64,000 nucleotides of DNA from Lentisphaera profundi (GTDB lineage: Bacteria > Verrucomicrobiota > Lentisphaeria > Lentisphaerales > Lentisphaeraceae), in contig NZ_CP117811.1 in assembly GCF_028728065.1 (NCBI RefSeq), positions 620,001 through 684,000 on the forward strand. Direction: 5' to 3'. The notes below the pieces were generated by a model that saw nothing but the letters and a program-made list of their open reading frames with translations, made no database searches and was not told where the DNA came from. Positions 1 to 64,000 of this stretch are shown piece by piece; position 1 is the stretch's first letter; every line of letters begins with the position of its first letter. A program made the position numbers and the translations under genes.

Positions 1-1038
1 GTAGCGATTGCCTTTGCTTTTCGCGCAGTGATACTTCAGCCGTTTAAGATCCCGACAAATTCAATGCGTCCCACCCTTCATGGAATCAATGTCTACTTAG
101 AAGATGATTCGAAGATAAAAGAGTTCCGTGAAAATTATTTATACCCAATCTACTTTGGACGCGCTTACTTTAGTAATGATGTGCCTGTTATTGGTGCCAC
201 TGAGCAGTTAAAAGATGGTCGTAGTTTTTTGATTCAGAAATTATTCACTCGTACATTTTATACCGTAGGTGAAAGTGAGAAAAATGAATTCCCTGGGGAA
301 ATGAAGCAGTTGGGTGAGGCTTATCAAAAATGGTCCAGTACTGAAACTCCAGAGGCAGATGAAAAGATGCAGGGCTATGTTGAAACGGGTGATAACCTCT
401 TTGTGAATCGCTATGTTTACAATTTGCGGGAACCGCAAAGAGGCGATATTGCCGTTTTCGAAACGAAGGGTATCAGGCAGTATGATGGCAGTAAGCTTGG
501 CGGTCAGTTTTATATCAAGCGCTTGGCAGGTACTCCTGGGGATACACTGAAAATAGACTCGAATAGAGACCTATACCTTAGGGAGAGCGGTCAAACTGAA
601 TTTGTAAAAATGGATCAAATCCATCGTGGTTTTGCCAAAGTGATGAGCAAGGAAAATGGTTATAATGGTTATAAACGCCTGGATGCGTCGGAACGTTATC
701 GCTACATGATCGCTTTAAATAACAAGATTAAGCCTGAAGAAAATATGGGAATGAACATTTGGAAGCTTACGACTGCTGATGCCACATTATTTTACAAAGA
801 AGATGGATTTAATCGTTACCTTATTAAAGCTGAGTTTAGTAATGGCTATAAAATGGAGTTCACGGAGGATGCCGATATCTTCACACTTGGTGCGAGGCAA
901 TACTTTATGCTAGGCGACAATAGCTTCAATAGTTTAGATAGCCGCTCTTGGGGTACAGTACCTAGAGAAAACTTTATGGGTACCGCATGTGCGGTCTTTT
1001 GGCCATTTTCTAAACGCTGGGGCTGGGCGGATAAATAA
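1..1038 (+). CDS. lepB: Signal peptidase I, 5' end outside the window
   Basis: This is a membrane-anchored type I signal peptidase (S26 family), which cuts signal peptides from exported proteins at the outer face of the cytoplasmic membrane. The frame is open from base 1 and the GTG at 28 is internal, so the true start and the membrane anchor lie upstream. Visible family boxes are the catalytic serine in IPTNSMRPTL, the catalytic lysine region FYIKRLAGTPGD, and the C-terminal GDNSFNSLDSRSWG box. Between the serine and lysine boxes the protein is longer than the E. coli enzyme. A weak inverted repeat follows the stop (about 1040-1076). Identity is very likely; only the N-terminus is missing. 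Confidence 0.93.
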   Translation, partial: VAIAFAFRAVILQPFKIPTNSMRPTLHGINVYLEDDSKIKEFRENYLYPIYFGRAYFSNDVPVIGATEQLKDGRSFLIQKLFTRTFYTVGESEKNEFPGEMKQLGEAYQKWSSTETPEADEKMQGYVETGDNLFVNRYVYNLREPQRGDIAVFETKGIRQYDGSKLGGQFYIKRLAGTPGDTLKIDSNRDLYLRESGQTEFVKMDQIHRGFAKVMSKENGYNGYKRLDASERYRYMIALNNKIKPEENMGMNIWKLTTADATLFYKEDGFNRYLIKAEFSNGYKMEFTEDADIFTLGARQYFMLGDNSFNSLDSRSWGTVPRENFMGTACAVFWPFSKRWGWADK

Positions 1039-1126
1039 AGCATTTTCTCATTTATCAATGAGGTGAAAAATGTTTTTCGCATTACTTTAAGTTTTTATAT
1101 TTAATAATTTTTAAGATACAGGATAA

Positions 1127-1582
1127 ATGATGAATATTCTTTTTGTCTGCAATGCCAATTCATGTCGTAGCCCTATGGCGGCGGCTTTTTTCAATCACTT
1201 ATGTGCCCAAAATAAAATTACTGATGTAGCCGCAGTTTCAGCGGGAGCTCAGGCAGTGGAAGGGGATCCAGCATCTAAGTTAGCCGTTAAACTTATGTCT
1301 AACTTGGGAGTGTCGATTGAAAATCATATTTCACGTCGCGTAACGGAAGAGATGATTAGTGACTGTGAAGCTGTTTTTTGTATGGAAAAGGCTCAATTAA
1401 ATGAATTGACCAAAGATTTTCCAGAAGCCAAAGAAAAAGCACGTCTGCTCCTAACCGTATTGGATAGTAAGTTAGGCGTAGAAGACCCACTTGATGGAGA
1501 TGAAGAAATGTATCAGCAATGTTTTCTAAACATGATGCCAGCTTTAGCTGAACTTGCCGATCGGATTATTAGATCACGATAA
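1127..1582 (+). CDS. Low-molecular-weight protein tyrosine phosphatase family protein
   Basis: The 151-residue protein is a cytoplasmic LMW-PTP/arsenate-reductase-fold phosphatase. The P-loop C-X5-R is at the N-terminus (Cys8 to Arg14, followed by Ser15), and the general-acid Asp is in the VEDPLDGD segment near residue 125. The substrate could be phosphotyrosine on proteins, a phosphosugar, or arsenate; the sequence does not decide. Two adjacent ATGs (1127, 1130) follow an AGGA at 1120, and the second has slightly better spacing. The gene lies 4 bp before the next one, so the two are probably co-transcribed. Confidence 0.85.
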   Translation: MMNILFVCNANSCRSPMAAAFFNHLCAQNKITDVAAVSAGAQAVEGDPASKLAVKLMSNLGVSIENHISRRVTEEMISDCEAVFCMEKAQLNELTKDFPEAKEKARLLLTVLDSKLGVEDPLDGDEEMYQQCFLNMMPALAELADRIIRSR

Positions 1583-1585
1583 ACG

Positions 1586-3517
1586 ATGGTCCGTTTATCT
1601 CTCCGTGCTTTAATCGCCTTGTGTGCAGCAATGGCGGTTTATGTTTCTGTTCTTAGTTGGCGCGGAGCCAGGAGTAAGGCGAAATATGATAGTAAAGAAC
1701 TAATAAATATTTCGCAATCTCTGAAGAACCCCAGCTCAAGAGTAGAGCTTAAGGCACCGGCTATTGGTGAAATAGCTGATACTGAAATTGCTGCGAATAC
1801 CGCAAATTTTAAACAAGTCCTCCTGTCTTGGGTTCGTGAAAATCCAACGGGAACTTTGGCTTGGGCCTTGAGCCTAGAGTCAAATGAACGCAAGGTTCTT
1901 GTGTTCACAGAATTTTTAGCCATTTGGATGCGTGAATCCCCACAGGAATGTGGTGATTGGTTGATCAGTAATCAAGATCAAGCTTTTGTAGAAGATGGCT
2001 TATTGAGAGCCGTAATTAGTCGCGGACAAATTTCTCCTTACCACGGAATAAAACTTGCTTTAAGTTTAAAGCAAAGGAGCTGGCGTTCTTATAGCCTTAA
2101 TGGGATTTACGAGTCTTGGGTGCCAAAGCGACCTGAGCAAGCTGCAAGTTATTTGGAAGACCTTAAGGTATTGCCTGAATACGAGAGCTTAGTTTTGTTG
2201 ACATTAGCAACATGGGCAAAACAAGATTTCACGAAAGCTTATGAATGGATGGATGCTTCTAAAATAGTCAATAAGCAAGAGCTTTTAGAGTTCGTTTTTG
2301 TCTTAAATTGTGAATCTAAACCAAAATATTTTCTTGACTGGATCTTTAATGACTTGGAGCCAGAAGAACGGGGCGCGTATTTAAAAGACTTAATGGCGGT
2401 AGCTTTTTCTCGACATGAGAAAATTATCTTGACAGGTGTGCGCTCTATGTCTAATTATAAAAAAGATCTTTGTTTTGGTTGGATTGCCGTTTCTTTATCG
2501 AACAAAAAAAATGCTAAATACCAAGAGTTCTTGGATAAAATTCGTGTAAAAAAGACTAAAGAAGAATTCAGACTCCTCTGTTATCGGAAGATCTCGCAAC
2601 AGAGTCCAGATCAACTAATGCATGAATTGAGTGTAGTAGAGTTGCGCGAGTTAGGTTCCTTTCGAAAATCCTTAATGTTAAGTTTTGCTAAAAAAAGTCC
2701 TCAAAAAACACTTTTGTGGTTACAGAGTCCCACTGCACTTAATTTATTAAGGGAGTTAATTTTTTACAGTCAGGATGATACTGTATCAGGAATGACAAAG
2801 AACCTACAACTCGCTAGTTATTTTGTAAATTCATTCCCTCAATCACTGAGTCAAAAACCTATGATTGATGGTCTGCTTACTTCTTCATTTGTGGAGGCTA
2901 AACAAGTTTACGATGATTACCTTACAACCTTAGATCGTATGCTTACGGATATAATAAGGGTTCAGATTAGTAAGAATAATGCAGAGGCTTATTTAGAGGG
3001 AATTGAAGATCAAGCTTTCAAAGATCTTTATACGTCCAAACTACTCATGCACCCTAAGCATAAATTGAAGCAAGAAGATTTGCTCTTGTTTAGGGGCATT
3101 CAATCGGAAAGTTTACGTTACAAGGTATTGAACTTCTTGGCGTGGAAGATAAAAGGCGAGAGTGTGCCTCAGTTTTTGTCTTTTGCAGAGAGTCATTACT
3201 TACTGAATTATAGTTTAGTTTCTGTGGTGCTGAAAAAATGGGGAAAGTTTGACCAGGTAAAAGCTAGTGAATGGCTGCATAAACATTCAAATGCCTCTTG
3301 GTATATTGCTGTTAGCGCAAATTTTTCAGCTCAGCTAATTCAATCTTCCGTTCAGGATTTTCGTGAATTTGCTGAACGCATAAGCCCGCATAAGAGAAAT
3401 CTATATATTAATAAATTGACGATAGTTTTTAGCGAAACTAACCCTGAATTACTTGTGCTTTTGCCAGTTGCACTTAATATCAAAAAATATTTACAAACAT
3501 CAAAAAAGGAAAAATGA
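1586..3517 (+). CDS. Membrane-anchored helical-repeat protein of unknown function
   Basis: The 643-residue protein has one N-terminal hydrophobic segment (about residues 5-24), so it is probably anchored with the rest outside the cytoplasm. The body is all-helical, with a recurring pattern of a Trp followed by a Pro- or Lys-rich turn and an Ala/Trp pair (for example LATWAKQDFTKAYEWMD and VLKKWGKFDQVKASEWLHK). This suggests TPR- or HEAT-like alpha-solenoid repeats of about 35-40 residues. I do not recognise a family name. It lies between the phosphatase and the purine gene with almost no gaps, so it is likely part of their operon. The function is unknown. Confidence 0.75.
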   Translation: MVRLSLRALIALCAAMAVYVSVLSWRGARSKAKYDSKELINISQSLKNPSSRVELKAPAIGEIADTEIAANTANFKQVLLSWVRENPTGTLAWALSLESNERKVLVFTEFLAIWMRESPQECGDWLISNQDQAFVEDGLLRAVISRGQISPYHGIKLALSLKQRSWRSYSLNGIYESWVPKRPEQAASYLEDLKVLPEYESLVLLTLATWAKQDFTKAYEWMDASKIVNKQELLEFVFVLNCESKPKYFLDWIFNDLEPEERGAYLKDLMAVAFSRHEKIILTGVRSMSNYKKDLCFGWIAVSLSNKKNAKYQEFLDKIRVKKTKEEFRLLCYRKISQQSPDQLMHELSVVELRELGSFRKSLMLSFAKKSPQKTLLWLQSPTALNLLRELIFYSQDDTVSGMTKNLQLASYFVNSFPQSLSQKPMIDGLLTSSFVEAKQVYDDYLTTLDRMLTDIIRVQISKNNAEAYLEGIEDQAFKDLYTSKLLMHPKHKLKQEDLLLFRGIQSESLRYKVLNFLAWKIKGESVPQFLSFAESHYLLNYSLVSVVLKKWGKFDQVKASEWLHKHSNASWYIAVSANFSAQLIQSSVQDFREFAERISPHKRNLYINKLTIVFSETNPELLVLLPVALNIKKYLQTSKKEK

Positions 3518-3519
3518 TC

Positions 3520-4629
3520 ATGTCTGATAAGACTTTGTCAAGAAGTGCTTACCTCAATCGTAACGAGGGTTCTTATGAACAAGAATTAGTAATCTGTGGT
3601 TCTGATTACACAAAAGTCGATGACTTACGTTATGGAACAAATCCACACCAAACTGCAGCCTTATACAAGCCAGCAGGTGTTGTGAGTCCTGTTGGGGACA
3701 TGAAGGTCTTAAAGAATGGTAAGAGTGGGCTTTCGCAGACAAACTTAGAAGATATTTCTTATGCTTTAAATATTGTTAAGTTTTTTGACGAGCCGACCTG
3801 TGCTGTTATGAAACACGTGAATCCTTCTGGCGCAGCCACTGCGAAGAATGTCTTTGATGCATACATCCAAGCACGTGATGCAGATCCTAGAGCGGCATTT
3901 GGTAGTACAATTGCCTTTAATACTGAGCTTGATGAGCAAACTGCAAAAGAAATCATGAGCTCCTTTGTAGAGTGTGTGGTAGCTCCTGCAGTAAGTGCAG
4001 AAGCCATGGCTGTGTTCACAAATCCCGATGTAAAAATGAATAAAGCTATTCGCATTCTCCAATGTGGTGATTTGAGTGACTTACCTCGTTATTCAGGTGA
4101 AGAAGAAGAGCGTCATAATACTTTAAAAACTTTAGCTGATGGTTCTGTAGTAGTTGCAGCTCCATTGACAACGTCTTTGAAAACTGTAGCAGACCTCAAA
4201 GCGGCCAGTGGCGAGAACAAAGCTTGTGGTTTCCAAGAATCTACAGTCGTAGCTACTGAGCAAGAAAAGAAAGATTTACTTGCGGCGTGGTACTTCAATA
4301 TTAGCGTCCGTTCAAATGGCGTTGTTTTAGTGAAAAATGGTACAACGGTATCTGTTGGTACTGGTGAGCAAGATCGCGTCGGCGCAATTGAGCAAGCTAT
4401 TGCTAAATTTAAGCTTAAATATGAAGGAAATGAAGATATCCAAGGTTCTGTAATGTCTAGTGATGGCTTCTTTCCGTTCTCGGATGGTGTTGAAACGGCC
4501 GCAGCTGCTGGAGTGACTGCAGTTATAGCTCCTTCAGGATCCTTGAAAGATGCAGATGTAATCAAACGTGCTAATGAGTTGGGTGTAGCATTGTTTCATG
4601 CACCTGAAAGAATTTTCTCACACCACTAA
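3520..4629 (+). CDS. purH: Stand-alone AICAR transformylase (PurH C-terminal half)
   Basis: The protein catalyses the formyl transfer from 10-formyl-THF to AICAR, the ninth step of purine synthesis. The sequence starts directly with the transformylase part (DLRYGTNPHQTAALY) and contains the family's VMKHVNPSGAA, RDADPRAAFGS and ending HAPERIFSHH segments. The usual N-terminal IMP cyclohydrolase domain of about 190 residues is absent, so this is a monofunctional enzyme of about 370 residues; the cyclohydrolase must be encoded elsewhere. ATG 3514 overlaps the preceding stop, but ATG 3520 sits better behind AAGGA at 3506-3510 and is preferred. A strong terminator follows. Confidence 0.9.
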   Translation: MSDKTLSRSAYLNRNEGSYEQELVICGSDYTKVDDLRYGTNPHQTAALYKPAGVVSPVGDMKVLKNGKSGLSQTNLEDISYALNIVKFFDEPTCAVMKHVNPSGAATAKNVFDAYIQARDADPRAAFGSTIAFNTELDEQTAKEIMSSFVECVVAPAVSAEAMAVFTNPDVKMNKAIRILQCGDLSDLPRYSGEEEERHNTLKTLADGSVVVAAPLTTSLKTVADLKAASGENKACGFQESTVVATEQEKKDLLAAWYFNISVRSNGVVLVKNGTTVSVGTGEQDRVGAIEQAIAKFKLKYEGNEDIQGSVMSSDGFFPFSDGVETAAAAGVTAVIAPSGSLKDADVIKRANELGVALFHAPERIFSHH

Positions 4630-4640
4630 AATTATTGTTA

Positions 4641-4669
4641 AAAAACCCAGCTTCGGCTGGGTTTTTTTT
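4641..4669 (+). terminator. Intrinsic terminator after the AICAR transformylase gene
   Basis: Perfect hairpin AACCCAGC-TTCG-GCTGGGTT with a UUCG tetraloop, followed by a run of eight T. It ends the operon that begins at or before the phosphatase gene. Confidence 0.95.
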
Positions 4670-4744
4670 GTATAAATTGTATAAGTGACAAAAGTGACAC
4701 TTCTTTAGATCCTAAGAAAATTAAATAATTATGGATAATACCTT

Positions 4745-5851
4745 ATGAAATACTTCTTGATTAGTTTAATATTATCTGTCAGCGTTTGGGCGCAATCGGG
4801 CATAGATAATTCTTTAAAATTTGAAGTTCAAGCTTCAATGAAAAAAGGCGAAAACTTTTTGCTATCTCAGCAAAATGAAAATGGCTCTTGGGGTTTATAT
4901 GGAGGAGTGCCTGCATATACAGCCTTATCACTTACGACTTTAGCGATGTCACCTTCTCGTGATCAGTATTCGGCTCAAATGGATAAGGCGGCTAAGTATT
5001 TAAATCAATTTATTAATCCAGATGGATCGATTCACGATCGCAGTGAGCATGCCTACCCAAATTACACGACTTCAGTTACCCTGATGGCGCTATTTATTGT
5101 GGACCGTCAAAAGTATGCTGATGTTATTCGCAAGGGCCGTCGTTTCTTAGTTAAGAGTCAATTTGGTCCTGAATCTGGTGTAGAAGCAGGTGGTATTGGT
5201 TATGGTTCAAACAAGACTAAGTCAGACCTCTCGAATACTCAGTATGCTCTAGAGGCTTTGTATGTAACAGAATCCGTAGATCAAGACGGAGTGAGTCCTG
5301 AAGATGTGAAAGCAACTCGCGAGGCTTGGGCCAAAGCTTTAGAATTCGTAGAACGTTGCCAGTCATCTAAAGAGAATGATGAGAAGTTAGATATTGAATG
5401 GAAAGAAAGAAACTACGGTGGGTTTCGTTATTCACCTGATCGTTCAAAAGCTGATGAAGCGGATAAGGCACCTTACGGCGGCATGACCTATGCAGGCATT
5501 AAATCTATGATTTATGCTAAATTAGATAAGGATGACCCGCGTATTAAGGCCGCTTTAGAGTGGGTAAAAAGAAATTATACTTTGGATGAAAATCCAGGCT
5601 TGAAATTACAGGGACATTTTTATTATATTCATACCTTCGCTAAAGCATTGCATGCAGCCCAAATAGAAGAAGTGGATGGAGAGAATGGTGTAAAGCATCA
5701 TTGGCGCAGAGATGTGTGCAGGAAATTGCTCTCTATGCAGGCAGAAGAGGGTAGTTGGGTCAATACAGAGAATCGCTGGCAAGAAAATAACCGTCAGCTT
5801 GTAACAGCTTATGCTTTAATGAGCATGTATTATGCGATGGCTCATCAATAA
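4745..5851 (+). CDS. Secreted prenyltransferase/squalene-oxidase repeat protein
   Basis: The 368-residue protein begins with a signal peptide (MKYFLISLILSVSVWAQS). It then carries several alpha/alpha-barrel repeats of the squalene-hopene cyclase/prenyltransferase type. Examples are QNENGSWGLYGGVPAYTALS near residue 40, NYGGFRYSPDRSKADEADKAPYGGMTYAG near residue 225, and EEGSWVNTENRWQENNRQLVTAYALMS at the C-terminus. The catalytic DXDD of squalene cyclases is not visible. PVC genomes hold many such exported proteins of unknown role, so this is a fold call and not an enzyme call. It is monocistronic, with terminators on both sides. Confidence 0.85.
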   Translation: MKYFLISLILSVSVWAQSGIDNSLKFEVQASMKKGENFLLSQQNENGSWGLYGGVPAYTALSLTTLAMSPSRDQYSAQMDKAAKYLNQFINPDGSIHDRSEHAYPNYTTSVTLMALFIVDRQKYADVIRKGRRFLVKSQFGPESGVEAGGIGYGSNKTKSDLSNTQYALEALYVTESVDQDGVSPEDVKATREAWAKALEFVERCQSSKENDEKLDIEWKERNYGGFRYSPDRSKADEADKAPYGGMTYAGIKSMIYAKLDKDDPRIKAALEWVKRNYTLDENPGLKLQGHFYYIHTFAKALHAAQIEEVDGENGVKHHWRRDVCRKLLSMQAEEGSWVNTENRWQENNRQLVTAYALMSMYYAMAHQ

Positions 5852-5867
5852 AATAGTTTAAAACGAC

Positions 5868-5899
5868 AAAAAAAGCTCATCATTTGATGAGCTTTTTTT
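5868..5899. terminator. Bidirectional intrinsic terminator
   Basis: The hairpin AAAAAAGCTCATCA-TT-TGATGAGCTTTTTT is symmetrical, with A runs on one side and T runs on the other. It can serve both the upstream plus-strand gene and the converging orn gene. Confidence 0.93.
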
Positions 5900-5957
5900 A
5901 TGCGAGTCTTATGCCTAGACCTCTAAGTGATTCTTCTAAAGTAAGCGTCAATTGAGC

Positions 5958-6512
5958 TTAGAGTTCTTCTTTGGGGACTAAAAAATTCTGACGATAAAAT
6001 TTGAGCTCTTCGATGGATTCCAAAATATCATCGAGTGCACGGTGAGTCGTTTTCTTGGTGAAATAGGATTTCTTTTGTCCATACCAACGGTTGAAGAGTT
6101 CCTTCATACTCGAAACATCCACGACACGATAGTGCAGGACATCAATAATATCCGTCATGTGGTGTGTTAAAAACATGCGGTCCTGACCGATTGAGTTACC
6201 ACAGAGAGGAGCTCGTCCTTTTTCGCAATACTCCAAAATGAAATCTCGAGTTTGCTGACAAGCTTCTTCTTGACTTACTTTTGAATCCTTTACCGCTTGT
6301 GTCAGTCCTGATTGGCCGTGATGTTTGATGCACCAATCATTCATATTATCCATGACTTCATCACTTTGGTGAATAATCAGGCAGGGTCCCTGTGCGATAA
6401 TGTTTAATTCACTATCTGTAACCAGGGTGGCGATTTCGATAATTTTATCTTTTGTAGGATCTAGACCGGTCATTTCGAGATCCATCCATACTAAATTGTT
6501 AGTGCTTTTCAT
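5958..6512 (-). CDS. orn: Oligoribonuclease
   Basis: This DEDDh 3'-5' exoribonuclease degrades short RNA oligomers, including pGpG. Its 184 residues match the usual length of about 180. The catalytic set is visible: Asp11 and Glu13 (WMDLEMTGLD), Asp111 (GNSIGQDRMF) and the H-x-A-x-x-D motif at 157-162. Its ATG overlaps the stop of the upstream kinase gene by four bases (ATGA), so the two are translationally coupled. Confidence 0.95.
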   Translation of the reverse strand: MKSTNNLVWMDLEMTGLDPTKDKIIEIATLVTDSELNIIAQGPCLIIHQSDEVMDNMNDWCIKHHGQSGLTQAVKDSKVSQEEACQQTRDFILEYCEKGRAPLCGNSIGQDRMFLTHHMTDIIDVLHYRVVDVSSMKELFNRWYGQKKSYFTKKTTHRALDDILESIEELKFYRQNFLVPKEEL

Positions 6513-7486
6513 TGATTAGCCCTTTCTCTGTTAGGATCCACTAAATGTGGCGTTTCGTCTTTTAAAAATCTCATTAAGTCTTCAGAAACTTCATAGGCAG
6601 TAGCATAGCGTTCATCTGAATCTGTGGCCATCATAGTCATGATAATTTTGGCAAGTGCTTCGGGGCATTCAGCAAATTCATCACGGGGATCTGGTGGTGG
6701 GTTTTCTATACGAGCATTAACTACTTCGAGTAAACCGCCGTAGTTAAACGGAGGTAGACCTACGATCAAATGATAGAGTGTACAGCCTAAGGAGTAAATA
6801 TCTGAGCGGTTGTCTTGGTAGATGTCGGTCTGAATCATCTCAGGTGAGAGGTAAAAGGGGGTGCCGAGGATATTACGGCTTTCTTGTACGGCCATCTCAT
6901 GATTTGAGGTTAAGCCAAAATCACAGAGTTTAACAGCACCTTCTTTGGTGACGATGATATTATGAGGCTTTACATCCCTGTGGATCATCAGAAAGTTGGA
7001 CCAAACATAATCTAAAGCATTGCAGACATGAACCATGGCGGCTACCGCTTCTTTGGGTGCCATCTGAATATATAACTCTAAGTATTCACCTAAGTTGAGG
7101 CCGTTGACATGCTCCATGACGATGTACATGATATTTTCATGGACACCACCTTCATAGATACGTACAATATTCTCATGGACGAGTTGGGATGCGGTTTCGA
7201 CTTCTTGGAGGAATTCTTCTGAAATGTTGTTGTCATCTTCACATTTTGTAAAAAAGAGCTTGAGAGCATAGTCAATGCCTGAGGGGCTATGTTTGGCCTT
7301 TACGACAATAGAGTGGCCGCCAGCTCCAATGGCTTCATCAATGATGAAATCACCAAAAATTATTTCAGGTCCTTCGTCAAGAATGGCAATGTTAAGTTTA
7401 TGGCAATGAGAACAGAAATCGATGCCACCTTCTGAAGCTAGACGCGACTCAAAAACCCTTCCACAATGTTCGCAGGAAAACGACAT
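6509..7486 (-). CDS. Ser/Thr protein kinase with N-terminal zinc ribbon
   Basis: The 325-residue protein starts with a C-X2-C...C-X2-C zinc ribbon (Cys5, Cys8, Cys25, Cys28). A complete Hanks-type kinase domain follows: glycine loop GAGGHSIVVK near residue 55, invariant Lys76 (YALKLFF), catalytic loop IHRDVKPHN near 170 and DFG near 190. There is no transmembrane segment, so it is cytosolic, unlike the common PknB-type kinases with PASTA domains. It overlaps orn by four bases. The targets are unknown. The ATG is preceded by a GGAGGAT-type ribosome site on the minus strand. Confidence 0.9.
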   Translation of the reverse strand: MSFSCEHCGRVFESRLASEGGIDFCSHCHKLNIAILDEGPEIIFGDFIIDEAIGAGGHSIVVKAKHSPSGIDYALKLFFTKCEDDNNISEEFLQEVETASQLVHENIVRIYEGGVHENIMYIVMEHVNGLNLGEYLELYIQMAPKEAVAAMVHVCNALDYVWSNFLMIHRDVKPHNIIVTKEGAVKLCDFGLTSNHEMAVQESRNILGTPFYLSPEMIQTDIYQDNRSDIYSLGCTLYHLIVGLPPFNYGGLLEVVNARIENPPPDPRDEFAECPEALAKIIMTMMATDSDERYATAYEVSEDLMRFLKDETPHLVDPNRERANQ

Positions 7487-7667
7487 TTCTATCCTCCAAA
7501 GTTAAAAAAATGATAATTCCTCTAAAAACTGCCTCTGAGGCTATCATTTTCAAGCCAGTAAAGCTTTACATTAGCAGTTTTTTTCCTATTATTATGGATG
7601 TTTTTTTGCAATTTCGTGTGGTGTCGTTGCTGAGGAATAAAATATAACATAAATTTAGGTAATAAGA

Positions 7668-8186
7668 ATGAGTGATGACTTTAGCTCCTGTTTGAGGGAT
7701 ATCCCAGATTTCCCAAGTCCCGGAATCATATTTAAAGATATTAGCCCCTTATTAGCTAATCCACAAAAATTCACTGAAGTTATTGATGCAATGGCGAAAA
7801 TTATTGAGGATCAATCGATAGATTTTTTACTTGGCATTGATTCTCGAGGTTTTATTTTTGCGAGTGCCTTGGCGCAAAAACTCAAGATAGGTATGGTGAT
7901 GGCAAGAAAACCGGGTAAGCTCCCTGGTGAAGTCGTCTCGCAGTCCTACGATTTAGAGTATGGAAGTGCGACTTTGGAAATCCAAAAAGATGCTTTTGAA
8001 GCGGGTGATCGCATTTTAGTGATTGACGATGTCTTGGCAACGGGTGGAACGGCTCGTGCGGCCAGTGATTTAGTTGAGAAAATGGGAGCCCACACAGCGG
8101 GGTACTTATTTTTTGTGGAGTTAGAATTTTTAAATGGCAGACAGGTACTGAACGCTGATTCAGTTAATTCTTTAGTTAAATTTTAA
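7668..8186 (+). CDS. apt: Adenine phosphoribosyltransferase
   Basis: The enzyme converts adenine plus PRPP into AMP in purine salvage. The 172-residue length is typical. The N-terminal DFPSPGIIFKDISPLL segment is characteristic of Apt, and the PRPP loop ILVIDDVLATGGT is at residues 116-128. It is divergent from the kinase gene, with about 180 bp of shared upstream DNA, and is followed 26 bp later by acs. Confidence 0.95.
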   Translation: MSDDFSSCLRDIPDFPSPGIIFKDISPLLANPQKFTEVIDAMAKIIEDQSIDFLLGIDSRGFIFASALAQKLKIGMVMARKPGKLPGEVVSQSYDLEYGSATLEIQKDAFEAGDRILVIDDVLATGGTARAASDLVEKMGAHTAGYLFFVELEFLNGRQVLNADSVNSLVKF

Positions 8187-8212
8187 TCATAATAATATTG
8201 ATAGGAATACTT

Positions 8213-10171
8213 ATGAGTAACGATATTGAAGTAACGATGCAGGAAGATAGGCTTTTTGAACCAACATTTGAGTTCATTGAGCAGGCACACATAAAATCTA
8301 AAGGTCAGTATGACGCCATGTACATGGAGTCAATTAGAAGTCCTGAGAAATTTTGGGGCGACATCGCCGAAGATTTTACATGGAAGAAAAAATGGGACCA
8401 AGTGATTAACTGGGATGATGCTCCCGTGGCCAAATGGTTTGATGGCGCAGAACTCAATATTACAGAAAATTGCTTAGACCGTCACTTAGAGACCGAACGA
8501 CGTACTAAAAAAGCTTTGATCTGGGAAGGTGAGCCAGGTGATACTTTAGAATTGACTTACGAACAACTTCACGATCGCGTTTGCCGTGCGGCTGCAATGT
8601 TGCGTGAACAGGGCGTTAAAAAAGGCGATCGCGTTACAATTTATCTACCCATGGTTCCAGAATTAATGATCTCAGTTTTAGCATGTGCTAGAATTGGTGC
8701 GATTCACTCAGTAATTTTTGGTGGCTTCTCTTCAGGCGCAATTTTAGATCGTGTAAAAGATGCTGAATCTGCGGTGGTCATTACTGCTGATGGTGGCTGG
8801 CGTCGTGGTAAGACTCTCGGGCTGAAGAAAATTGTTGATGATGCTATCAACCAGACTGATATTGTGAAAACTTGTATTGTTGTTCAACGTGCTGAAGTTG
8901 ATCATGAGATGAAATCTGGACGCGATATTTATTGGAATGATATTTATCCTGCTGAAGGCACGGCTTTCGAAGCGGAAACCATGAAGTCACAGGATCCACT
9001 TTTCCTCCTTTATACTTCGGGTTCAACGGGTAAGCCTAAGGGTGTCCAGCATTCAACTGCTGGTTACATGGTAGGGACTCACACGACGACCAAATATATT
9101 TTCGATATGAAAGACAGTGATGTTTATTGGTGTACTGCAGATGTAGGATGGATTACTGGTCACAGTTACCTCGTTTATGGTCCTTTACTCAATGGTGCTA
9201 CGATTGTGATGTATGAAGGGGCGCCAAACTTCCCTGACTTCGATCGTTTCTGGGATGTGATCGAAAAACATAAAGTAACTATTTTCTATACGGCTCCAAC
9301 AGCTATTCGCGCTTTCATGAAATGGGGAAATGAACACGTTGAAAAACACGATATTTCTTCACTACGCCTTTTAGGTACAGTGGGTGAACCGATTAATCCA
9401 GAAGCATGGATGTGGTATCATGAGAAAATTGGTGCCTCACGTTGTCCTATTGTTGATACTTGGTGGCAAACTGAAACTGGTGCGATCATGATTACTCCTT
9501 TACCAGGTGTGACTTCTACTCGTCCAGGTTGTGCAACAACGCCATTCTTTGGTGTCGATGCGGCCATTGTTGATGAAAAAGGTAATGAAGTTCCTGATGG
9601 CAAAGGTGGCTTGCTCGTAATTCGTAAGCCTTGGCCTTCAATGCTCACTAATATTTGGGGTGATCTTGATCGTTTTAAAGAAGTTTACTGGAGTCGTTTT
9701 GCCGAGCAAGGTTATTACCTCGCAGGTGATGGTGCGGTAAAAGACAAAAATGGTTATATCACTATTTTGGGTCGTATTGATGATGTGATCAATGTTTCTG
9801 GTCACCGTTTATCCACTATGGAGCTAGAGAGCTGCTTAGTCGCTCACCCATCTGTAGCAGAAGCTGCGGTTGTTGGTTTTGAGCATGATCTCAAGGGTGA
9901 AGGCATTGCCGCTTATGTGATTGTTAATAACGGCTTCACTCAGAGTGAAGACGATAAAGTCATACTCAAAAAATTCATCGCAGGTGAGATCGGGGCTTTT
10001 GCTCGTCCAGATCAAATTCACTTTGCCGATGCATTGCCAAAAACTCGTTCTGGAAAAATCATGCGCCGCGTCTTGAAAGAGATTGCTGCAGGCCGTGATA
10101 TTGAGGGCGATTTAAGTACTATTGAGGATATTGCTGCACTCAAAAAACTTGCGGCTTCCGCAAAAGTTTAA
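8213..10171 (+). CDS. acs: Acetyl-CoA synthetase
   Basis: This AMP-forming enzyme activates acetate to acetyl-CoA through acetyl-AMP. From ATG 8213 it is 652 residues, the normal length. The P-loop YTSGSTGKPKG starts at residue 268, the WWQTETG motif is present, and the C-terminal catalytic Lys lies in TRSGKIMRR near residue 614, where Pat/CobB-type acetylation would act. The TTG at 8198 also opens the frame, but GATAGGA ahead of ATG 8213 decides for the ATG. It may be co-transcribed with apt. Confidence 0.96.
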   Translation: MSNDIEVTMQEDRLFEPTFEFIEQAHIKSKGQYDAMYMESIRSPEKFWGDIAEDFTWKKKWDQVINWDDAPVAKWFDGAELNITENCLDRHLETERRTKKALIWEGEPGDTLELTYEQLHDRVCRAAAMLREQGVKKGDRVTIYLPMVPELMISVLACARIGAIHSVIFGGFSSGAILDRVKDAESAVVITADGGWRRGKTLGLKKIVDDAINQTDIVKTCIVVQRAEVDHEMKSGRDIYWNDIYPAEGTAFEAETMKSQDPLFLLYTSGSTGKPKGVQHSTAGYMVGTHTTTKYIFDMKDSDVYWCTADVGWITGHSYLVYGPLLNGATIVMYEGAPNFPDFDRFWDVIEKHKVTIFYTAPTAIRAFMKWGNEHVEKHDISSLRLLGTVGEPINPEAWMWYHEKIGASRCPIVDTWWQTETGAIMITPLPGVTSTRPGCATTPFFGVDAAIVDEKGNEVPDGKGGLLVIRKPWPSMLTNIWGDLDRFKEVYWSRFAEQGYYLAGDGAVKDKNGYITILGRIDDVINVSGHRLSTMELESCLVAHPSVAEAAVVGFEHDLKGEGIAAYVIVNNGFTQSEDDKVILKKFIAGEIGAFARPDQIHFADALPKTRSGKIMRRVLKEIAAGRDIEGDLSTIEDIAALKKLAASAKV

Positions 10172-10177
10172 GTAAGG

Positions 10178-10207
10178 AAAAAGCCTCGCCATTGGCGAGG
10201 CTTTTTT
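10178..10207 (+). terminator. Intrinsic terminator after acs
   Basis: Hairpin AAGCCTCGCC-ATT-GGCGAGGCTT flanked by A and T runs. Confidence 0.95.
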
Positions 10208-10273
10208 GTGCGCTGATACAGTTCTAGAAATGCAGTTTCAAGTAATAATTATTAAGCTTAAGGAAAGTCATTC

Positions 10274-11995
10274 ATGAAGAAAAAAACAATGTTCGAGGCG
10301 ATTCTAATCGTATTTTTTCTCCTTCTTGCCTTAGGCGTGAGCAAGTATTCGAAACCTGATATAGCGATTCAGGAAATTAAACTCCAGTATGAAACGAATG
10401 AAGAGGGGCAAGCGTATTACGTTTACAAGAAAAAGCAGGTCCTTTTAGAAGACTCAGTTTTGTGGGCCGAGAGTCCCTTTACTCAAGATATTGCACGCGA
10501 TCAATTGCCTGAAGAGCAATTTGTGAAAAAAATTGATGGCGATAAAATTTCATTTTTTCAGTTTAAAACAGCTAAACACTTTAATTTCTTTAGTTTGTTG
10601 CCTGCCTTAGCAGCAATCGTCTTATGCTTCTTTACCCGTGAACCCATCATTTCATTAACAACGGGAGCTGCTTGTGGTGCCATTATGATTGGAGCCTACC
10701 ATTTTCCTGAGTACACAGTGGAGATGTTGGGACAAAAAAGTCCAGCAAAAACCCTCGTTCTTTACTTGTGGTTATTAGGGGGTTTACTGGGGATTTGGCA
10801 GCGTACAGGTGCCTCCCTCGCATTTGCCAATTTCATGACAGAAAAATTTGTTAAGGGCCCGCGATCAGCTAAGCTAGTCGCTTGGGGTTTAGGGGTTGTT
10901 TTCTTTCAGGGTGGAACCATTTCTTCCGTATTAGTGGGGACTTCCGTAAAGCCGGTAGCGGATAAAGAAAATATTTCCCACGAAGAACTTTCTTATATCG
11001 TTGATTCGACGTCTTCGCCTATTGCATCTCAGTTAGCATTTAATGCTTGGCCAGGCTATGTACAAGCCTTTATCTATGTTCCTGGAGTCGCTTTTTTAGC
11101 CACTGAGTTAGACCGTATCGATTTCTTTTTCAAATCAGTTCCCTTTTGTTTTTATGCCATTTTTGCTGTATTCGGAACTTTTATGCTCAGTGTAGAGAAG
11201 CCCTGGTTTATTGGTAAACGCTTGAAAGCAGCAATGAAACGCTCGCGAGAGACAGGTGAACTCGATGCGCCCGATTCAGAGCCCTTGGGTGTAGATGAAT
11301 TTCAAAGTGTAGGCATGCCCACTGATTACACCCCGCATGTGAGTGAGTTCCTCTTACCCTTATTTACTTTATTGGGAGTGGCAATTGGGACTTATGTTGT
11401 TTATGACTCTCCAGATATTTTGTTGGCCTTTGGTTTAGCTTTTGCCCTATCGATAATTATGGCTGTTTTGAAAGGCATGGAAATTCAGGAAACCGTTAAA
11501 GCCGCAATTGGAGGGATGAAGGGAGTACTTGGTGGCTCCATTGTCTTATTAATGGCTTTTGTTACGGGTGAAGTAAGTAAAGGAGCAGGTGCAGGAACTT
11601 ATTTAGTTGAAATTATGGGTGGAGATATTTCCTATATGGTCTTGCCCTTCATTCTTTTTATTATTTCAATTATCATTGCTTTTTCAACGGGTTCGAGTTG
11701 GGGGACTTATGCGGTCGTCTTTCCATTGGCAATGCCGCTAGCGTGGTCGATTGCCAATAGTGGAGCGATCCCTGCGGAGTCCGCAATGTTCTTTATGACG
11801 ATTTGCTTTGCCTGTGTCATGGATGGCTCTGTCTTTGGTGATCAGTGCTCCCCGGTTTCCGATACCACAGTTTTGAGCTCGATGAGTACGGGCTGTGATT
11901 TAATGGATCACGTGAAAAGTCAGGCTCCCCAAGCTTTATTTGCCGCAGGGCTAGCTTGCGTAACTTGGTTTATTTGTTTGGCATTTTTCATCTAA
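10274..11995 (+). CDS. NhaC-family Na+/H+ antiporter
   Basis: The 573-residue inner-membrane protein has a first membrane segment at residues 7-25. A hydrophilic domain of about 70 residues follows, and then about ten further hydrophobic segments. The block FFSLLPALAAIVLCFFTREPIISLTTGA and the repeated polar helices (TSSPIASQLAFNAWPG, STGSSWGTYAVVFPLAMP, FGDQCSPVSDTTVLSS) are typical of the NhaC/IT superfamily. A sodium-exporting role fits a marine cell, but the substrate cannot be fixed from sequence; malate-lactate or amino-acid/proton exchange also occurs in this family. It is a single-gene unit after the acs terminator. Confidence 0.85.
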   Translation: MKKKTMFEAILIVFFLLLALGVSKYSKPDIAIQEIKLQYETNEEGQAYYVYKKKQVLLEDSVLWAESPFTQDIARDQLPEEQFVKKIDGDKISFFQFKTAKHFNFFSLLPALAAIVLCFFTREPIISLTTGAACGAIMIGAYHFPEYTVEMLGQKSPAKTLVLYLWLLGGLLGIWQRTGASLAFANFMTEKFVKGPRSAKLVAWGLGVVFFQGGTISSVLVGTSVKPVADKENISHEELSYIVDSTSSPIASQLAFNAWPGYVQAFIYVPGVAFLATELDRIDFFFKSVPFCFYAIFAVFGTFMLSVEKPWFIGKRLKAAMKRSRETGELDAPDSEPLGVDEFQSVGMPTDYTPHVSEFLLPLFTLLGVAIGTYVVYDSPDILLAFGLAFALSIIMAVLKGMEIQETVKAAIGGMKGVLGGSIVLLMAFVTGEVSKGAGAGTYLVEIMGGDISYMVLPFILFIISIIIAFSTGSSWGTYAVVFPLAMPLAWSIANSGAIPAESAMFFMTICFACVMDGSVFGDQCSPVSDTTVLSSMSTGCDLMDHVKSQAPQALFAAGLACVTWFICLAFFI

Positions 11996-12109
11996 AATCA
12001 ATTTTGAACTCATTAAAAACTAGTTTTTCACTTGTGTAGCCATTTATTTCTTGATTTATATACTTCCCTCGCATAGGCTTATAGCTATCAAATAACAATA
12101 GGATGGTTT

Positions 12110-13087
12110 ATGAAGTTTTTTTTACTGAGTTTCTTTTTTTACTTTGCGCTCTTAGCAGAGCCTTTAGCCCTTAGGTTTAGTCCCAAGAATTTTGATTATA
12201 TATTTTCGGCTCAGCCCGAGTCAATTACTTCCATCCCGATGGTGATGCAGTGCATGGAATCCAAGTATGCAGATAATCCCAAGATGCAGTGGTGTAAAGA
12301 AGTGGGTATTGACTTTAAAAACATGAAAAGTTTTGCTTTTACCGCAAATCTATCTGAATTTATTAAATTGAAAAAAACGAGAACTCCTGAGGCACAAGTC
12401 GAAAGGATTCGTCAATGGTTAATGTTTATTGAGTACAAAACAGCCCCTGATTTAATGAAAATGGAAGAGAAGTACAAAGCGAGGAAAGCAGCAGGTAAAA
12501 ACCGTTTAGATTTTCAGAAATCTCAAGTCGCAGGAAAAACAGCTTATATTGTACCTGTTAAACAGCGTAAATATTGTTACGCTCAGATTTCTCCTACCCA
12601 ATGGGTCGCAGGAGAAATTGAAACGGTCAAAAAGGTTCTGGCACTTAGTGAGGCCGGCTCAATGCTCTCACAAAGTTTCTTCCAGAGTGAGTTAAATAAA
12701 AATGCAGATACATTGATGTTTGCAGTACATAAACCTCAGGGAAAAGTAGAAATAGCTCACCCGATGATGCAAACCTACACAGGTCATTTTGCTAAGGTGA
12801 CTTACGATGAAGATTTCCTGATTGAAGGTAGCTTATCTATGTCTAAAAAAGAGGATCTACTTGGTGTAGAAAGTTTTGTGAAAATGATGTCTGGTTTTAT
12901 GCTGGCAAAGCCAGAGATGAAAATGTCGGCAGATTCTTTAAAAACTTCAATCTCCGATAGTTCGCTAGATATGTCACTAAGAGTGTCGGTAGAGAGCCTC
13001 AAGTCCATGCGTGAACAGATGAAGAAAAAGTGGTCGCATAAGCGTCATCATCACAATCATGAGAAAGCTGAAAAAGAGAAAAAATAA
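12110..13087 (+). CDS. Secreted protein of unknown function
   Basis: The 325-residue protein has a signal peptide (MKFFLLSFFFYFALLAEPLA). I recognise no domain. The middle (WVAGEIETVKKVLALSE) is reminiscent of proteins that check a substrate threshold, but this is not strong enough to name. The C-terminus is very basic and His-rich (HKRHHHNHEKAEKEKK), a possible metal- or polyanion-binding tail. It has its own ribosome site (ATAGGATGG region) and a terminator, so it is monocistronic. Confidence 0.7.
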   Translation: MKFFLLSFFFYFALLAEPLALRFSPKNFDYIFSAQPESITSIPMVMQCMESKYADNPKMQWCKEVGIDFKNMKSFAFTANLSEFIKLKKTRTPEAQVERIRQWLMFIEYKTAPDLMKMEEKYKARKAAGKNRLDFQKSQVAGKTAYIVPVKQRKYCYAQISPTQWVAGEIETVKKVLALSEAGSMLSQSFFQSELNKNADTLMFAVHKPQGKVEIAHPMMQTYTGHFAKVTYDEDFLIEGSLSMSKKEDLLGVESFVKMMSGFMLAKPEMKMSADSLKTSISDSSLDMSLRVSVESLKSMREQMKKKWSHKRHHHNHEKAEKEKK

Positions 13088-13132
13088 AGCCTTCAGTTTT
13101 AAAACAAGTTTAAGCTTGAGTCTAAGCTCAGT

Positions 13133-13160
13133 AAAGCCGGTGCATATGTGCCGGCTTTTC
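13133..13160 (+). terminator. Probable intrinsic terminator
   Basis: Stem AAGCCGG / CCGGCTT around a TGCATATGTG loop, followed by TTTTCTT. It lies 45 bp after the secreted protein gene. Confidence 0.75.
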
Positions 13161-13251
13161 TTATGGAAACTCATGTAATAAAGCTTTGCAAAGGATTGAT
13201 TTCCCCTTGAACTTACCTATCTTGAGCGATTGTTAATTAAAGAAGTTTCTG

Positions 13252-13680
13252 ATGCCTAAAAATTTAAAAGTTTTACTCCTCGTTGTTCTCGCCGTAAATG
13301 CGATGAATGATATCGATGCGGATTTTGTCCACGGTGAGCTACAGCTCAGTCCGAAGACATCTTACCGTTTGATGAAAGAAGGGGTTTTGCGCATTGAAAA
13401 ACAACAGCAAGGCAATCGTCTAAGAGCAATCTTAGTTACCAAGGATAAACAGTCGAACCTCAATGGTCTGCGCTTCAATATTCTTGAAAAGAAACAAGGC
13501 CTTACTGACTTCTACCAAGATCTTCAAAAAGATGCCACTGTACTTCTAAATGAAGCCGGTAGCCTCAATAATCATTATCAAGCACCTCAACTTAGCCCGA
13601 TGACAATGGGATTCATTCAAACAAGTCAATTAGTCTTGTATGATGATGAGGAAGCTAGTCTTTCTACTATTTGTGCTTAA
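13252..13680 (+). CDS. Small exported protein upstream of secA
   Basis: The 142-residue protein starts with a hydrophobic segment (KVLLLVVLAVNA) that could be a signal peptide or short anchor. The mature part has no family I recognise. The piece ELQLSPKTSYRLMKEGVLRIEKQQQGNRLRAIL looks like mixed alpha/beta structure. It sits 66 bp before secA in the same direction with no terminator between them, so it is likely co-transcribed. A link to secretion is only suggested by position. AAAGAAG provides a plausible ribosome site. Confidence 0.6.
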   Translation: MPKNLKVLLLVVLAVNAMNDIDADFVHGELQLSPKTSYRLMKEGVLRIEKQQQGNRLRAILVTKDKQSNLNGLRFNILEKKQGLTDFYQDLQKDATVLLNEAGSLNNHYQAPQLSPMTMGFIQTSQLVLYDDEEASLSTICA

Positions 13681-13746
13681 AGCACCACTTTAGAGCTACG
13701 GCTCAATCCCCCATTTTTATTATCATCATTACAATCAGGATTTAAA

Positions 13747-16700
13747 ATGATTGCCCCTATTTTAAAAAAATTATTTGGTTCGTCTAACGAACGTTTTGTT
13801 AAACGCATGCAACCCGACGTTGATGCGATTAACGCAAAAGAAAAAGAATACCAGAACCTAAGTGAAGAACAACTCAAAGCAAAAACTCAGGAATTTCGTG
13901 ATCGCTTAGCAAAAGGCGAAGAACTAAATGACCTCATGGTTGAAGCCTTTGCAACCGTTAAAAATACTTGTCGCCGCCTCTGTGGTCAAGAAGTTACCTA
14001 CATGGATAAAAGCGAAATTTGGAACATGGTTCCTTTCGACGTGCAGCTTATGGGCGGTATGATTATTCACAATGGTGGCATCTCCGAAATGATGACTGGT
14101 GAGGGTAAAACTCTCACTGCAAGTTTACCTTTATACCTCAATGCACTTACAGGTAAGAATTGTCAGTTAGTAACGACAAATGATTACTTAGCGAAACGTG
14201 ACTCGGAATGGATTGGTGCTATTTTTCGCTACTTGGGTTTGAGTGTTGGTTGTATCCAAAGTATGATGCCCCCCGACATCCGGGGCGAGCAATACAAGTG
14301 TGATATCACTTATGGTACCAACTCGGAATTTGGTTTCGATTACCTCCGTGATATGGGTATGGCAATGTCTAAAGAAGAACTCGTTCAACGCGATCATTTC
14401 TTCGTTATTATTGATGAAATTGACTCAATCTTAATTGATGAAGCAAGAACGCCACTGATTATTTCGGGTCCAGTAGCCGAATCAACACACAAATTTGACA
14501 TTTTTAATCCTTATGTGAGTCGTGTTTTTAAAGAGCAAGTGGCGATTTGTAATAAACTGATCATCGAGGCTCGAGAAAAATTAAAATCGGCAGTCAAAGA
14601 TTCAGATGAATTTGATGATGTTATTTTCGATATCTGTAAAGTTCGTATGGGTATGCCTAGAAACGAGCAAGTTATTCGTATCCTCGAAGATAATGATGTA
14701 CGTCGCGCAGTGGAAAAGAAAGAGCTGTTTATCAACTCTGATGCCAATAAATCTGTTCTTCAAGAAGTTAAAAATGAGCTTTATTTCGTTATTAACGAAC
14801 GTCAAAATGATGCTGACCTTTCTGATAAGGGGCGTACCTTTATGGCGCCTGATGATCCCGATGCTTACGTAATTCCAGATATCCTCGAACTTCTACAGGA
14901 AATTGATTCTAATACAGAATATGATGATTCTCAGAAAATCGAGAAAAAGCGTGAGGCTCAGGATCAATACGAGCAAAAAATTGAAGAGATGCACAACATA
15001 TCTCAGTTACTCAAAGCTTACTGCTTATACATCAAAGATATTCATTACATTGTTGCACCCGATGATAATGGTGAAGAACGCGTAGTCATTGTCGATGAAA
15101 ATACGGGTCGTGCTATGGCAGGACGTCGTTTCTCGGAGGGTTTACACCAAGCCTTAGAGGCTAAAGAGAATGTACGTATTGAACGTGAAACTCAAACTTT
15201 GGCAACCATTACAATTCAGAATTACTTCCGTCTTTACGACAAACTCGGTGGTATGACAGGTACAGCCGTAACTGAAGCAAAAGAATTTAAAGATATTTAT
15301 GCCTTAGACGTGGTAGATATGCCGACAAACCGTCCTTGTGTCCGTAATGATGTCGAAGATCGCGTTTTTGTTACCATGAAGGGTAAATACAAAGCTATTG
15401 TTGCTGAAGTTAAAGAAGTCAACGGTTTGGGACGTCCCATTCTTATTGGTACTCCTACAGTTGAAGTTTCAGAGATTCTCAGTCGCTTCTTACGCATGGA
15501 AAAAATTCCTCACCGCGTTTTAAATGCTCGCCGTCACCAGGAAGAAGCAGAAATTATTACGAATGCCGGTCAACGTGGTGCGATAACGATCGCAACCAAT
15601 ATGGCTGGTCGTGGTACCGATATTAAACTGACTGAAGAAGTTGTTGAATTAGGTGGACTCCATGTGCTCGGTGCAACGCGCCATGATTCTCGTCGTATTG
15701 ACCGTCAGCTCCGTGGTCGTTGTGCACGTCAGGGTGATCCCGGCTCAAGTGTTTTCTATGTTAGTTTCGAAGATGATTTATTGCGTCTCTTTGCGGATCG
15801 TATGACGGGTATTCTCGATCGTATGAAAATGGGCATGGATGAAGACGAGAGTATTGAAGGCCGCATGGCTACGATGATGATCGAAAATGCTCAAAAGAAA
15901 GTTGAAAATCAAAACTTTATGATCCGTAAGCGTACCCTCGAATATGATGATGTGATGAATAAGCAACGTGAAATTATTTATGAGCTACGTAAAGATATTT
16001 TAGTTTCTGATGATCCTAAAATCCGTCTCTATGATATTCTGAATAATACGATAGAAGATCAAATTCACGTTTTTTCAACGGGCCGTCGTGGTGCATACCG
16101 CGTTGATCGTGAAAAACTTGAGCAGTGGTTAGGGACAACTTTTCCACTAGATTTTGACTTAGCTGCTTTTAATTTTGAGCAACCGCTCGAGATTGCGCCT
16201 TTAGCAGATCTGATCATTAAGCGTGTTATTAGTGCTTACGAAGAAAAAGAAGGTCAAGAAGATCCTGAGCGCGCTAAGTACCTCCAAAGAAACATTATGC
16301 TCAGTGCACTTGATGAATTGTGGATTAAGCATCTTAGAGCAATGGATAGCTTACGCCAAAATGTTCAATTTGCGGGAATCGCACAAAAAGATCCCCTTAT
16401 CGAATACAAGCAACAAGCCTTCCACCTCTTCACAGAACTCGAAGATGATATTTCTCAGCAGATTCTAACAAATATGTTCCGTACAGCAGTTTCATTAGAG
16501 TCTATTGAAGAAATGCTTCACAATATTCCACAGACGCAGCAATCAGCTCAAGATGTTGAGTTTGAGAACCTTATTCAGCAACTTAAATTAATGCAAGAGC
16601 AGGAAGTGAGTCCAGAAGCAGTATCTATTGAAGATATGATGCAAATGGATGCTCAGAATCAAGCTCCTGAATTCATTGATGCACCTCCAGTGCGCAAGCC

Positions 16701-16785
16701 TATAGAGCGTGAAAGCCCCAAAGTTCGCCCCAATGATCCTTGCCCATGTGGTTCAGGTAAAAAATATAAAGTCTGCCACGGCTAA
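13747..16785 (+). CDS. secA: Preprotein translocase ATPase SecA
   Basis: This is the motor ATPase of Sec export, acting at the SecYEG channel. Walker A MTGEGKTL is near residue 118, the DEID box is at about 223-226, and the helicase-like second half contains [11 protein letters not shown] and the [14 protein letters not shown] motif. A C-terminal zinc-binding SEC-C tail ([18 protein letters not shown]) ends the protein. At 1012 residues it is about 110 longer than the E. coli protein. The extra is an acidic, helical insertion at roughly residues 240-410 inside the first nucleotide-binding/preprotein-crosslinking region, as in Bacteroidota and PVC SecA. A strong terminator follows. Confidence 0.98.
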
Positions 16786-16803
16786 TAAGCCTTAGACGAC
16801 ATA

Positions 16804-16836
16804 AAAAAAGCGGTGATCACTTCACCGCTTTTTTTG
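16804..16836 (+). terminator. Intrinsic terminator after secA
   Basis: Hairpin AAAAAAGCGGTGA-TCAC-TTCACCGCTTTTTTT with flanking A and T tracts. Confidence 0.95.
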
Positions 16837-16954
16837 TGTACAGCGAACAATATTTTTTGTTAAAATGATTGTAGTCTGTAGGGCATTCATGTATTTAGGA
16901 ATGGCCTGTTGATGGATAGTTGTCCTAAGAAAAATTTATAAGATTACCCATAAA

Positions 16955-17045
16955 ACGGGGCTCAGCCCCTGATCGCCTGGTTAAGGATTGGCAAATCCTT
17001 ACAGGGAGAGCTCGAGAGGGACAGCGTCCTTCTCGTATACGAAGC
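16955..17045. repeat. Intergenic multi-hairpin element, copy A
   Basis: This is a string of short palindromes: GGGGCT-CAGCCCC, AAGGATT-GGCA-AATCCTT, and GGGAC-A-GCGTCC inside an outer GAGAG/CTTCTC stem. The middle hairpin matches in position and loop the AAGG-NNN-TGCC-N'N'N'-CCTT hairpin of the copies at 38375-38500, 49983-50350 and 51860-51990, with different but compensating stem bases. It is non-coding and lies between converging genes. Confidence 0.6.
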
Positions 17046-17056
17046 CATTATGCCCT

Positions 17057-17839
17057 TTATTGTAGGTAATCGTTAAAATCTATACTGTGGGCATGAATTA
17101 TACGTTGATGAGGTGGTGGGACTTGCCTGTAATCAAAACTATAGATAGCATTCAGATAATGACTGGGATTTTTGGGAGTCGGAAAACTTAAGCCTTCAAA
17201 CTCTAATGTCGACAGAGGGAAAACTTCTTTGAACTCAAAAGAAGCTGCTACGTCGGGCATTTCGCCACCATAGATAACTTTCGACTGAGTGTTCTGCCAT
17301 CCTAGGTGTTGTTCTTTTAAAGAGGCGATTAAAGCGGCTCTTTTGACGGGATTATTTGTCCCTTTTGGTGTATGCAGGCTAATCGCCGATACATCTCGGA
17401 TCTCAGCAAGTGTTCTATCGTAGAGTTTTTCATTGGCCTCGCTATTTTCTATAGCGAGCATGGGGAAAATATCTACAAAAATACCTTGATGGTATTTTAT
17501 AGCTTGATCCTTTTCGTGAAATTCGACAATTTCAGCTTTCTTGGAGCGTAGTTTAATATAATCAAATTTGAAGCTGGGATCGCTTTGAGAAGTTTGAAAA
17601 AATATCTCATCCGAAAGTTCACTTTCGGCTATCAGTAAGAACTTATTGTAATCCTCGAGCGGCATAGATAAATCGATGTCATCATCCCAAGGGATAAAAC
17701 CCTGATGACGAACTGCACCTAATAAGCTACCCGAATCTAACCAATACCGTAATTCGTGTTTTTTACATAGTGCATCAAACTCAATGAGCATATCAAGCAT
17801 AATTAATTGCGCTTTACGTAAAACTTCGGGGTCGATCAT
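17057..17839 (-). CDS. licD: LicD family transferase
   Basis: The 260-residue LicD-type protein has a nucleotidyltransferase fold. Its motif is intact near residues 30-60: [27 protein letters not shown], with the metal-binding Asp cluster. Known relatives move phosphocholine or other phospho-substituents from CDP carriers onto cell-surface glycans. It is the last gene of a three-gene operon; its ATG overlaps the stop of the aminotransferase gene by one base. The upstream cytidylyltransferase would supply the CDP-activated donor. The transferred group is not known and need not be choline. Confidence 0.88.
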
Positions 17840-18918
17840 TAGTTTCTCGCTACACCATAATAGTCATGAAGTGCATTGATGAGTATATCCGTATAATGCT
17901 TAGTCATTTCACCCATGTGGGAGACCCGAAAAACAATATCACGTTCAGCTCCACCATTAGGGCACACCATGACTTTATAATCGCTTTCTAAGGCATTGAC
18001 GATATCCATTGCCGATTTTCCATCCGTGGGACTGAGAGTGGTCATTGCATTGGGCATGTAGGCTGTGTATTCTTTTAAAGGCAGGGCTTTAATACTATTT
18101 CTAAAATAGCGAGCAACTTCTTTTGCTTTAGCGATACTTTGCTCGATACCACCACGTCTATTTATTTGATCAAGTCGAGCCTTAAGTTGCAACATAATTG
18201 TCACTGCAGGTGTATAGGGAGTTTGTCCTCTTTCACCGTTCTTTAAATAGTCTTTAAAATTAAAGTATAAAGAATTGATATCATGTAGTTTTTCGAGTGC
18301 TTTAGGAGCGAGTATAACCATCGTAAGTCCAGGTGGCAAGGCTAAGCCTTTCTGTGAGCTGGCAATGACAAGATCAATATTTGATTTTTGCATATCTAAA
18401 GGATCCGTCACTAACATAGATATGGCATCTACAATATAGAGCATATCATTTTTAAGTGCGTAATCACCCATAGCATCGAGGTCATAGAGGTGACCAACAG
18501 ATGTTTCATGAGCATTGACAATTAAGCTATTGAAATTTCCCTTGGGAGCTAAAGTTTCAATATCACTAAGGTCGGTGTTTTTTACTTTGAAATTACTGTG
18601 TGGTATTCCATGCGTGGCACAGATATTTACAAAGCGAGCACCAAATCCACCGCCATTAACAACGAGAGCATTATCTTCCTGGTTAAGGAGGTTCATCACA
18701 GTAGCTTCTAGACCAGCAGTACCAGACGCGGTTAAGAAAATAACTTTTGAACCCTCGGGAGCATTCACCATTTCCAAAAGATCTTTTTCGCAAGAGAAAG
18801 TGATATCAGAGAATTGCTGATTTCTAAAGTAGGGCGTTTGCTGTGCACCTACTTGTAGGATTTCGTCAGACATTTTTACAGGGCCAGGAGTAAAAATAGC
18901 GTAGTCTTCATAAATCAT
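17839..18918 (-). CDS. Class V PLP aminotransferase (2-aminoethylphosphonate transaminase-like)
   Basis: The 359-residue fold-type I PLP enzyme belongs to the class V group that includes 2-aminoethylphosphonate:pyruvate, alanine:glyoxylate and serine:glyoxylate transaminases. The start [16 protein letters not shown] is typical. [12 protein letters not shown] is the PLP phosphate region, VDAISM holds the cofactor Asp, and the Schiff-base Lys is in [11 protein letters not shown] near residue 190. It sits between a cytidylyltransferase fusion and LicD, with one-base overlaps on both sides. It may make the amino group of a small alcohol, phosphonate or sugar that is then CDP-activated. The substrate is inference. 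Confidence 0.85.
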
Positions 18919-20282
18919 TATTCTGCCTCTTTCAATTCTTTGAATTTTCTTTCATTATACTCTAATAAAACTCGATTAATGCTGATCATATCTTGCGGTG
19001 ATAACATCTGAGATTTGCGTTCCCCACGTTGTATAAGTGAGGCGAATTCGGCAATCATGTAGCGCAGTCCGCAACCATCAAATTCATATTTAAAAGTTTG
19101 ACTTTTATGTTCGTCTTCAAAGCGCACATGAAATTGCTTAGTTATCCACCACGGTTCAGGGATATACACATAACCTTTGGTGCCAGAAATAACCGCATCT
19201 CCTTCTGATTTTATTCCAGTTGCGACATTTGATATACCAATGGCGCCGCCTTTATGTTTACTAATAATTAGATTAGAAACATCGTAACCTTCAGTACCCT
19301 GATCAAAAAATGTGATGTCTTTACTTTTTCCTAAAATTTTATTGACGAGTAAAGAGGGGTAAGAAGATAAAATATTGGTTGCCCCTTGAGCCATAAAGTT
19401 GTCGGGATAATCCTTTTCTTTATAGAGTGTAGTACGAGTAGCACGGACTTCTTTAACATCGCCAATCAAGCCTTTATCTAATTCGCTTAAGAGCTGATTG
19501 AAGGCCGGTAAAAAGGCAGTACGCAGTGCTGAAAGGAGTAAGACTTCTTCTTTTTTGGCTAAAGAAAGTAACTCTCGTAATTCACTTTTATGCAAGGCGA
19601 GAGGGTTTTCACACAAGACATGTTTCTTAGCCATTAAGGCTTTTTTAATCAGTGGGTAATGTTGTTCTAAAGTGGTATCAATATAAACGGCAACAATGTC
19701 AGTATCTAAAAAATCATCGTAATTATCATGGCCATAATCAATGTGAGTACTTTTTTCGGTGTATTGCTTTAAAGCCGCTAAGTCGGGGGAATAAATACGC
19801 TTGATGTTCAGGTTTGGAACATGTGTCGCTTCGTCGATAAAAGCAGTTGTATCACTACCAAGGCCGACAATGCCAAGCTCAATTATGTCAAAGTTATTTT
19901 GTCTTAGTAAGGTGCTAGATATACCTTTTGTACGAGCCAGGTACTCCACATGCGTGAATTCATTAAGGTAGTCAAATGTACCGATCCAATCATCGCCAAT
20001 GGCAAAAATATCAACATTGTATTTCACCATGTCTTCAGCTTTTTGCTTTTTAGATGTTTCGAGAATAACCTTATCAACAAAATCTAAAGCCTTAATGGCC
20101 TCCATGCGCGTCTCTGTATTTTCGACAACATTTAGCTTGCCACGCGAACGGTCATAGTTTTCGTCAGTGACACCTACTATCAGGTAGTCTCCTAATGCCT
20201 TTGCGCGCTCCAGTAGTCTCAGATGACCTTGATGAAACATATCGAATGTTCCATATGTAATAATTGTTTTTTTAGTATTAAT
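18918..20282 (-). CDS. Cytidylyltransferase (TagD-like) fused to Gfo/Idh/MocA oxidoreductase
   Basis: The protein has two domains. Residues about 1-145 match glycerol-3-phosphate cytidylyltransferases: TYGTFDMFHQGHLRLLERA nucleotide motif, then GDDWIG and the RTKGISSTLLR signature. Residues about 150-440 are an NAD(P)-binding Gfo/Idh/MocA oxidoreductase (LGIVGLGSD Rossmann loop, HVLCENPLALH with the usual Lys-Pro motif changed to Asn-Pro). The first ATG at 20240 lies inside the nucleotide motif and would remove the essential GTFD. The frame continues upstream to a TAA at 20286-20288 and contains no ATG, GTG, TTG or CTG there, so I place the start at an ATT at 20280-20282. It is first in the operon with the aminotransferase and licD. 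Confidence 0.82.
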   Translation of the reverse strand: MNTKKTIITYGTFDMFHQGHLRLLERAKALGDYLIVGVTDENYDRSRGKLNVVENTETRMEAIKALDFVDKVILETSKKQKAEDMVKYNVDIFAIGDDWIGTFDYLNEFTHVEYLARTKGISSTLLRQNNFDIIELGIVGLGSDTTAFIDEATHVPNLNIKRIYSPDLAALKQYTEKSTHIDYGHDNYDDFLDTDIVAVYIDTTLEQHYPLIKKALMAKKHVLCENPLALHKSELRELLSLAKKEEVLLLSALRTAFLPAFNQLLSELDKGLIGDVKEVRATRTTLYKEKDYPDNFMAQGATNILSSYPSLLVNKILGKSKDITFFDQGTEGYDVSNLIISKHKGGAIGISNVATGIKSEGDAVISGTKGYVYIPEPWWITKQFHVRFEDEHKSQTFKYEFDGCGLRYMIAEFASLIQRGERKSQMLSPQDMISINRVLLEYNERKFKELKEAE

Positions 20283-20643
20283 AACTTATCCCGTATAACG
20301 ATTAACTTTATTTTGTAGCGAGCCTCTGGTGAAACCATTTACCTTATTAAGGAAGCTCTTATTGAAAAAGCTAATGATCGCTTCTCCAACTTCACTACTT
20401 CAAGACTTATTTTAGCTAAGCTTCAGCTTGAACTATGAGCTTCAAACTATCTCCATATGATGATTTTGGCCAAACGAAATCACTATAATCTACAGATATA
20501 TATATATATGGATAAATAGCTACAGATTCAATAATAATAACTAAAATTAAGCCTGTTTTTTTGAGTTAATGAGTTCTGTGATTATTAAATCGAATGAAAG
20601 GGCTCCACCCTAATTCAATTGGGGTTCTATGCTTTTAGCTCGT
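20283..20643. other. AT-rich intergenic stretch at the far edge of the cassette array
   Basis: About 360 bp without a convincing gene. It contains an ATATATATATAT run near 20500 and a short plus-strand open segment at 20319-20438 (ending LILAKLQLEL and a TGA) with no start codon, possibly the tail of a lost gene. The operon promoter for the cytidylyltransferase gene must also lie here, but I cannot place it. Confidence 0.4.
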
Positions 20644-21051
20644 CTATGGAGTGGGGAAGCTCATGTAATTACCAGGCTGTAATACAAGCTTTTTATCTGT
20701 GTCTTGACTTTGGAATAGACCAAATGTAATTCCATGTTTTTCTATTTGAAACGCTTCGATTTCAATATCACAAAAGCTAGGAGTATTTAAGCGGTTTAAA
20801 AACAGTTCATATAATGAATCGGCTTGTTCTGTATCTAATGATTCTCTAGGACCTAAATCATCAATTTTAGCACCAATAAATTTTCCTGAAGAATCGAATA
20901 AATACAAGGCTATAAACTGCGAACCTTTGTTATCACTAGTAGCAGGAATAAATGGAGTAGTTAAGAAGAACTGAGTTCCTCCAATCACTTGTCCAATATG
21001 TTTTGCATAATGATCATCCTGATAGATGCGTATTGTATTTGAGGGATTCAT
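20644..21051 (-). CDS. Conserved hypothetical protein, likely integron cassette gene
   Basis: The 135-residue soluble protein has no signal peptide. The pattern IRIYQDDHYAKHIGQ...FFLTTPFIPAT...GSQFIALYLFDSSGKFIGAKIDDLGPR resembles short uncharacterised proteins I associate with planctomycetes, so I treat it as a real conserved hypothetical. No catalytic motif is seen. It is the most distal of the unrelated minus-strand genes that run away from the integrase. A clear attC is not visible at its 3' end. Confidence 0.55.
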   Translation of the reverse strand: MNPSNTIRIYQDDHYAKHIGQVIGGTQFFLTTPFIPATSDNKGSQFIALYLFDSSGKFIGAKIDDLGPRESLDTEQADSLYELFLNRLNTPSFCDIEIEAFQIEKHGITFGLFQSQDTDKKLVLQPGNYMSFPTP

Positions 21052-21252
21052 TTATTGTAATTTTCCTTGGTTTACATAAGGGTCGAGATCAGAGATTTCA
21101 TTATTATGTATTTATAGATATCATGGCGCATTTTTTAAAGTTCAGTATTTTCGGAACTTTTGTGAAAATCAGCATTTTATTAGCTTATGAGGAATCGTTG
21201 GATCGAATTCGACTGATAAGAAGATGTATAGGGCAGAATTAGTAGAAACTAA

Positions 21253-21474
21253 TTAGAGTTCCATTCTCTCCACTGCATCTTTTGCATCCTTTAGTCCCAT
21301 ACCAGTGATTTGTCGGTAGCATTTTATGGCATGAATCTTTTTCCCATCTCTCATGAACTGTTTTACATCTTCTTCAGTGACATTATCAGGGGTTTCAATG
21401 TTAGAAGAATTTGCGGCTACTTTGAGTATGAAAACTAAAGCAAGAATTCCTAGGATGATATATAATACGATCAT
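21253..21474 (-). CDS. Membrane-anchored mini-protein with ribosomal L7/L12 C-terminal-like domain
   Basis: The 73-residue protein has one N-terminal transmembrane helix (residues 2-21), a short acidic linker, and a C-terminal segment GKKIHAIKCYRQITGMGLKDAKDAVERM. That segment has the helix-turn-helix pattern and the GLKDAKDAVE signature of the bL12 C-terminal domain. It is not ribosomal protein L12, because it lacks the dimerisation domain. Small membrane-tethered versions exist as uncharacterised proteins. It is probably an integron cassette. Confidence 0.65.
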   Translation of the reverse strand: MIVLYIILGILALVFILKVAANSSNIETPDNVTEEDVKQFMRDGKKIHAIKCYRQITGMGLKDAKDAVERMEL

Positions 21475-21517
21475 TTATAATCTCTTTTTATTTTGTTTGA
21501 TGAGTGGGCTTAGTGAT

Positions 21518-21556
21518 TTGAGAACTTAGAATTCCTTCTATAATTCCGAGTTAATA
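21518..21556 (-). repeat. Possible short attC site
   Basis: On the minus strand an imperfect palindrome AACTCGGAATT-N8-AATTCTAAGTT starts with AAC and ends with GTT, as R''/R' boxes do. It lies between the DOPA-dioxygenase-like gene and the L12-like gene. It is short and the consensus is degenerate. Confidence 0.35.
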
Positions 21557-21910
21557 TTATTTTTTGAAAAGCCTTAGATCAAGGTCTACAGGAGAGCCCA
21601 ACCAGGAGGCGTACTTGCTATGATCTTCAAGATTATCTCCAGTTAAAGGATGAATCAAAATCGATAAATCATCTCGATTTTGTTCAAGCCAAGTGATGAA
21701 ATGATCAAAGTCTCTATGAGTAAAGGGTACTTGGAACATCCACTTTGTATGTGGACCAATAGCTTTTTTATGAAAGCGCCCTAAGTCAAAATCAAATTCA
21801 CTAACAATTTTTTGATATATATCTGCGGCAAGAGGCTCACTCAAGTCATCAAAATAGATATGAGCATGGTAGGCTTTGTGGATATTCGTGGGTGTGTGCA
21901 ATTGATTCAT
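21557..21910 (-). CDS. DOPA 4,5-dioxygenase family protein
   Basis: The 117-residue cytoplasmic protein matches the DOPA 4,5-dioxygenase-like family. It shows a YHAHIYFDD start with the first His pair, a central GPHTKWMFQVPF and a C-terminal LIHPLTGDNLEDHSKYASWLG. These three His-containing blocks match the family's presumed metal site, and the length is typical of the bacterial members. Enzymatic ring-opening of catechols is known only for plant and fungal relatives, so the bacterial role is uncertain. It sits in the cassette array. Confidence 0.8.
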   Translation of the reverse strand: MNQLHTPTNIHKAYHAHIYFDDLSEPLAADIYQKIVSEFDFDLGRFHKKAIGPHTKWMFQVPFTHRDFDHFITWLEQNRDDLSILIHPLTGDNLEDHSKYASWLGSPVDLDLRLFKK

Positions 21911-21936
21911 TTTTTACTTCACTAAAGAGATTTAGC

Positions 21937-22344
21937 TTAAGGATTTATATTAGTATTAAAATTGGCTGTTTTCAGTATGCCATAGAGGATATATAAAATC
22001 AATAAGTAAGTTAAAATTCCTTCAGGGTCCACTTCTGTAAACATATAAAACAATAAGGTGGAAAAGCTCATGAGAATCAATTCTTGAATAATTCTGGTGA
22101 GTCTATTTTTTGGCTGATTTTTTATTACTTTCCTTAATCGTAGATCTTCTAATGAAAGGAGTCTACCGTGTTCAGATTGATAGATTTTTGAATACATGAT
22201 TATGATATAGTTTGCAAGAATAATGAAGAAGATATTCATGTGATAGTCTTCACTTTTCATGATATCGTAAGTTCCTAGCAGCATCAAAAATAGACCCCCT
22301 AAACTCGGGCGCCATTTATAAATCGCTAAGAGTTCATATTTCAT
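21937..22344 (-). CDS. Small membrane protein of unknown function
   Basis: The 135-residue protein has three or four hydrophobic segments (about residues 14-27, 36-52, 84-104 and 107-125). A basic loop of about 25 residues lies between the second and third. No family is recognised. The gene starts 29 bases after the stop of the serine hydrolase gene, and the next gene starts 26 bases after its own stop. It is probably part of a cassette. Confidence 0.5.
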   Translation of the reverse strand: MKYELLAIYKWRPSLGGLFLMLLGTYDIMKSEDYHMNIFFIILANYIIIMYSKIYQSEHGRLLSLEDLRLRKVIKNQPKNRLTRIIQELILMSFSTLLFYMFTEVDPEGILTYLLILYILYGILKTANFNTNINP

Positions 22345-22372
22345 TTTAGTAAAACACTCTCTTTTTAGGTGT

Positions 22373-23344
22373 TTATTTATAGATTAAATTGAGTGTAGCG
22401 TTCACTTTATCTCGAATTTGATCATGTGTGACTCCCCCACGACTATTGAACAAAATGGCAACGTTATAGCCATCCGATCTCCAATCCATAATAGCCGTTG
22501 ATCCATCTAAGCTACCATACATAACCCAAGTAGGACGACCACTTTTTCTTTCTTCGCCAGTTAACCAAAATTGATCCATGAAGCTACAGAGAGTGGAGCT
22601 AGAGGCCGAAATAGGTCCGCCAGTCTCAATATTCCAAACAATATTTTTATTATTAATAGGATTCAAGTATGAATAAAAATCATTATCAACACGGGGTAAA
22701 CTGGTGATGAAAAACTGTTCGGGAGACGATTTTGATAGGCTAGTTAGTATGTACCTCATTAAATCATAGCCAAAATTACAGTAGGCATCTTTGCTGCCGG
22801 GCTTCGTGACTAGGGACTTGGATAAGACATGGCTTAACTGCTCATCAATTGCTAAGTTATGAACTTTGATTTTTCTCGGAATTTTTGATAAAGGATCTGC
22901 ACCCCATCCTGCTTTATGATCTAAGATATGATTAATTGTAATGTCGTGAATCCGCTTATCATAATTTTGTGTGGGTGCTTTGATTTTTAATAGATCTAAT
23001 AAAGAAGAATCTAAGTCAATTCTTTTTTTCTTGAAGAAGTATTTTATAGCGGCTTTTGTAATCGGTTTTTCACAGCTCGCGATACCAATTATTACATTCT
23101 CAGGTGCGGGCTTAGTTTTAGCTTCATCAAGCCAGCCATAGCTACGTGAAACTATGGTGCGATTTTTTTTACTTACGCTAATAGATGCGGTAGTACAATT
23201 ATTGATTTGCTTCAGAAATTTAAGCATGACTTCATCAATGAGTTCGATTTTCTTACTTTTTTTGCCACTGATGGGAACGGTGTCATCCCCAAAAAGAGGG
23301 AGTGTGATGATAGCTAATGTAAATAAAACGCTGATGTATTTCAT
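22373..23344 (-). CDS. Secreted serine hydrolase of the class C beta-lactamase family
   Basis: From the ATG at 23344, preceded by AGGAAA, the 323-residue protein has a signal peptide (MKYISVLFTLAIITLPLFG). The penicillin-binding-protein fold shows the S-x-x-K motif at Ser90-Lys93 (IASCEKPITK) and the Y-x-N motif in DAYCNFGYDLMRYI. The C-terminus ends in a beta-strand pattern, YNVAILFNSRGG. Such proteins are esterases, D-peptidases or beta-lactamase-like; resistance should not be inferred. An upstream in-frame ATG at 23386 would spoil the signal peptide and is rejected. Confidence 0.8.
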   Translation of the reverse strand: MKYISVLFTLAIITLPLFGDDTVPISGKKSKKIELIDEVMLKFLKQINNCTTASISVSKKNRTIVSRSYGWLDEAKTKPAPENVIIGIASCEKPITKAAIKYFFKKKRIDLDSSLLDLLKIKAPTQNYDKRIHDITINHILDHKAGWGADPLSKIPRKIKVHNLAIDEQLSHVLSKSLVTKPGSKDAYCNFGYDLMRYILTSLSKSSPEQFFITSLPRVDNDFYSYLNPINNKNIVWNIETGGPISASSSTLCSFMDQFWLTGEERKSGRPTWVMYGSLDGSTAIMDWRSDGYNVAILFNSRGGVTHDQIRDKVNATLNLIYK

Positions 23345-23413
23345 TTGTTTTCCTATATGAAAATGAATTAAAAGATGTTTGTACAAAGAAAAGTTAGTCT
23401 TTATGATAAAAAC

Positions 23414-24190
23414 TTAGCTAGTTCCTTTGTAGTGATACCATTGCTTGTTTTTGATTTTTTTGAATTCTTCATTTGAAGGTAAGACTCGTGGATTTATATA
23501 CTGCGAAATCAATGGGTGCATATTACCAAAACAAATATCCAGAGCTTTTCTTTCTGTGCTTAAGTCATATACGCCTTTATGCAGGATTTGAGCACTAAAG
23601 ATGATCATATCACCAATATTTAAATCTATTAACTTTGAATCAGCTAAGTTGAAATCACTGCTGAAACCATCTTGTTGATAACGAACTTTATTTTCTAAGT
23701 CAGTATCCCAGCGCTGATGACTTCCAGGAATTAACTCCAAACCTTTTTCCGCAAGCAAAGGTATTCGTACATGGAGCGCAAGTATATTATGCATCTCATT
23801 CTTTTGATCTGCTACACTAATGGGACTGTACTGTAAATCACGATGCCAGTAAGGCTTCTTGTCTTCAGCGTCTGGGTTAAAAAACACTTGTGTATTGTTA
23901 AAGAAAATATCTTCACCAAATATCATTCTTAAGTGATTTACCAATTTACGGGGACAAATCGCATTAAAAAAATCAATTCTAGATTTGGGTGTTTTTGAGA
24001 AATATTTTGGATCACTCAAGGAATGCATGTTAACTAGTTTTTCTTGAGTGATTTCACTCTTGTTTTCTATACGCCAATTGTTGTATATGGGATCTATATG
24101 TGAAGTAAAATTAGATATTTCATCATCATTAAAAAAATCTTTAATGACTAAGAACCCTTTTTCCTTATATTCTTGAAATAGGGTGTTCAT
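23414..24190 (-). CDS. Phytanoyl-CoA dioxygenase family protein
   Basis: The 258-residue Fe(II)/2-oxoglutarate-dependent oxygenase of the PhyH type has the metal triad visible as H116-x-D118 (YWHRDLQ) and His204 (ILHKGVYDL), with the 2-oxoglutarate Arg at 214. The N-terminus KEKGFLVIKDFFNDDEI is typical. Substrates in this family range from fatty acyls to small metabolites, and none can be assigned here. The GTG at 24202 also opens the frame; ATG 24190 is preferred. It is a probable integron cassette gene. Confidence 0.82.
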   Translation of the reverse strand: MNTLFQEYKEKGFLVIKDFFNDDEISNFTSHIDPIYNNWRIENKSEITQEKLVNMHSLSDPKYFSKTPKSRIDFFNAICPRKLVNHLRMIFGEDIFFNNTQVFFNPDAEDKKPYWHRDLQYSPISVADQKNEMHNILALHVRIPLLAEKGLELIPGSHQRWDTDLENKVRYQQDGFSSDFNLADSKLIDLNIGDMIIFSAQILHKGVYDLSTERKALDICFGNMHPLISQYINPRVLPSNEEFKKIKNKQWYHYKGTS

Positions 24191-24239
24191 AATATCGTAC
24201 ACGAAAGCTGCGTGATAATGAAAAATGACTCGGGTTCAA

Positions 24240-24755
24240 TCATTGCTTTTGTTTTTTTAATACAGCTTTTAAAACTTTCAAATTACTCATCTCCAGTCCT
24301 GTGAAGTCTAACTTTTTAGAACTTAAAGATTGACTAGAAATGAGAATGCCATTTATCTTTTTCTGACCCATAATCGTTAAATAATGAGGACACATTGAGT
24401 CCATGAGATCATTAAATTTATACTCTAGAACTTGAGGAGTTTTATCGCTACTTATGAGGGGAGTCATAATTTTCATTTTAATCGTCATATTCATATAAAT
24501 CATAGGAATGCTATCAGTATTACCTTTAGGAGCTACGTAGTCACTATAATCTAAGTCACGGTAATATTTGTAGGCCAATTTTTGAGGTATGACTTTTTCA
24601 TTTAAAATGTAATTATCGATTTTAAAATCAAGAACTTCTACTATGAGAGCCGTAGTGATATTTGAATGATTACTATTTAAATCTTTCACTGACCATTCAC
24701 GTATACCTGCACTGACAGATAAAGATAGGACAAATATGATGGCGATAGTTTTCAT
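24240..24755 (-). CDS. Exported protein of unknown function
   Basis: The 171-residue protein starts at MKTIAIIFVLSLSVSAG, a clear signal peptide. The longer open frame to 24971 overlaps the upstream effector-binding gene and is discarded. The mature part is mostly beta-like with no recognised family (MNMTIKMKIMTPLI). The last third is Lys/Ser-rich. It sits 37 bp after the effector-binding gene and 49 bp before the PhyH gene, and no attC is visible between these three, so they may travel as one multi-gene cassette or be older. Confidence 0.55.
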   Translation of the reverse strand: MKTIAIIFVLSLSVSAGIREWSVKDLNSNHSNITTALIVEVLDFKIDNYILNEKVIPQKLAYKYYRDLDYSDYVAPKGNTDSIPMIYMNMTIKMKIMTPLISSDKTPQVLEYKFNDLMDSMCPHYLTIMGQKKINGILISSQSLSSKKLDFTGLEMSNLKVLKAVLKKQKQ

Positions 24756-24792
24756 TGTAATAGACCTAGGTTCTAGCTTAGTGTTGAGTTTG

Positions 24793-25242
24793 TTATTTGA
24801 TTGAGATATAAATCTCAATACTTGTCGAGCTCGTATAAAATTCAAAATCAGTAGAGTACAAACGTTGATGGAAACAGTCAGCCTTTGAAAAATATTCCCA
24901 AATGATTGTCCACGTATCAATAAGCGTTTGTGGCATATCTCCCTGAGCCTCGAAAAGTAAATAATTCGCACTTGGGATTTCTCTACTTTCTAATGCAATT
25001 GTACTTTGAGCATAGTTCTGATCTGTCCCCACAAAAACAGTATAGTCCTTACTATGGTCAGATTCATAATCGCAGTAAAGCCCAAAGACTCGTGCACCAT
25101 TGGTATAATCTACTGTAATGGAATCATTAAAAGTTTTCCAAAGTGGTGCAATAAGGCCTTTGTCAGTAGAAAATTCATTGGCATTATTAGTACGTGCTTT
25201 TAAACCGTAAATAGTTCTTTTTTCAAAGTAAACTTCTTTCAT
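24793..25242 (-). CDS. GyrI-like effector-binding domain protein
   Basis: The 149-residue protein consists only of an AraC-effector-binding/GyrI-like domain (SOUL-related fold). The marks are LIAPLWKTFND, the central RVFGLYCDYESDHSKDYTVFVGT, IPSANYLLFEAQG and the ending FEFYTSSTSIEIYISIK. Free-standing domains of this type bind small hydrophobic cations or act as gyrase modulators, and they are recurrent integron cassette genes. Its start overlaps the stop of a 64-residue gene by four bases (ATGA), so the pair is coupled. Confidence 0.85.
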   Translation of the reverse strand: MKEVYFEKRTIYGLKARTNNANEFSTDKGLIAPLWKTFNDSITVDYTNGARVFGLYCDYESDHSKDYTVFVGTDQNYAQSTIALESREIPSANYLLFEAQGDMPQTLIDTWTIIWEYFSKADCFHQRLYSTDFEFYTSSTSIEIYISIK

Positions 25243-25433
25243 TTTTTAAAAATGAGTTGAAGCGCACCACCGACATTGCGACTATTCTTTTTGACTTTAA
25301 CTGGTTTTGATGAGATGAAATTCCAGCCTTTGGCTTCCATCTCTTTGATCTTGGAATCCATTTTCTCTTTTTTTTGTTTAGGGAAAGGAGATTCGAAAAT
25401 GAGTAGTTCTGATTTTTCTTGGGTATAATCCAT
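25239..25433 (-). CDS. Small protein upstream of the effector-binding gene
   Basis: The 64-residue cytoplasmic protein is Lys-rich, with a helix (EKMDSKIKEMEAKGWNFIS) followed by a strand ending LQLIFKK. The EAKGW...GGALQLIFKK layout resembles DUF4177-type small proteins, but the match is weak. Translational overlap with the next gene supports it being real. It has a ribosome site, AGGAATCC, before its ATG. Confidence 0.55.
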   Translation of the reverse strand: MDYTQEKSELLIFESPFPKQKKEKMDSKIKEMEAKGWNFISSKPVKVKKNSRNVGGALQLIFKK

Positions 25434-25611
25434 GAGGATTCCTGTGAGTATGTTTTTAATTTAGTATGTATATTCAGTTAACATATAAGCAGAAGATAGA
25501 CTTAAACATAGCCCAAATACGAAACCCACGATGTTATGAGACTTTTAAGTGGTGTGTTTTATGAATAGTGAAATCAAATGATTATCATGGTCGATAAATG
25601 AAAGTGAGATC

Positions 25612-27217
25612 CTGCTAGATGCACTCCGACAGATCATTCTCAAGTGCTATTAAAAAATAGCTTAAAGTTATAATTTCCAATAAAAAATCCCACTTAATCG
25701 CCTATATTGTAGTAGCTTACACCGACAATAACAGCAAGTGGGACTTTCAATGTACGATACTCTTTTTCCCGAATATTTCATCGAGGAATTACGGCAAACT
25801 ATAGGAATTTTATGCGGACCATTGAAGATTGCGGGGCAAATCATACTTCGTCCTGAATTTCAAGAGATCAAAAAGGCAATTGAAGATGATCAACTTCAGT
25901 TGAGTAAAGATAGAGCCGCCACTAGAAACCGCGAGTTTAAAAACAGCTCTACCCAAAAACACCCCCCAGCTGAATTGGTGGTGGCGTTGTTCATAGCCCG
26001 TCACTTTTATGATAATTGTTACGGTGAACGAGGCTATAGTATGCTATGTGAGAATAGTTCCTTGCAGCAGTTTATTGGGCGCTTGGGCATAGGAAGCTTC
26101 CCTTCACGCAATACGATTCATGAACAAGTCTCTGCTCTTTCTGAGAAGACCCTTAATCTTTTTCATCAAGCTATTTTGAACTGCGTTAAGGAGTGTGGCC
26201 TGGATGATTTTTCAGCAGTGATTATTGATTCTACAGCCATTAAGGCCGATTCAGCGTGGCCTGTCGATAGTCAATTACTAAAGAACCTTAGTTGTAAAAT
26301 GATGAAAAATATCAGTGACGTTCATGATCAGCTTCCCTGTGTTGAGCGCAGAAAGATCCCTCTCAAACGCCTGCAAAATTACTGTGATTATATGAGTAAA
26401 CTGGATTTCGAGATCTCTATGCTTAAAGGAAAAAAAGGAGCAAGAAAAATGAGGCAAAAGTTTTATACGCAAGAACTTTTACCGAGGTGCCGAAAATTTA
26501 TTATTCGCCTGGAGAAGACTCTTCCTCAAATTAAACAACACTGTGAAAGTGCCAAAGTTCTGATGATTGACGAATGTCTATCTCGCTTCATAGATAAAGT
26601 TTTGATGGTTGAACATCGCTTCAACATGGCTCCTAAGGACTACGATACGAAGACGGCACGGAAAATTTACAGCATGAGTGATAATGATGCAGCATTTATT
26701 AAAAAGGGTGGTCGAGAAACCGTATTTGGCTACCGACCAAATTTCGCCTTTAGTGCCAATGGTTTTCTGACATCATTCACCCTAGAATCTGGAAATACTA
26801 GTGACAGCAAGGCCTTCAGTAATTGCCTTGATGAAAATAAAAAGATGACGGGCGAGACCGCAATGATGATCAGTGTGGATGACGGATATAGCTCTGCCGC
26901 CAATTTAGATGATGCCATCGAAAAAGGGGCGACATTAGTCAGTGTTAGTGGCTCAAAGGGAAAGAAGCTCTTAGGAGAAGATATTTATGAGAGTGAAAAC
27001 TACCAACTTGCGAGAAATATCCGATCAATTTCCGAAGCAGGTATTTCAAAGCTGAAGAACTATCACAACCTTGAGCGATTTACCGTTTGTGGCTTAAAGA
27101 GGGTTCGTCAAGAAACTCTCATAAGCGCCATAGGATTCAACTTGGAAAGGATCTGCCAGTTATTATGTCAAATAGAGGTTGAGGTCGCCGCATAGAATGT
27201 CGGAGTGCATCCTGCTA
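25612..27217 (+). mobile_element. IS1182-like insertion sequence with 6-bp target duplication
   Basis: The element spans 25618-27211 (1594 bp). Its perfect 14-bp terminal inverted repeats GATGCACTCCGACA are at 25618-25631 and, inverted, at 27198-27211. The direct repeat CTGCTA flanks both ends (25612-25617 and 27212-27217) and is the target duplication. It carries one intact transposase gene. It landed between the small lipoprotein fragment and the 64-residue gene, inside the cassette array but without breaking a visible gene. Confidence 0.9.
25750..27195 (+). CDS. Transposase of an IS1182-like element
   Basis: The 481-residue DDE transposase has the layout typical of IS1182: an N-terminal DUF772-like domain (HPPAELVVALFIARHFYDNCYGERGYSMLCEN) and a catalytic domain with the first Asp in AVIIDSTAIKADS and the second in MISVDDGYSSA. 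A Lys-rich insertion (LKGKKGARKMRQKFYTQ) lies between them. The GTG at 25738 opens the frame, but ATG 25750 begins the conserved start MYDTLFPEYF. No frameshift or stop is seen, so the element could still be active. Confidence 0.92.
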   Translation: MYDTLFPEYFIEELRQTIGILCGPLKIAGQIILRPEFQEIKKAIEDDQLQLSKDRAATRNREFKNSSTQKHPPAELVVALFIARHFYDNCYGERGYSMLCENSSLQQFIGRLGIGSFPSRNTIHEQVSALSEKTLNLFHQAILNCVKECGLDDFSAVIIDSTAIKADSAWPVDSQLLKNLSCKMMKNISDVHDQLPCVERRKIPLKRLQNYCDYMSKLDFEISMLKGKKGARKMRQKFYTQELLPRCRKFIIRLEKTLPQIKQHCESAKVLMIDECLSRFIDKVLMVEHRFNMAPKDYDTKTARKIYSMSDNDAAFIKKGGRETVFGYRPNFAFSANGFLTSFTLESGNTSDSKAFSNCLDENKKMTGETAMMISVDDGYSSAANLDDAIEKGATLVSVSGSKGKKLLGEDIYESENYQLARNIRSISEAGISKLKNYHNLERFTVCGLKRVRQETLISAIGFNLERICQLLCQIEVEVAA

Positions 27218-27259
27218 TGATCATATTAAGTATAAAGTCCTATCTGAGTCATACAACGA

Positions 27260-27361
27260 TTATTGCTCCTGGTTTAGATAGTCCATAAATCCTTGTTGGT
27301 AGGCCTCTTGATTTTCAGCATCTAAAGCGCTATAAATATCCCTGAGATTAAGAAATTCTTT
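27260..27361 (-). pseudogene. 3' fragment of a lipoprotein gene split by an IS
   Basis: On the minus strand this fragment reads KEFLNLRDIYSALDAENQEA and then YQQGFMDYLNQEQ to a TAA at 27260. Joined to the 5' part at 28400-28653 after removing one copy of the 8-bp duplication AATTCTTT, the frame is restored without any change (VFPKEF-LNLRDIYSA). It has no start of its own. Confidence 0.85.
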
Positions 27362-28407
27362 CACGATTAACCAGTTAACGATGTATTAAGATATTTAACA
27401 GGTTTCTGTGATGTAGCCATAGCTTTAGATATTAAGCCAAAAAACATTTTCCTGAGGTCAAATCTTCTATTGAGCCTAAACTGTAAATCAGCAAGGTACC
27501 TGAAACCATATTTATCGAATTTTAAAGAGTGGAAAGTCCCCGAAATTGAGGTTTTGATGTTACTTAAAATTGTATTGACCCATTTAAAAGTACTTTCTAT
27601 TTCTTCTTTTTTTGCTTTACTAGCAACTAAAACGCTATGATTACTTACTTCTTTTAAGGCACTGAAACCTCTAAGTCCATCTGAAATTGTATCACAGTTC
27701 TCCTCAAGATTATCTATAGCCCATTGTTTAATAACTTCATAAGAAAAACCCGATACAGGACTCAGTTTAACAAAAACTGGATTCCGATTTTCGTTAGTTT
27801 CTACGGCAGCTATAAATGGAGACTTATTTTCTGAACCTCTACCTCGTTTACCTCCTTCCAGTCGACCGCCTAGGTAAGCATCGTCTATTTCAACCAAGCC
27901 TTTAAGTTTATACTTACTGTCCTGCTCATACATCATCTGCATAATTTCTGCTTTATTAACCAAGCAGTTTTATAGTTCACATCAATGTGACGGTGTAATT
28001 CTAATGCTGAAACACTGTTCTTTGATTGACTTATTTGATGGAGAGCTAAGAACCATTTCTGGAGGGGAACTTTCGTTCGATGAAATAAAGTACCCGCTGT
28101 TAAGCGATGGTTTTTACGGCAGGCTTTACATTGAAAGATTGTGCGGCTTCCTGATTTATAGCGATAATACTTATCACTATCGCATGTGTCACATTTAAAG
28201 CCATTAGGCCACTTACAGCTTTCCAGGTAAGCACTACATTGTTCTTCGGTTCCAAAAGTTTTGATGAATTCTGGAAAGCTAACTCCAACTTGAAACTGAA
28301 CTTTATTCTTAGGCATAATACATCTCCTTATTAGATGTAATTAATATGCTACTAAAAAATAGCTATATCAAGTTTTACACTCTTAACTGGTTAATCGTGA
28401 ATTCTTT
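27354..28407 (-). mobile_element. IS1595-like insertion sequence with 8-bp target duplication
   Basis: The element is 27362-28399 (1038 bp). Its inverted ends are CACGATTAACCAGTTAA at 27362-27378 and the complement at 28383-28399. The direct duplication AATTCTTT lies at 27354-27361 and 28400-28407; 8 bp is the usual size for IS1595. It carries a transposase split in two frames. It interrupts a small lipoprotein gene whose two halves flank it. Confidence 0.92.
27367..28316 (-). pseudogene. IS1595-family transposase, frameshifted
   Basis: The 5' part (27933-28316) has the zinc-ribbon of IS1595 transposases (CDTCDSDKYY...FQCKACRK) and the LHQISQSKNSVSALELHRH segment. It stops just after YKTAWLIKQKLCR. 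The 3' part (27367-27963) continues in the -1 frame from MQMMYEQD into the catalytic domain, with Asp in GLVEIDDAYLGG and ISDGLRGF and the WVNTILSNIKTSISGTFHS motif. The two overlap by 31 bases. A one-base loss near 27945-27950 (AAATTATGC on the minus strand) explains it. No canonical slippery heptamer is in the right frame, so inactivation is more likely than programmed frameshifting. Confidence 0.8.
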
Positions 28408-28653
28408 TGGAAAAACTTTTTCATCAATAATCATTTCATCATTTATTATTTTAAGCATAGTGATAGCATCATCACGATTGAATGTTATCGCTGGATCTTG
28501 TGAATCTTCACTTCGATCTTGAGTACGTGAACTTATGATGATTTCAGCAATTTCTTTGCCCATATCATAGCCAGGTTTATCACTATAGTCCAAGTTTGAA
28601 TCACAAGAGAAAGTAAACAGAATTAAAGTAAAGAGTGCAATGAGTGTTTTCAT
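28375..28653 (-). pseudogene. Small lipoprotein gene, 5' part, truncated by the IS1595 element
   Basis: The frame begins with a lipoprotein signal (MKTLIALFTLILFTFSC, lipobox FTFSC). It runs through an acidic region, GKEIAEIIISSRTQDRSEDSQ, and reads into the IS end, where it gains the foreign tail TINQLRV and a stop at 28375. True gene sequence ends at 28400. The original protein would be about 115 residues, finishing in DAENQEAYQQGFMDYLNQEQ. No family is recognised. A truncated lipoprotein could still be made. Confidence 0.8.
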
Positions 28654-28783
28654 GGGAGTAGTTTTTCTATTCTAAAAATGGGGGAGGGTAATCAGCAGGG
28701 AATCTATACTGCTGAATTCAAGTTTTACTTAAATTAAGGTCCATTTCGAGGGACTACGAGCTCAGCGATTTCTTATAGTTGAG

Positions 28784-29383
28784 CTAGTCATTTAGCATAT
28801 TTGTTTGCCTAATAGCTAAGCCAAAAATCACTAAGATGGCTAGTATAGCGATTGCAAGATATGTAGTGCCTTTCTTTTGTAACTCAATGGAATATCTAAC
28901 TTCATCGGATTCATTGACATGAAAAGTTTTGTTTTTTAAAGCATAAATAGATTCAATAATTTCGAGAGGTATCAGTATGAATGAAACTAATTTCACAGAA
29001 GAACTTTTAAATGAAAGTATTGTTTCTTGAGCACTAAAAGCTGCATATAAGCCTAAGCTTAGTAATGCTAATATAATAAACGATTGTAATTGGATATAAT
29101 TATTTTTTTTAAGTGGCAAACCAATAAGCTTAACATATTCAGTTGTGCTCTCATTTTTTACTGGGGGAGTATCTGCATCGTCTTTGATTTTCGTGGGAAC
29201 TTTTTTCACCGCCGGTCTTCTTTCAGAATTAAGTAATTCCGCTTCGACTTCTTTGATGCGTAAAAACTTTGGAATTTTGATTAATTGTTCACAACTCGGG
29301 CAATTAATTTTATTTCCTAATAAGTCTTCTGTTACATTTACATTGTGTCTGCAATGTAAACATTCAAATGTGGGTTGGTACAT
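28784..29383 (-). CDS. Zinc-ribbon membrane protein of unknown function
   Basis: The 199-residue protein has an N-terminal zinc ribbon (C8-x2-C11 and C28-x2-C31; FECLHCRHN, INCPSCEQL) and a charged linker (residues 40-85). It then has three or four membrane segments (about 100-118, 128-146 and 172-192). The cytoplasmic ribbon plus membrane anchor is a common PVC arrangement of unknown role. It lies in the cassette array between a degenerate attC (29396-29461) and a possible R'' box (GCTCAAC near 28770). Confidence 0.6.
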   Translation of the reverse strand: MYQPTFECLHCRHNVNVTEDLLGNKINCPSCEQLIKIPKFLRIKEVEAELLNSERRPAVKKVPTKIKDDADTPPVKNESTTEYVKLIGLPLKKNNYIQLQSFIILALLSLGLYAAFSAQETILSFKSSSVKLVSFILIPLEIIESIYALKNKTFHVNESDEVRYSIELQKKGTTYLAIAILAILVIFGLAIRQTNMLND

Positions 29384-29395
29384 AGTAAACCTATC

Positions 29396-29461
29396 TGTTT
29401 TAGGGGATTGAGATTTTCGCGGAGCAAGCCGAAGACATTGCTCTGCAGCTCATGCTTAGTG
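29396..29461 (-). repeat. Degenerate attC site
   Basis: The minus strand carries CACTAAG-CATGAGCTGCAGAG, which matches base for base the R''-L'' half of the two clear sites (CTAAC-CATGAGCTGCAG) except for one change in the AAC. The hairpin middle CTTCGGCTTGCTCCG follows. The R' half no longer has GTT. It lies immediately after the YwbE-family gene. Confidence 0.6.
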
Positions 29462-29469
29462 TTTTTCTT

Positions 29470-29664
29470 TTAGTCTGAGATTTCTTTTACTCTTCCGACC
29501 TCTCCACTTTCCAGACGAACTTTGATACCATGTGGATGAAAAGATGAATTAGTCAATATATCTTGGATAATTCCTTCTGTGAGATCACCTGATCTTTGAT
29601 CTCTTTTTAGGACAATTTTAACTTCTAAACCTGATTCTATATTGGAACGATTCCTACCATCCAT
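29470..29664 (-). CDS. ywbE: YwbE family protein
   Basis: The 64-residue protein matches the YwbE/DUF2196 family over its full length. It shows the start GRNRSNIESGLEVKIVLKRD, the QRSGDLTEGIIQDILTNS core and HPHGIKVRLESGEVGRV. The fold is a small KOW/SH3-like barrel, suggesting nucleic-acid or ribosome contact, but the function is not established. It is a gene cassette: a clear attC (29806-29872) lies upstream and a degenerate one directly behind the stop. Confidence 0.85.
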   Translation of the reverse strand: MDGRNRSNIESGLEVKIVLKRDQRSGDLTEGIIQDILTNSSFHPHGIKVRLESGEVGRVKEISD

Positions 29665-29805
29665 TTTATGTCCTTTTTTTGAAACTGTAATTGTCGAACT
29701 GCAGAGAATACAATTTATACTTGCGGTGATTTTTTTTTCAATATTAGCAGATTGATTACATGCTTTACTAAGGAAATGATTATTCCCTGTTTTTTAGTGC
29801 TATTT

Positions 29806-29872
29806 ACAGAACGACCGAGATTAGTGAGGTTTGAGCCTAAGCGAAAATCTTCACTGCAGCTCATGGTTAGCT
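29806..29872 (-). repeat. attC recombination site
   Basis: A 67-bp imperfect palindrome on the minus strand. R'' is AGCTAAC (29866-29872), followed by CATGAGCTGCAG; the left arm ends CTCGGTC and R' is GTTCTGT (29806-29812). The stop codon TAA of the upstream gene (29867-29869) lies inside R''. The same arms recur in the site at 30495-30560. Confidence 0.85.
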
Positions 29873-30223
29873 TTGGTTTTGATTTTGATTTTTCTTTTGA
29901 TTTATTATTTGAAAGATAGCCATTGTATTGATAGCCAAAAAAACTACATAATGGAAATAATAAAAAAGAGTCATTCCTGTTTTTATAATTAAGGAAATTG
30001 TTATTAAAGTTATTAGTGTGTTTCTTGTGATCTTGTTAAATTTCAAGGCTAAAAATAGAATTGTGATTGCGGATATAATAATTAATGAATCGTTACACCA
30101 ATCAATTATATTGTATGGAGGATGATGCATATGTCCCATCATGCACATATGCCATCTATCACATAGTTGCGAACTAATGGTGAACGTGATTGTAGAGAGT
30201 AAGAGTAATATGCTTTTTTTCAT
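29867..30223 (-). CDS. Small membrane protein, integron cassette gene
   Basis: The 118-residue protein has an N-terminal signal-like segment (MKKSILLLLSTITFTISSQ) and a His/Met-rich stretch (RWHMCMMGHMHHPPYN). Three hydrophobic helices follow and the tail is Asn/Gln/Lys-rich. The Met/His cluster could bind a metal such as copper, but that is speculation. No family is recognised. An R' box GTTAGCT lies directly upstream and an attC overlaps its stop, so it forms a complete cassette. Confidence 0.6.
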   Translation of the reverse strand: MKKSILLLLSTITFTISSQLCDRWHMCMMGHMHHPPYNIIDWCNDSLIIISAITILFLALKFNKITRNTLITLITISLIIKTGMTLFYYFHYVVFLAINTMAIFQIINQKKNQNQNQS

Positions 30224-30232
30224 TTTATTATT

Positions 30233-30494
30233 AGCTAACGTCTAAACTGAGTTTGTACTTTCTATTTAAATTGTGACTCATAACGAAAGTATCAACTCCA
30301 GTTACTGGTTCTGTATTTTTCTATTTTCTTTTAATTTTTTCATTTCTATAGGACTATTGCTGACTTCGCATTTGTCTGAGTTTGTGATCCAAGTCAGCTG
30401 CGTAATTCATGGTGATTTAAGAGGCTAAATACAGATTGATAATCGTATTTCGTTTTCTACTTCGTTTGCTTTAAAAATCTTTTTTATTATTCCT
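30233..30494 (-). other. Cassette-sized segment with no convincing gene
   Basis: Between R' of the attC at 30495 and the R' box GTTAGCT (30233-30239) lie about 260 bases. Only an 18-codon open frame is found. A GCTGACTT/AAGTCAGC stem with a 27-base loop starts near 30400. The piece may be a non-coding cassette or a long degenerate attC. Confidence 0.4.
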
Positions 30495-30560
30495 ACAGAA
30501 CGACCGAGATTAGGGATTTCGAGCGAAGCGAAGAAATTCCTCTGCAGCTCATGGTTAGGG
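30495..30560 (-). repeat. attC recombination site
   Basis: On the minus strand R'' is CCCTAAC (30554-30560), followed by CATGAGCTGCAG. The middle hairpin is TTTCTTCGCTTCGCTCGAAA, the left arm CTCGGTC, and R' GTTCTGT (30495-30501). It is 66 bp in length. It shares arms with the site at 29806-29872 and its centre with the isolated site at 49135-49200. Confidence 0.87.
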
Positions 30561-30599
30561 TTCCCCCATCTTAGATCTAAGTTTTTTGTTGATGTTTGG

Positions 30600-30974
30600 T
30601 CAAGTATCAAAGACACCTTCCCATGAATCCCCAATTAATTTTTGGTTGAGATATACGTCGACTTCATCATAGCCTGGTTCTGGATATACAACTACATTTT
30701 GGTCTTCTAATGTTTCTATATCCCAGTAAAAGTCTGATCCCACATTTTTTGCAATAAGTGTAAATGTTTCACCTGTTTTTAGAGGGAATATATGTGAAAT
30801 AGGTTCGATGCTTACAATAATTTCTTTTAGATTATCAGGGCAGGTTATCTTTGTTTGTTGATCAGATAATGGTAAAGGTCTTTTATACTCTTGATTAGAG
30901 TCTCTTTTACCTTGTATGAATAACAGCAATATTGGTATGCCTATGACGATTATGAGTACTAATATTATATTCAT
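30600..30974 (-). CDS. Membrane-anchored protein, integron cassette gene
   Basis: The 124-residue protein has one N-terminal membrane segment (residues 2-19) and a predicted extracytoplasmic beta-rich domain. The segment HIFPLKTGETFTLIAKNVGSDFYWDIETLED suggests an Ig-like or inhibitor-like sandwich; the TGETFTL...N pattern is reminiscent of chagasin-type protease inhibitors but is too short to assign. It lies between attC sites at 30997 and 30495 and so is a complete single-gene cassette. Confidence 0.6.
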   Translation of the reverse strand: MNIILVLIIVIGIPILLLFIQGKRDSNQEYKRPLPLSDQQTKITCPDNLKEIIVSIEPISHIFPLKTGETFTLIAKNVGSDFYWDIETLEDQNVVVYPEPGYDEVDVYLNQKLIGDSWEGVFDT

Positions 30975-30996
30975 GTTTATGCTTTTTATTTTTATA

Positions 30997-31055
30997 CCCT
31001 AACGTCTAGCTCTCGGACGGCGTACCCGCCGTTCGCGAGCAGCTAATGGTTGGTG
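30997..31055 (-). repeat. attC site of the first cassette
   Basis: On the minus strand R'' is CACCAAC (31049-31055), the arms are ATTAGCT / AGCTAGAC, the inner stem is ACGGCG-GGTA-CGCCGT, and R' is GTTAGGG (30997-31003). It is 59 bp long and a classical foldable attC structure with unpaired bases. It sits between the first two cassette genes from the integrase. Confidence 0.9.
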
Positions 31056-31115
31056 TTGTCATTTGCGTCTTGTCAGGGATACAATTCTTGCCTCAACCAG
31101 CGACCTGTTTCGCGT

Positions 31116-31640
31116 TCACGGACCGGCCGGTCGCTGCCGTACCTTCATTCCGACGGCAAAGCACACCCCCAAAAGCCCTGCCAGCAATGGTAGCGACGAT
31201 AAGCACAGGAAGATCCACTTAAAGAGTGTTGACTTGTCGTCGCCAGTATCGAAGGCGGGTATGACATAGACCCCATCGATAGGATATACCTGGATGCTCT
31301 GACCTTCGGAGATCCTCTCATAGACGATGCCTGTAACTCCCCTGGTAACAGGACCGATCGTAGCGACTTCCATATCTACCCAGTAGTCACGGTCTATCTT
31401 GGTTCGTTTCTTCACCCCAATTCCCGTGGTACGTTTGGTTTTCTCATATCGCTTGCGAACGACTTTGGCCTCCAGCGGGTCAATCTGGCCGGTTGCTACA
31501 ATCTTTTTTCGCGACGCCCATTTTTCCTGGTCCTCGGAGACGGTATTGAAGAAATCATATACCATGTATGCAATGATTGACCCCACGCAAATGAAAACGA
31601 GCGAGCCGAAAAGAAGAAAGTTACTCAGGTAATTCTTCAT
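31116..31640 (-). CDS. DUF3592-like membrane protein, first integron cassette
   Basis: The 174-residue protein has two membrane segments (about 8-30 and 138-162) around an extracytoplasmic beta-rich domain (ATGQIDPLEAKVVRKRYEKT...VYERISEGQSIQVYPIDG). The layout resembles DUF3592 proteins, and the function is unknown. Base composition is visibly richer in G and C than in neighbouring cassettes, which points to a different donor. As the attI-proximal cassette it should be the most recently captured and the best expressed. Confidence 0.7.
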   Translation of the reverse strand: MKNYLSNFLLFGSLVFICVGSIIAYMVYDFFNTVSEDQEKWASRKKIVATGQIDPLEAKVVRKRYEKTKRTTGIGVKKRTKIDRDYWVDMEVATIGPVTRGVTGIVYERISEGQSIQVYPIDGVYVIPAFDTGDDKSTLFKWIFLCLSSLPLLAGLLGVCFAVGMKVRQRPAGP

Positions 31641-32155
31641 TCTTTATCTAATCTTCTCGTTTTCTTGGTCAGTCCTGCACGCCAGCCCAATCGTTGCAGC
31701 ACGTTTACCCTCCGACTTCCCCATTTAAGCTTCGCTTGGTCTACAGTGGGCATATTTTCGTCCAACATGGTTATATGAGCCGGTCGTTTTATTCTGGGGG
31801 CCCAAGTTTTTGTTTAATTTTGATGTTGTTAAATGTAGGGTGGATTTAATGATTATAAACTCAAAGTTCAAATTTTTGTTTGTTGTGGGTACTTGTTATT
31901 ACGTCAAATAATGTCGTAAATCAAGGGTTATGATCCGGTTGTATAAGTCGGGGATTGTATTATTCGGGTCGATTTCTCAGGTTTTTGTTAATTTTCTATG
32001 AAGTCAAATAATGTCGTAAATCAGGGGTTATGAGCCGGTCACATAATACCGTTATTCGAGTCTTACATGCTATTTGATATTATATAAAAGCTAATAAATA
32101 CTTGTGATTATTGAGTTTTGGTCATTTAGTTCTTTAACGGAAAGAAAGAGGATTA
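31641..32155 (-). other. attI region with direct repeats, between the cassettes and intI
   Basis: This is non-coding. A perfect R' box GTTGGAC (minus strand, 31760-31766) marks the likely junction of attI with the first cassette. Two direct repeats share 18 identical bases (AATAATGTCGTAAATCAR) plus GGTTATGA-CCGGT, at about 31914-31950 and 32002-32038. A third partial copy of GGTTAT-GA-CCGGTC lies next to the junction at 31770-31787. Repeated integrase-binding sites are a known attI trait. A TATAAT on the minus strand (31852-31857) could belong to the cassette promoter, but no good -35 is seen. Confidence 0.7.
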
Positions 32156-32158
32156 GTG

Positions 32159-33433
32159 ATGTCGAACATGCAAATTTTTAAGAATTTTTTACTTAATCAA
32201 AAAGGGATTCATGAAAAGTACGTGGAGTACTATCTTAAGCGGGTAGCTCAATATAGTGAGTTCTGTCGAAGAAATGGTAGTGAACCTTATGATCAGATTA
32301 GTTTGAATGCTTACTTAAGAAGTTTGTTTGGCCGTGCTGAAGAGTGGCAAATCCAACAAGCCGAAGAGGCAGTGAAGTATTACTGGTATTGGCGCTCGGA
32401 AGGGAAATCGGAAGAAAGTTCTTGGCAGAGTAATGAAGAAATTCGTTTAGAAAAGCTTTCAGTAGCTTTTGATGTGGAAAAGGTCGAGTATTTAAATAAT
32501 TTTGAGAGAGCGTTGCGACTTCAGCAAAAATCACTAAGAACGATAAGGGCTTATGTTTCTTGGACGAAACGTTACTTAGCGCATAGTGCTGAGGGGTATC
32601 AGGAAACAGAAAAAGTGCGAGATTTCTTATCCTATTTAACACTGAGGCATAATGTTGCGGCGTCGACTCAGAATCAGGCTTTGTGTGCGTTGGTGTCATT
32701 GTTTAAATATGTGTTTCAAAAGGATCTAGGAGATATTAGCGGAAGTTTTCGTTCTAAAAAAAGTGAGCGCTTGCCAGTAGTGTTAGATATTGAAGAAGTG
32801 AGATGTTTGATTGATGCGACTCTCGGTCAAGAAAAACTAATGATGAAGTTGATTTATGGTGGCGGATTAAGGAAAAATGAATGCCTGCGTTTAAGGATAA
32901 AGGACATAGACTTTAAAAGAGGGGCGCTGAATATACGTGCAGGTAAAGGGGATAAAGATCGACAAACTTTGTTAAGCAAGAACTTGGAGAGTGAAATTAA
33001 CGTTCATATATGTGAAATAAGAAAACTTTATGAGAAAGACCGAAGCGAAGGTGTGGAAGGAGTTTACTTGCCGAATGCCTTAGTGAGGAAGTATCCGTCA
33101 GCAGCTAAGGAATGGAAGTGGTTTTGGTTGTTCCCTTCACCGATATTAAGTATTGATCCCATGTGCGAAGTTAAAACAATAAGAAGACATCATTTATCTG
33201 GTACGGGATTGAGTCGTGTGTTGAAAGCAAAGTGTCATGAACTTGGGATAAAAAAACGCTGTACAGTACATACTTTGAGGCATAGTTTTGCGACTCATCT
33301 TTTGGAGCGAGGGACGGACTTGAGGACGATTCAGGAATTACTTGGTCATGAGGATATAAGTACGACGCAAATTTATACGCATGTACTTAATTTGAATCAG
33401 TCGGGGACGCAAAGTCCTTTAGATGATTTATGA
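32159..33433 (+). CDS. intI: Integron integrase with N-terminal extension
   Basis: The 424-residue tyrosine recombinase has catalytic residues Arg238 ([12 protein letters not shown]), His371 and Arg374 ([12 protein letters not shown]), a His in LLGHEDIS and Tyr406 (IYTHVLN). The extra segment peculiar to IntI is present just before the second half ([19 protein letters not shown] and [14 protein letters not shown]), which separates it from XerC/XerD. The region [17 protein letters not shown]...[12 protein letters not shown] is also IntI-like. About 110 residues before it are additional compared with the roughly 330-residue standard. GTG 32156 precedes the ATG; AGAGGA fits the ATG at 32159. It is divergent from the cassette genes, as is usual. 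Confidence 0.95.
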
Positions 33434-33639
33434 GCAAGACAGGCTCCGCATGAGAACTGATGGCGATCAGCTACTCGTCGAGTATAATTATGTTGTGTTT
33501 TTAAAATCCGCCTCCCGATAGATAAGTTCATTCCTTAGCTTAATAGATCTGTTTTAATTATATCGGCAAGAGTAAAGCTAGTGGAGCGGATTGATATTAT
33601 TTAGCTTATTACTGAATAATAGAGATAAATTAAAGGCAA

Positions 33640-34030
33640 CATTGCTTGTAAGCAAAAGTTAAGGACGATTTGGTGCTCGGCGTAGCCAGGAAAAGTGCGG
33701 GCGAGACGCTCGCGGGCGAGTAAATTTAGGAGTAGTCGTGGATGTAGCTTAGGCGGGCGAGACGCCCGCGGTCCCGGGTAAAAGAAGATCATATTTCGCT
33801 TAAGAGTGGCTTACGCTTGCCACAGTGGGCGGATGAAAATAAATCATGAAGTTTTGGAGGAGATGCCAAGCAGGTGCTCGGCGTACCCAGGGCGGGGGGG
33901 TGAAATAAACGGAGTTAGTTTTGGAGGTGATGCCAAGCAGGTGCTTGGCGTACCCAAGGAGGGGGTATGCGGTCGAGACGCCCGCGGTCCCAGGTGATGT
34001 AGCTTAGGCGGACTAGGCGAAATTGTATTT
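33640..34030. repeat. GC-rich repeat cluster between intI and the PSCyt1 gene
   Basis: The 780 bp between intI and the next gene hold no credible gene. They hold three copies of a GC-rich palindrome around GCGGGCGAGACGCCCGC (near 33695, 33753 and 33968), the last two followed by GGTCCC. A direct repeat GATGCCAAGCAGGTGCT-GGCGTACCCA occurs at about 33862-33890 and 33931-33957, each after AGTTTTGGAGG. Open frames through it are by-products of the repeats. Confidence 0.7.
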
Positions 34031-34213
34031 TGCACGTGCTTTACCTAGGTAGGTGCTTAATAAGCGAGGTAAAGTATTTAAAACTTAGAGCTTTTTGTCA
34101 CTTCATTTTGTGGTGTCGGTTTCTTTTATAAATAATCGTTAAAGCGGAAAATTTAAGCAGGGATAATTGCTTAAGTTGAAGCGAAGTACAAGATTTATTA
34201 TAAGGAAATAAAT

Positions 34214-36853
34214 ATGAGATTTTTAACTTTAGTTTTGTTGGCGTCATTCAGTGCGACGGCAGTGGATTACGAAAAAGATATCAAGCCAATTTTTGAAGAG
34301 AATTGTGCCAAATGTCATGGCGAGAAAAAACAGAAGTCTGATTTTCGCTTAGATGACCGCGAGAGTATCCTAAAAGGAGGTGACTGGGGCGAACCAGGCG
34401 CCGTACCGGGGCATCCAGAGAAGAGTTCTATTATAGAGTTTATTAGTTTGGATCCGGATGATGATGATATCATGCCGCCCAAAGGTGATCCGCTGAAGAA
34501 AGAGCAAATTGCTTTAATTAGCGAATGGATCAAAGAGGGTGCTAAAATGCCCGCGAAGAAAAAAGTTGCAGCAGAGAAACTTTGGTCTCTAGAAAAAGTA
34601 AAAAAGCCAGCGATTCCATTAGGTGAAAAAAATGTGGTGGATGCCTTCTTAAAAGAAAAATTAAGTGAGCAGGGACTCGATTTTAGTCAGCAGGCTGATC
34701 CGGTAGTGTTACTTCGCCGTTTGCAGGTGGTACTCACTGGGATTCTGCCTACGCCAGCAGAAAAAGATGCTTTCCTCGAAGCCTGGGTAATGGATGCGGA
34801 CAAGGCATATAGTGCAAAAGTGGAAGAGCTATTGGCATCGGATCAATACGGCGAGCGTTGGGCTCAGCATTGGTTGGATGCAATTCGCTGGGCGGAAACG
34901 AGTGGTTCAGAGAGTAATCTCTACCGAAAGAATTCATGGCATTTTCGCGATTATGTAATCCGCGCCTTTAATCAAGATAAGCCTTATACAGATTTCATTA
35001 TCGATCAGTTGGCGGGTGATCAAACGGGCTATCCAAGAGCGACGGGATACTTAGTTTCAGGGCCACATGTGCCTCCTGCCACCGTAGGGCAACAGCAGAG
35101 TGCGATTGCCGAAGCACGCTATGATAGATTGGATCAAGTGATGCAGACAGTAGGAGCCTCAATTATGGGTATGACTTTAGGTTGTGCTCGTTGCCATACA
35201 CACAAATTTGATCCGATTAAAATCAATGATTATTATTCTATTCTCGCCAATTTTCAGGGTGTGGAATTTGGGATTCGTAAACCAGAACTAGCCGAACATG
35301 CACATCATGTGGTGAAAGGTAAAAAAATCATGGGCAAGATCCAAGCCTTACGTCAAAAAGAGCGCAGTACTTGGAAAGAGCAGTGGCATAGTCGCCACGA
35401 AGCTCGTGTTAATCAATTAAAGACTCGTGGTATTCGACTTGTGGCTTTATCTAATTCAGTAGCACTTGATGAAGTCGATATTTATAATACGGCGGGAAAA
35501 AACATTATATCCCAAGCGAAAATCAGTACGAATATAGCAGGTGAGAAAGTAGATGTAGAGCTCTTACGAGATGGTATGATTGGTCAGTTCTATGGCTTCA
35601 AAGCTAAAGTTAAAAAAGGCGACAAGAAGCTTCACTACATTCAATTTGATTTTGCAGCAGATATTGAGTTTTCGGGCATTGCTTTGAGTAAGGATCGCAA
35701 AGCGCCAGTCAATACGGATTATTTGCTAAGTGAAGAATGGCTCACAAAACTAGATAATTATAAAATTGAGTACAGAGATGAGCAAGGTAAGTGGAAAGTT
35801 TTAGTCAAAAATCTTACTCAGCTAAAAACTTTACCAGCAATTCAGGATTTAATTACCGAATACAATGAAAAAGCTGTACAGGAAGAATTTATTGGTCGTT
35901 TCATCAAACCAGTAAAATCACATGTCTTAAAACGTGGGAGTGCGAGTTCATTGGGAGCAGAAGTTGTCCCAGGACCCTTGACGATTATTACGGCATCACT
36001 CAATATGACGAGTGAGACTTCCGATAAAGAACGCCGCATGACTTTTGCGAAGTGGCTGGCATCGGATACCAATCCGCTCACGGCGCGAGTGATGGTCAAC
36101 CGCCTTTGGTATCATACTTTTGGTGATGGCATAGTTTCCACCTTATCAGACTTTGGTAACGCGGGAGCGAAGCCGAGTCATCCAGAATTACTGGATTATT
36201 TAGCGAGCGAATTTGTGGAGCAGGGCTGGTCGACCAAGAATTTCTTGAGACTGCTGGTGAATTCAAAAGCCTTTAAGCAGGATAATAAACCTAAGGTGGC
36301 AGCGCTCAAATTAGATGCGGGTTCACGCTTATTGTGGCGTTATGCACCACGTCGAGCTGAGGCAGAAGTGATTCGCGATTCAGTATTGAAATTCAGTGAC
36401 TCATTAGATTTGACGACGGGTGGACCCTCTTACAGAATTCACGGGACAAAGAAACGTTATGGAATGTGGAAAGTAACGGATAATTATAGTGAGCCAACGT
36501 GGAGGCGAATGATCTACCAAGAGCGTATGCGTGGAGTAGATGACCGTATGTTCACCGCATTTGATTTTCCTGATTGCGGTCAAGTACTCTCTAAACGTCC
36601 GGCTTCAACGACACCACTTCAGGCGCTGAATTTAATGAATAGTAAGTTCATGGAAAATCAGTGTGATATCATTGCGAAAAAAGTTGAGTCAAGTGATCCT
36701 GAGACTTCGATTCGCCAGCTCTTTTTACTGATCTATAATCGTCAGCCATCTGAGATTGAATTGGTAATGAGCAAAAAAATTCTCAAGAGTGAAAAAGTCA
36801 GTATCCTATGTCGAGCCATGCTCAACAGTAACGAATTTATCTTTATTCAGTGA
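34214..36853 (+). CDS. PSCyt1/DUF1549/DUF1553 secreted cytochrome-like protein
   Basis: The 879-residue exported protein has a signal peptide (residues 1-16) and then a planctomycete-type cytochrome domain with heme motif CAKCH (ENCAKCHGEKKQKSDFRLD). DUF1549 follows at about 135-340 (DAFLKEKLSEQGL...QYGERWAQHWLDAIRWAETSG), and DUF1553 is at the C-terminus from about 600 (ERRMTFAKWLASDTNPLTARVMVNRLW). These proteins are abundant in PVC bacteria, nearly always paired with a DUF1501 gene as here (7-bp gap), and often lie in polysaccharide loci. The biochemical role is unproven. Confidence 0.93.
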   Translation: MRFLTLVLLASFSATAVDYEKDIKPIFEENCAKCHGEKKQKSDFRLDDRESILKGGDWGEPGAVPGHPEKSSIIEFISLDPDDDDIMPPKGDPLKKEQIALISEWIKEGAKMPAKKKVAAEKLWSLEKVKKPAIPLGEKNVVDAFLKEKLSEQGLDFSQQADPVVLLRRLQVVLTGILPTPAEKDAFLEAWVMDADKAYSAKVEELLASDQYGERWAQHWLDAIRWAETSGSESNLYRKNSWHFRDYVIRAFNQDKPYTDFIIDQLAGDQTGYPRATGYLVSGPHVPPATVGQQQSAIAEARYDRLDQVMQTVGASIMGMTLGCARCHTHKFDPIKINDYYSILANFQGVEFGIRKPELAEHAHHVVKGKKIMGKIQALRQKERSTWKEQWHSRHEARVNQLKTRGIRLVALSNSVALDEVDIYNTAGKNIISQAKISTNIAGEKVDVELLRDGMIGQFYGFKAKVKKGDKKLHYIQFDFAADIEFSGIALSKDRKAPVNTDYLLSEEWLTKLDNYKIEYRDEQGKWKVLVKNLTQLKTLPAIQDLITEYNEKAVQEEFIGRFIKPVKSHVLKRGSASSLGAEVVPGPLTIITASLNMTSETSDKERRMTFAKWLASDTNPLTARVMVNRLWYHTFGDGIVSTLSDFGNAGAKPSHPELLDYLASEFVEQGWSTKNFLRLLVNSKAFKQDNKPKVAALKLDAGSRLLWRYAPRRAEAEVIRDSVLKFSDSLDLTTGGPSYRIHGTKKRYGMWKVTDNYSEPTWRRMIYQERMRGVDDRMFTAFDFPDCGQVLSKRPASTTPLQALNLMNSKFMENQCDIIAKKVESSDPETSIRQLFLLIYNRQPSEIELVMSKKILKSEKVSILCRAMLNSNEFIFIQ

Positions 36854-36860
36854 GGTTAAA

Positions 36861-38342
36861 ATGAATCCATTAAATATTTCATCCATGGGCCGTGGCCTAC
36901 TCAATCGCCGCGATTTTCTAAAAACAAGCGGTGGCGCCTTAGGCTCTTTAGGACTTATGCATTTACTTGCGGGCGATAGTGCCTTGGCCTCGGAAGGAGG
37001 AAAGACTCCCTTGCGTCCTAATATTGATCCACAGAATCCCTATGCACCGCGTCCAGGTCATTTTCCTGCTAAAGCGAAGCAAGTCTTGGTTGTTTACTGT
37101 CCGGGGGGAGTGAGTCAGGTAGATACTTTTGATTACAAGCCAGACCTTTGGAAATTCCATGGTCAGAAACCGCCGGGAATGCCAGCCGTTACTTTTGAAG
37201 GACCCACGGGAAATATCGCCAAGCCCTTCTGGGATTTTAAACCCCGAGGAAAGAGTGGTAAAATGATTTCTGATTTAGTGCCTAATCTAGGTGCTTTGGC
37301 GGATGATCTCTGCTTCTTTCATTCGCTTCGCTCTTCAACTAGTGCTCATCCCCAAGGAGAGAATTTCGTAAATACTGGATTCACTGTAGAGGGTCATCCT
37401 TCGCGTGGTGCTTGGATTAGTTATGCCTTGGGAACGGAGAATCAAAATTTACCCGCATTTGTGGCGATTAATGACCCGCGTGGCAAGCCTCGTTCAGCAA
37501 AAAATAACTGGGGTTCAGGTTTCTTGCCTGCGGCTTATCAGGGAACAGATTTTAATGCCTCGGCACTACCAGCAAATTTAAAGGTGCCGAAGTCAATTAG
37601 TAGGAATTCTGAAAAGAATACTAATGATATGCTCAAATTTCTTAACGAGAAGCATATGGAGCAATTCCCTGGAGATAGTAACTTGGCCGCACGAGTGGCG
37701 ACTTATGAACTGGCAGGTCGTATGCAGATGTCGATTCCTGAAGTATCGGATATCTCCAAAGAACCTGCTTATATCATGGAAGAATATGGTGTGAATAGCC
37801 CCAATAAAACCAAGGGTGAATACGCAAAGAACTGTATCTTAGCACGTCGCTTGTTAGAGCAGGGTGTCCGTGTCGTGGAACTCTATAATGGAGCTAATAG
37901 TCCCAATGGAATTAATAACTGGGATTCTCATAATAACTTGGAGAAGACCCACCAAGCTCAAGCGGATATCATGGATCAGCCTACGGCAGCACTGATTAGT
38001 GATATGAAACGTCGCGGGATGTTGGATGATGTCTTAGTGGTTTGGTGTACTGAGTTTGGCCGTGCGCCTTTCTTGCAGGCCAATGGTACTGGGCGCGATC
38101 ATAATCCAGGGGCTTTCACTTGCTTTATGGCCGGTGCGGGTGTGAAAAAAGGCTATAGCCATGGCATGAGTGATAACTTCGGTTTCAAAGCGACCGATAA
38201 ACCTCAGGATGTCTATGATTTTAATGCCACAATTCTGCACCTTATGGGCTTGGATCATGAACGTTTATCCTATTATCATAATGGCATTGAATCGCGATTG
38301 ACAAATGTGCATGGGCACGTGATTAAAGATGTGCTGGCTTAA
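36861..38342 (+). CDS. DUF1501 family protein with Tat signal
   Basis: The 493-residue protein starts at MNPLNISSMGRGLLNRRDFLKTSGG, a twin-arginine signal (NRRDFLKT). It is therefore exported folded. DUF1501 proteins have an alkaline-phosphatase/sulfatase-like fold; here VVYCPGGVSQVDTFDYKP, DLVPNLGALADDLCFFHSL and VVWCTEFGRAPFLQ...GRDHNPGAFT are conserved blocks. It is the standard partner of the upstream PSCyt1 protein and is co-transcribed with it. An in-frame start at 36789 lies inside the previous gene and is rejected. TGAGG before ATG 36861 is the ribosome site. Confidence 0.93.
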   Translation: MNPLNISSMGRGLLNRRDFLKTSGGALGSLGLMHLLAGDSALASEGGKTPLRPNIDPQNPYAPRPGHFPAKAKQVLVVYCPGGVSQVDTFDYKPDLWKFHGQKPPGMPAVTFEGPTGNIAKPFWDFKPRGKSGKMISDLVPNLGALADDLCFFHSLRSSTSAHPQGENFVNTGFTVEGHPSRGAWISYALGTENQNLPAFVAINDPRGKPRSAKNNWGSGFLPAAYQGTDFNASALPANLKVPKSISRNSEKNTNDMLKFLNEKHMEQFPGDSNLAARVATYELAGRMQMSIPEVSDISKEPAYIMEEYGVNSPNKTKGEYAKNCILARRLLEQGVRVVELYNGANSPNGINNWDSHNNLEKTHQAQADIMDQPTAALISDMKRRGMLDDVLVVWCTEFGRAPFLQANGTGRDHNPGAFTCFMAGAGVKKGYSHGMSDNFGFKATDKPQDVYDFNATILHLMGLDHERLSYYHNGIESRLTNVHGHVIKDVLA

Positions 38343-38374
38343 AATAGCGAGGCTAGAGCGGTAGTTATTTTAAT

Positions 38375-38500
38375 CGCCAGTTGAGGAAGGCATTCCTCAC
38401 GGGGTTCGGGGCTGGCCCCGAAATGTACTATGAGGGATTAGTCCCTCAAACTCCTTACAAGGGCTTGCCAGCCCTTGACCCAGCACCAATCTACTAATCC
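38375..38500. repeat. Intergenic multi-hairpin element, copy B
   Basis: Consecutive hairpins are TTCGGGGCT-GGCCCCGAA, GAGGGATTAGTCCCTC and AAGGGCT-TGCC-AGCCCTT. The last one has the same loop TGCC and the same flanks as the other copies, but a different stem sequence that still pairs. It lies between the DUF1501 and DUF1080 genes. Confidence 0.65.
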
Positions 38501-38611
38501 GGATAAGTCTTAATTACCAACTTTAGAAAAGTAGCTTGTTTAAGACTGTTTAGATTAATATACTTTACTAGATTAATATCATTCAAAACTTTAACAATAT
38601 ATGGAATACTT

Positions 38612-39304
38612 ATGCAGAATTTTTTTAGAATGGCCCTCTTAGTCTTTTTATCTATTGGCTCAATACAAGCAAATGAATGGAAGTCACTTTTTAATGGGAA
38701 AAACTTAGATGGTTGGAAAGGCTTAGAGCAGTACTGGTCAGTTCAGGATGGAATCATTACTGGCGAGAGTAAAACTGCGGTACCCTTCACTAACTTTCTG
38801 ATTTATGAAAAGGGTGAATTCAGTGATTTTGAGCTCAAATTTGATTTCTGTATTTTTTCAGGCAATAGCGGAGTTCAATACCGTAGCAAGCAAGTTGGCA
38901 AGCCAGAGAAGTTTTCCATGAAGGGCTATCAAGCAGATTTTGATCCCGGGAATGCATGGAGTGGAACCAACTATTTCCAGGGCCGTGGCATCATGGCTAA
39001 ACGCGGTCAAAAAACACTTATGGAAAAAGGCAAAAAGGCCTCTTCAACAGAAGCCTTGGGCGACTTCGATGAATTGGCGAAATCAATCAAAGCAGCCGGT
39101 CAATGGAATAGCTATCATATCATAGTAAAAGGCGATCATTTCCAACATTTTATTAATGGTGTACTGATGTCTGAATGTACTGATAAAGATCCCAAATTGA
39201 GTTTGGCGAAAGGCACTTTTGGTTTGCAGATGCATAAAACTAAAGGCACTGGAATGAAAGTTCAGTTTAAAAATATTGAACTTAAGGAATTGAAGGACAA
39301 ATAA
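38612..39304 (+). CDS. Secreted DUF1080 (3-keto-disaccharide hydrolase-like) protein
   Basis: The 230-residue protein has a signal peptide (to residue 20, IQAN) and then a single DUF1080 domain with a concanavalin-like sandwich. The marks are EWKSLFNGKNLDGWKGL, the internal FSDFELKFDFCIFSGNSGVQYRS and QWNSYHIIVKGDHFQHFINGVL. Members have been linked to 3-keto-glycoside hydrolysis and sugar binding. It follows a PSCyt1/DUF1501 pair, a frequent arrangement. Confidence 0.9.
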   Translation: MQNFFRMALLVFLSIGSIQANEWKSLFNGKNLDGWKGLEQYWSVQDGIITGESKTAVPFTNFLIYEKGEFSDFELKFDFCIFSGNSGVQYRSKQVGKPEKFSMKGYQADFDPGNAWSGTNYFQGRGIMAKRGQKTLMEKGKKASSTEALGDFDELAKSIKAAGQWNSYHIIVKGDHFQHFINGVLMSECTDKDPKLSLAKGTFGLQMHKTKGTGMKVQFKNIELKELKDK

Positions 39305-39319
39305 AAATAATTGGGGATA

Positions 39320-39475
39320 CAATTCCTAAGCCTTCGCTCTTCGAGCGTGAAAAATGTTTTAAAACCTAGGCTGACGCCCCGAAACCTAGGCTGAAGCCCA
39401 GGCCTACCACCCATCGCTCTACGAGCGTAAAATGGCCCGTGGCGTAGCTACGACGCAAAAATATCCATAACGCAA
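39320..39475. repeat. Intergenic palindrome cluster, copy E
   Basis: The cluster contains CGCTCTTCGAGCG and CGCTCTACGAGCG (two copies of one hairpin 80 bp apart), two AACCTAGGCTGA units with pairing GCCCAGG, and GGCGTAGCTACGACGC. It lies within a 270-bp gap with no gene. Confidence 0.6.
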
Positions 39476-39575
39476 GTCACCTATGCTAATAGGAGCTGTT
39501 TATTTGTTAAAGACGTGGAGGGTAAATTGCCTTTGACCGGAAAGTTTATCTAAAAATGAAGAAGGTAGGGTATTT

Positions 39576-41357
39576 ATGAAAGTGTTGTTAGCCTGTGCAT
39601 TGGCACTCATCTTTGTGGGAGGGGCTTGCGTATATAATGATATTCAAAGTCAAAAAAGTGAGGTTTCACAAAGGCTTGGGGATGAAGATTCTAGCACGAT
39701 TACTTCGGATATTGCCACTTCCGCAAAATCGAGTGAATTAGTATGGCCCTTTATCCCAGGAGTTTCAGAGCTAGTCAAGGCTTATTACATCAGTTCGTCA
39801 AAAGGACTGGATAGTAATGATGGTAGCATCAAATCTCCATGGAAAAGCTTAGATAAAATCAGCTCGATCAAACTAGAAGCGGGTGATAGGGTTTGTTTTC
39901 AAAAGGGAGATCGTTTTAATGGTCATTTCGTGGTCAATGGTTCGGGTACTCAGACTCAGCCAATCATAATCACATCGTATGGAAGTGGTAAACAAGCGAT
40001 TCTTTCTGGGCAAGTGGGAGAGTCAAATGGCGGCGATTTTCAAGAAGCTATTCTTGTTGAGAATCAAGATAATATTATCTTTAGAGATCTGGAAGTTCAC
40101 AATGAACGTTTAAGTTCTCGTGAAGGGATCAATGATGCCGATGCTTACGGGATTCTTATCCTCAATAGCGGCACTCAGGTGATGAAGAATTTCCTATTCC
40201 AAAAGGTGACATTCAAAAATGTTTATGCGCCAAAACCGATCTTAAAAGATGCGGGAGAAGATGCCTTTAATGGGCTAGAAGTCTCTGCTTTAACTTTTCT
40301 TACAGAACAGAACCGGGTGGCAGGAAAAGAGAAGAATATTCAGGATGTATTAGTTGAGGATTGTTATTTTGAAAATCTGCAACGTTTGGGAGTGCATATT
40401 AAACACAAAGGCTCTCGAGGTAAAATAGGGAATGAAGAAATTAATAGCAATAAAAACTTTGTGTTCCGTAACAATGAATTTCACCATACTGGAGGAACAT
40501 GCATCTTGCCGATTAGAACTTATAACTGCCTAATTGAAAATAATCTGTTCAATTACCCTGGAGATAGTTCCGATCCACGGATGCCAGCACGAGGCAGTGC
40601 GGTATGGACTTGGCATTGTTACAATACCGTGATTCAATACAATAAATGTCAACATATTCGTGGTTACCTAGATTCTCACGGGGTGCATATTGATCATAAT
40701 AATCACAATACTTTTGTGCAGTATAATTATATGGAAGATTGTGAAGGTGGATTTGTGGAGATTCTTGGCGGCAATGTGAATTCAATCTATCGTTTCAATA
40801 TCAGTGTGAATGATGGTTGGCGCGAGAACCCAAAATGGAAAACGAGTAACCATACTCTCTGGCTCAATGAGGTCGTTGCTTATGGGGAGAAGCAATCGGA
40901 GCAGAGTTATATCTATAATAATACGATTTATATGGACCGTGATTATTCGACCTCAATAGATATTGATGCCAAAAATACCTATGTCTTCAATAATATTTTT
41001 TATGCGAAGCAGGGTGCCATCGGAACTAAGCAAATGAATATTAAAGATCATGGAAGTGATTTTGTTCTCAGCCATAATCTCTATCAGGGCTTTATCTCTC
41101 CTCGCTTTATTAAGCGCGATGCACAGGCTATTAAAGCAGACCCACAATTCTATAAGGTGAGGCTTGGCAGTGACCAGGGATTTCAGTTGCAAGCAGGCAG
41201 TGCAGCCATCGGCGCGGGGATGGTAAGAGATGTGCCTTCGGTGCCGGGTGCGGGTCAGGGGATCTTTAAGCATGTCCCAGCTTATCCTACAGTAGATTTT
41301 TATGGTAAGCTTTTGGATGTATCCAAACCATCCATTGGTGCGAGTAAAGATAAGTGA
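39576..41357 (+). CDS. Secreted right-handed beta-helix protein, polysaccharide lyase-like
   Basis: The 593-residue protein has an N-terminal hydrophobic segment ending GGACVYN, a possible lipoprotein signal. The start YYISSSKGLDSNDGSIKSPWKSLDKISS and GDRVCFQKGDRFNG is the usual entry of secreted parallel beta-helix proteins. About twelve coils follow with Asn ladders (FRNNEFHHTGG, IENNLFNYPG, VQYNYMEDCEGGFVEILGG). Many such proteins are polysaccharide lyases or hydrolases, but no catalytic set is certain. It is a paralogue of the next gene (shared GSAVWTW / GSGSWCW and GGFVEILG blocks). The substrate is unknown. Confidence 0.8.
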   Translation: MKVLLACALALIFVGGACVYNDIQSQKSEVSQRLGDEDSSTITSDIATSAKSSELVWPFIPGVSELVKAYYISSSKGLDSNDGSIKSPWKSLDKISSIKLEAGDRVCFQKGDRFNGHFVVNGSGTQTQPIIITSYGSGKQAILSGQVGESNGGDFQEAILVENQDNIIFRDLEVHNERLSSREGINDADAYGILILNSGTQVMKNFLFQKVTFKNVYAPKPILKDAGEDAFNGLEVSALTFLTEQNRVAGKEKNIQDVLVEDCYFENLQRLGVHIKHKGSRGKIGNEEINSNKNFVFRNNEFHHTGGTCILPIRTYNCLIENNLFNYPGDSSDPRMPARGSAVWTWHCYNTVIQYNKCQHIRGYLDSHGVHIDHNNHNTFVQYNYMEDCEGGFVEILGGNVNSIYRFNISVNDGWRENPKWKTSNHTLWLNEVVAYGEKQSEQSYIYNNTIYMDRDYSTSIDIDAKNTYVFNNIFYAKQGAIGTKQMNIKDHGSDFVLSHNLYQGFISPRFIKRDAQAIKADPQFYKVRLGSDQGFQLQAGSAAIGAGMVRDVPSVPGAGQGIFKHVPAYPTVDFYGKLLDVSKPSIGASKDK

Positions 41358-41479
41358 TAGTTTAATAAGACGAAAAGTACTCGATAGATCCATTTGCTTT
41401 TCAATGACTTTTTCTTTTGTATGTGAAATGGGCTAGAATTAATTAAAAATTTTTAGAAATAGATAGGAAATAATCATTC

Positions 41480-43105
41480 ATGAAATCACTCTTTAACTTT
41501 AGATCCTTGCTGTGTTTATTCACGATCAGTTTAGTTCATCTTGAAGCAGCGACTTATTATGTCGATAATCAGGCAAACAATGAAAGGGCTAATGGCTTAA
41601 CGGAGAAAACGGCATTTAAGGACTTTACGCAAGTCAATAGGCTGAACTTACTTGCGGGAGATAAGGTCTTATTAAAGCGAGGAGGTCACTATCATGGAGC
41701 GATCAAACTACAATCGCTTGAGGGCACGGAAATAGCTCCTATTGAATTAGCTTCTTATGGAGATGAAAACTTGGCTCGACCCAAAATAGATGGGCAAGGT
41801 TATTTTGCCGTTATTAATTTGGATGGCTGTGCTTACGTAAATGTAAGTGGTTTAGAACTGACAAATGATGGTGGGAAAGCGAGAGATAAACGAGCCAAGC
41901 ACGAACGCTACGGCGTGGCCCTTACTGCAATTGCAGGGGATAGCCATAATATTAATTTAAGAGATTTAAAGATCCATCATATTTTTGCGAGTGAATCGCG
42001 AGCCTCAGAAGGGTATAATCCGACGAGTAATTTTGGTATGGGAGTGATTCTTGAAAATAAAAAATCGCAACATTCCATTAACCGAATTACCCTCGAAGAT
42101 TCAGATATACGCATGGTGGGATTTTACGGGATTCGCATCAAGGGCAGTATGGAACAAAAGGTAAGCATGGTGAATATACTCAATAATAAGACAGTAGATA
42201 CGGGCTGTTCAGGAGTGCAAATGAGCTATGCCTCACATATACGTGTGAAGGGGAATGATTTCGCTTACTCAGGGTCAAATAAAGATCCGCGCATGCACGC
42301 AAGAGGTAGTGGATCTTGGTGCTGGGGATCGGAGAATATTACTTATGAAGAGAATAAGTTTAGCCATGCTCGCGGCAAGGGAGATTCGGCGGGTATTCAC
42401 ATTGATTTTAATTGTAAGAATATCATCGTACAACGCAATTTAAGTATCGATAATGAGGGCGGCTTTATTGAGATATTGGGAAATAATTGGAATTGTACTT
42501 ATCGCTATAATATAAGCATTAATGATGGCGCGCGAATCAAGGGTGAAAATCGTGCTTTTCAAGAAGGAAAAATTCTGTGGTTTAGCAGTTTCTGTGGGAA
42601 GGATGGTGGACGCAAAGGTCCCTATAATAATTATATTTACAATAACACTATTTTTGTTAAGAAAGGCATTCTCAATAAGTTTTCGGTTGCGCCGACAACT
42701 GAGGGTGTTTTGATTGCCAATAATATTTTTCATTTAATGGATGAATCAAAGAATGTGTCGGGAGATCAATTCTGGAATAAAAAACTTCGTGCTCAAGTAA
42801 ATAAGCCAAGTAAGAATATTGTTTTTGGTAATAATATTTATAATAAGGAAACGAGCTTGCCCGCAGATTTTGAAATTCAAGATAAGGCCAAAATCATTGG
42901 TGATGTCGAGTTTAAGAATGCAGGAAGTTTAGATGCACATGACTACATTCCTATAAATAGTGACTTAGTGATCGATAAAGGCATAGAGATTCAACGCTTG
43001 GCAAATGACCCTATCGGGATTATTGGGGGCTTAAAAATGAAAAGTGATTTCTTTGGCAATCCCATTAAGGGTAGGCCCGATATGGGGGCAATAGAAATTC
43101 AGTAA
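41480..43105 (+). CDS. Secreted right-handed beta-helix protein, paralogue of the upstream gene
   Basis: The 541-residue protein has a signal peptide (to about residue 24, HLEA), the entry motif YYVDNQANNERANGLTEKTAFKDF and then beta-helix coils with many Asn/Gly turns. It shares with the previous protein the central blocks DPRMHARGSGSWCW, HIDFNCKNIIVQRN and GGFIEILGNN and the same C-terminal ending (FFGNPIKGRPDMGAIE). The pair presumably arose by duplication and may act on related glycans. The gene is followed by a hairpin terminator and then a sulfatase. Confidence 0.8.
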   Translation: MKSLFNFRSLLCLFTISLVHLEAATYYVDNQANNERANGLTEKTAFKDFTQVNRLNLLAGDKVLLKRGGHYHGAIKLQSLEGTEIAPIELASYGDENLARPKIDGQGYFAVINLDGCAYVNVSGLELTNDGGKARDKRAKHERYGVALTAIAGDSHNINLRDLKIHHIFASESRASEGYNPTSNFGMGVILENKKSQHSINRITLEDSDIRMVGFYGIRIKGSMEQKVSMVNILNNKTVDTGCSGVQMSYASHIRVKGNDFAYSGSNKDPRMHARGSGSWCWGSENITYEENKFSHARGKGDSAGIHIDFNCKNIIVQRNLSIDNEGGFIEILGNNWNCTYRYNISINDGARIKGENRAFQEGKILWFSSFCGKDGGRKGPYNNYIYNNTIFVKKGILNKFSVAPTTEGVLIANNIFHLMDESKNVSGDQFWNKKLRAQVNKPSKNIVFGNNIYNKETSLPADFEIQDKAKIIGDVEFKNAGSLDAHDYIPINSDLVIDKGIEIQRLANDPIGIIGGLKMKSDFFGNPIKGRPDMGAIEIQ

Positions 43106-43131
43106 AATAAATCAATTGTTTTGAGACTTAG

Positions 43132-43162
43132 AGGTCACTTCGTGAGAAGTGGCCTGTTTTTT
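43132..43162 (+). terminator. Probable intrinsic terminator
   Basis: Hairpin AGGTCACTTC-GTGA-GAAGTGGCCT (one mismatch) followed by GTTTTTT. It separates the beta-helix gene from the sulfatase gene. Confidence 0.75.
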
Positions 43163-43187
43163 ATATAAATAGAATTAATGAGGTTTC

Positions 43188-44609
43188 ATGAAAAAATTAT
43201 TATTACTTACGAGTGCATTGCTCCTATCTCCCGTTCTTCATAGTGTGGAAAAACCCAACTTAATCGTGATCATGACGGATGATATGGGCTATGCAGATGT
43301 TGGCTTTAATGGTTGCGAAGATATACCCACGCCACATATAGATAGTATTGCTTCCAAGGGCGTGAAGTTTAGTAGCGGCTATACTTCCTACTCAGTTTGT
43401 GGTCCAAGCCGTGCGGGTTTTATTACCGGTCGTTATCAACAACGCTTTGGTTTTGAACGCAATCCCTTGTGGAGCTTAACTGATCCCAAATCTGCACTTC
43501 CCCTAAGTGAAATGACCATAGGACAATCATTACAGAAAGTAGGGTATAAAACCGCCATTATTGGCAAATGGCATTTGGGTGCCGAGCCTAGTTTGCGTCC
43601 AAATAAGCGGGGCTTTGATGAGTTCTTTGGACACCTTGGTGGAGGACATAAATTTATGCCCGAGGATTTAAATATTGTCAAAACGGAAGATGTGAAAAAT
43701 GAGTCTGACTCATACCGCAGCTGGATCACTCGCAATGATACGCCGGTACGTACCGAGAAGTACCTGACCGAGGAGTTTAGCGATGAAGCTGTGAGCTTTG
43801 TGGAAGGCAATAAAGATAAACCTTTCTTTTTATTCCTCTCCTATAACGCACCTCATTTACCGCTTCAAGCGACGCAGAAATATCTCGATCGCTTTGATCA
43901 TATTTCTGACCCAAAGCGCAAGGTTTACGCCGCCATGGTGAGTGCCGTAGATGATGGAGTAGGACAAATTATGGCCAAACTTCACAAATTAAAAATTGAA
44001 GATAATACGATCGTTTTCTTTTTGTCTGATAATGGAGGACCCACGACTAAAAATCATTCGGATAACGGTCCCTTGAAAGGCTCGAAATCCGATATTTGGG
44101 AAGGGGGTTATCGCGTGCCATTTGCGATGCAGTACACCGGTGTAGTCAAGGGAGGTCAAGTATATGATCATCCGGTAAGTTCACTTGATATTTTCGCGAC
44201 GATTGCCGATATCAGTCAATCACCGATTCATAAAGATAAGCCACTCGATGGAGTGAATTTAGTACCTTATGTGACAGGTGAAAATACAGCAGCTCCCCAT
44301 GAACAACTCTATTTAAGAAAGTTTGATCAATCGCGTTACGCAGTTCGCCAGGGTGATTATAAATTAGTGATCCCTTGGAAGGGCGCTCCACCCCAACTGT
44401 ATAATCTTAGTAAGGATATTGGTGAAACAAAAAATATAGCGATGAATCATCCCGAGCGGGTGCAAGAAATTAATATGTTACGCAAGGCTTGGGATAAAGA
44501 ACTCATGGATCCGATATTTCTGGGCCTGACTTCATCGCCTGCTTGGAAGGCGAAAGTAGCCCGTGAAAAAGCTAAAAAGGCCGCAGCATTAAAAAAGCAA
44601 AATAAGTAA
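43188..44609 (+). CDS. Secreted sulfatase (Cys-type formylglycine motif)
   Basis: The 473-residue S1-family arylsulfatase has a signal peptide (residues 1-20). Metal ligands are at Asp31-Asp32 (MTDDMGYADVG), and the formylglycine motif C-x-P-x-R is at Cys71 (SVCGPSRAGFITGRYQQR). The later metal site is FLSDNGGP. The Cys must be oxidised by a maturase before activity. Between beta-helix enzymes and a GH50-like hydrolase it probably removes sulfate from a marine polysaccharide. It is 17 bp from the next gene and likely in one operon with it. The C-terminus is Lys/Ala-rich. Confidence 0.95.
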   Translation: MKKLLLLTSALLLSPVLHSVEKPNLIVIMTDDMGYADVGFNGCEDIPTPHIDSIASKGVKFSSGYTSYSVCGPSRAGFITGRYQQRFGFERNPLWSLTDPKSALPLSEMTIGQSLQKVGYKTAIIGKWHLGAEPSLRPNKRGFDEFFGHLGGGHKFMPEDLNIVKTEDVKNESDSYRSWITRNDTPVRTEKYLTEEFSDEAVSFVEGNKDKPFFLFLSYNAPHLPLQATQKYLDRFDHISDPKRKVYAAMVSAVDDGVGQIMAKLHKLKIEDNTIVFFLSDNGGPTTKNHSDNGPLKGSKSDIWEGGYRVPFAMQYTGVVKGGQVYDHPVSSLDIFATIADISQSPIHKDKPLDGVNLVPYVTGENTAAPHEQLYLRKFDQSRYAVRQGDYKLVIPWKGAPPQLYNLSKDIGETKNIAMNHPERVQEINMLRKAWDKELMDPIFLGLTSSPAWKAKVAREKAKKAAALKKQNK

Positions 44610-44626
44610 GATCAAGGATAGAAATA

Positions 44627-46684
44627 ATGACTAGAATGAAACAATTTTTCATTGCAGTACTAATCTTGAATTCATGCTTGGTAGCTTGGGGTGAAAGTCT
44701 TTTACATCCGAGAAATGATCATGCACCAAAGTTAATTAGTAATGAAATGATTCAGATCTTCAGACAAAAAAACCTCAATCCCAAAAGTCTCGTTCAGTAC
44801 GAAGCGGGGAAATGGAAAATCCAAGCAAGAAATCAGCAGCCTTATCAATTGTTTATCCGGGGGGATAAACATGGCTGGGACTTGAGTTCTAAACTTTGGC
44901 TCAGTTTTGATATTGAAAATAAATCGGCAGTAGAGCTGATGGTGACGGGCACGGTTTTTGAGTCATGGAATAAAGTTCATGGAGGGGTAGTTGTTCCAGC
45001 TCATAGCAAAGAAACCTTATATATTCATCTACCGCGTAAGACTGAAATGTTTGATGACAAAGACTATTTATACTCCAATATAAAAGGTCTACCCAATGGG
45101 ACTTACAATAATACTTGGCTTAAGATAGATCTCTCCAAAATCCAAAACCTTGACCTAGATATATTTTCAAAATCGGGCAGCTTAAATTTCGAATTGAGTA
45201 ACTTGCGTGGCATGGCTGATTTTGTGCCTTTAAATAACTTTAAGAAGGCACCGAAAACAAGGCCCTATGTGGATATATATGGGCAGAATAATAGGGATGA
45301 TTGGCCTGGGAAAATAAAGAATGATCAAGCACTACACAATTCACTCCTAAATGAAAAGCGTGCGATGGGAGCAAGAAAAAAGGCGGATTATTTAAGTCAA
45401 TTTGGAGGTTTCCTCAATGCGGGAAAACATGTGGCCACAGGGCATTTTTATACGAAGAAAATAAATGGTCGTTGGTGGTTCATTGATCCAGAAGGTTACT
45501 TATTTTGGTCTTTTGGAGTGACCACAATCACATCAAAAATGTATACTAAAGAACCGGCCTTTGAATCATTACAGTCCCAAACTCAAAGTGCGGATGAACT
45601 GATGTACAATAAAAAATCAGGCTGGAACCCATTAGGCTCAAATATCTTGAAAAAGTATGGAGCCAATTGGCGCAGTGCTTATGCAGAAATGGTTCATGAA
45701 CGCATCCAGTCTTGGGGGATGAATACACTCGCCAATTGGACACAGAAAGAAATTAGTGGATTACAGAAAACGGCTTATGTGGTAGCGGTACATTTTCAGC
45801 GTAAAGAAATCAAAGAAGGGGAGCATTTAAAATCTTTGCCAGATGCTTATGATCCCCATTTTGAAAAGCATATACGCTCATCATTAGCGCGCTATAAAAA
45901 AGAAGCTGAGGATGCTTGGTGTCTAGGTTTTTTTGTTGACAATGAATTAGATTTTGGACATCATGAATACTCTATCGGAAAAACTATTTTTGAGGGCAAT
46001 CCGAACTCTTTTTCAAGAAAAGTCTTCGTCTCTAAATTACAAGATAAGTACAGTAATATTGATGAATTAAATAAGGCGTGGAAAACAGAGTTTGTTTCCT
46101 GGGATAAGCTTCTTGGCAAGCTAGAGATGAAGACTCAGGCTTGCCGCCAAGACATGGAGATGATGTCCGCGGCGTATTTGGAGAAATATTACTCAAGCTG
46201 TTCAAGTTCAATGAAAGCATTGGCGCCTAATAAGCTCTATTTAGGAAGTAGAATTTATCAAAAAGAAAATACTTTATCCTTACTCGCAGCGGCTCGTCAT
46301 TGTGATGTGCTTAGTATTAATAATTATGATTTTAGTCCCTTGAGAGTGGATTGGCCTAAAGCAATTGATACCCCAGTCATTATTGGAGAATATCATTTCG
46401 GTACCAGGACGGAATCGGGTGTATGGGGAGGAGGGCTTTGTACTTCAGTAGATTTATCGCATGCAGCTGAGCAATTCCGTTACTACAGTGAACAAGCGAT
46501 GCAGGACCCTCGTTTTGTAGGCGCGCATTATTTTCAATGGAGTGATCAAGTGGTCACTGGGCGAAAAGATGGTGAGAATTATCGCATTGGCTTTGTGTCG
46601 ATTACGGATGAACCCTATGCTGAAATGGTCGAAGCCTCTCGACGAGCAGGAAAGAATATGTACTCAAATCGTCTCGCTAAGTAA
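44627..46684 (+). CDS. Secreted GH50-like glycoside hydrolase (agarase-type)
   Basis: The 685-residue protein has a signal peptide and an N-terminal carbohydrate-binding-like beta domain (about 30-200). A TIM-barrel domain then opens with YGQNNRDDWPGKIKNDQ, LSQFGGFLNAGKHVATGHF and GRWWFIDPEGYLFWSFGV, all typical of GH50 beta-agarases. The putative acid/base is Glu440 (GFFVDNELDFG) and the nucleophile Glu588 (PVIIGEYHFGTR). Agar or another galactan is the usual substrate of GH50, and with a sulfatase next to it a sulfated galactan is plausible. Specificity is inferred. Confidence 0.82.
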   Translation: MTRMKQFFIAVLILNSCLVAWGESLLHPRNDHAPKLISNEMIQIFRQKNLNPKSLVQYEAGKWKIQARNQQPYQLFIRGDKHGWDLSSKLWLSFDIENKSAVELMVTGTVFESWNKVHGGVVVPAHSKETLYIHLPRKTEMFDDKDYLYSNIKGLPNGTYNNTWLKIDLSKIQNLDLDIFSKSGSLNFELSNLRGMADFVPLNNFKKAPKTRPYVDIYGQNNRDDWPGKIKNDQALHNSLLNEKRAMGARKKADYLSQFGGFLNAGKHVATGHFYTKKINGRWWFIDPEGYLFWSFGVTTITSKMYTKEPAFESLQSQTQSADELMYNKKSGWNPLGSNILKKYGANWRSAYAEMVHERIQSWGMNTLANWTQKEISGLQKTAYVVAVHFQRKEIKEGEHLKSLPDAYDPHFEKHIRSSLARYKKEAEDAWCLGFFVDNELDFGHHEYSIGKTIFEGNPNSFSRKVFVSKLQDKYSNIDELNKAWKTEFVSWDKLLGKLEMKTQACRQDMEMMSAAYLEKYYSSCSSSMKALAPNKLYLGSRIYQKENTLSLLAAARHCDVLSINNYDFSPLRVDWPKAIDTPVIIGEYHFGTRTESGVWGGGLCTSVDLSHAAEQFRYYSEQAMQDPRFVGAHYFQWSDQVVTGRKDGENYRIGFVSITDEPYAEMVEASRRAGKNMYSNRLAK

Positions 46685-46871
46685 GGCTTAAAATCTTAAT
46701 TATGACAATAAGCTTCGCTATTCTTATAGATTTTGATCTTCACGAAGAAATGATTATGAATTACTATTAATAAACAATTACAGAAGCTAGGATTTTGGTG
46801 TATTTTACAAATGTGTGAAATAGAGCTGTAATAACTGATTGATAGAATTTCTAAATTGTAGAGGCTTTAGG

Positions 46872-47471
46872 ATGGAAGATAACCTGACGAGAATGACCCT
46901 AATTCAAAAGTTGCAGGATGACTGTGATGATAATTCATGGGACGAATTTATTAAACTCTACAAAGGATACGTCTTTGTCATTATAAAAAAAATGAATTTT
47001 AATGATGAAGACTGCCACGATATAATGCAGACTTCTTTTTTGAAAGTTTGGAAAAGCGTACAGAATTTTGAGCATGGGGGCTACAATGGACAATTCCGTC
47101 GTTGGTTAGCCATGATTGCTCGTAATACCGCACTCAATCACTTAGATAAAGTGAAGCGTGAAGCCAATAAACAAAATTTATATACACTAGAGAAGCAACA
47201 CACTTACCTCGTCGCTTTTACCGAGCCAGAAATAGATAAAATGGCCGATAAAGAATGGGGCGTTTACATTTCCAATATTGCTTGGTCCAATGTTCAGCCA
47301 GAGCTCAATCAAAAGCTCCAAGATGTTTTTCAAATGTCATTAGATGGTCGACCACGTACTGAAATTGCCGAAGTGCTAGATCTACCACCAAATACGGTGT
47401 CAGTTTATAAAAGACGAGTGACGGCCATTTTACAGAAAGAAATCAAACGCCTCGAAAAAACTTTTGGCTAA
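46872..47471 (+). CDS. ECF-type RNA polymerase sigma factor
   Basis: The 199-residue sigma-70-family factor has only regions 2 and 4. Region 2 reads WDEFIKLYKGYVFVIIKKMNFNDEDCHDIMQTSFLKVWKSV, with the QFRRWLAMIARNTALNHL part for -10 contact. Region 4 reads LNQKLQDVFQMSLDGRPRTEIAEVLDLPPNTVSVYKRRV. It belongs to the group common in Planctomycetota and Lentisphaerota. No anti-sigma gene follows. TTG 46839 opens the frame, but GAGG at 46861 fits ATG 46872. It might read the motif found before the neighbouring carbohydrate genes, which is inference. Confidence 0.88.
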   Translation: MEDNLTRMTLIQKLQDDCDDNSWDEFIKLYKGYVFVIIKKMNFNDEDCHDIMQTSFLKVWKSVQNFEHGGYNGQFRRWLAMIARNTALNHLDKVKREANKQNLYTLEKQHTYLVAFTEPEIDKMADKEWGVYISNIAWSNVQPELNQKLQDVFQMSLDGRPRTEIAEVLDLPPNTVSVYKRRVTAILQKEIKRLEKTFG

Positions 47472-47669
47472 TGACCTTTTTTAATATGCTTTGATATCAA
47501 TGGGACATACACCTGACGTTGCAGGCTGCATTCTGTCGGTGAGCGGCACCTACGATCATGTTACCCTATTTATTGTCGTTAATAAATAACTCTTATGGAT
47601 GCTTTTCTTTTCAAGAAGTTTTGTCTAAGGCCCTATCAGGGAACGTGACCAAAATTTGAAAACTATTCA

Positions 47670-48698
47670 TTACTTCTTCACTGGATAAGGAGGCGTTTTA
47701 ACTGGAGTTAACTGAAGGATGCTGTCACCTTTGTCAGACGACCCAGAGCGGAAGATTGCCAGGTAGAGTTTCCCCTCATTTTTAGTTAGGTAATAGGGAA
47801 CCATCCCCTTGGGGACCAGGCGACTGAGGTCTGTCCATTTCCCAGTAGCAAGATCTTCCAATTTTTTGAATCGGATGAATTTATGCTCATCCGGATCGGT
47901 TTTTCCGGCATGTGACTTCGTAAAAAAACTCGTTGCATACCAGTAGCCGTTAAAGTAATCGACATCGTTGAGAACAAGCCCTGTCTTCTTCCAGGAGCCA
48001 ACGTTTGCACTACGTTTCGTTGGATCAAAACTATCATAGATTTTGAATTTTCCAGTCTTCCAATCCACGATTTCCACGACACGCCCCTCCGCCGAGTTAA
48101 TCACATAAAGCTTGCCGTTCACAAAGGTCAGGCCTCTAGAATAACCCTTAACGGGCACCTTAAGTGCAGACTCATCTTTACCGATCGCCTTGAAGCGAAA
48201 AACATGCCCTGAATTGGGATTGATCGCATAGATCCAACCCGTCGCAGGGTCAAGCACGATATCGTGTGGGCGATTCAAAGCAACTCCAGCAATCTTTTTG
48301 GTTTCGGCGCTGATCTTTTTGCTTGAGAGACTCTTAAAGGCAATGATGCGATGGTTACCCGTATCGTTAGCGTAATAGAGCTTATCTGCGGGGTTGTAAA
48401 CAAGCGAGTGCTGAGCTTTTACCGGTACGGGCGAAATTTGAAAGGGGGCATCGGGACCTTTACGGTACATAAATCGGTTGTTTTCCAGGTCGGTCACAAT
48501 CTCTAAATTATCCCCAATAAAGGCGATATGGGTGGGTGTTTTGAATTTTATCGAATTACTTTTTGGGGCGTAAACAGTTACTTTTAAGCCCAAATCTACT
48601 TGATTGTTTGTCAGCTCCTTGCTGAAAAGTGACTGTGACGAGATGGCCATTACGATGAAGAGGAAGAGGAAGAGGAAGAACATCTTTTTTTTGTTCAT
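47670..48698 (-). CDS. Secreted NHL/beta-propeller protein
   Basis: From ATG 48698 the 342-residue protein has a long hydrophobic signal (MFFLFLFLFIVMAISSQSLFS). A beta-propeller of about six blades follows with NHL/SMP-30-like strands (LVYNPADKLYYANDTGNHRIIAF, PHDIVLDPATGWIYAINPNSGHVFRF, GLTFVNGKLYVINSAEGRVVEI). The ligand or substrate is unknown. Base composition is somewhat richer in G and C than its flanks. The gene begins exactly at the break of a truncated sulfatase (48700-48861), whose promoter it has probably taken over. The upstream in-frame start at 48812 lies in the sulfatase remnant. Confidence 0.75.
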   Translation of the reverse strand: MNKKKMFFLFLFLFIVMAISSQSLFSKELTNNQVDLGLKVTVYAPKSNSIKFKTPTHIAFIGDNLEIVTDLENNRFMYRKGPDAPFQISPVPVKAQHSLVYNPADKLYYANDTGNHRIIAFKSLSSKKISAETKKIAGVALNRPHDIVLDPATGWIYAINPNSGHVFRFKAIGKDESALKVPVKGYSRGLTFVNGKLYVINSAEGRVVEIVDWKTGKFKIYDSFDPTKRSANVGSWKKTGLVLNDVDYFNGYWYATSFFTKSHAGKTDPDEHKFIRFKKLEDLATGKWTDLSRLVPKGMVPYYLTKNEGKLYLAIFRSGSSDKGDSILQLTPVKTPPYPVKK

Positions 48699-48699
48699 T

Positions 48700-48861
48700 T
48701 TAAATTGTCCAGATGAATAATATTTTGGTGAACTCACTGCCGAATGCTGCAATATCCGTCCAGCCCATATCATCGACATTGATAAGTATGATATTGGGTT
48801 TCTGATTGGCAAATAGCTGAGTTGATAGAAACAGGATGAGACTTAGAAGGTATTTCATCAT
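48700..48861 (-). pseudogene. N-terminal remnant of a sulfatase gene
   Basis: The minus strand encodes a signal peptide (MMKYLLSLILFLSTQLFA) and then NQKPNIILINVDDMGWTDIAAFGSEF, the unmistakable start of an S1 sulfatase with the metal-binding Asp pair. After this the similarity ends abruptly (TKILFIWTI) and a TAA at 48700-48702 follows, one base before the ATG of the beta-propeller gene. The formylglycine motif and the rest are gone. Confidence 0.85.
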
Positions 48862-48920
48862 TTATGTTTTCTTTGATTTGAAATATGTTTTAGATCTTTG
48901 ATAATCTGAATTTGTTGCTG

Positions 48921-48950
48921 ATAGAAGTATAAAAAATCGAAGATCTTAAC
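48921..48950 (-). promoter_or_regulatory. GTTAA-N18-CTTCTA motif before the sulfatase remnant/beta-propeller gene
   Basis: On the minus strand GCTGTTAAGATCTTC is followed by CTTCTAT, with 23 bases from the G of GTTAA to the C of CTTCTA. It lies 60 bases before the sulfatase start. The same arrangement occurs before four other carbohydrate genes. Confidence 0.5.
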
Positions 48951-48984
48951 AGCGAAAAAATATAAAAAGAATTGAGTTCATTTT

Positions 48985-49110
48985 TTTCACCACCTCACGG
49001 CACAGTTTGCAGGCCAGGGGACGGAGTCCCAGAGCTTGTAATAGAAAACACAAGGGGAGATTTACCGCCTCACTCCAGCGGGGAGGTGTTGCCACACTGG
49101 CGGAAAAAAG
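48985..49110. repeat. Intergenic multi-hairpin element, reverse copy D1
   Basis: Read on the minus strand it has CCGCCAGTGTGGCAACACCTCCCCGCTGGAGTGAGGCGG-type (outer CCGCC/GGCGG) structure, then CCCCTTGTGTTTT, GGGACTCCGTCCC and CCTGCAAACTGTGCC. This is the same order as in the plus-strand copies at 49905-50350. Confidence 0.65.
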
Positions 49111-49134
49111 AGAATTGAGTTCATTTTATTTATT

Positions 49135-49200
49135 CTCTAGCATCTGGGCTTAGGGATTTCTGAGCGAAACGAAGAAATTCCTCTGTCTCCCTGGTTAAGA
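49135..49200 (-). repeat. Isolated attC site
   Basis: On the minus strand TCTTAAC (49194-49200) forms R'', then AGAGGAATTTCTTCG and TTTCGCTCAGAAATCCCTAA. This centre is nearly identical to that of the attC at 30495-30560. The far end is degenerate (R' GCTAGAG, 49135-49141). The TAA stop of the adjacent gene lies inside R'', as in the array. No integrase is nearby. Confidence 0.75.
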
Positions 49201-49626
49201 TTGTTTTTTATTTCGTATGATTATAAGTAAAGGCAACATTATATGACCTATTACACTTATTAAATATCTGCCCGAATTCATTATACCGTTTGGTTCTAAT
49301 GTATTTTTAATGTGTTTTTCTATAGCGATATCAAACATGATTTTTAGTGACATTACAGTTATATATACAAAGAATATTTTAATGAATATCTTTGGTTTGT
49401 TTAGGCATAATATTACAGTTAAGGCGATAATGACAACAACCCATTTGATGGGATATTCAATAGGTTCATAAAAGTCAACCAGCGGATTATTAGGGTGTTT
49501 TTCTATAGAAGTAATATAATGGTTGATATATTCTAGGCTAGGTATATCAAGACTCCAGCGCTCATAAATCTGCCACAGTTGATTTAGGATTACGACGCTA
49601 AAAATTAAAGTGATTTTTTTATTCAT
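49195..49626 (-). CDS. Membrane protein carried by a solitary integron cassette
   Basis: The 143-residue protein has three or four hydrophobic segments (about 3-16, 58-75, 80-100 and 118-138). No family is recognised. It is embedded in a complete cassette structure: an R' box GTTAGAT (perfect GTTRRRY; minus strand 49632-49638) six bases before the ATG and an attC overlapping its stop. Its AT-rich composition and small size match the cassettes of the main array. Confidence 0.6.
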   Translation of the reverse strand: MNKKITLIFSVVILNQLWQIYERWSLDIPSLEYINHYITSIEKHPNNPLVDFYEPIEYPIKWVVVIIALTVILCLNKPKIFIKIFFVYITVMSLKIMFDIAIEKHIKNTLEPNGIMNSGRYLISVIGHIMLPLLIIIRNKKQS

Positions 49627-49904
49627 TTTTTATCTAACGACGTGCTTAGATATGTATTGCTTGAAAGTGTTTTGAGTGCTAGACGATTTGATCCCATAAT
49701 TAACTCCCTAAATTAATTGAAGTTATTAGTGTATGGCAAAATGAATTTATATTCAAGAGGCAAGCATGAGAAAACAAAAAGCCCCAGCAGTTCTGCAGGG
49801 GCTTTGGGCAAGTGTATAAAATAACACGATGCTCCAGAAGAGAAGGCATGATGCTGCGCAGACGAGAGGAACGCTGTCTCCTCGAATTCCCCTTAAATCT
49901 TCCC

Positions 49905-50352
49905 TGCAGGTGTATCCGCCCGTAAGGCAATACCTCCCCGCTGGAGTGAGGCGGATTAATAAACATTTTTTACCTAAAGATAAGGGACTCCATCCCTGCA
50001 AGGTGTGCCCACCTTGAGAGGCGGATGAAAAGCATTTGCCCCTTGTGTTTTTATTACAAGTACAGGGACTCCGTCCCCATCCCTGCAAGGTGTGCCCACC
50101 TTGAGAGGCGGATAAAAAGAGAATTGAAAATCACCTATCCCCAATTTTTCCATCCGCCCGTATGGCAATACCTCCCCGCTGGAGTGAAGCGGTAAATATC
50201 CCCTTGTGTTTTTATTACAAGTACAGGGACTCCGTCCCCATCCCTGCAAGGTGTGCCCACCTTGAGAGGCGGATAAAAAGTGTTGCCTAGAAGCATTGGG
50301 ACTCCGTCCCCATCCCTGCAAGGTGTGCCCACCTTGAGAGGCGGATGAAAGA
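49905..50352. repeat. Tandem cluster of multi-hairpin elements (D2)
   Basis: Four copies of a roughly 50-bp unit lie at about 49983-50026, 50061-50113, 50222-50274 and 50297-50346. Each has the hairpin GGGACTCCRTCCC followed by CCTGCAAGGTGTGCCCACCTT (hairpin AAGGTG-TGCC-CACCTT) and GAGAGGCGGAT. Interspersed are two copies of a 40-bp unit with outer CCGCC/GGCGG and inner CTCCCCGCTGGAG (49917-49956 and 50154-50192). CCCCTTGTGTTTTTATTACAAGTA is also duplicated (50039, 50200). There is no gene in this 650-bp gap. Confidence 0.8.
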
Positions 50353-50365
50353 GCAGTGAATATTA

Positions 50366-51769
50366 TTACTTTTTCTTAATGTGCTTGGGACGGTCTTTGA
50401 AAGCGAGTTCTTTGTCGTAAATGACTCCTGGGCGAATGTCTTCATGGGCTTGCTCAGTAATGGCAATCATCTGTTTAAGAATGTCAGGATTACTTTTGGC
50501 GATATCATTTAATTCTTCAATATCTTTTGAGATATTGTAGAGTTCCCAAGAGGACTCTTTTCTTTTGCGATAAAGCTTCCAATCACCCATTCTGAGCGCT
50601 GTTTGCCTATAGTATTCCCAGTAGAGGTATTTGTGCTCTTCCTGTCCTTCTTTATTGAGGAGAGTTGGCAGAATAGAGAGGCCATCAGTTTTTGGTGAAT
50701 CAGTTTTTGCGATATCCGCTAAAGTGGGCATGATATCGGGAAAATAAAACATGTGGTCACTCATAGAGCCCGCTTTGATTTTTCCGGGCCAGCGTGCGTA
50801 CATGGGAATCTTGAGCCCACCATCATAAAGTGAGCCCTTGCCAGCACGAAAGCGCTCGCCGGTCTCTGGATTCAAGTTGGGTGCAAAGAAGCCATGGGGG
50901 TGCTCTTCATTTTTGAAATAAGGCTCACCACCATTATCACCACAGAGGAAAACGACGGTGTTGTCATCTATATCTAGCTCTTTGAGGAGGCTCATGATCT
51001 CGCCAAGTTGACGATCCACCATGTGCATAAAGGCGGCGTAGACTTTGGCATCAGTATCTTTACTCTGACCTGCAGACCAATTCTTATCTTTGAAGAGCTG
51101 CCAAGAGGGGTCATCTTTTTTAATTCCCCAGTGACCATGCGGAGGTGTCCAAGGAAGGTAGCAGAAGAAGGGAACATCCTTGTTTTTTTTGATGAACTTG
51201 ATGGATTGCTCGAAGATCTCATCTTGAGCATGGGTTTCGCCTTTGTAGCGATCTTGATTAGAATTGCCTTTGAGGGGGACTTCTTTGCCATTATGGATTA
51301 GGTATTCGGGGAAATATGTATGCGCATGCACTTGGTCGTAATAACCAAAAAATTCATCAAAACCATGTTTTTCAGGCACTCCGGAAGTTCCGCGAGCGCC
51401 AACGCCCCATTTGCCGAAGCCACCAGTGACATAGCCTTCTTTTTTGAGCATAGAACCCAAGGTGGGCTCAGCTTCTCGAATAGCGGAATAGCCATCATTG
51501 CTACGCATGGAAGTGTGTCCGGTATGAAGACCGGTTAGTAGTACGGCGCGGGTGGGCCCACAAGTTGGCGCTCCTGCATAAGCGTTGGTGAATTGCATGC
51601 CTTGAGTAGCAAACTTATCTATATTGGGGGTAATCAGATAATCATTCTTCATGTGGGAAGTCTCGAAGTAGCCCCATTCATCGAGCATGAGGTAAATGAT
51701 GTTGGGTTTCTTTTCGGCCATGGTGTTGAAGCCGATTAAGAAAAATATAATTAGCAGAGCTTTTTTCAT
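50366..51769 (-). CDS. Secreted sulfatase (Cys-type formylglycine motif)
   Basis: From the ATG at 51769 the 467-residue protein has a signal peptide (MKKALLIIFFLIGFNTMA). The formylglycine motif is at Cys70 (APTCGPTRAVLLTGLHTGH). The first metal site reads LMLDEWG, with Glu in place of the usual second Asp (Asp30-Glu31). The later metal site FLCGDNGGEPY is intact. HGFFAPNLNPETGERFRAGKGSLYDGGL is the usual active-site strand. The longer frame to 51916 runs through repeat DNA and is rejected. It lies alone between repeat clusters; the substrate is probably a sulfated marine glycan. Confidence 0.93.
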   Translation of the reverse strand: MKKALLIIFFLIGFNTMAEKKPNIIYLMLDEWGYFETSHMKNDYLITPNIDKFATQGMQFTNAYAGAPTCGPTRAVLLTGLHTGHTSMRSNDGYSAIREAEPTLGSMLKKEGYVTGGFGKWGVGARGTSGVPEKHGFDEFFGYYDQVHAHTYFPEYLIHNGKEVPLKGNSNQDRYKGETHAQDEIFEQSIKFIKKNKDVPFFCYLPWTPPHGHWGIKKDDPSWQLFKDKNWSAGQSKDTDAKVYAAFMHMVDRQLGEIMSLLKELDIDDNTVVFLCGDNGGEPYFKNEEHPHGFFAPNLNPETGERFRAGKGSLYDGGLKIPMYARWPGKIKAGSMSDHMFYFPDIMPTLADIAKTDSPKTDGLSILPTLLNKEGQEEHKYLYWEYYRQTALRMGDWKLYRKRKESSWELYNISKDIEELNDIAKSNPDILKQMIAITEQAHEDIRPGVIYDKELAFKDRPKHIKKK

Positions 51770-51803
51770 GGTGAGTTTTATCCTTTGATTTTGATCCTTA
51801 TTA

Positions 51804-51832
51804 ATTAAGTACTTGAGGGGTGGAAACTTAAG
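51804..51832 (-). promoter_or_regulatory. Variant of the GTTAA/CTTCTA motif before the sulfatase
   Basis: The minus strand reads CTTAAGTTTCC and, 23 bases from its first base, CTTAAT. Position and spacing agree with the motif before the other carbohydrate genes, but both boxes carry changes. It lies 35 bases before the start codon. Confidence 0.35.
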
Positions 51833-51859
51833 GTTTTTTATGCTCATATATACATTTTT

Positions 51860-51990
51860 ATCCCGCCCGCGGGGGCTCCCCGCTCGCCGAAGGCATTTGT
51901 ATCTGGTGCTTCGCACACGAGAGGACTCTGTCCTCTCGAGCTCTCCTGCAAGGACTTGCCAGTCCTGTACCAGGCGACTTTAGTGCTTCG
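51860..51990. repeat. Intergenic multi-hairpin element, copy C
   Basis: Hairpins in order are GCGGGGGCTCCCCGC, GTGCTTCGCAC, CGAGAGGAC-TCT-GTCCTCTCG and CCTGCAAGGACT-TGCC-AGTCCTG, and then another GTGCTTCGCAC. The third and fourth correspond to the two hairpins of cluster D2 with compensating stem changes. Confidence 0.7.
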
Positions 51991-52014
51991 CACTCACTTA
52001 AAAATTTCAATACT

Positions 52015-55000
52015 TTATTTCCAACTTTTCATATAGGCTACAATATCGGCTACATCCTGTTCACTCAAGCCCAGTTGTTGCGCAGAGAGCATGAGAGACT
52101 GCTTCATGTGCAATTTTTTAGCAATACGTTCATGAGGAATAATTTGCTTCACCCCACCAGTGGAGACTAGGATCATCGGGTCGCCCATTGAGTCCGCAAT
52201 ACCTTGAACTTTCCCCCCGTCTTTCAGGAAGATTTCCATGCCTTTAAAGCCATGAGCAATGCCTGCTGATGGAGCGACAATGGCATTCACAGTAGCTTCG
52301 CGAGTTTGTTTGCTCGCCCAGCCCTTGAGTACAGGGCCATAGTTGGGTCCAATATCATTAATATTATGGCACATGGTGCAAGCCATGATTTTATTTTTAC
52401 CGCGCTCAACATCACCTTTGAGAGCTAAGATTTTTTGCTGATCCAGAGTTTTTATTTCCGGCTCTGCAGGGACAGTAATAGAATTAATGACGAGTTTTTC
52501 CGGATCATAAATACTTTTGACTTCTTCGGCAATATCAAGTTTTGACCAAGCAGTAAGACGGCGCATAAATATCCAGTGAGTCATATCTTCTTTCACAGGA
52601 CTTTCGACTTTGGCCAAATCTATAAGGGCAAGTGCGGCTTTTTTATCATTGATAAATGCCATAGATTCGACGGCAAACTTCCGCTCATTTTCTGATAGTT
52701 GATCACTCTTAATTCGTGAGATAAGATCATCAATCGCAAGGGGAGTACAGAAGCGCCAAGTCAAACGTGTAAATGCTGGGCTCCATTGGGTAGCCTTATC
52801 CTGCTGGAGATTTTCTTTGAGGTATTTCCAAAGGTCTGCTTCTTTATTAGTCGCACCAAGCCCAATAGCTTCGACATAATTTTTATCGTATTCGCTAGGC
52901 ATGCCTTGAACGAGATCAAGGAAAATAGAGGCCGTTTCCTGCGCTGAGTAATGTCTGAGTGAAAGGGCTACATCACGGCGAACAGCCGTGTTGGGATCCC
53001 TTGCCAATAACTTAGCGTAGGGAAGGATATTGACTTTGGCACGACGAAGTGCGCGGTAAGCGACGAGGCGTGTATTGGCTTTATTGTTTTTCAATAGAGT
53101 CAGGCAATGTTCCATACCCGTCTCACCGAGGTAAGGGAGGAGCCAGACTGCACGAGCGGCAATATAGGCATTTTTATGATCGAGAAGTTTTGCGACTTGC
53201 GCATACGCTTTTGGCCCAGCCTTTTTAAGTTCAGAGAAACCGAGGTAACGAACATTCACTGCGGGGCTTTTAAGTGCTTCGATTTGACCTGCGATTGTTT
53301 TTAAATTGAGCTTTGGGATAAGGGGCTTAAAGCCCTTTGGTGCAATTCTGTAGATCGCACCTGAAGCGGTGGGGTCCAAAGTGGCATGACCGCCTGAGCG
53401 CGCATCATACCAATCAGCAACATAAATGGCGCCATCGGGACCGATGCTGATATCGGAGGGACGGAACCAGAGCGAATGTTCAGTAGATTTTTTGCCATGA
53501 CTCGAGAGGAACTCAAAACGTTCCATTTTGTAGCTGGCGCCTTTTTGTTCAGGGAAATAGCCATAGATCATATTGCGAGTGGCTTCACAAGAGAGGTACA
53601 TGCCTTCGTACTTATCTCCAAGGGCACCATTTTCATAGAACACGACACCCGTGGGACCTCCTGCACCATAAACGTCTCCGGTATCAAAAGTTCCTGGGTT
53701 ATCTTGCCTCCAGTGAGCACGTGGGATGGATTGACCAGATCTTTTTGCGGCTTGCCATTTATACTGACCATCAAGAGAATAATAACCAGCAGATCCATAC
53801 TCAAGTACATAGGAGTTACGGCAACTGGAGTAATCATCATTATCACTTTGGAAGACTTCACCTAATGAGTTAATAGTTTGTTCGTAGCTATTGCGATAAC
53901 CATGACCAATGATTTCTACATCAGTTCCATCGGGATTCATTCTCACTGTGAAACCCGCACTCCAAACAAAGCCATCATCACTTTTTGCACCACCGAGTTC
54001 GTCGGTTGGGGTGTAGAAAAATTCTTTTTTGGTGCCTCCACGGTAGTTAGTATTCATACGGAATTCTTTGCCAGATTTATCGGTAAAAATCGCTCCGCAA
54101 TTCCCGCTATTGAAATACCATTTGCCATCAGGACCCGCAGTCAAAGAATGCAGGGAGTGATCGTGCTGACGTCCGTTGAACCCCGTGAGCAGAACTTCTC
54201 TCTTATCAATGCCTTCATCGAAGACAAGATTGCGGTTGATATCAGTTAAAACAATCAATTCTGGGGGTTGAGAAATAACAACTTTGTTGTCGAGAACGGC
54301 GATACCTAAGGGCGCAGAGAGATTGGGGTTTTGGTAGAAAGTGTGAGATTTATCTGCCTTGCCATCACCATTACTATCACGTAAAACAACAATACGATCA
54401 CCTTCTTTGCGGCGAGCCATATTTTCGCGTCGGTAGTTGACGCCCTCAGTTATCCAAATATTTCCCATGTGGTCAATATCCATATTAGTTGGATTGTAGA
54501 CTTGTGGCGAGACCGCCCAGCGGGTCACCTCTAATTCACCATCAGCTTTGAATAAATCCATCTCCATATCTTGAAGCATTGCAGGAGGCCAGGGGAAGGC
54601 TTCGTTAATACTTGTAGCAACTGCGAGTTTGACGGGTGCTTTTTTAGCTTTATTAGAACTCGAACTACTTTTTACTGGAGCTCTTGTTTTCTTGCGAGGG
54701 TCGATAGCTCTACCATCAGGCCCCAAGGGTAAAGGCTTGCCGGGTTCTTGTTCGAGAAGGCTAGCTGAGGGAAGTTCAATTTCTTCGGGGAAATCAGGAC
54801 GGTTGAGATTTTGATTGAGCATTGCTTTGCTAACTGTTTCGGACTCGACTCCATTTTTTGGTATTTCGACGCCTGCTACCCAGGCAATCGTATTGAGGAT
54901 GAGTTTACGGTAGCCGTCTATAGCCCAGTTATTGTGGTAATGACCACCGACAAAGCCTGCGCCACGTGCGCCATTTTTTTGAATATTACACCAGATTAAA

Positions 55001-55662
55001 GCTTGCTCCGTTCCTAATTTATCCGCGGCATTTTTGTTCCAAAATTTCCTGCTGCCATAGCGAATCATATTTTCTTTTGTGGGAGTTGCACCTGCAATCG
55101 TGTAGCATTCATTGCAATTTTTATCGAAGTTGAGATTCCAATAAAGCTCATCATAGACTTTGAGGGGGAGTTCGATTCCTCTAGAAACTGGGTGACCCGC
55201 CCTAGGCTGAATATCGGCAACCCAGGAAGGATTGATCGAGATCTCATCGTCAAAATAGCCACCGATCCATTTTTTATAGTATTTCTCGCCTGCTTCTTTA
55301 GTGGGGTGAACACCATAATGCATGAACATGATGCCCATGCCCGCTTTGATTTTCTTGTCGAGGAATTCGTGCTTTTCAGCGAGTTCACCACCATTATCTG
55401 CGTAGATAATGACAGCATCAATATTATCAAAAATACTTTCATCCTCGGGCCAACCGTACCAATGAACTTTGGCATTGATGCCAAGCTGACTCTTGTTCAG
55501 GGCCTCAGCTAGAAGCATCGAGCCCGCTTTATATTCGTGGTAACCGTGACGGTGCTTGGTATTGCCCGCAATAAAGAGGATGTTTTTTGTTTCCTTTGCG
55601 AGGAGCGCAAAAGATGGTGTAATTAAAAATAGCGCGAGGGCTATTTTGAGGAAGTAGGTCAT
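52015..55662 (-). CDS. ThuA / membrane-bound dehydrogenase / HEAT / cytochrome c fusion protein
   Basis: The 1215-residue exported protein has a signal peptide at 1-22 and a ThuA-like domain at about 25-275 (ILFIAGNTKHRHGYHEYKAG...GGHYHNNWAIDGYRKLILN). A low-complexity linker follows (SSSSNKAKKAPVKL). The PVC-type membrane-bound dehydrogenase beta-propeller is at about 360-780 (NPTNMDIDHMGNIWITEGVNYR; ISIGPDGAIYVADWYDARS). HEAT-like repeats run from about 790 to 1000. A C-terminal cytochrome c has heme motif CTMCH (KIMACTMCHNINDIGPNYGPVL). It is an electron-transferring periplasmic sugar oxidation protein by family expectation; the substrate is unknown. It follows the 55697-56500 gene by 34 bp. 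Confidence 0.9.
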   Translation of the reverse strand: MTYFLKIALALFLITPSFALLAKETKNILFIAGNTKHRHGYHEYKAGSMLLAEALNKSQLGINAKVHWYGWPEDESIFDNIDAVIIYADNGGELAEKHEFLDKKIKAGMGIMFMHYGVHPTKEAGEKYYKKWIGGYFDDEISINPSWVADIQPRAGHPVSRGIELPLKVYDELYWNLNFDKNCNECYTIAGATPTKENMIRYGSRKFWNKNAADKLGTEQALIWCNIQKNGARGAGFVGGHYHNNWAIDGYRKLILNTIAWVAGVEIPKNGVESETVSKAMLNQNLNRPDFPEEIELPSASLLEQEPGKPLPLGPDGRAIDPRKKTRAPVKSSSSSNKAKKAPVKLAVATSINEAFPWPPAMLQDMEMDLFKADGELEVTRWAVSPQVYNPTNMDIDHMGNIWITEGVNYRRENMARRKEGDRIVVLRDSNGDGKADKSHTFYQNPNLSAPLGIAVLDNKVVISQPPELIVLTDINRNLVFDEGIDKREVLLTGFNGRQHDHSLHSLTAGPDGKWYFNSGNCGAIFTDKSGKEFRMNTNYRGGTKKEFFYTPTDELGGAKSDDGFVWSAGFTVRMNPDGTDVEIIGHGYRNSYEQTINSLGEVFQSDNDDYSSCRNSYVLEYGSAGYYSLDGQYKWQAAKRSGQSIPRAHWRQDNPGTFDTGDVYGAGGPTGVVFYENGALGDKYEGMYLSCEATRNMIYGYFPEQKGASYKMERFEFLSSHGKKSTEHSLWFRPSDISIGPDGAIYVADWYDARSGGHATLDPTASGAIYRIAPKGFKPLIPKLNLKTIAGQIEALKSPAVNVRYLGFSELKKAGPKAYAQVAKLLDHKNAYIAARAVWLLPYLGETGMEHCLTLLKNNKANTRLVAYRALRRAKVNILPYAKLLARDPNTAVRRDVALSLRHYSAQETASIFLDLVQGMPSEYDKNYVEAIGLGATNKEADLWKYLKENLQQDKATQWSPAFTRLTWRFCTPLAIDDLISRIKSDQLSENERKFAVESMAFINDKKAALALIDLAKVESPVKEDMTHWIFMRRLTAWSKLDIAEEVKSIYDPEKLVINSITVPAEPEIKTLDQQKILALKGDVERGKNKIMACTMCHNINDIGPNYGPVLKGWASKQTREATVNAIVAPSAGIAHGFKGMEIFLKDGGKVQGIADSMGDPMILVSTGGVKQIIPHERIAKKLHMKQSLMLSAQQLGLSEQDVADIVAYMKSWK

Positions 55663-55696
55663 GACTGTGTTCCGAATTATTTTTTATAAAAAGTTT

Positions 55697-56500
55697 TTAG
55701 ATATATATGAGTTTTCTCGACTTAGTGGTCTTTGGACTTGGCGAAGCCTGTTTTTTAAGGGCCTCTTTCTCGGTTTTTATTTGTTTTTGAGGGCTAGTTG
55801 ATTGAACAATAGTATTTTTTCCAGCTTCGGATCGAGTAGAATCCAGGCGAGTGTATGCACTTATTTTCTCGTTCAAATTATTTGTCGGGCCTTTGACAGA
55901 TTTAAGGACAACCTTGTCTAAATAAATTTTATTGATTCCTGAGCCCGTGATTTTGAAGCCACCATAAATTTCGGGGTTCTCTCCAATGGATTTAAGGAAT
56001 AGTGGAGTAGAGTTATTTATCTTTATGAGGTACTGATTATTAATGCTTTCAATTCTGATTTTATTCCATCTGAATGTGTTGAGCTGTTTAGCGATTTCGT
56101 GATCAATACTCTTGATTTTGCCATTGATGTTCTCATCTCGACGGAAGTGTAAAGACCCATTTTCAAAATAAACTTTGGCGTAGTTTCTTCCGAGGTGGAA
56201 CTCGAAAAACTCTGGCGTAACATCAAATTTGAAGGCGAATTCTAAGAGCAGTCCATTGTGTGGGTTTGGTGTCCAAAAAGACAATAAGTGCTGAACTTTA
56301 GTCGAGCTTACATCTTTGGGTGAACCAATATATTCGCCTTTGATGACGCTCCAATTCATAGTTTTAGGGGGACGGATTCTGTTATTGATGGACTCGTGGT
56401 CAAAGCTTTCATTCATATAATCGGCTTTTGGAGTCACAAGAAGCTCTTCGGCGCTGAGAGGTATAAGTAGGCAGATGACTAGGGCGAATAGGTATTTCAT
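55697..56500 (-). CDS. Secreted laminin-G/concanavalin-like protein of unknown function
   Basis: The 267-residue protein has a signal peptide (MKYLFALVICLLIPLSA). A beta-sandwich-like domain at about 25-205 (WSVIKGEYIGSPKDVSSTKVQHLLSFW, FAFKFDVTPEFFEFHLGRN, WNKIRIESINNQYLIKIN) resembles the DUF1080/LamG group. The tail is low-complexity and Lys/Thr/Ser-rich. It is the first gene of an operon with the ThuA-dehydrogenase fusion and carries the GTTAA/CTTCTA motif upstream. A glycan-binding role is plausible but unproven. Confidence 0.7.
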   Translation of the reverse strand: MKYLFALVICLLIPLSAEELLVTPKADYMNESFDHESINNRIRPPKTMNWSVIKGEYIGSPKDVSSTKVQHLLSFWTPNPHNGLLLEFAFKFDVTPEFFEFHLGRNYAKVYFENGSLHFRRDENINGKIKSIDHEIAKQLNTFRWNKIRIESINNQYLIKINNSTPLFLKSIGENPEIYGGFKITGSGINKIYLDKVVLKSVKGPTNNLNEKISAYTRLDSTRSEAGKNTIVQSTSPQKQIKTEKEALKKQASPSPKTTKSRKLIYI

Positions 56501-56534
56501 TCTCTGTCCTTGAGTTAAAAGTTGATTGTTAACC

Positions 56535-56565
56535 CTAGAAGTACCTAGATGAGTGAAACCTTAAC
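56535..56565 (-). promoter_or_regulatory. GTTAA/CTTCTA promoter-like motif
   Basis: The minus strand has GCTGTTAAGGTTTCA and, 24 bases from GTTAA, CTTCTAGGG. It lies 36 bases before the start codon. The surrounding 50 bases are almost identical to those before the gene at 60514, far beyond the two boxes. Confidence 0.55.
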
Positions 56566-56639
56566 AGCGGTTGATGAGAAAAATGAGAAAAGAAAGTCGT
56601 CAGTGTTCAGATTGCTTCACTCACTGCAGTTTTTTGCAT

Positions 56640-57000
56640 ATTGATCGGTATTAAAGGGCTTTAGCCCGACATAAATTAGAGTGTGGAGTGAGCCACATGA
56701 TGTGGAGTAAGCCACACGTTCGAACAAATGTTTTTTATCCTCCTGTCTGGCAAGACCTCACGAATGTGAGTCCTGCATATACCGGACCCAAGTATGGGCC
56801 CTATGATTAATAGTAGGGAACTTAAGAGATGTTTGAGCTCGAAGAGCTTAGGAAGATAGCCATGGACGTAAGTCCGTGGTGTTTGAATAAGAGCATCGTG
56901 CGTGCCGAAGGTACGCTGCAGAAGTTCACCTTCAGACCTTCGGTATGAACATCATTTTTTAACAATAGCCACCGGATTTATACGGTGACTACCATACTAT
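56640..57000. repeat. Intergenic palindrome cluster
   Basis: The 620-bp gap before the DUF1080 operon end holds GGGCTTTAGCCC, GTGGAGTAAGCCACAC, GACCTCAC-GAAT-GTGAGTCC, GGACCCAAGTATGGGCCC, GGACGTAAGTCC and CCGAAGGTACG/ACCTTCGG. About 90 bp of it (56712-56800) is repeated at 62763-62850. The far end (57007-57115) is a gene remnant described separately. Confidence 0.65.
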
Positions 57001-57006
57001 TTTGTT

Positions 57007-57110
57007 ATTTATTTTGCGGGGATGCAAAAACGGGCCAAGCCTTTTTGTCTTGGAGCTTGGGAGGGCGGTTTCGTACCAAGCCATGTACAGGTATTTGGTT
57101 ACGCTGATTA
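57007..57110 (-). pseudogene. Remnant of the 3' end of a sialate O-acetylesterase gene
   Basis: The minus strand encodes MAWYETALP in one frame and KLQDKKAWPVFASPQNK to a TAA in another. This matches the ending of the intact acetylesterase downstream (MGWYETALPNLQDKNGWPVFAFSAKEITK) with one frameshift between the halves. No start or upstream part remains. It is a decayed paralogue, not an expressed gene. Confidence 0.75.
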
Positions 57111-57118
57111 TTAGGAGG

Positions 57119-57742
57119 CTAATCTAAAACCCTCACGGTTAACTTTCTATACCAAACAGGCTGGCCGTGGTATTGAACGCCAATATGGCCCGTACGTGGC
57201 AAATCTTTGAGGGCGGTTTTAAATTTATTTTTACTGCCATCAGGATTTTTTTTGACCGTCGTCCAATCATCTAAAGTTAAATTTTGAACTTCGCTTCCAT
57301 TGAGTACTAGCTTAATTCTTGGTCCCTCACAAGTCAGAACCATGGTATTCCATTCGCCATCTGCTTTTGCTGCGGGCGAAGTAGGCTCTTTGGCGTCATA
57401 AAGAGATCCCACCGCATGCTTTCCTTTATATAAACCGGGGGAGGCCACCTGAATTTCAAAGCCTTCTTGAACGGGATTTTTTGGATTCATACGAAAAAAG
57501 ATTCCACTATTACATTTCTCGGAAGTTTTGTATTCTACGGTCAATTCAAAATTAGAAAAGGATTTTTTAGTCCACATCATGCCCCGTGGAGTTGCTGACG
57601 GATAGAGCATCCCGTCTTTGAGTATCCACCTTTCATTCAAGTGAAGTTCTTCTGCCTTAAGTAGATTGATACACTTATCCTCACTTGTGGCACAGCCAAA
57701 ACAAAGTATGGAGACTAATAAAAAAGTGATGATTTGTTTCAT
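57119..57742 (-). CDS. DUF1080 lipoprotein
   Basis: The 207-residue protein starts at MKQIITFLLVSILCFGCATS, a lipoprotein signal with the lipid-modified Cys in LCFGC. One DUF1080 domain follows (WILKDGMLYPSATPRGMMWTKKSFSNFELTVEYKTSEKCNSGIFFRMN, GEWNTMVLTCEGPRIKLVLNGSEVQNL). It is the last gene of an operon with the dehydrogenase-like and cytochrome genes; its start lies 19 bases before... that is, just downstream of the preceding stop on the minus strand, behind AAAGGAAA. A role in handling oxidised (3-keto) sugars would fit the operon but is inference. Confidence 0.88.
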   Translation of the reverse strand: MKQIITFLLVSILCFGCATSEDKCINLLKAEELHLNERWILKDGMLYPSATPRGMMWTKKSFSNFELTVEYKTSEKCNSGIFFRMNPKNPVQEGFEIQVASPGLYKGKHAVGSLYDAKEPTSPAAKADGEWNTMVLTCEGPRIKLVLNGSEVQNLTLDDWTTVKKNPDGSKNKFKTALKDLPRTGHIGVQYHGQPVWYRKLTVRVLD

Positions 57743-57761
57743 GATATTTCCTTTAAAATTC

Positions 57762-59186
57762 TTATTCAACGAGATTAATGAGAGTATAAAAAGCTTTGCT
57801 ATTGTGAGTTTTTTGCCCTGACTTATTCAAAACCTGGCTTAGATCCAGGCAGTAGACCTGCTGCTTTTTCAAAGGCATTTTAATCACTAGAGTTTTTCCA
57901 TCTGCCTGAACTTGTACGGAACTTAACTCAGAATTTTTTAAGTCAACTTTGGGAGAGCCATAATCGCGTGTATAATTATACCACCAATGGCTAATCCCAA
58001 TATTTGCTACTTTCACTGATTTCGGATCTACTTCTTTTGTAAAAGTGACTTTAAATCCACCTTTAATCAGCTTGACATCTTCAATCTCAAAAGGAATCGT
58101 TTTTTTATCCCAAACGACTTTTTGAAGTCCAAAAGGTTTAGAGCCACGAGATGCCCAGCCGCGACTCGTTTGACCTGCCCAGAGAGCTCCTTCCGCATCG
58201 AATTTTAGGCGTATGTTGCCACACTGCAGCCCAGAGATAAAATCAATGACGCAGCCTTGGTAGCGGCCACCCACTTTTTGTAATGAGACTCTGAAGATAT
58301 TTGAACGGGTCTGGTCGCCGATAAAGAATTGATTTTTAAAGGGTCCAAACTTTCCGGAATCACCAAGCCATTCCGGGTTTCCGGGTGAATTAGCTATTTC
58401 TTCCTGCGGTATCCAAACTACTGGTAGTGTACGCATCTTCTCGAATTCTTCATCTTTCATCTCTTTGAGCTTGGCCATGTTATATTCAGGCTTATCTAGT
58501 AGTGAAATCGGATGTCCGTAAAATTTCCCTTGCTCAAGATGATTCAGTGTTGACGTGGCTACATAGTCCCCCTGATTATCGGTGAAAAATATTTCACCTA
58601 AGTCATTTGTACCAAGGCCTGCAGGCGATCTCAATCCCGAGGCAAAAGCAGTGAACTTTCCTTCAGGACTCACTTTATAAGCCCAACCACGGTAACCGCC
58701 TTCAGTTGACATCGCACTTAGTTTCAAACCAGCTACATTGCGTCCAGCAGCAAGGTTTAAGGTGCCGACGTAATTTCCAGAATTATCCCTAATTCCACCA
58801 AAGTTAAACTCGTGGTAATTATTATGAAACTCCCAGGCATGGGAAAGGTTTAAGTAGAGATCCGCGATGCCATCTTTATCGCTATCGATAAGTTTGGTCA
58901 TCTCTGGTTTCTGGGTAACAATTACTGCGCCGTCCTGATCAACCATGAGGCCACAGGGTTCGTGTAATCCAGTCGCAAAGCGGGTCCATTTACCTTGGGC
59001 TAAAACCCAGACATCGCCATATCTCGTGCAGCAGTAAACTCTGCCATCTTCAGTAATATCCAAACCTGTAACATGAAAGAGCACATCCTTTGGAGTTTCA
59101 ATTGTTTCTATACTGTAAGCATCTGGAGACGCAGCAAAAGAGGACCATGAAATGACTATGATTAAACATGAAATAAGTATTTTCAT
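57762..59186 (-). CDS. Secreted membrane-bound-dehydrogenase-type beta-propeller protein
   Basis: The 474-residue protein has a signal peptide (to about residue 18). A sorbosone-dehydrogenase-like beta-propeller follows: LDITEDGRVYCCTRYGDVWVL, GLMVDQDGAVIVTQKPEMTKLIDSDKDGIADLY, ASGLRSPAGLGTNDLGEIFFTDNQGDYV and FGPFKNQFFIGDQTRSNIFRV. The last 110 residues form a separate beta domain (VTFTKEVDPKSVKVANIGISHWWYNYTRDYGSPKV). Its start overlaps the stop of the cytochrome gene by one base (TAATG). It probably passes electrons from a sugar to that cytochrome. Confidence 0.85.
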   Translation of the reverse strand: MKILISCLIIVISWSSFAASPDAYSIETIETPKDVLFHVTGLDITEDGRVYCCTRYGDVWVLAQGKWTRFATGLHEPCGLMVDQDGAVIVTQKPEMTKLIDSDKDGIADLYLNLSHAWEFHNNYHEFNFGGIRDNSGNYVGTLNLAAGRNVAGLKLSAMSTEGGYRGWAYKVSPEGKFTAFASGLRSPAGLGTNDLGEIFFTDNQGDYVATSTLNHLEQGKFYGHPISLLDKPEYNMAKLKEMKDEEFEKMRTLPVVWIPQEEIANSPGNPEWLGDSGKFGPFKNQFFIGDQTRSNIFRVSLQKVGGRYQGCVIDFISGLQCGNIRLKFDAEGALWAGQTSRGWASRGSKPFGLQKVVWDKKTIPFEIEDVKLIKGGFKVTFTKEVDPKSVKVANIGISHWWYNYTRDYGSPKVDLKNSELSSVQVQADGKTLVIKMPLKKQQVYCLDLSQVLNKSGQKTHNSKAFYTLINLVE

Positions 59187-60514
59187 TATGGTTGCTCCTC
59201 GAATGGGATGATGATTTGAAATGAGCTTGAGTTATCTGGAGTAAATACCAAACCCTCGTGAGTTCCCTTGCTCGTATTGACTGTTAAGCCCTTGGGGATT
59301 TTGACTTGGATCTTGGTAGGATGCTGTGAAACAAGACTGTAAGTCAGCAGGAGATTTTTTGAGTTGATAGAGCTTTCGATACTTATCTGATCCGTACCAT
59401 ACTTATACATGAATTTGGGCTTTGGCTTATTGGCATAGCCCAGGTATTTCAGTTTCTTTTCACTACCGTCGATAAGCAGTTCAATAGCCTCTTTTTTACT
59501 CAATAAATGCTTTCCCAGAGTTTTGGCGACATCTTGACCTCGGGCATAAATATTGGGACCAATATCTATAGAATCTCCAGTCCAAATAGCGCTCACAGAT
59601 GCGCCATAGGGGCTTATCGCATAGGACACTTGATCTTGGTGATTTACGATGATCGTACCAGGGCTTAGGTCTTTGACTCTTTTGCGCATAATGAAGAATG
59701 AATCTTCAGCTTTTACAATGTATTCGCTAGTCAATGATTTTCTGTATGAGTCAAAGGAAAGTGGGATTGTGGCTTTCCCTAATAATTCAAAGTGTAGAGG
59801 AGTACTTTTCAAGCCCCTAATATAGCGAAATTCGAACTCGTGAATTCCTGCAGATAAATTAATTTTTTCTTCAAAGCGACTACTTGCGGTGCTAAGTTCG
59901 ATTTTTTTACCATCGATCAATAATTGAAAGCCTTCTTTTTGGCGTATCATTCCGACGATTTTGAATTTACCTGCAATGTGTTGGGGAATGAGCAGTTTTC
60001 CTTTAAACTGAAGACCAAACTGATCAACCTCAGGTAGATTTAAGTTGACGTGAGGAGGATTCAGAGGGCCTTTTTTATCCGGCTTCTGAGTTCCCCATTG
60101 AACGCCTGTCTCAAAGCTGGCCTTATGGTAAATTCGATATTCCATATCTCGTAGTCCTTGCTGACGAGATAGAATAAAATTGCTGATATCCTCGATCTGC
60201 TGATCTTTATATATTGTCCCAAAAGCCACCATGCCTTGTTCAGGAAAACCTTTTTTAATTGTGGTCATGAGCTGCGCTTTACTAGCGCCATGAAGCCAAA
60301 GCGAATCTTTTAGGTTTGGCCCCACGGCCCCTTCAAGATTCTTGCCATGGCATGCAAAGCAAACCGACTCATAGATTATTTTGCCGCGGCTTATTGACTC
60401 TGAGCCCTGAGCTTTGATCTGAAATGCAAAGATGAAAATAGTGAGTAAGATAAATCTCACAATAATACCAATGCTGAACTTAGGTAAAAAAAATGCTTTA
60501 TATGTCTCATTCAT
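59186..60514 (-). CDS. Secreted cytochrome c with C-terminal sugar-binding-like domains
   Basis: The 442-residue protein has an N-terminal hydrophobic anchor/signal (about 15-36, ending IKAQG). A monoheme cytochrome c domain with CFACH follows (ISRGKIIYESVCFACHGKNLEGAVGPNLKDSLW, Met ligand in GFPEQGMVAF). A PA14-like beta region at about 165-255 (HIAGKFKIVGMIRQKEGFQLLIDGKKIEL) comes next, and the end resembles the DUF6797-type domain of PVC cytochromes. It is the first gene of the three-gene operon with the dehydrogenase-like protein and the DUF1080 lipoprotein, with the GTTAA/CTTCTA motif upstream. Confidence 0.85.
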   Translation of the reverse strand: MNETYKAFFLPKFSIGIIVRFILLTIFIFAFQIKAQGSESISRGKIIYESVCFACHGKNLEGAVGPNLKDSLWLHGASKAQLMTTIKKGFPEQGMVAFGTIYKDQQIEDISNFILSRQQGLRDMEYRIYHKASFETGVQWGTQKPDKKGPLNPPHVNLNLPEVDQFGLQFKGKLLIPQHIAGKFKIVGMIRQKEGFQLLIDGKKIELSTASSRFEEKINLSAGIHEFEFRYIRGLKSTPLHFELLGKATIPLSFDSYRKSLTSEYIVKAEDSFFIMRKRVKDLSPGTIIVNHQDQVSYAISPYGASVSAIWTGDSIDIGPNIYARGQDVAKTLGKHLLSKKEAIELLIDGSEKKLKYLGYANKPKPKFMYKYGTDQISIESSINSKNLLLTYSLVSQHPTKIQVKIPKGLTVNTSKGTHEGLVFTPDNSSSFQIIIPFEEQP

Positions 60515-60541
60515 GTCCTTGGGTAAAGTTTATGCTTAACC

Positions 60542-60572
60542 CTAGAAGGACCTAGATGAGTGTAACCTTAAC
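60542..60572 (-). promoter_or_regulatory. GTTAA/CTTCTA promoter-like motif
   Basis: The minus strand has GCTGTTAAGGTTACA and CTTCTAGGG with 24-base spacing. It lies 28 bases before the start codon of the cytochrome gene. The block is nearly identical to that at 56535-56565. Confidence 0.55.
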
Positions 60573-60599
60573 AGCAGCTGATGAGAAAATGAAGATAAT

Positions 60600-60866
60600 A
60601 TGAGTCAGTATATACCGGACCCAGGTTTGGGCCCTCAATTAATTTCAAACCAGTTTCATGCCCCTTACGGAGCATGCTACATTGTGTCGGACTCACAAGT
60701 GAGCCCTTCCAAAATTAGATCTTCCTTCGTCATGCCCCTTACGGAGTATGCTACATTGTGTCGGTGCTTCGCACCTAGGGCTTTGCCCGCCATAGAATAG
60801 CGTGTGGCGTTAGCCACATGATTAAGCGAAAAAAAGCTGAGGGCTCACTTGTGAGTCCGACACCCT
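60600..60866. repeat. Intergenic palindrome cluster
   Basis: Modules include GGACCCAGGTTTGGGCCC, two copies of TCATGCCCCTTACGGAG-ATGCTAC (60655 and 60731), GTGCTTCGCAC and TGTGGCGTTAGCCACA. GGACTCACAAGTGAGCCC (60688) returns inverted at 60841-60858. There is no gene here. Confidence 0.7.
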
Positions 60867-60867
60867 T

Positions 60868-62535
60868 TTATTTTGTGATTTCTTTTGCGGAGAAGGCAAA
60901 AACGGGCCAGCCGTTTTTATCCTGAAGGTTTGGCAAGGCGGTTTCATACCAGCCCATTCTCACATACTTGGGAGTCAAGAGCTCATCTGATGAAACGATT
61001 ACAGAACTGCCATCGATTTTTGCTTCGGCAGCGACAAAAGTTTTTCCGTCGGCAGAGACTTCAAAATGACTTGGTGCTTTACCATCTTTAGTACTGAGTC
61101 CCTGGTCAATACCTTCAAAAGAAACTACAAGGCTTGAACCCTTAAGTTTTACTCCGGCAAAATTCGGACCTGAAGCAACAATATTTTTACCATATTGCTC
61201 TTTCAAAGCTCGTAATGCCAGGCGATTGCCTAGCGGCAATTTGTGTGGAGGGTGAATATTGTTAATAGGAATATTTGTATCGTGGATAGGCACAACAGTC
61301 ATTCCAGCAATCTCTTGAGCACCTTCGTATTGAGCGGTCCAAATATTATCACAAAGCGTGGTGTTTTTTGGGTTCTTTCTGTCGTATTGAAAAGGTGCAA
61401 TTTGGACCAAGTGTAATGGAATATCTTTAACATTGAATACCTTTGACCATCCTATTGAAAGTGCCTGCAGTTTCTGAAAATAATCTTTTGAAGTGCGGTT
61501 TGATTCCCCCTGGTACCAGATAGCTCCCTTTATTGCAAAGGGAGTGAGAGGAGAAATCATGGCGTTGTAAATGTCGTTGTCTGCAACTCCCAGGAATCTA
61601 TGAAGATTAACTGGAATGACGAGGCCTTGTTTTGCAGCCTCAAGAGCAGGTGACAGATTATTTTGCAAGTCCTCTATCTTTTTTTCAATGACTTGAGCAT
61701 TAACTTTCTGACCTTTCTTTTGCCTGATTCCCATTGAAGAAAGAACCTTACCATCAATCTCCTTTCCCTGCTTCACATCCTCAAGAATAACAAGTAGTGA
61801 GCTCAGCTTTTTCTCTATTTTATCCTTAACATCAGCAGCTTTAAGTTCTCCACCCTTTCTGTATTTCAAATCTAAAGCTTCATATCCTTCGTCAGGAATA
61901 AAAGACTCAATTCTTCGTCCACCCCAGTTCGAGTCGATAAAGGCTACTGGCACGCCAAGTTCTTGCTGGAGTTTGAGGGCGAAGCAGAAACCTACTGCCG
62001 AGATGCCTTTCTGGAGGCCGAGTTTAATACCCTTTTCCCCCACCATATCATTGCTGGTTTTCCACAGCCCCGCGGTGTCATCAAGAGGGGCCCCAGAAGT
62101 AACATGCTCATTCACATGAAAGGCCCTCAGCAGTTTATTGTCTGCATGCTTCATGGCGTATTCGCGTTCGGCCTTGTCAACACGCATAAAATCCCATTCC
62201 ATATTGGATTGTCCTGAAGCGAGCCACACTTCACCAACGAGTACATCGCTAAGAGTGATTTTATTATTCCCCTCGATAATCATTTCGCGAGCCTCAGAGG
62301 AAGCTTTTAGTGGATTGAGCTTGATCATCCACTTGCCTTTTTTATCCGGCATTGCCTTCTTCGTCTGCCCGGCAAAGCTCACCTTCACCTCTTCTCCCTG
62401 ATCGGCCCAGCCCCAGATAGGAGCCTCGACACCGCGCTGTAAAATCATGTGGCTATTAATAATTTTTGGTAAAATAACTTCTGCGTTTAGTGCGGATGAA
62501 GCCATGAGTAAAAATGAGAGTAAAAGTGTTTTCAT
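60868..62535 (-). CDS. Secreted sialate O-acetylesterase-like esterase (SASA domain)
   Basis: The 555-residue protein has a signal peptide (residues 1-18). The N-terminal beta domain (NSHMILQRGVEAPIWGWADQGEEVKVSFAGQ) precedes the SGNH-type catalytic core with Ser in WLASGQSNMEW and the AIWYQGESN block. A Lys/Glu-rich helical insertion at about 230-310 interrupts the core. The C-terminal part is a small beta domain (VRMGWYETALPNLQD...). Members remove acetyl groups from sialic acids or plant/algal glycans. With sulfatases and GH95 nearby, deacetylation of a complex polysaccharide is likely. A decayed copy of its end lies at 57007-57110. Confidence 0.92.
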   Translation of the reverse strand: MKTLLLSFLLMASSALNAEVILPKIINSHMILQRGVEAPIWGWADQGEEVKVSFAGQTKKAMPDKKGKWMIKLNPLKASSEAREMIIEGNNKITLSDVLVGEVWLASGQSNMEWDFMRVDKAEREYAMKHADNKLLRAFHVNEHVTSGAPLDDTAGLWKTSNDMVGEKGIKLGLQKGISAVGFCFALKLQQELGVPVAFIDSNWGGRRIESFIPDEGYEALDLKYRKGGELKAADVKDKIEKKLSSLLVILEDVKQGKEIDGKVLSSMGIRQKKGQKVNAQVIEKKIEDLQNNLSPALEAAKQGLVIPVNLHRFLGVADNDIYNAMISPLTPFAIKGAIWYQGESNRTSKDYFQKLQALSIGWSKVFNVKDIPLHLVQIAPFQYDRKNPKNTTLCDNIWTAQYEGAQEIAGMTVVPIHDTNIPINNIHPPHKLPLGNRLALRALKEQYGKNIVASGPNFAGVKLKGSSLVVSFEGIDQGLSTKDGKAPSHFEVSADGKTFVAAEAKIDGSSVIVSSDELLTPKYVRMGWYETALPNLQDKNGWPVFAFSAKEITK

Positions 62536-62646
62536 GTTATTTCCTTTAAGGTGTTATTATACTGTAAGATACTGCAGTCAGTTCACATGATTAGGTAGAT
62601 GACGGTATAGTATTATTTGTTCTAGTGAATACTAGCTAGTTCTTAA

Positions 62647-62676
62647 ATAGAAGTCCAAATTCATTGAAACTTTAAC
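62647..62676 (-). promoter_or_regulatory. GTTAA/CTTCTA promoter-like motif
   Basis: The minus strand has GCTGTTAAAGTTTCA and CTTCTAT with 23-base spacing, about 110 bases before the acetylesterase start. The boxes match those before the genes at 56500 and 60514. Confidence 0.5.
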
Positions 62677-62754
62677 AGCTGATCTTCAAATAATGTAAAT
62701 TAATTTAAAAATGCTTTTTATAAACAACAACTAGGATTTAGCTCTACGGTGTTA

Positions 62755-62870
62755 ATGAGCGCCACACGTACGGGCAAATACTTTTATCCGCCTGTCTGGA
62801 AAGACCTCACGATGTGAGTCCGACATATAGCGGACCCAGGGGCATTGGGTCCTGAGGGTACAAGAGCTTG
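62755..62870. repeat. Second copy of a composite palindromic repeat
   Basis: CCACACGT-CG...CAAAT, CCGCCTGTCTGGAAAGACCTCAC, TGTGAGTCCGACATATAGCG and GGACCCAGG follow in the same order as at 56712-56800. They lie between divergent genes. Confidence 0.65.
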
Positions 62871-62981
62871 TTATGATCAACTTTTCGAATCCTTGTTTAG
62901 AACGGTCTTCATTTGAGTAGTAAGAGCTTCAATAGATAAACGCCTGTAGAAGTAAATGAATGACCTTTCTCTAAGTTAGAT

Positions 62982-63012
62982 GTTAAGAATTGGCTTCTAG
63001 CTAGCCTTCTAT
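62982..63012 (+). promoter_or_regulatory. GTTAA/CTTCTA promoter-like motif before the GH95 gene
   Basis: The plus strand has TGTTAAGAATT and CTTCTAT with exactly 24 bases from GTTAA to CTTCTA. It lies 40 bases before the start codon. This is the only plus-strand copy found at full strength. Confidence 0.5.
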
Positions 63013-63051
63013 CATTATCAATAAATAAATATTTGACCTAAAGGAAATACA

Positions 63052-64000
63052 TTGATAACAACAAAAATCATAATGAGTGCCTTATTCTGCGCATCACTGC
63101 AATCAGCTTTTGCGAATACCGCATACGACATAAAACACGATAAGCCCGCAATGATGCAGGCAAAAGAAAAACGTTTTCATCCTCGAGATCCGGTCTGGCA
63201 GAAGTACTGTTTACCTATTGGTAATGGCAAAATTGGTGCCATGGTTTATGGCGGAGTTGAACAAGAACGCATTAACTTCACTATTGATAGCCTTTGGTCT
63301 GGAAAGGTCGATAAAGATCAGAATATTGTGGATAGTCACAAGGGTATAGATAAGCTTCGATCCATGCTCATGAATGATGAGTATGATGCCGCTCATAAGC
63401 AAGCTAAACAATTGATTGGTTCGTCAGCTAGCGCCGACAAAAACTTTGGTACTTTCCAAACTTTTGGTGACTTAGTCTTTGATACGGGAATCAAGTTTGA
63501 GTCGGTGAGCGATTACCAACGTAAGCTCGATATCAATAATGCCCTTTCCGTCGTTGAATTTACAATGGGTAAGCATAAATACACTCGTACGGCTTTTGTC
63601 TCACACCCCGATCAGTGCTTGGTGCTTAGATTCGAAGTATCCGCAGGGGGCTCACAAAATATAAAGCTCGGATTCGAAACACCCAACAAAGACTGGGTGC
63701 CCCGTGTCAATGGCAATGATATAGTTATTTCCGGAAAGGCTGCGCAGAACCACATGCCGGTCAATGCACGCATTCGTGTAAAGCATGAGGGCGGCAGCTT
63801 AAAATCTACAGCAGGCATCATTTCAGTGGAAGGCGCTCGAGTGGTAGAGTTTTACCTAGCAGCAGATACCGCTTTTGATTACAAGGCTCCCAATCGTATT
63901 GGAGAGGCTCCCGATCAAGAGGTTTTAGAAACCCTCAATGCTGCCACTACAAAACCCTATGAGCAGCTTTTGGAGAGACACCTAAATGACTTCAAGGAAC
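63052..64000 (+). CDS. GH95-type alpha-L-fucosidase/galactosidase, 3' end outside the window
   Basis: The frame runs from a TTG start to the window end; AAGGA at 63041-63045 is six bases before the TTG, while ATG 73 (63073) lacks a ribosome site. The start encodes a signal peptide ending SLQSAFA. The N-terminal beta-sandwich of GH95 follows: PVWQKYCLPIGNGKIGAMVYGG, INFTIDSLWSGK, FGTFQTFGDLVFDTG and YQRKLDINNALSVVEF. GH95 enzymes release alpha-1,2-linked L-fucose or L-galactose by inversion; the catalytic barrel is beyond the window. This fits a sulfated fucan or galactan locus. Confidence 0.88.
   Translation, partial: MITTKIIMSALFCASLQSAFANTAYDIKHDKPAMMQAKEKRFHPRDPVWQKYCLPIGNGKIGAMVYGGVEQERINFTIDSLWSGKVDKDQNIVDSHKGIDKLRSMLMNDEYDAAHKQAKQLIGSSASADKNFGTFQTFGDLVFDTGIKFESVSDYQRKLDINNALSVVEFTMGKHKYTRTAFVSHPDQCLVLRFEVSAGGSQNIKLGFETPNKDWVPRVNGNDIVISGKAAQNHMPVNARIRVKHEGGSLKSTAGIISVEGARVVEFYLAADTAFDYKAPNRIGEAPDQEVLETLNAATTKPYEQLLERHLNDFKE

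Follow-up and report, generated by a model that had tools for sequence, protein, structure and literature searches.

A solitary integron gene cassette between two sulfatase genes in Lentisphaera profundi

The stretch of Lentisphaera profundi DNA analysed here (64,000 nucleotides, referred to below as the window) contains, at positions 49135-49638 on the minus strand, a complete and genuine integron gene cassette. Integron gene cassettes are small mobile gene packets that usually occur in long arrays, whereas this one lies alone between two unrelated genes, 15.7 kb from an integron integrase gene. Its anatomy, the way in which its fold depends on joining its own two ends, and the cassette-free state of the corresponding locus in a congener together indicate that the cassette integrated outside any integron, and it was probably the integron integrase IntI that put it there, at a secondary (attG-type) site.

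Anatomy of the cassette and its attC site

Read in the direction of the gene, the sequence passes from ...AAGCACGTC into the left R' core site GTTAGAT (49638-49632), a spacer of AAAAA, the ATG at 49626 and a 143-codon ORF (49195-49626) that encodes a hydrophobic membrane protein of 143 aa. The TAA of this ORF falls within ATCTTAACC, after which come CAGGGAGACAGAGGAATTTCTTCGTTTCGCTCAGAAATCCCTAAGCCCAGAT and GCTAGAG, the last ending at 49135. GTTAGAT fits the R' consensus GTTRRRY and stands directly before the ORF, i.e., the ATG follows five bases on. The attC site (49135-49200, minus strand) is made up of R'' (AT)CTTAAC, inside which the TAA sits, L'' CAGGGAG, the core AGAGGAATTTCTTCG/TTTCGCTCAGAAATCCCT, L' AAGCCCAGAT and a right R' that reads GCTAGAG. 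The expected crossover, read from the sequence, is between G 49638 and T 49637, and the cassette as recombined, with its ends set by R' and the attC, would span 49141-49637 (497 bp, starting with TTAGAT and ending with the G that precedes CTAGAG). An earlier note on this DNA had described the site in largely the same terms, and both its R' box and its overlap of attC and stop were borne out; the gap to the ATG had been given as six bases rather than five, and the right-hand R' needed correction, being GCTAGAG and not a GTT box.

The attC belongs to the resident family. When the 66-bp site was compared with the whole genome by DNA search (5.46 Mb, two contigs), 32 matches were retrieved, the core agreeing with array cores at 33/34 positions (97%, E 1.2e-9 genome-wide), and the strong matches lie nearly all in the arrays at C1 1893-1914 kb and 2782-2808 kb and in the window's own array. 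The resemblance to the array site at 30495-30560 (minus strand) that the earlier note had pointed out is real, but the same core is common to about 25 attC sites across three integrons, not to that site alone. A covariance model (R2) trained without the present site returned 95 matches in a scan of the genome, and this site scored 38.1 bits (E 2.5e-4 genome-wide, 5.46 Mb; E 2.9e-6 when only the window is scanned). The R2 scan also places two further attC sites in the window's array, one of the other core type (29806-29872, minus strand) and a weaker match (30233-30314, minus strand, 24.3 bits, E 0.0039). An Rfam search gave nothing above threshold. Across the family, 91% of cells are paired and two-sided changes number 240 against a shuffle mean of 72, a covariation signal that is destroyed by a slide of one column. 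The L box here is GGG/CCC, the array consensus being GAG/CTC; the central L-box pair has changed from A-U to G-C, on both sides, in 11/91 sites, and an attC of the GGG/CCC type is present in the congener (genome G002). The similarity could in principle have belonged to a genome-wide repeat unrelated to cassettes, as the earlier note allowed; the repeat turned out to be the attC repeat within cassette arrays.

The two ends of the cassette also belong together. In the arrays, R'' is the exact complement of the same cassette's left R' in 44/62 neighbouring pairs, and many of the exceptions span long gaps, in which an undetected site probably lies between. Here R'' is ATCTTAAC, which is the expected ATCTAAC, complement of GTTAGAT, plus one extra T. 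When the bottom strand of the attC is folded in situ, a check that the earlier note had proposed, neither the R box nor the L box forms and there is no attC fold. When the last six bases are swapped for the cassette's own TTAGAT, as in the circular form, the R box, the L box and the core are all restored, at -5.1 kcal/mol vs -6.5 for the array consensus. A fold restored solely by joining the cassette's own ends is the mark of a once-circular cassette that later became integrated; the right R' was taken from the DNA that happened to adjoin on the right.

That all of this is a chance resemblance, an intergenic hairpin repeat beside an orphan gene and no cassette, is scarcely credible. The site in situ does fold no better than shuffles, and other intergenic repeats abound at the locus. 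However, a canonical array attC has equally unremarkable fold z-scores, being also no better than shuffles, and the fold-energy z-score was dropped as an attC test for that reason. Moreover, the model match, the core identity, the R''/R' complementarity, the stop inside R'' and the start five bases past R' all agree.

The sulfatase locus and the flanks of the cassette

The conserved left-hand neighbour of the insertion is a sulfatase gene (sulfatase A, 50366-51916, minus strand), and to the right lies a 53-aa N-terminal remnant of a second one (sulfatase B, 48698-48859, minus strand), truncated by comparison with its G002 counterpart (C48:12437). The upstream genes at 55697-56500 and 52015-55662 and sulfatase A keep their order in contig 48 of G002, with protein identities of 46%, 82% and 78%, respectively. 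There, sulfatase A is followed by an intact sulfatase B 327 bp away with no cassette between them; in the window, 1.5 kb separates sulfatase A from the sulfatase B remnant, an interval holding repeats, a 240-bp stretch, the cassette and another repeat copy. The 240-bp stretch to the left of the cassette (a terminator-like hairpin, promoter-like sequence and a leader ORF) is absent from the congener, which means that the inserted or rearranged segment may exceed the cassette. To the right, native sequence with homology to G002 begins again some 45 bp from the cassette, the repeat copy being left out.

The cassette gene was found at this locus in neither G002 nor G004, and the suggestion that it might stand here in all relatives without an attC therefore failed. 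The earlier note had asked for an empty site in related genomes, and G002 supplies the same two-sulfatase locus without the cassette, although at about 80% protein identity and with many repeats it is too diverged for a comparison exact to the base. When contigs were searched more widely for a locus closer to this one, only distant Verrucomicrobiota-type homologues were retrieved. The intergenic repeats at 48999-49112 and 49914-50352 belong to a family (CCGCC...CTCCCCGCTGGAGTGAGGCGG...GGGACTCCGTCCCC) that is represented about 50 times in the genome; one lies on each side of the cassette, the two being oppositely oriented, and a 24-bp direct repeat, AAAAAGAATTGAGTTCATTTTTTT (92%), flanks the right-hand copy.

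According to the explanation that we favour, the cassette would have arrived as a circle, the bottom strand of its attC being folded by pairing of R'' with the cassette's own R' and of L'' with L', and a resident IntI would have recombined this circle into a site between the two sulfatase genes that is neither attC nor attI. Such an event would leave the junctions G|TTAGAT on the left and G|CTAGAG on the right. Either one cassette would have been inserted, or a second would have followed and later been lost save for its first bases. As the pairing of R'' with the right R' would be broken, the cassette would then be hard to excise. What is observed is the anatomy of the cassette, its place in the resident attC family, the cassette-free congener locus and the complementarity of R'' and R' from end to end; that IntI was the agent, acting in a single step at this spot, is what we infer.

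The left flank (49639-49760, minus strand) carries a possible promoter, TTGAAT-N17-TACACT (by eye), an RBS, GGGAG, and the 24-codon leader ORF. It resembles neither type of recombination site. A covariance-model scan for attC with filters off gave 8.6 bits (E 0.3) for a trivial hairpin, with a shuffle p of 0.5 and 4-7% of genomic controls as good, and for attI no match was found beyond intergenic repeats in a comparison that included the integrase regions of three genomes. An apparent agreement by eye with the rest of a preceding attC (18/21 bases, p 0.0016 vs random DNA) was dropped, as 4% of genomic controls, and 7% over 32 nt, equal it. When the two flanks are joined, the reconstructed target is ACGTCG|CTAGAG, and the cassette-free allele would read ...CATATCTAAGCACGTCG|CTAGAGAATAAATAAAATG...; the triplet at the crossover, GCT, fits the secondary-site motif of IntI1, 5'-GNT-3', the second base of which is lax (PMC10127599). 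After a secondary-site event, a cassette retains just one recombination site and its excision is unlikely (PMC2426708), which fits the state of the present cassette.

The left promoter-like sequence and leader ORF do, by eye, recall an attI region, and the cassette could on that account be the relic of a lost fourth integron platform, with the left flank as its old attI and the integrase gene gone. We consider this very unlikely, given the outcome of the attI comparison, a search for an integrase relic nearby that found none, and a congener without an integron at the locus.

The right junction and flank (49120-49141, minus strand; GCTAGAGAATAAATAAAATGAA) look like the start of a second cassette, with an A-rich leader and an ATG. 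The A-richness of AATAAATAAAATGAA has a log-odds of 8.7, the median for array leaders being 6.8, and the ATG stands 10 nt past R', a position as in array genes. Only 0.06% of intergenic 24-mers match this score with an ATG 8-18 nt on, a figure that is optimistic because the feature was chosen post hoc. The right R' GCTAGAG is, in addition, one transition away from GTTAGAG, which is seen in arrays. In this respect the right flank speaks for an array remnant rather than for a single insertion. It is accordingly possible, if somewhat unlikely, that we are looking at the last piece of a small array that was moved by rearrangement or was once longer, with one full cassette and the first bases of the next, the neighbouring cassettes having been deleted and intergenic repeats standing in their place. 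The genome does contain decayed arrays that lack an integrase (9 attCs at C1:597.6-606.9 kb, of which one has the R' GCTATAA, and pairs on C2), and the repeats on either side and the truncated sulfatase B mark the locus as rearranged. Nevertheless, nothing attC-like beyond chance lies on the left, there is no other attC within 18 kb on that side or elsewhere in the rest of the window, and the second-cassette-like leader gives way to conserved native sequence within about 45 bp on the right. The array would itself also have needed to reach the locus, as the congener has none there.

Integrons of the genome and the source of the cassette

The integrase of the window (TIGR02249, 364 bits against a cut-off of 265) is encoded at 32144-33433 on the plus strand and is one of four full-length IntI genes in the genome. 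There are three separate integron platforms, all on C1 (C1:221, C1:652144 and C1:1889559), two arrays being long (1893-1915 kb; 2782-2808 kb) and the one in the window short (28-31.6 kb). Between intI and the first cassette of the latter (31640-32143), three copies of GGNTCAT(AT)AACC were noticed by eye and are possibly attI direct repeats; at the far end of the short array (27933-28316) lies an N-terminal fragment of an IS1595-type transposase. In a related species, L. araneosa, an integron has been listed as well (PMC3108266).

Tandem pairs of integron integrase genes occur at three loci in two genomes, namely at C1:1889559-1890797/1890850-1892037 in the present genome (G000; L011:3557-4798/4848-6038, minus strand) and at C47:7888-10089 (L060) and C10:162584-165247 (L082) in G002. 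The second member of the pair is without the catalytic His of HxxR (DSLRHS or ASFRDS) and without the GKG lysine region, and it retains both Arg positions, the H/W position and the Tyr. It is thus a conserved IntI, probably altered or inactive, next to a canonical one.

On the second replicon, C2, no integrase relative was found, and attCs are present there at three loci (C2:245352, C2:1451146/1451849 and C2:2237485/2238228). The decayed array at C1:597612-606949 (L075), 45 kb from the window's intI, has about nine attCs and no adjacent integrase; its R' boxes are mutated, with a GCT R' at C1:606072. A further off-platform attC lies at C1:1359486. The lone cassette is one of several such off-platform attC loci, and it is the one with both ends recognisable.

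The earlier note had proposed a cassette from the nearby array, inserted off target, or else the leftover of an older array. That the cassette is off-platform holds, and both routes still stand, insertion as the probable one and a leftover as a possible, somewhat doubtful one; its origin in the nearby array specifically is not supported. The core type occurs in all three arrays, at about 25 sites, and L'' and L' differ from the boxes of the nearby array and match those of no other array either; the nearby array is one of three possible sources. The cassette gene, too, is without a relative in the array loci.

The cassette gene, known parallels and significance

The cassette protein (143 aa) has a GRAVY of 0.48 and several hydrophobic stretches. 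It retrieved no Pfam or NCBIfam match, no relative at E <= 1e-4 in 387 other genomes of the phylum, and none in plasmids or viral contigs; the array cassette gene at 29867-30223 was considered as a paralogue because of its similar look and rejected because homology is absent. The GC content of the gene is 0.29, its neighbours having 0.45 and most array cassettes 0.28-0.33. The 24-codon leader ORF, for whose peptide no relative was found, has an RBS, and its TGA overlaps the ATG of the cassette gene, so that translational coupling from the leader to the cassette gene is possible. With this arrangement, the promoter-like sequence in the flank may drive expression of the gene by way of the short leader. 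A bolder version seems to us unlikely, namely that a natural attG insertion placed the cassette where a short native leader ORF ends, that a host promoter together with translational coupling activates the orphan gene, and that the several integrases of the lineage spread cassettes to both replicons; were it true, R' would restore the last codons of the leader, with the stop overlapping the cassette start.

The present cassette resembles those of sedentary chromosomal integrons in its R', its single ORF, the attC over the stop, the short A-rich leader, the low GC and the orphan gene, and differs from them in lying outside an array, in its GGG/CCC L boxes and in its GCT right R'. With secondary-site or attG cassettes it has in common that one cassette stands by itself with one attC, with what would be precise G| junctions in non-att DNA, and with GNT at the reconstructed target. 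Unlike the known cases, which are IntI1 insertions on plasmids or in the laboratory, it is old enough for its attC to have diverged, it belongs to a distant phylum, and the empty site could be compared in a congener but not to the base. Most demonstrations of off-target cassette insertion have involved the class 1 integrase (IntI1), in laboratory strains and on plasmids, and Loot et al. in 2024 reportedly described cassettes at attG sites. It also resembles a CALIN (a cluster of attC sites lacking an integrase) in having an attC without an adjacent integrase gene, but it has one attC where the default threshold is two and does not qualify as such, the next attCs being about 18.6 kb off, in the array of the platform. 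Both CALINs and lone cassettes have been described before, and this lone cassette is a good example of known off-target insertion or of a leftover, not of a new kind. A cassette at a secondary site is cited in a passage of PMC10127599 (aadB in RSF1010), and single-attC CALINs can be real according to the authors of IntegronFinder 2.0 (PMC9024848).

Natural cases fixed in a chromosome of another phylum, with readable junctions, make it possible to ask which targets other integrases choose and whether off-target cassettes come to be expressed and retained. For such a comparison the genome holds a single lone cassette whose two ends can both be recognised, together with several decayed cassettes spread over the two replicons.
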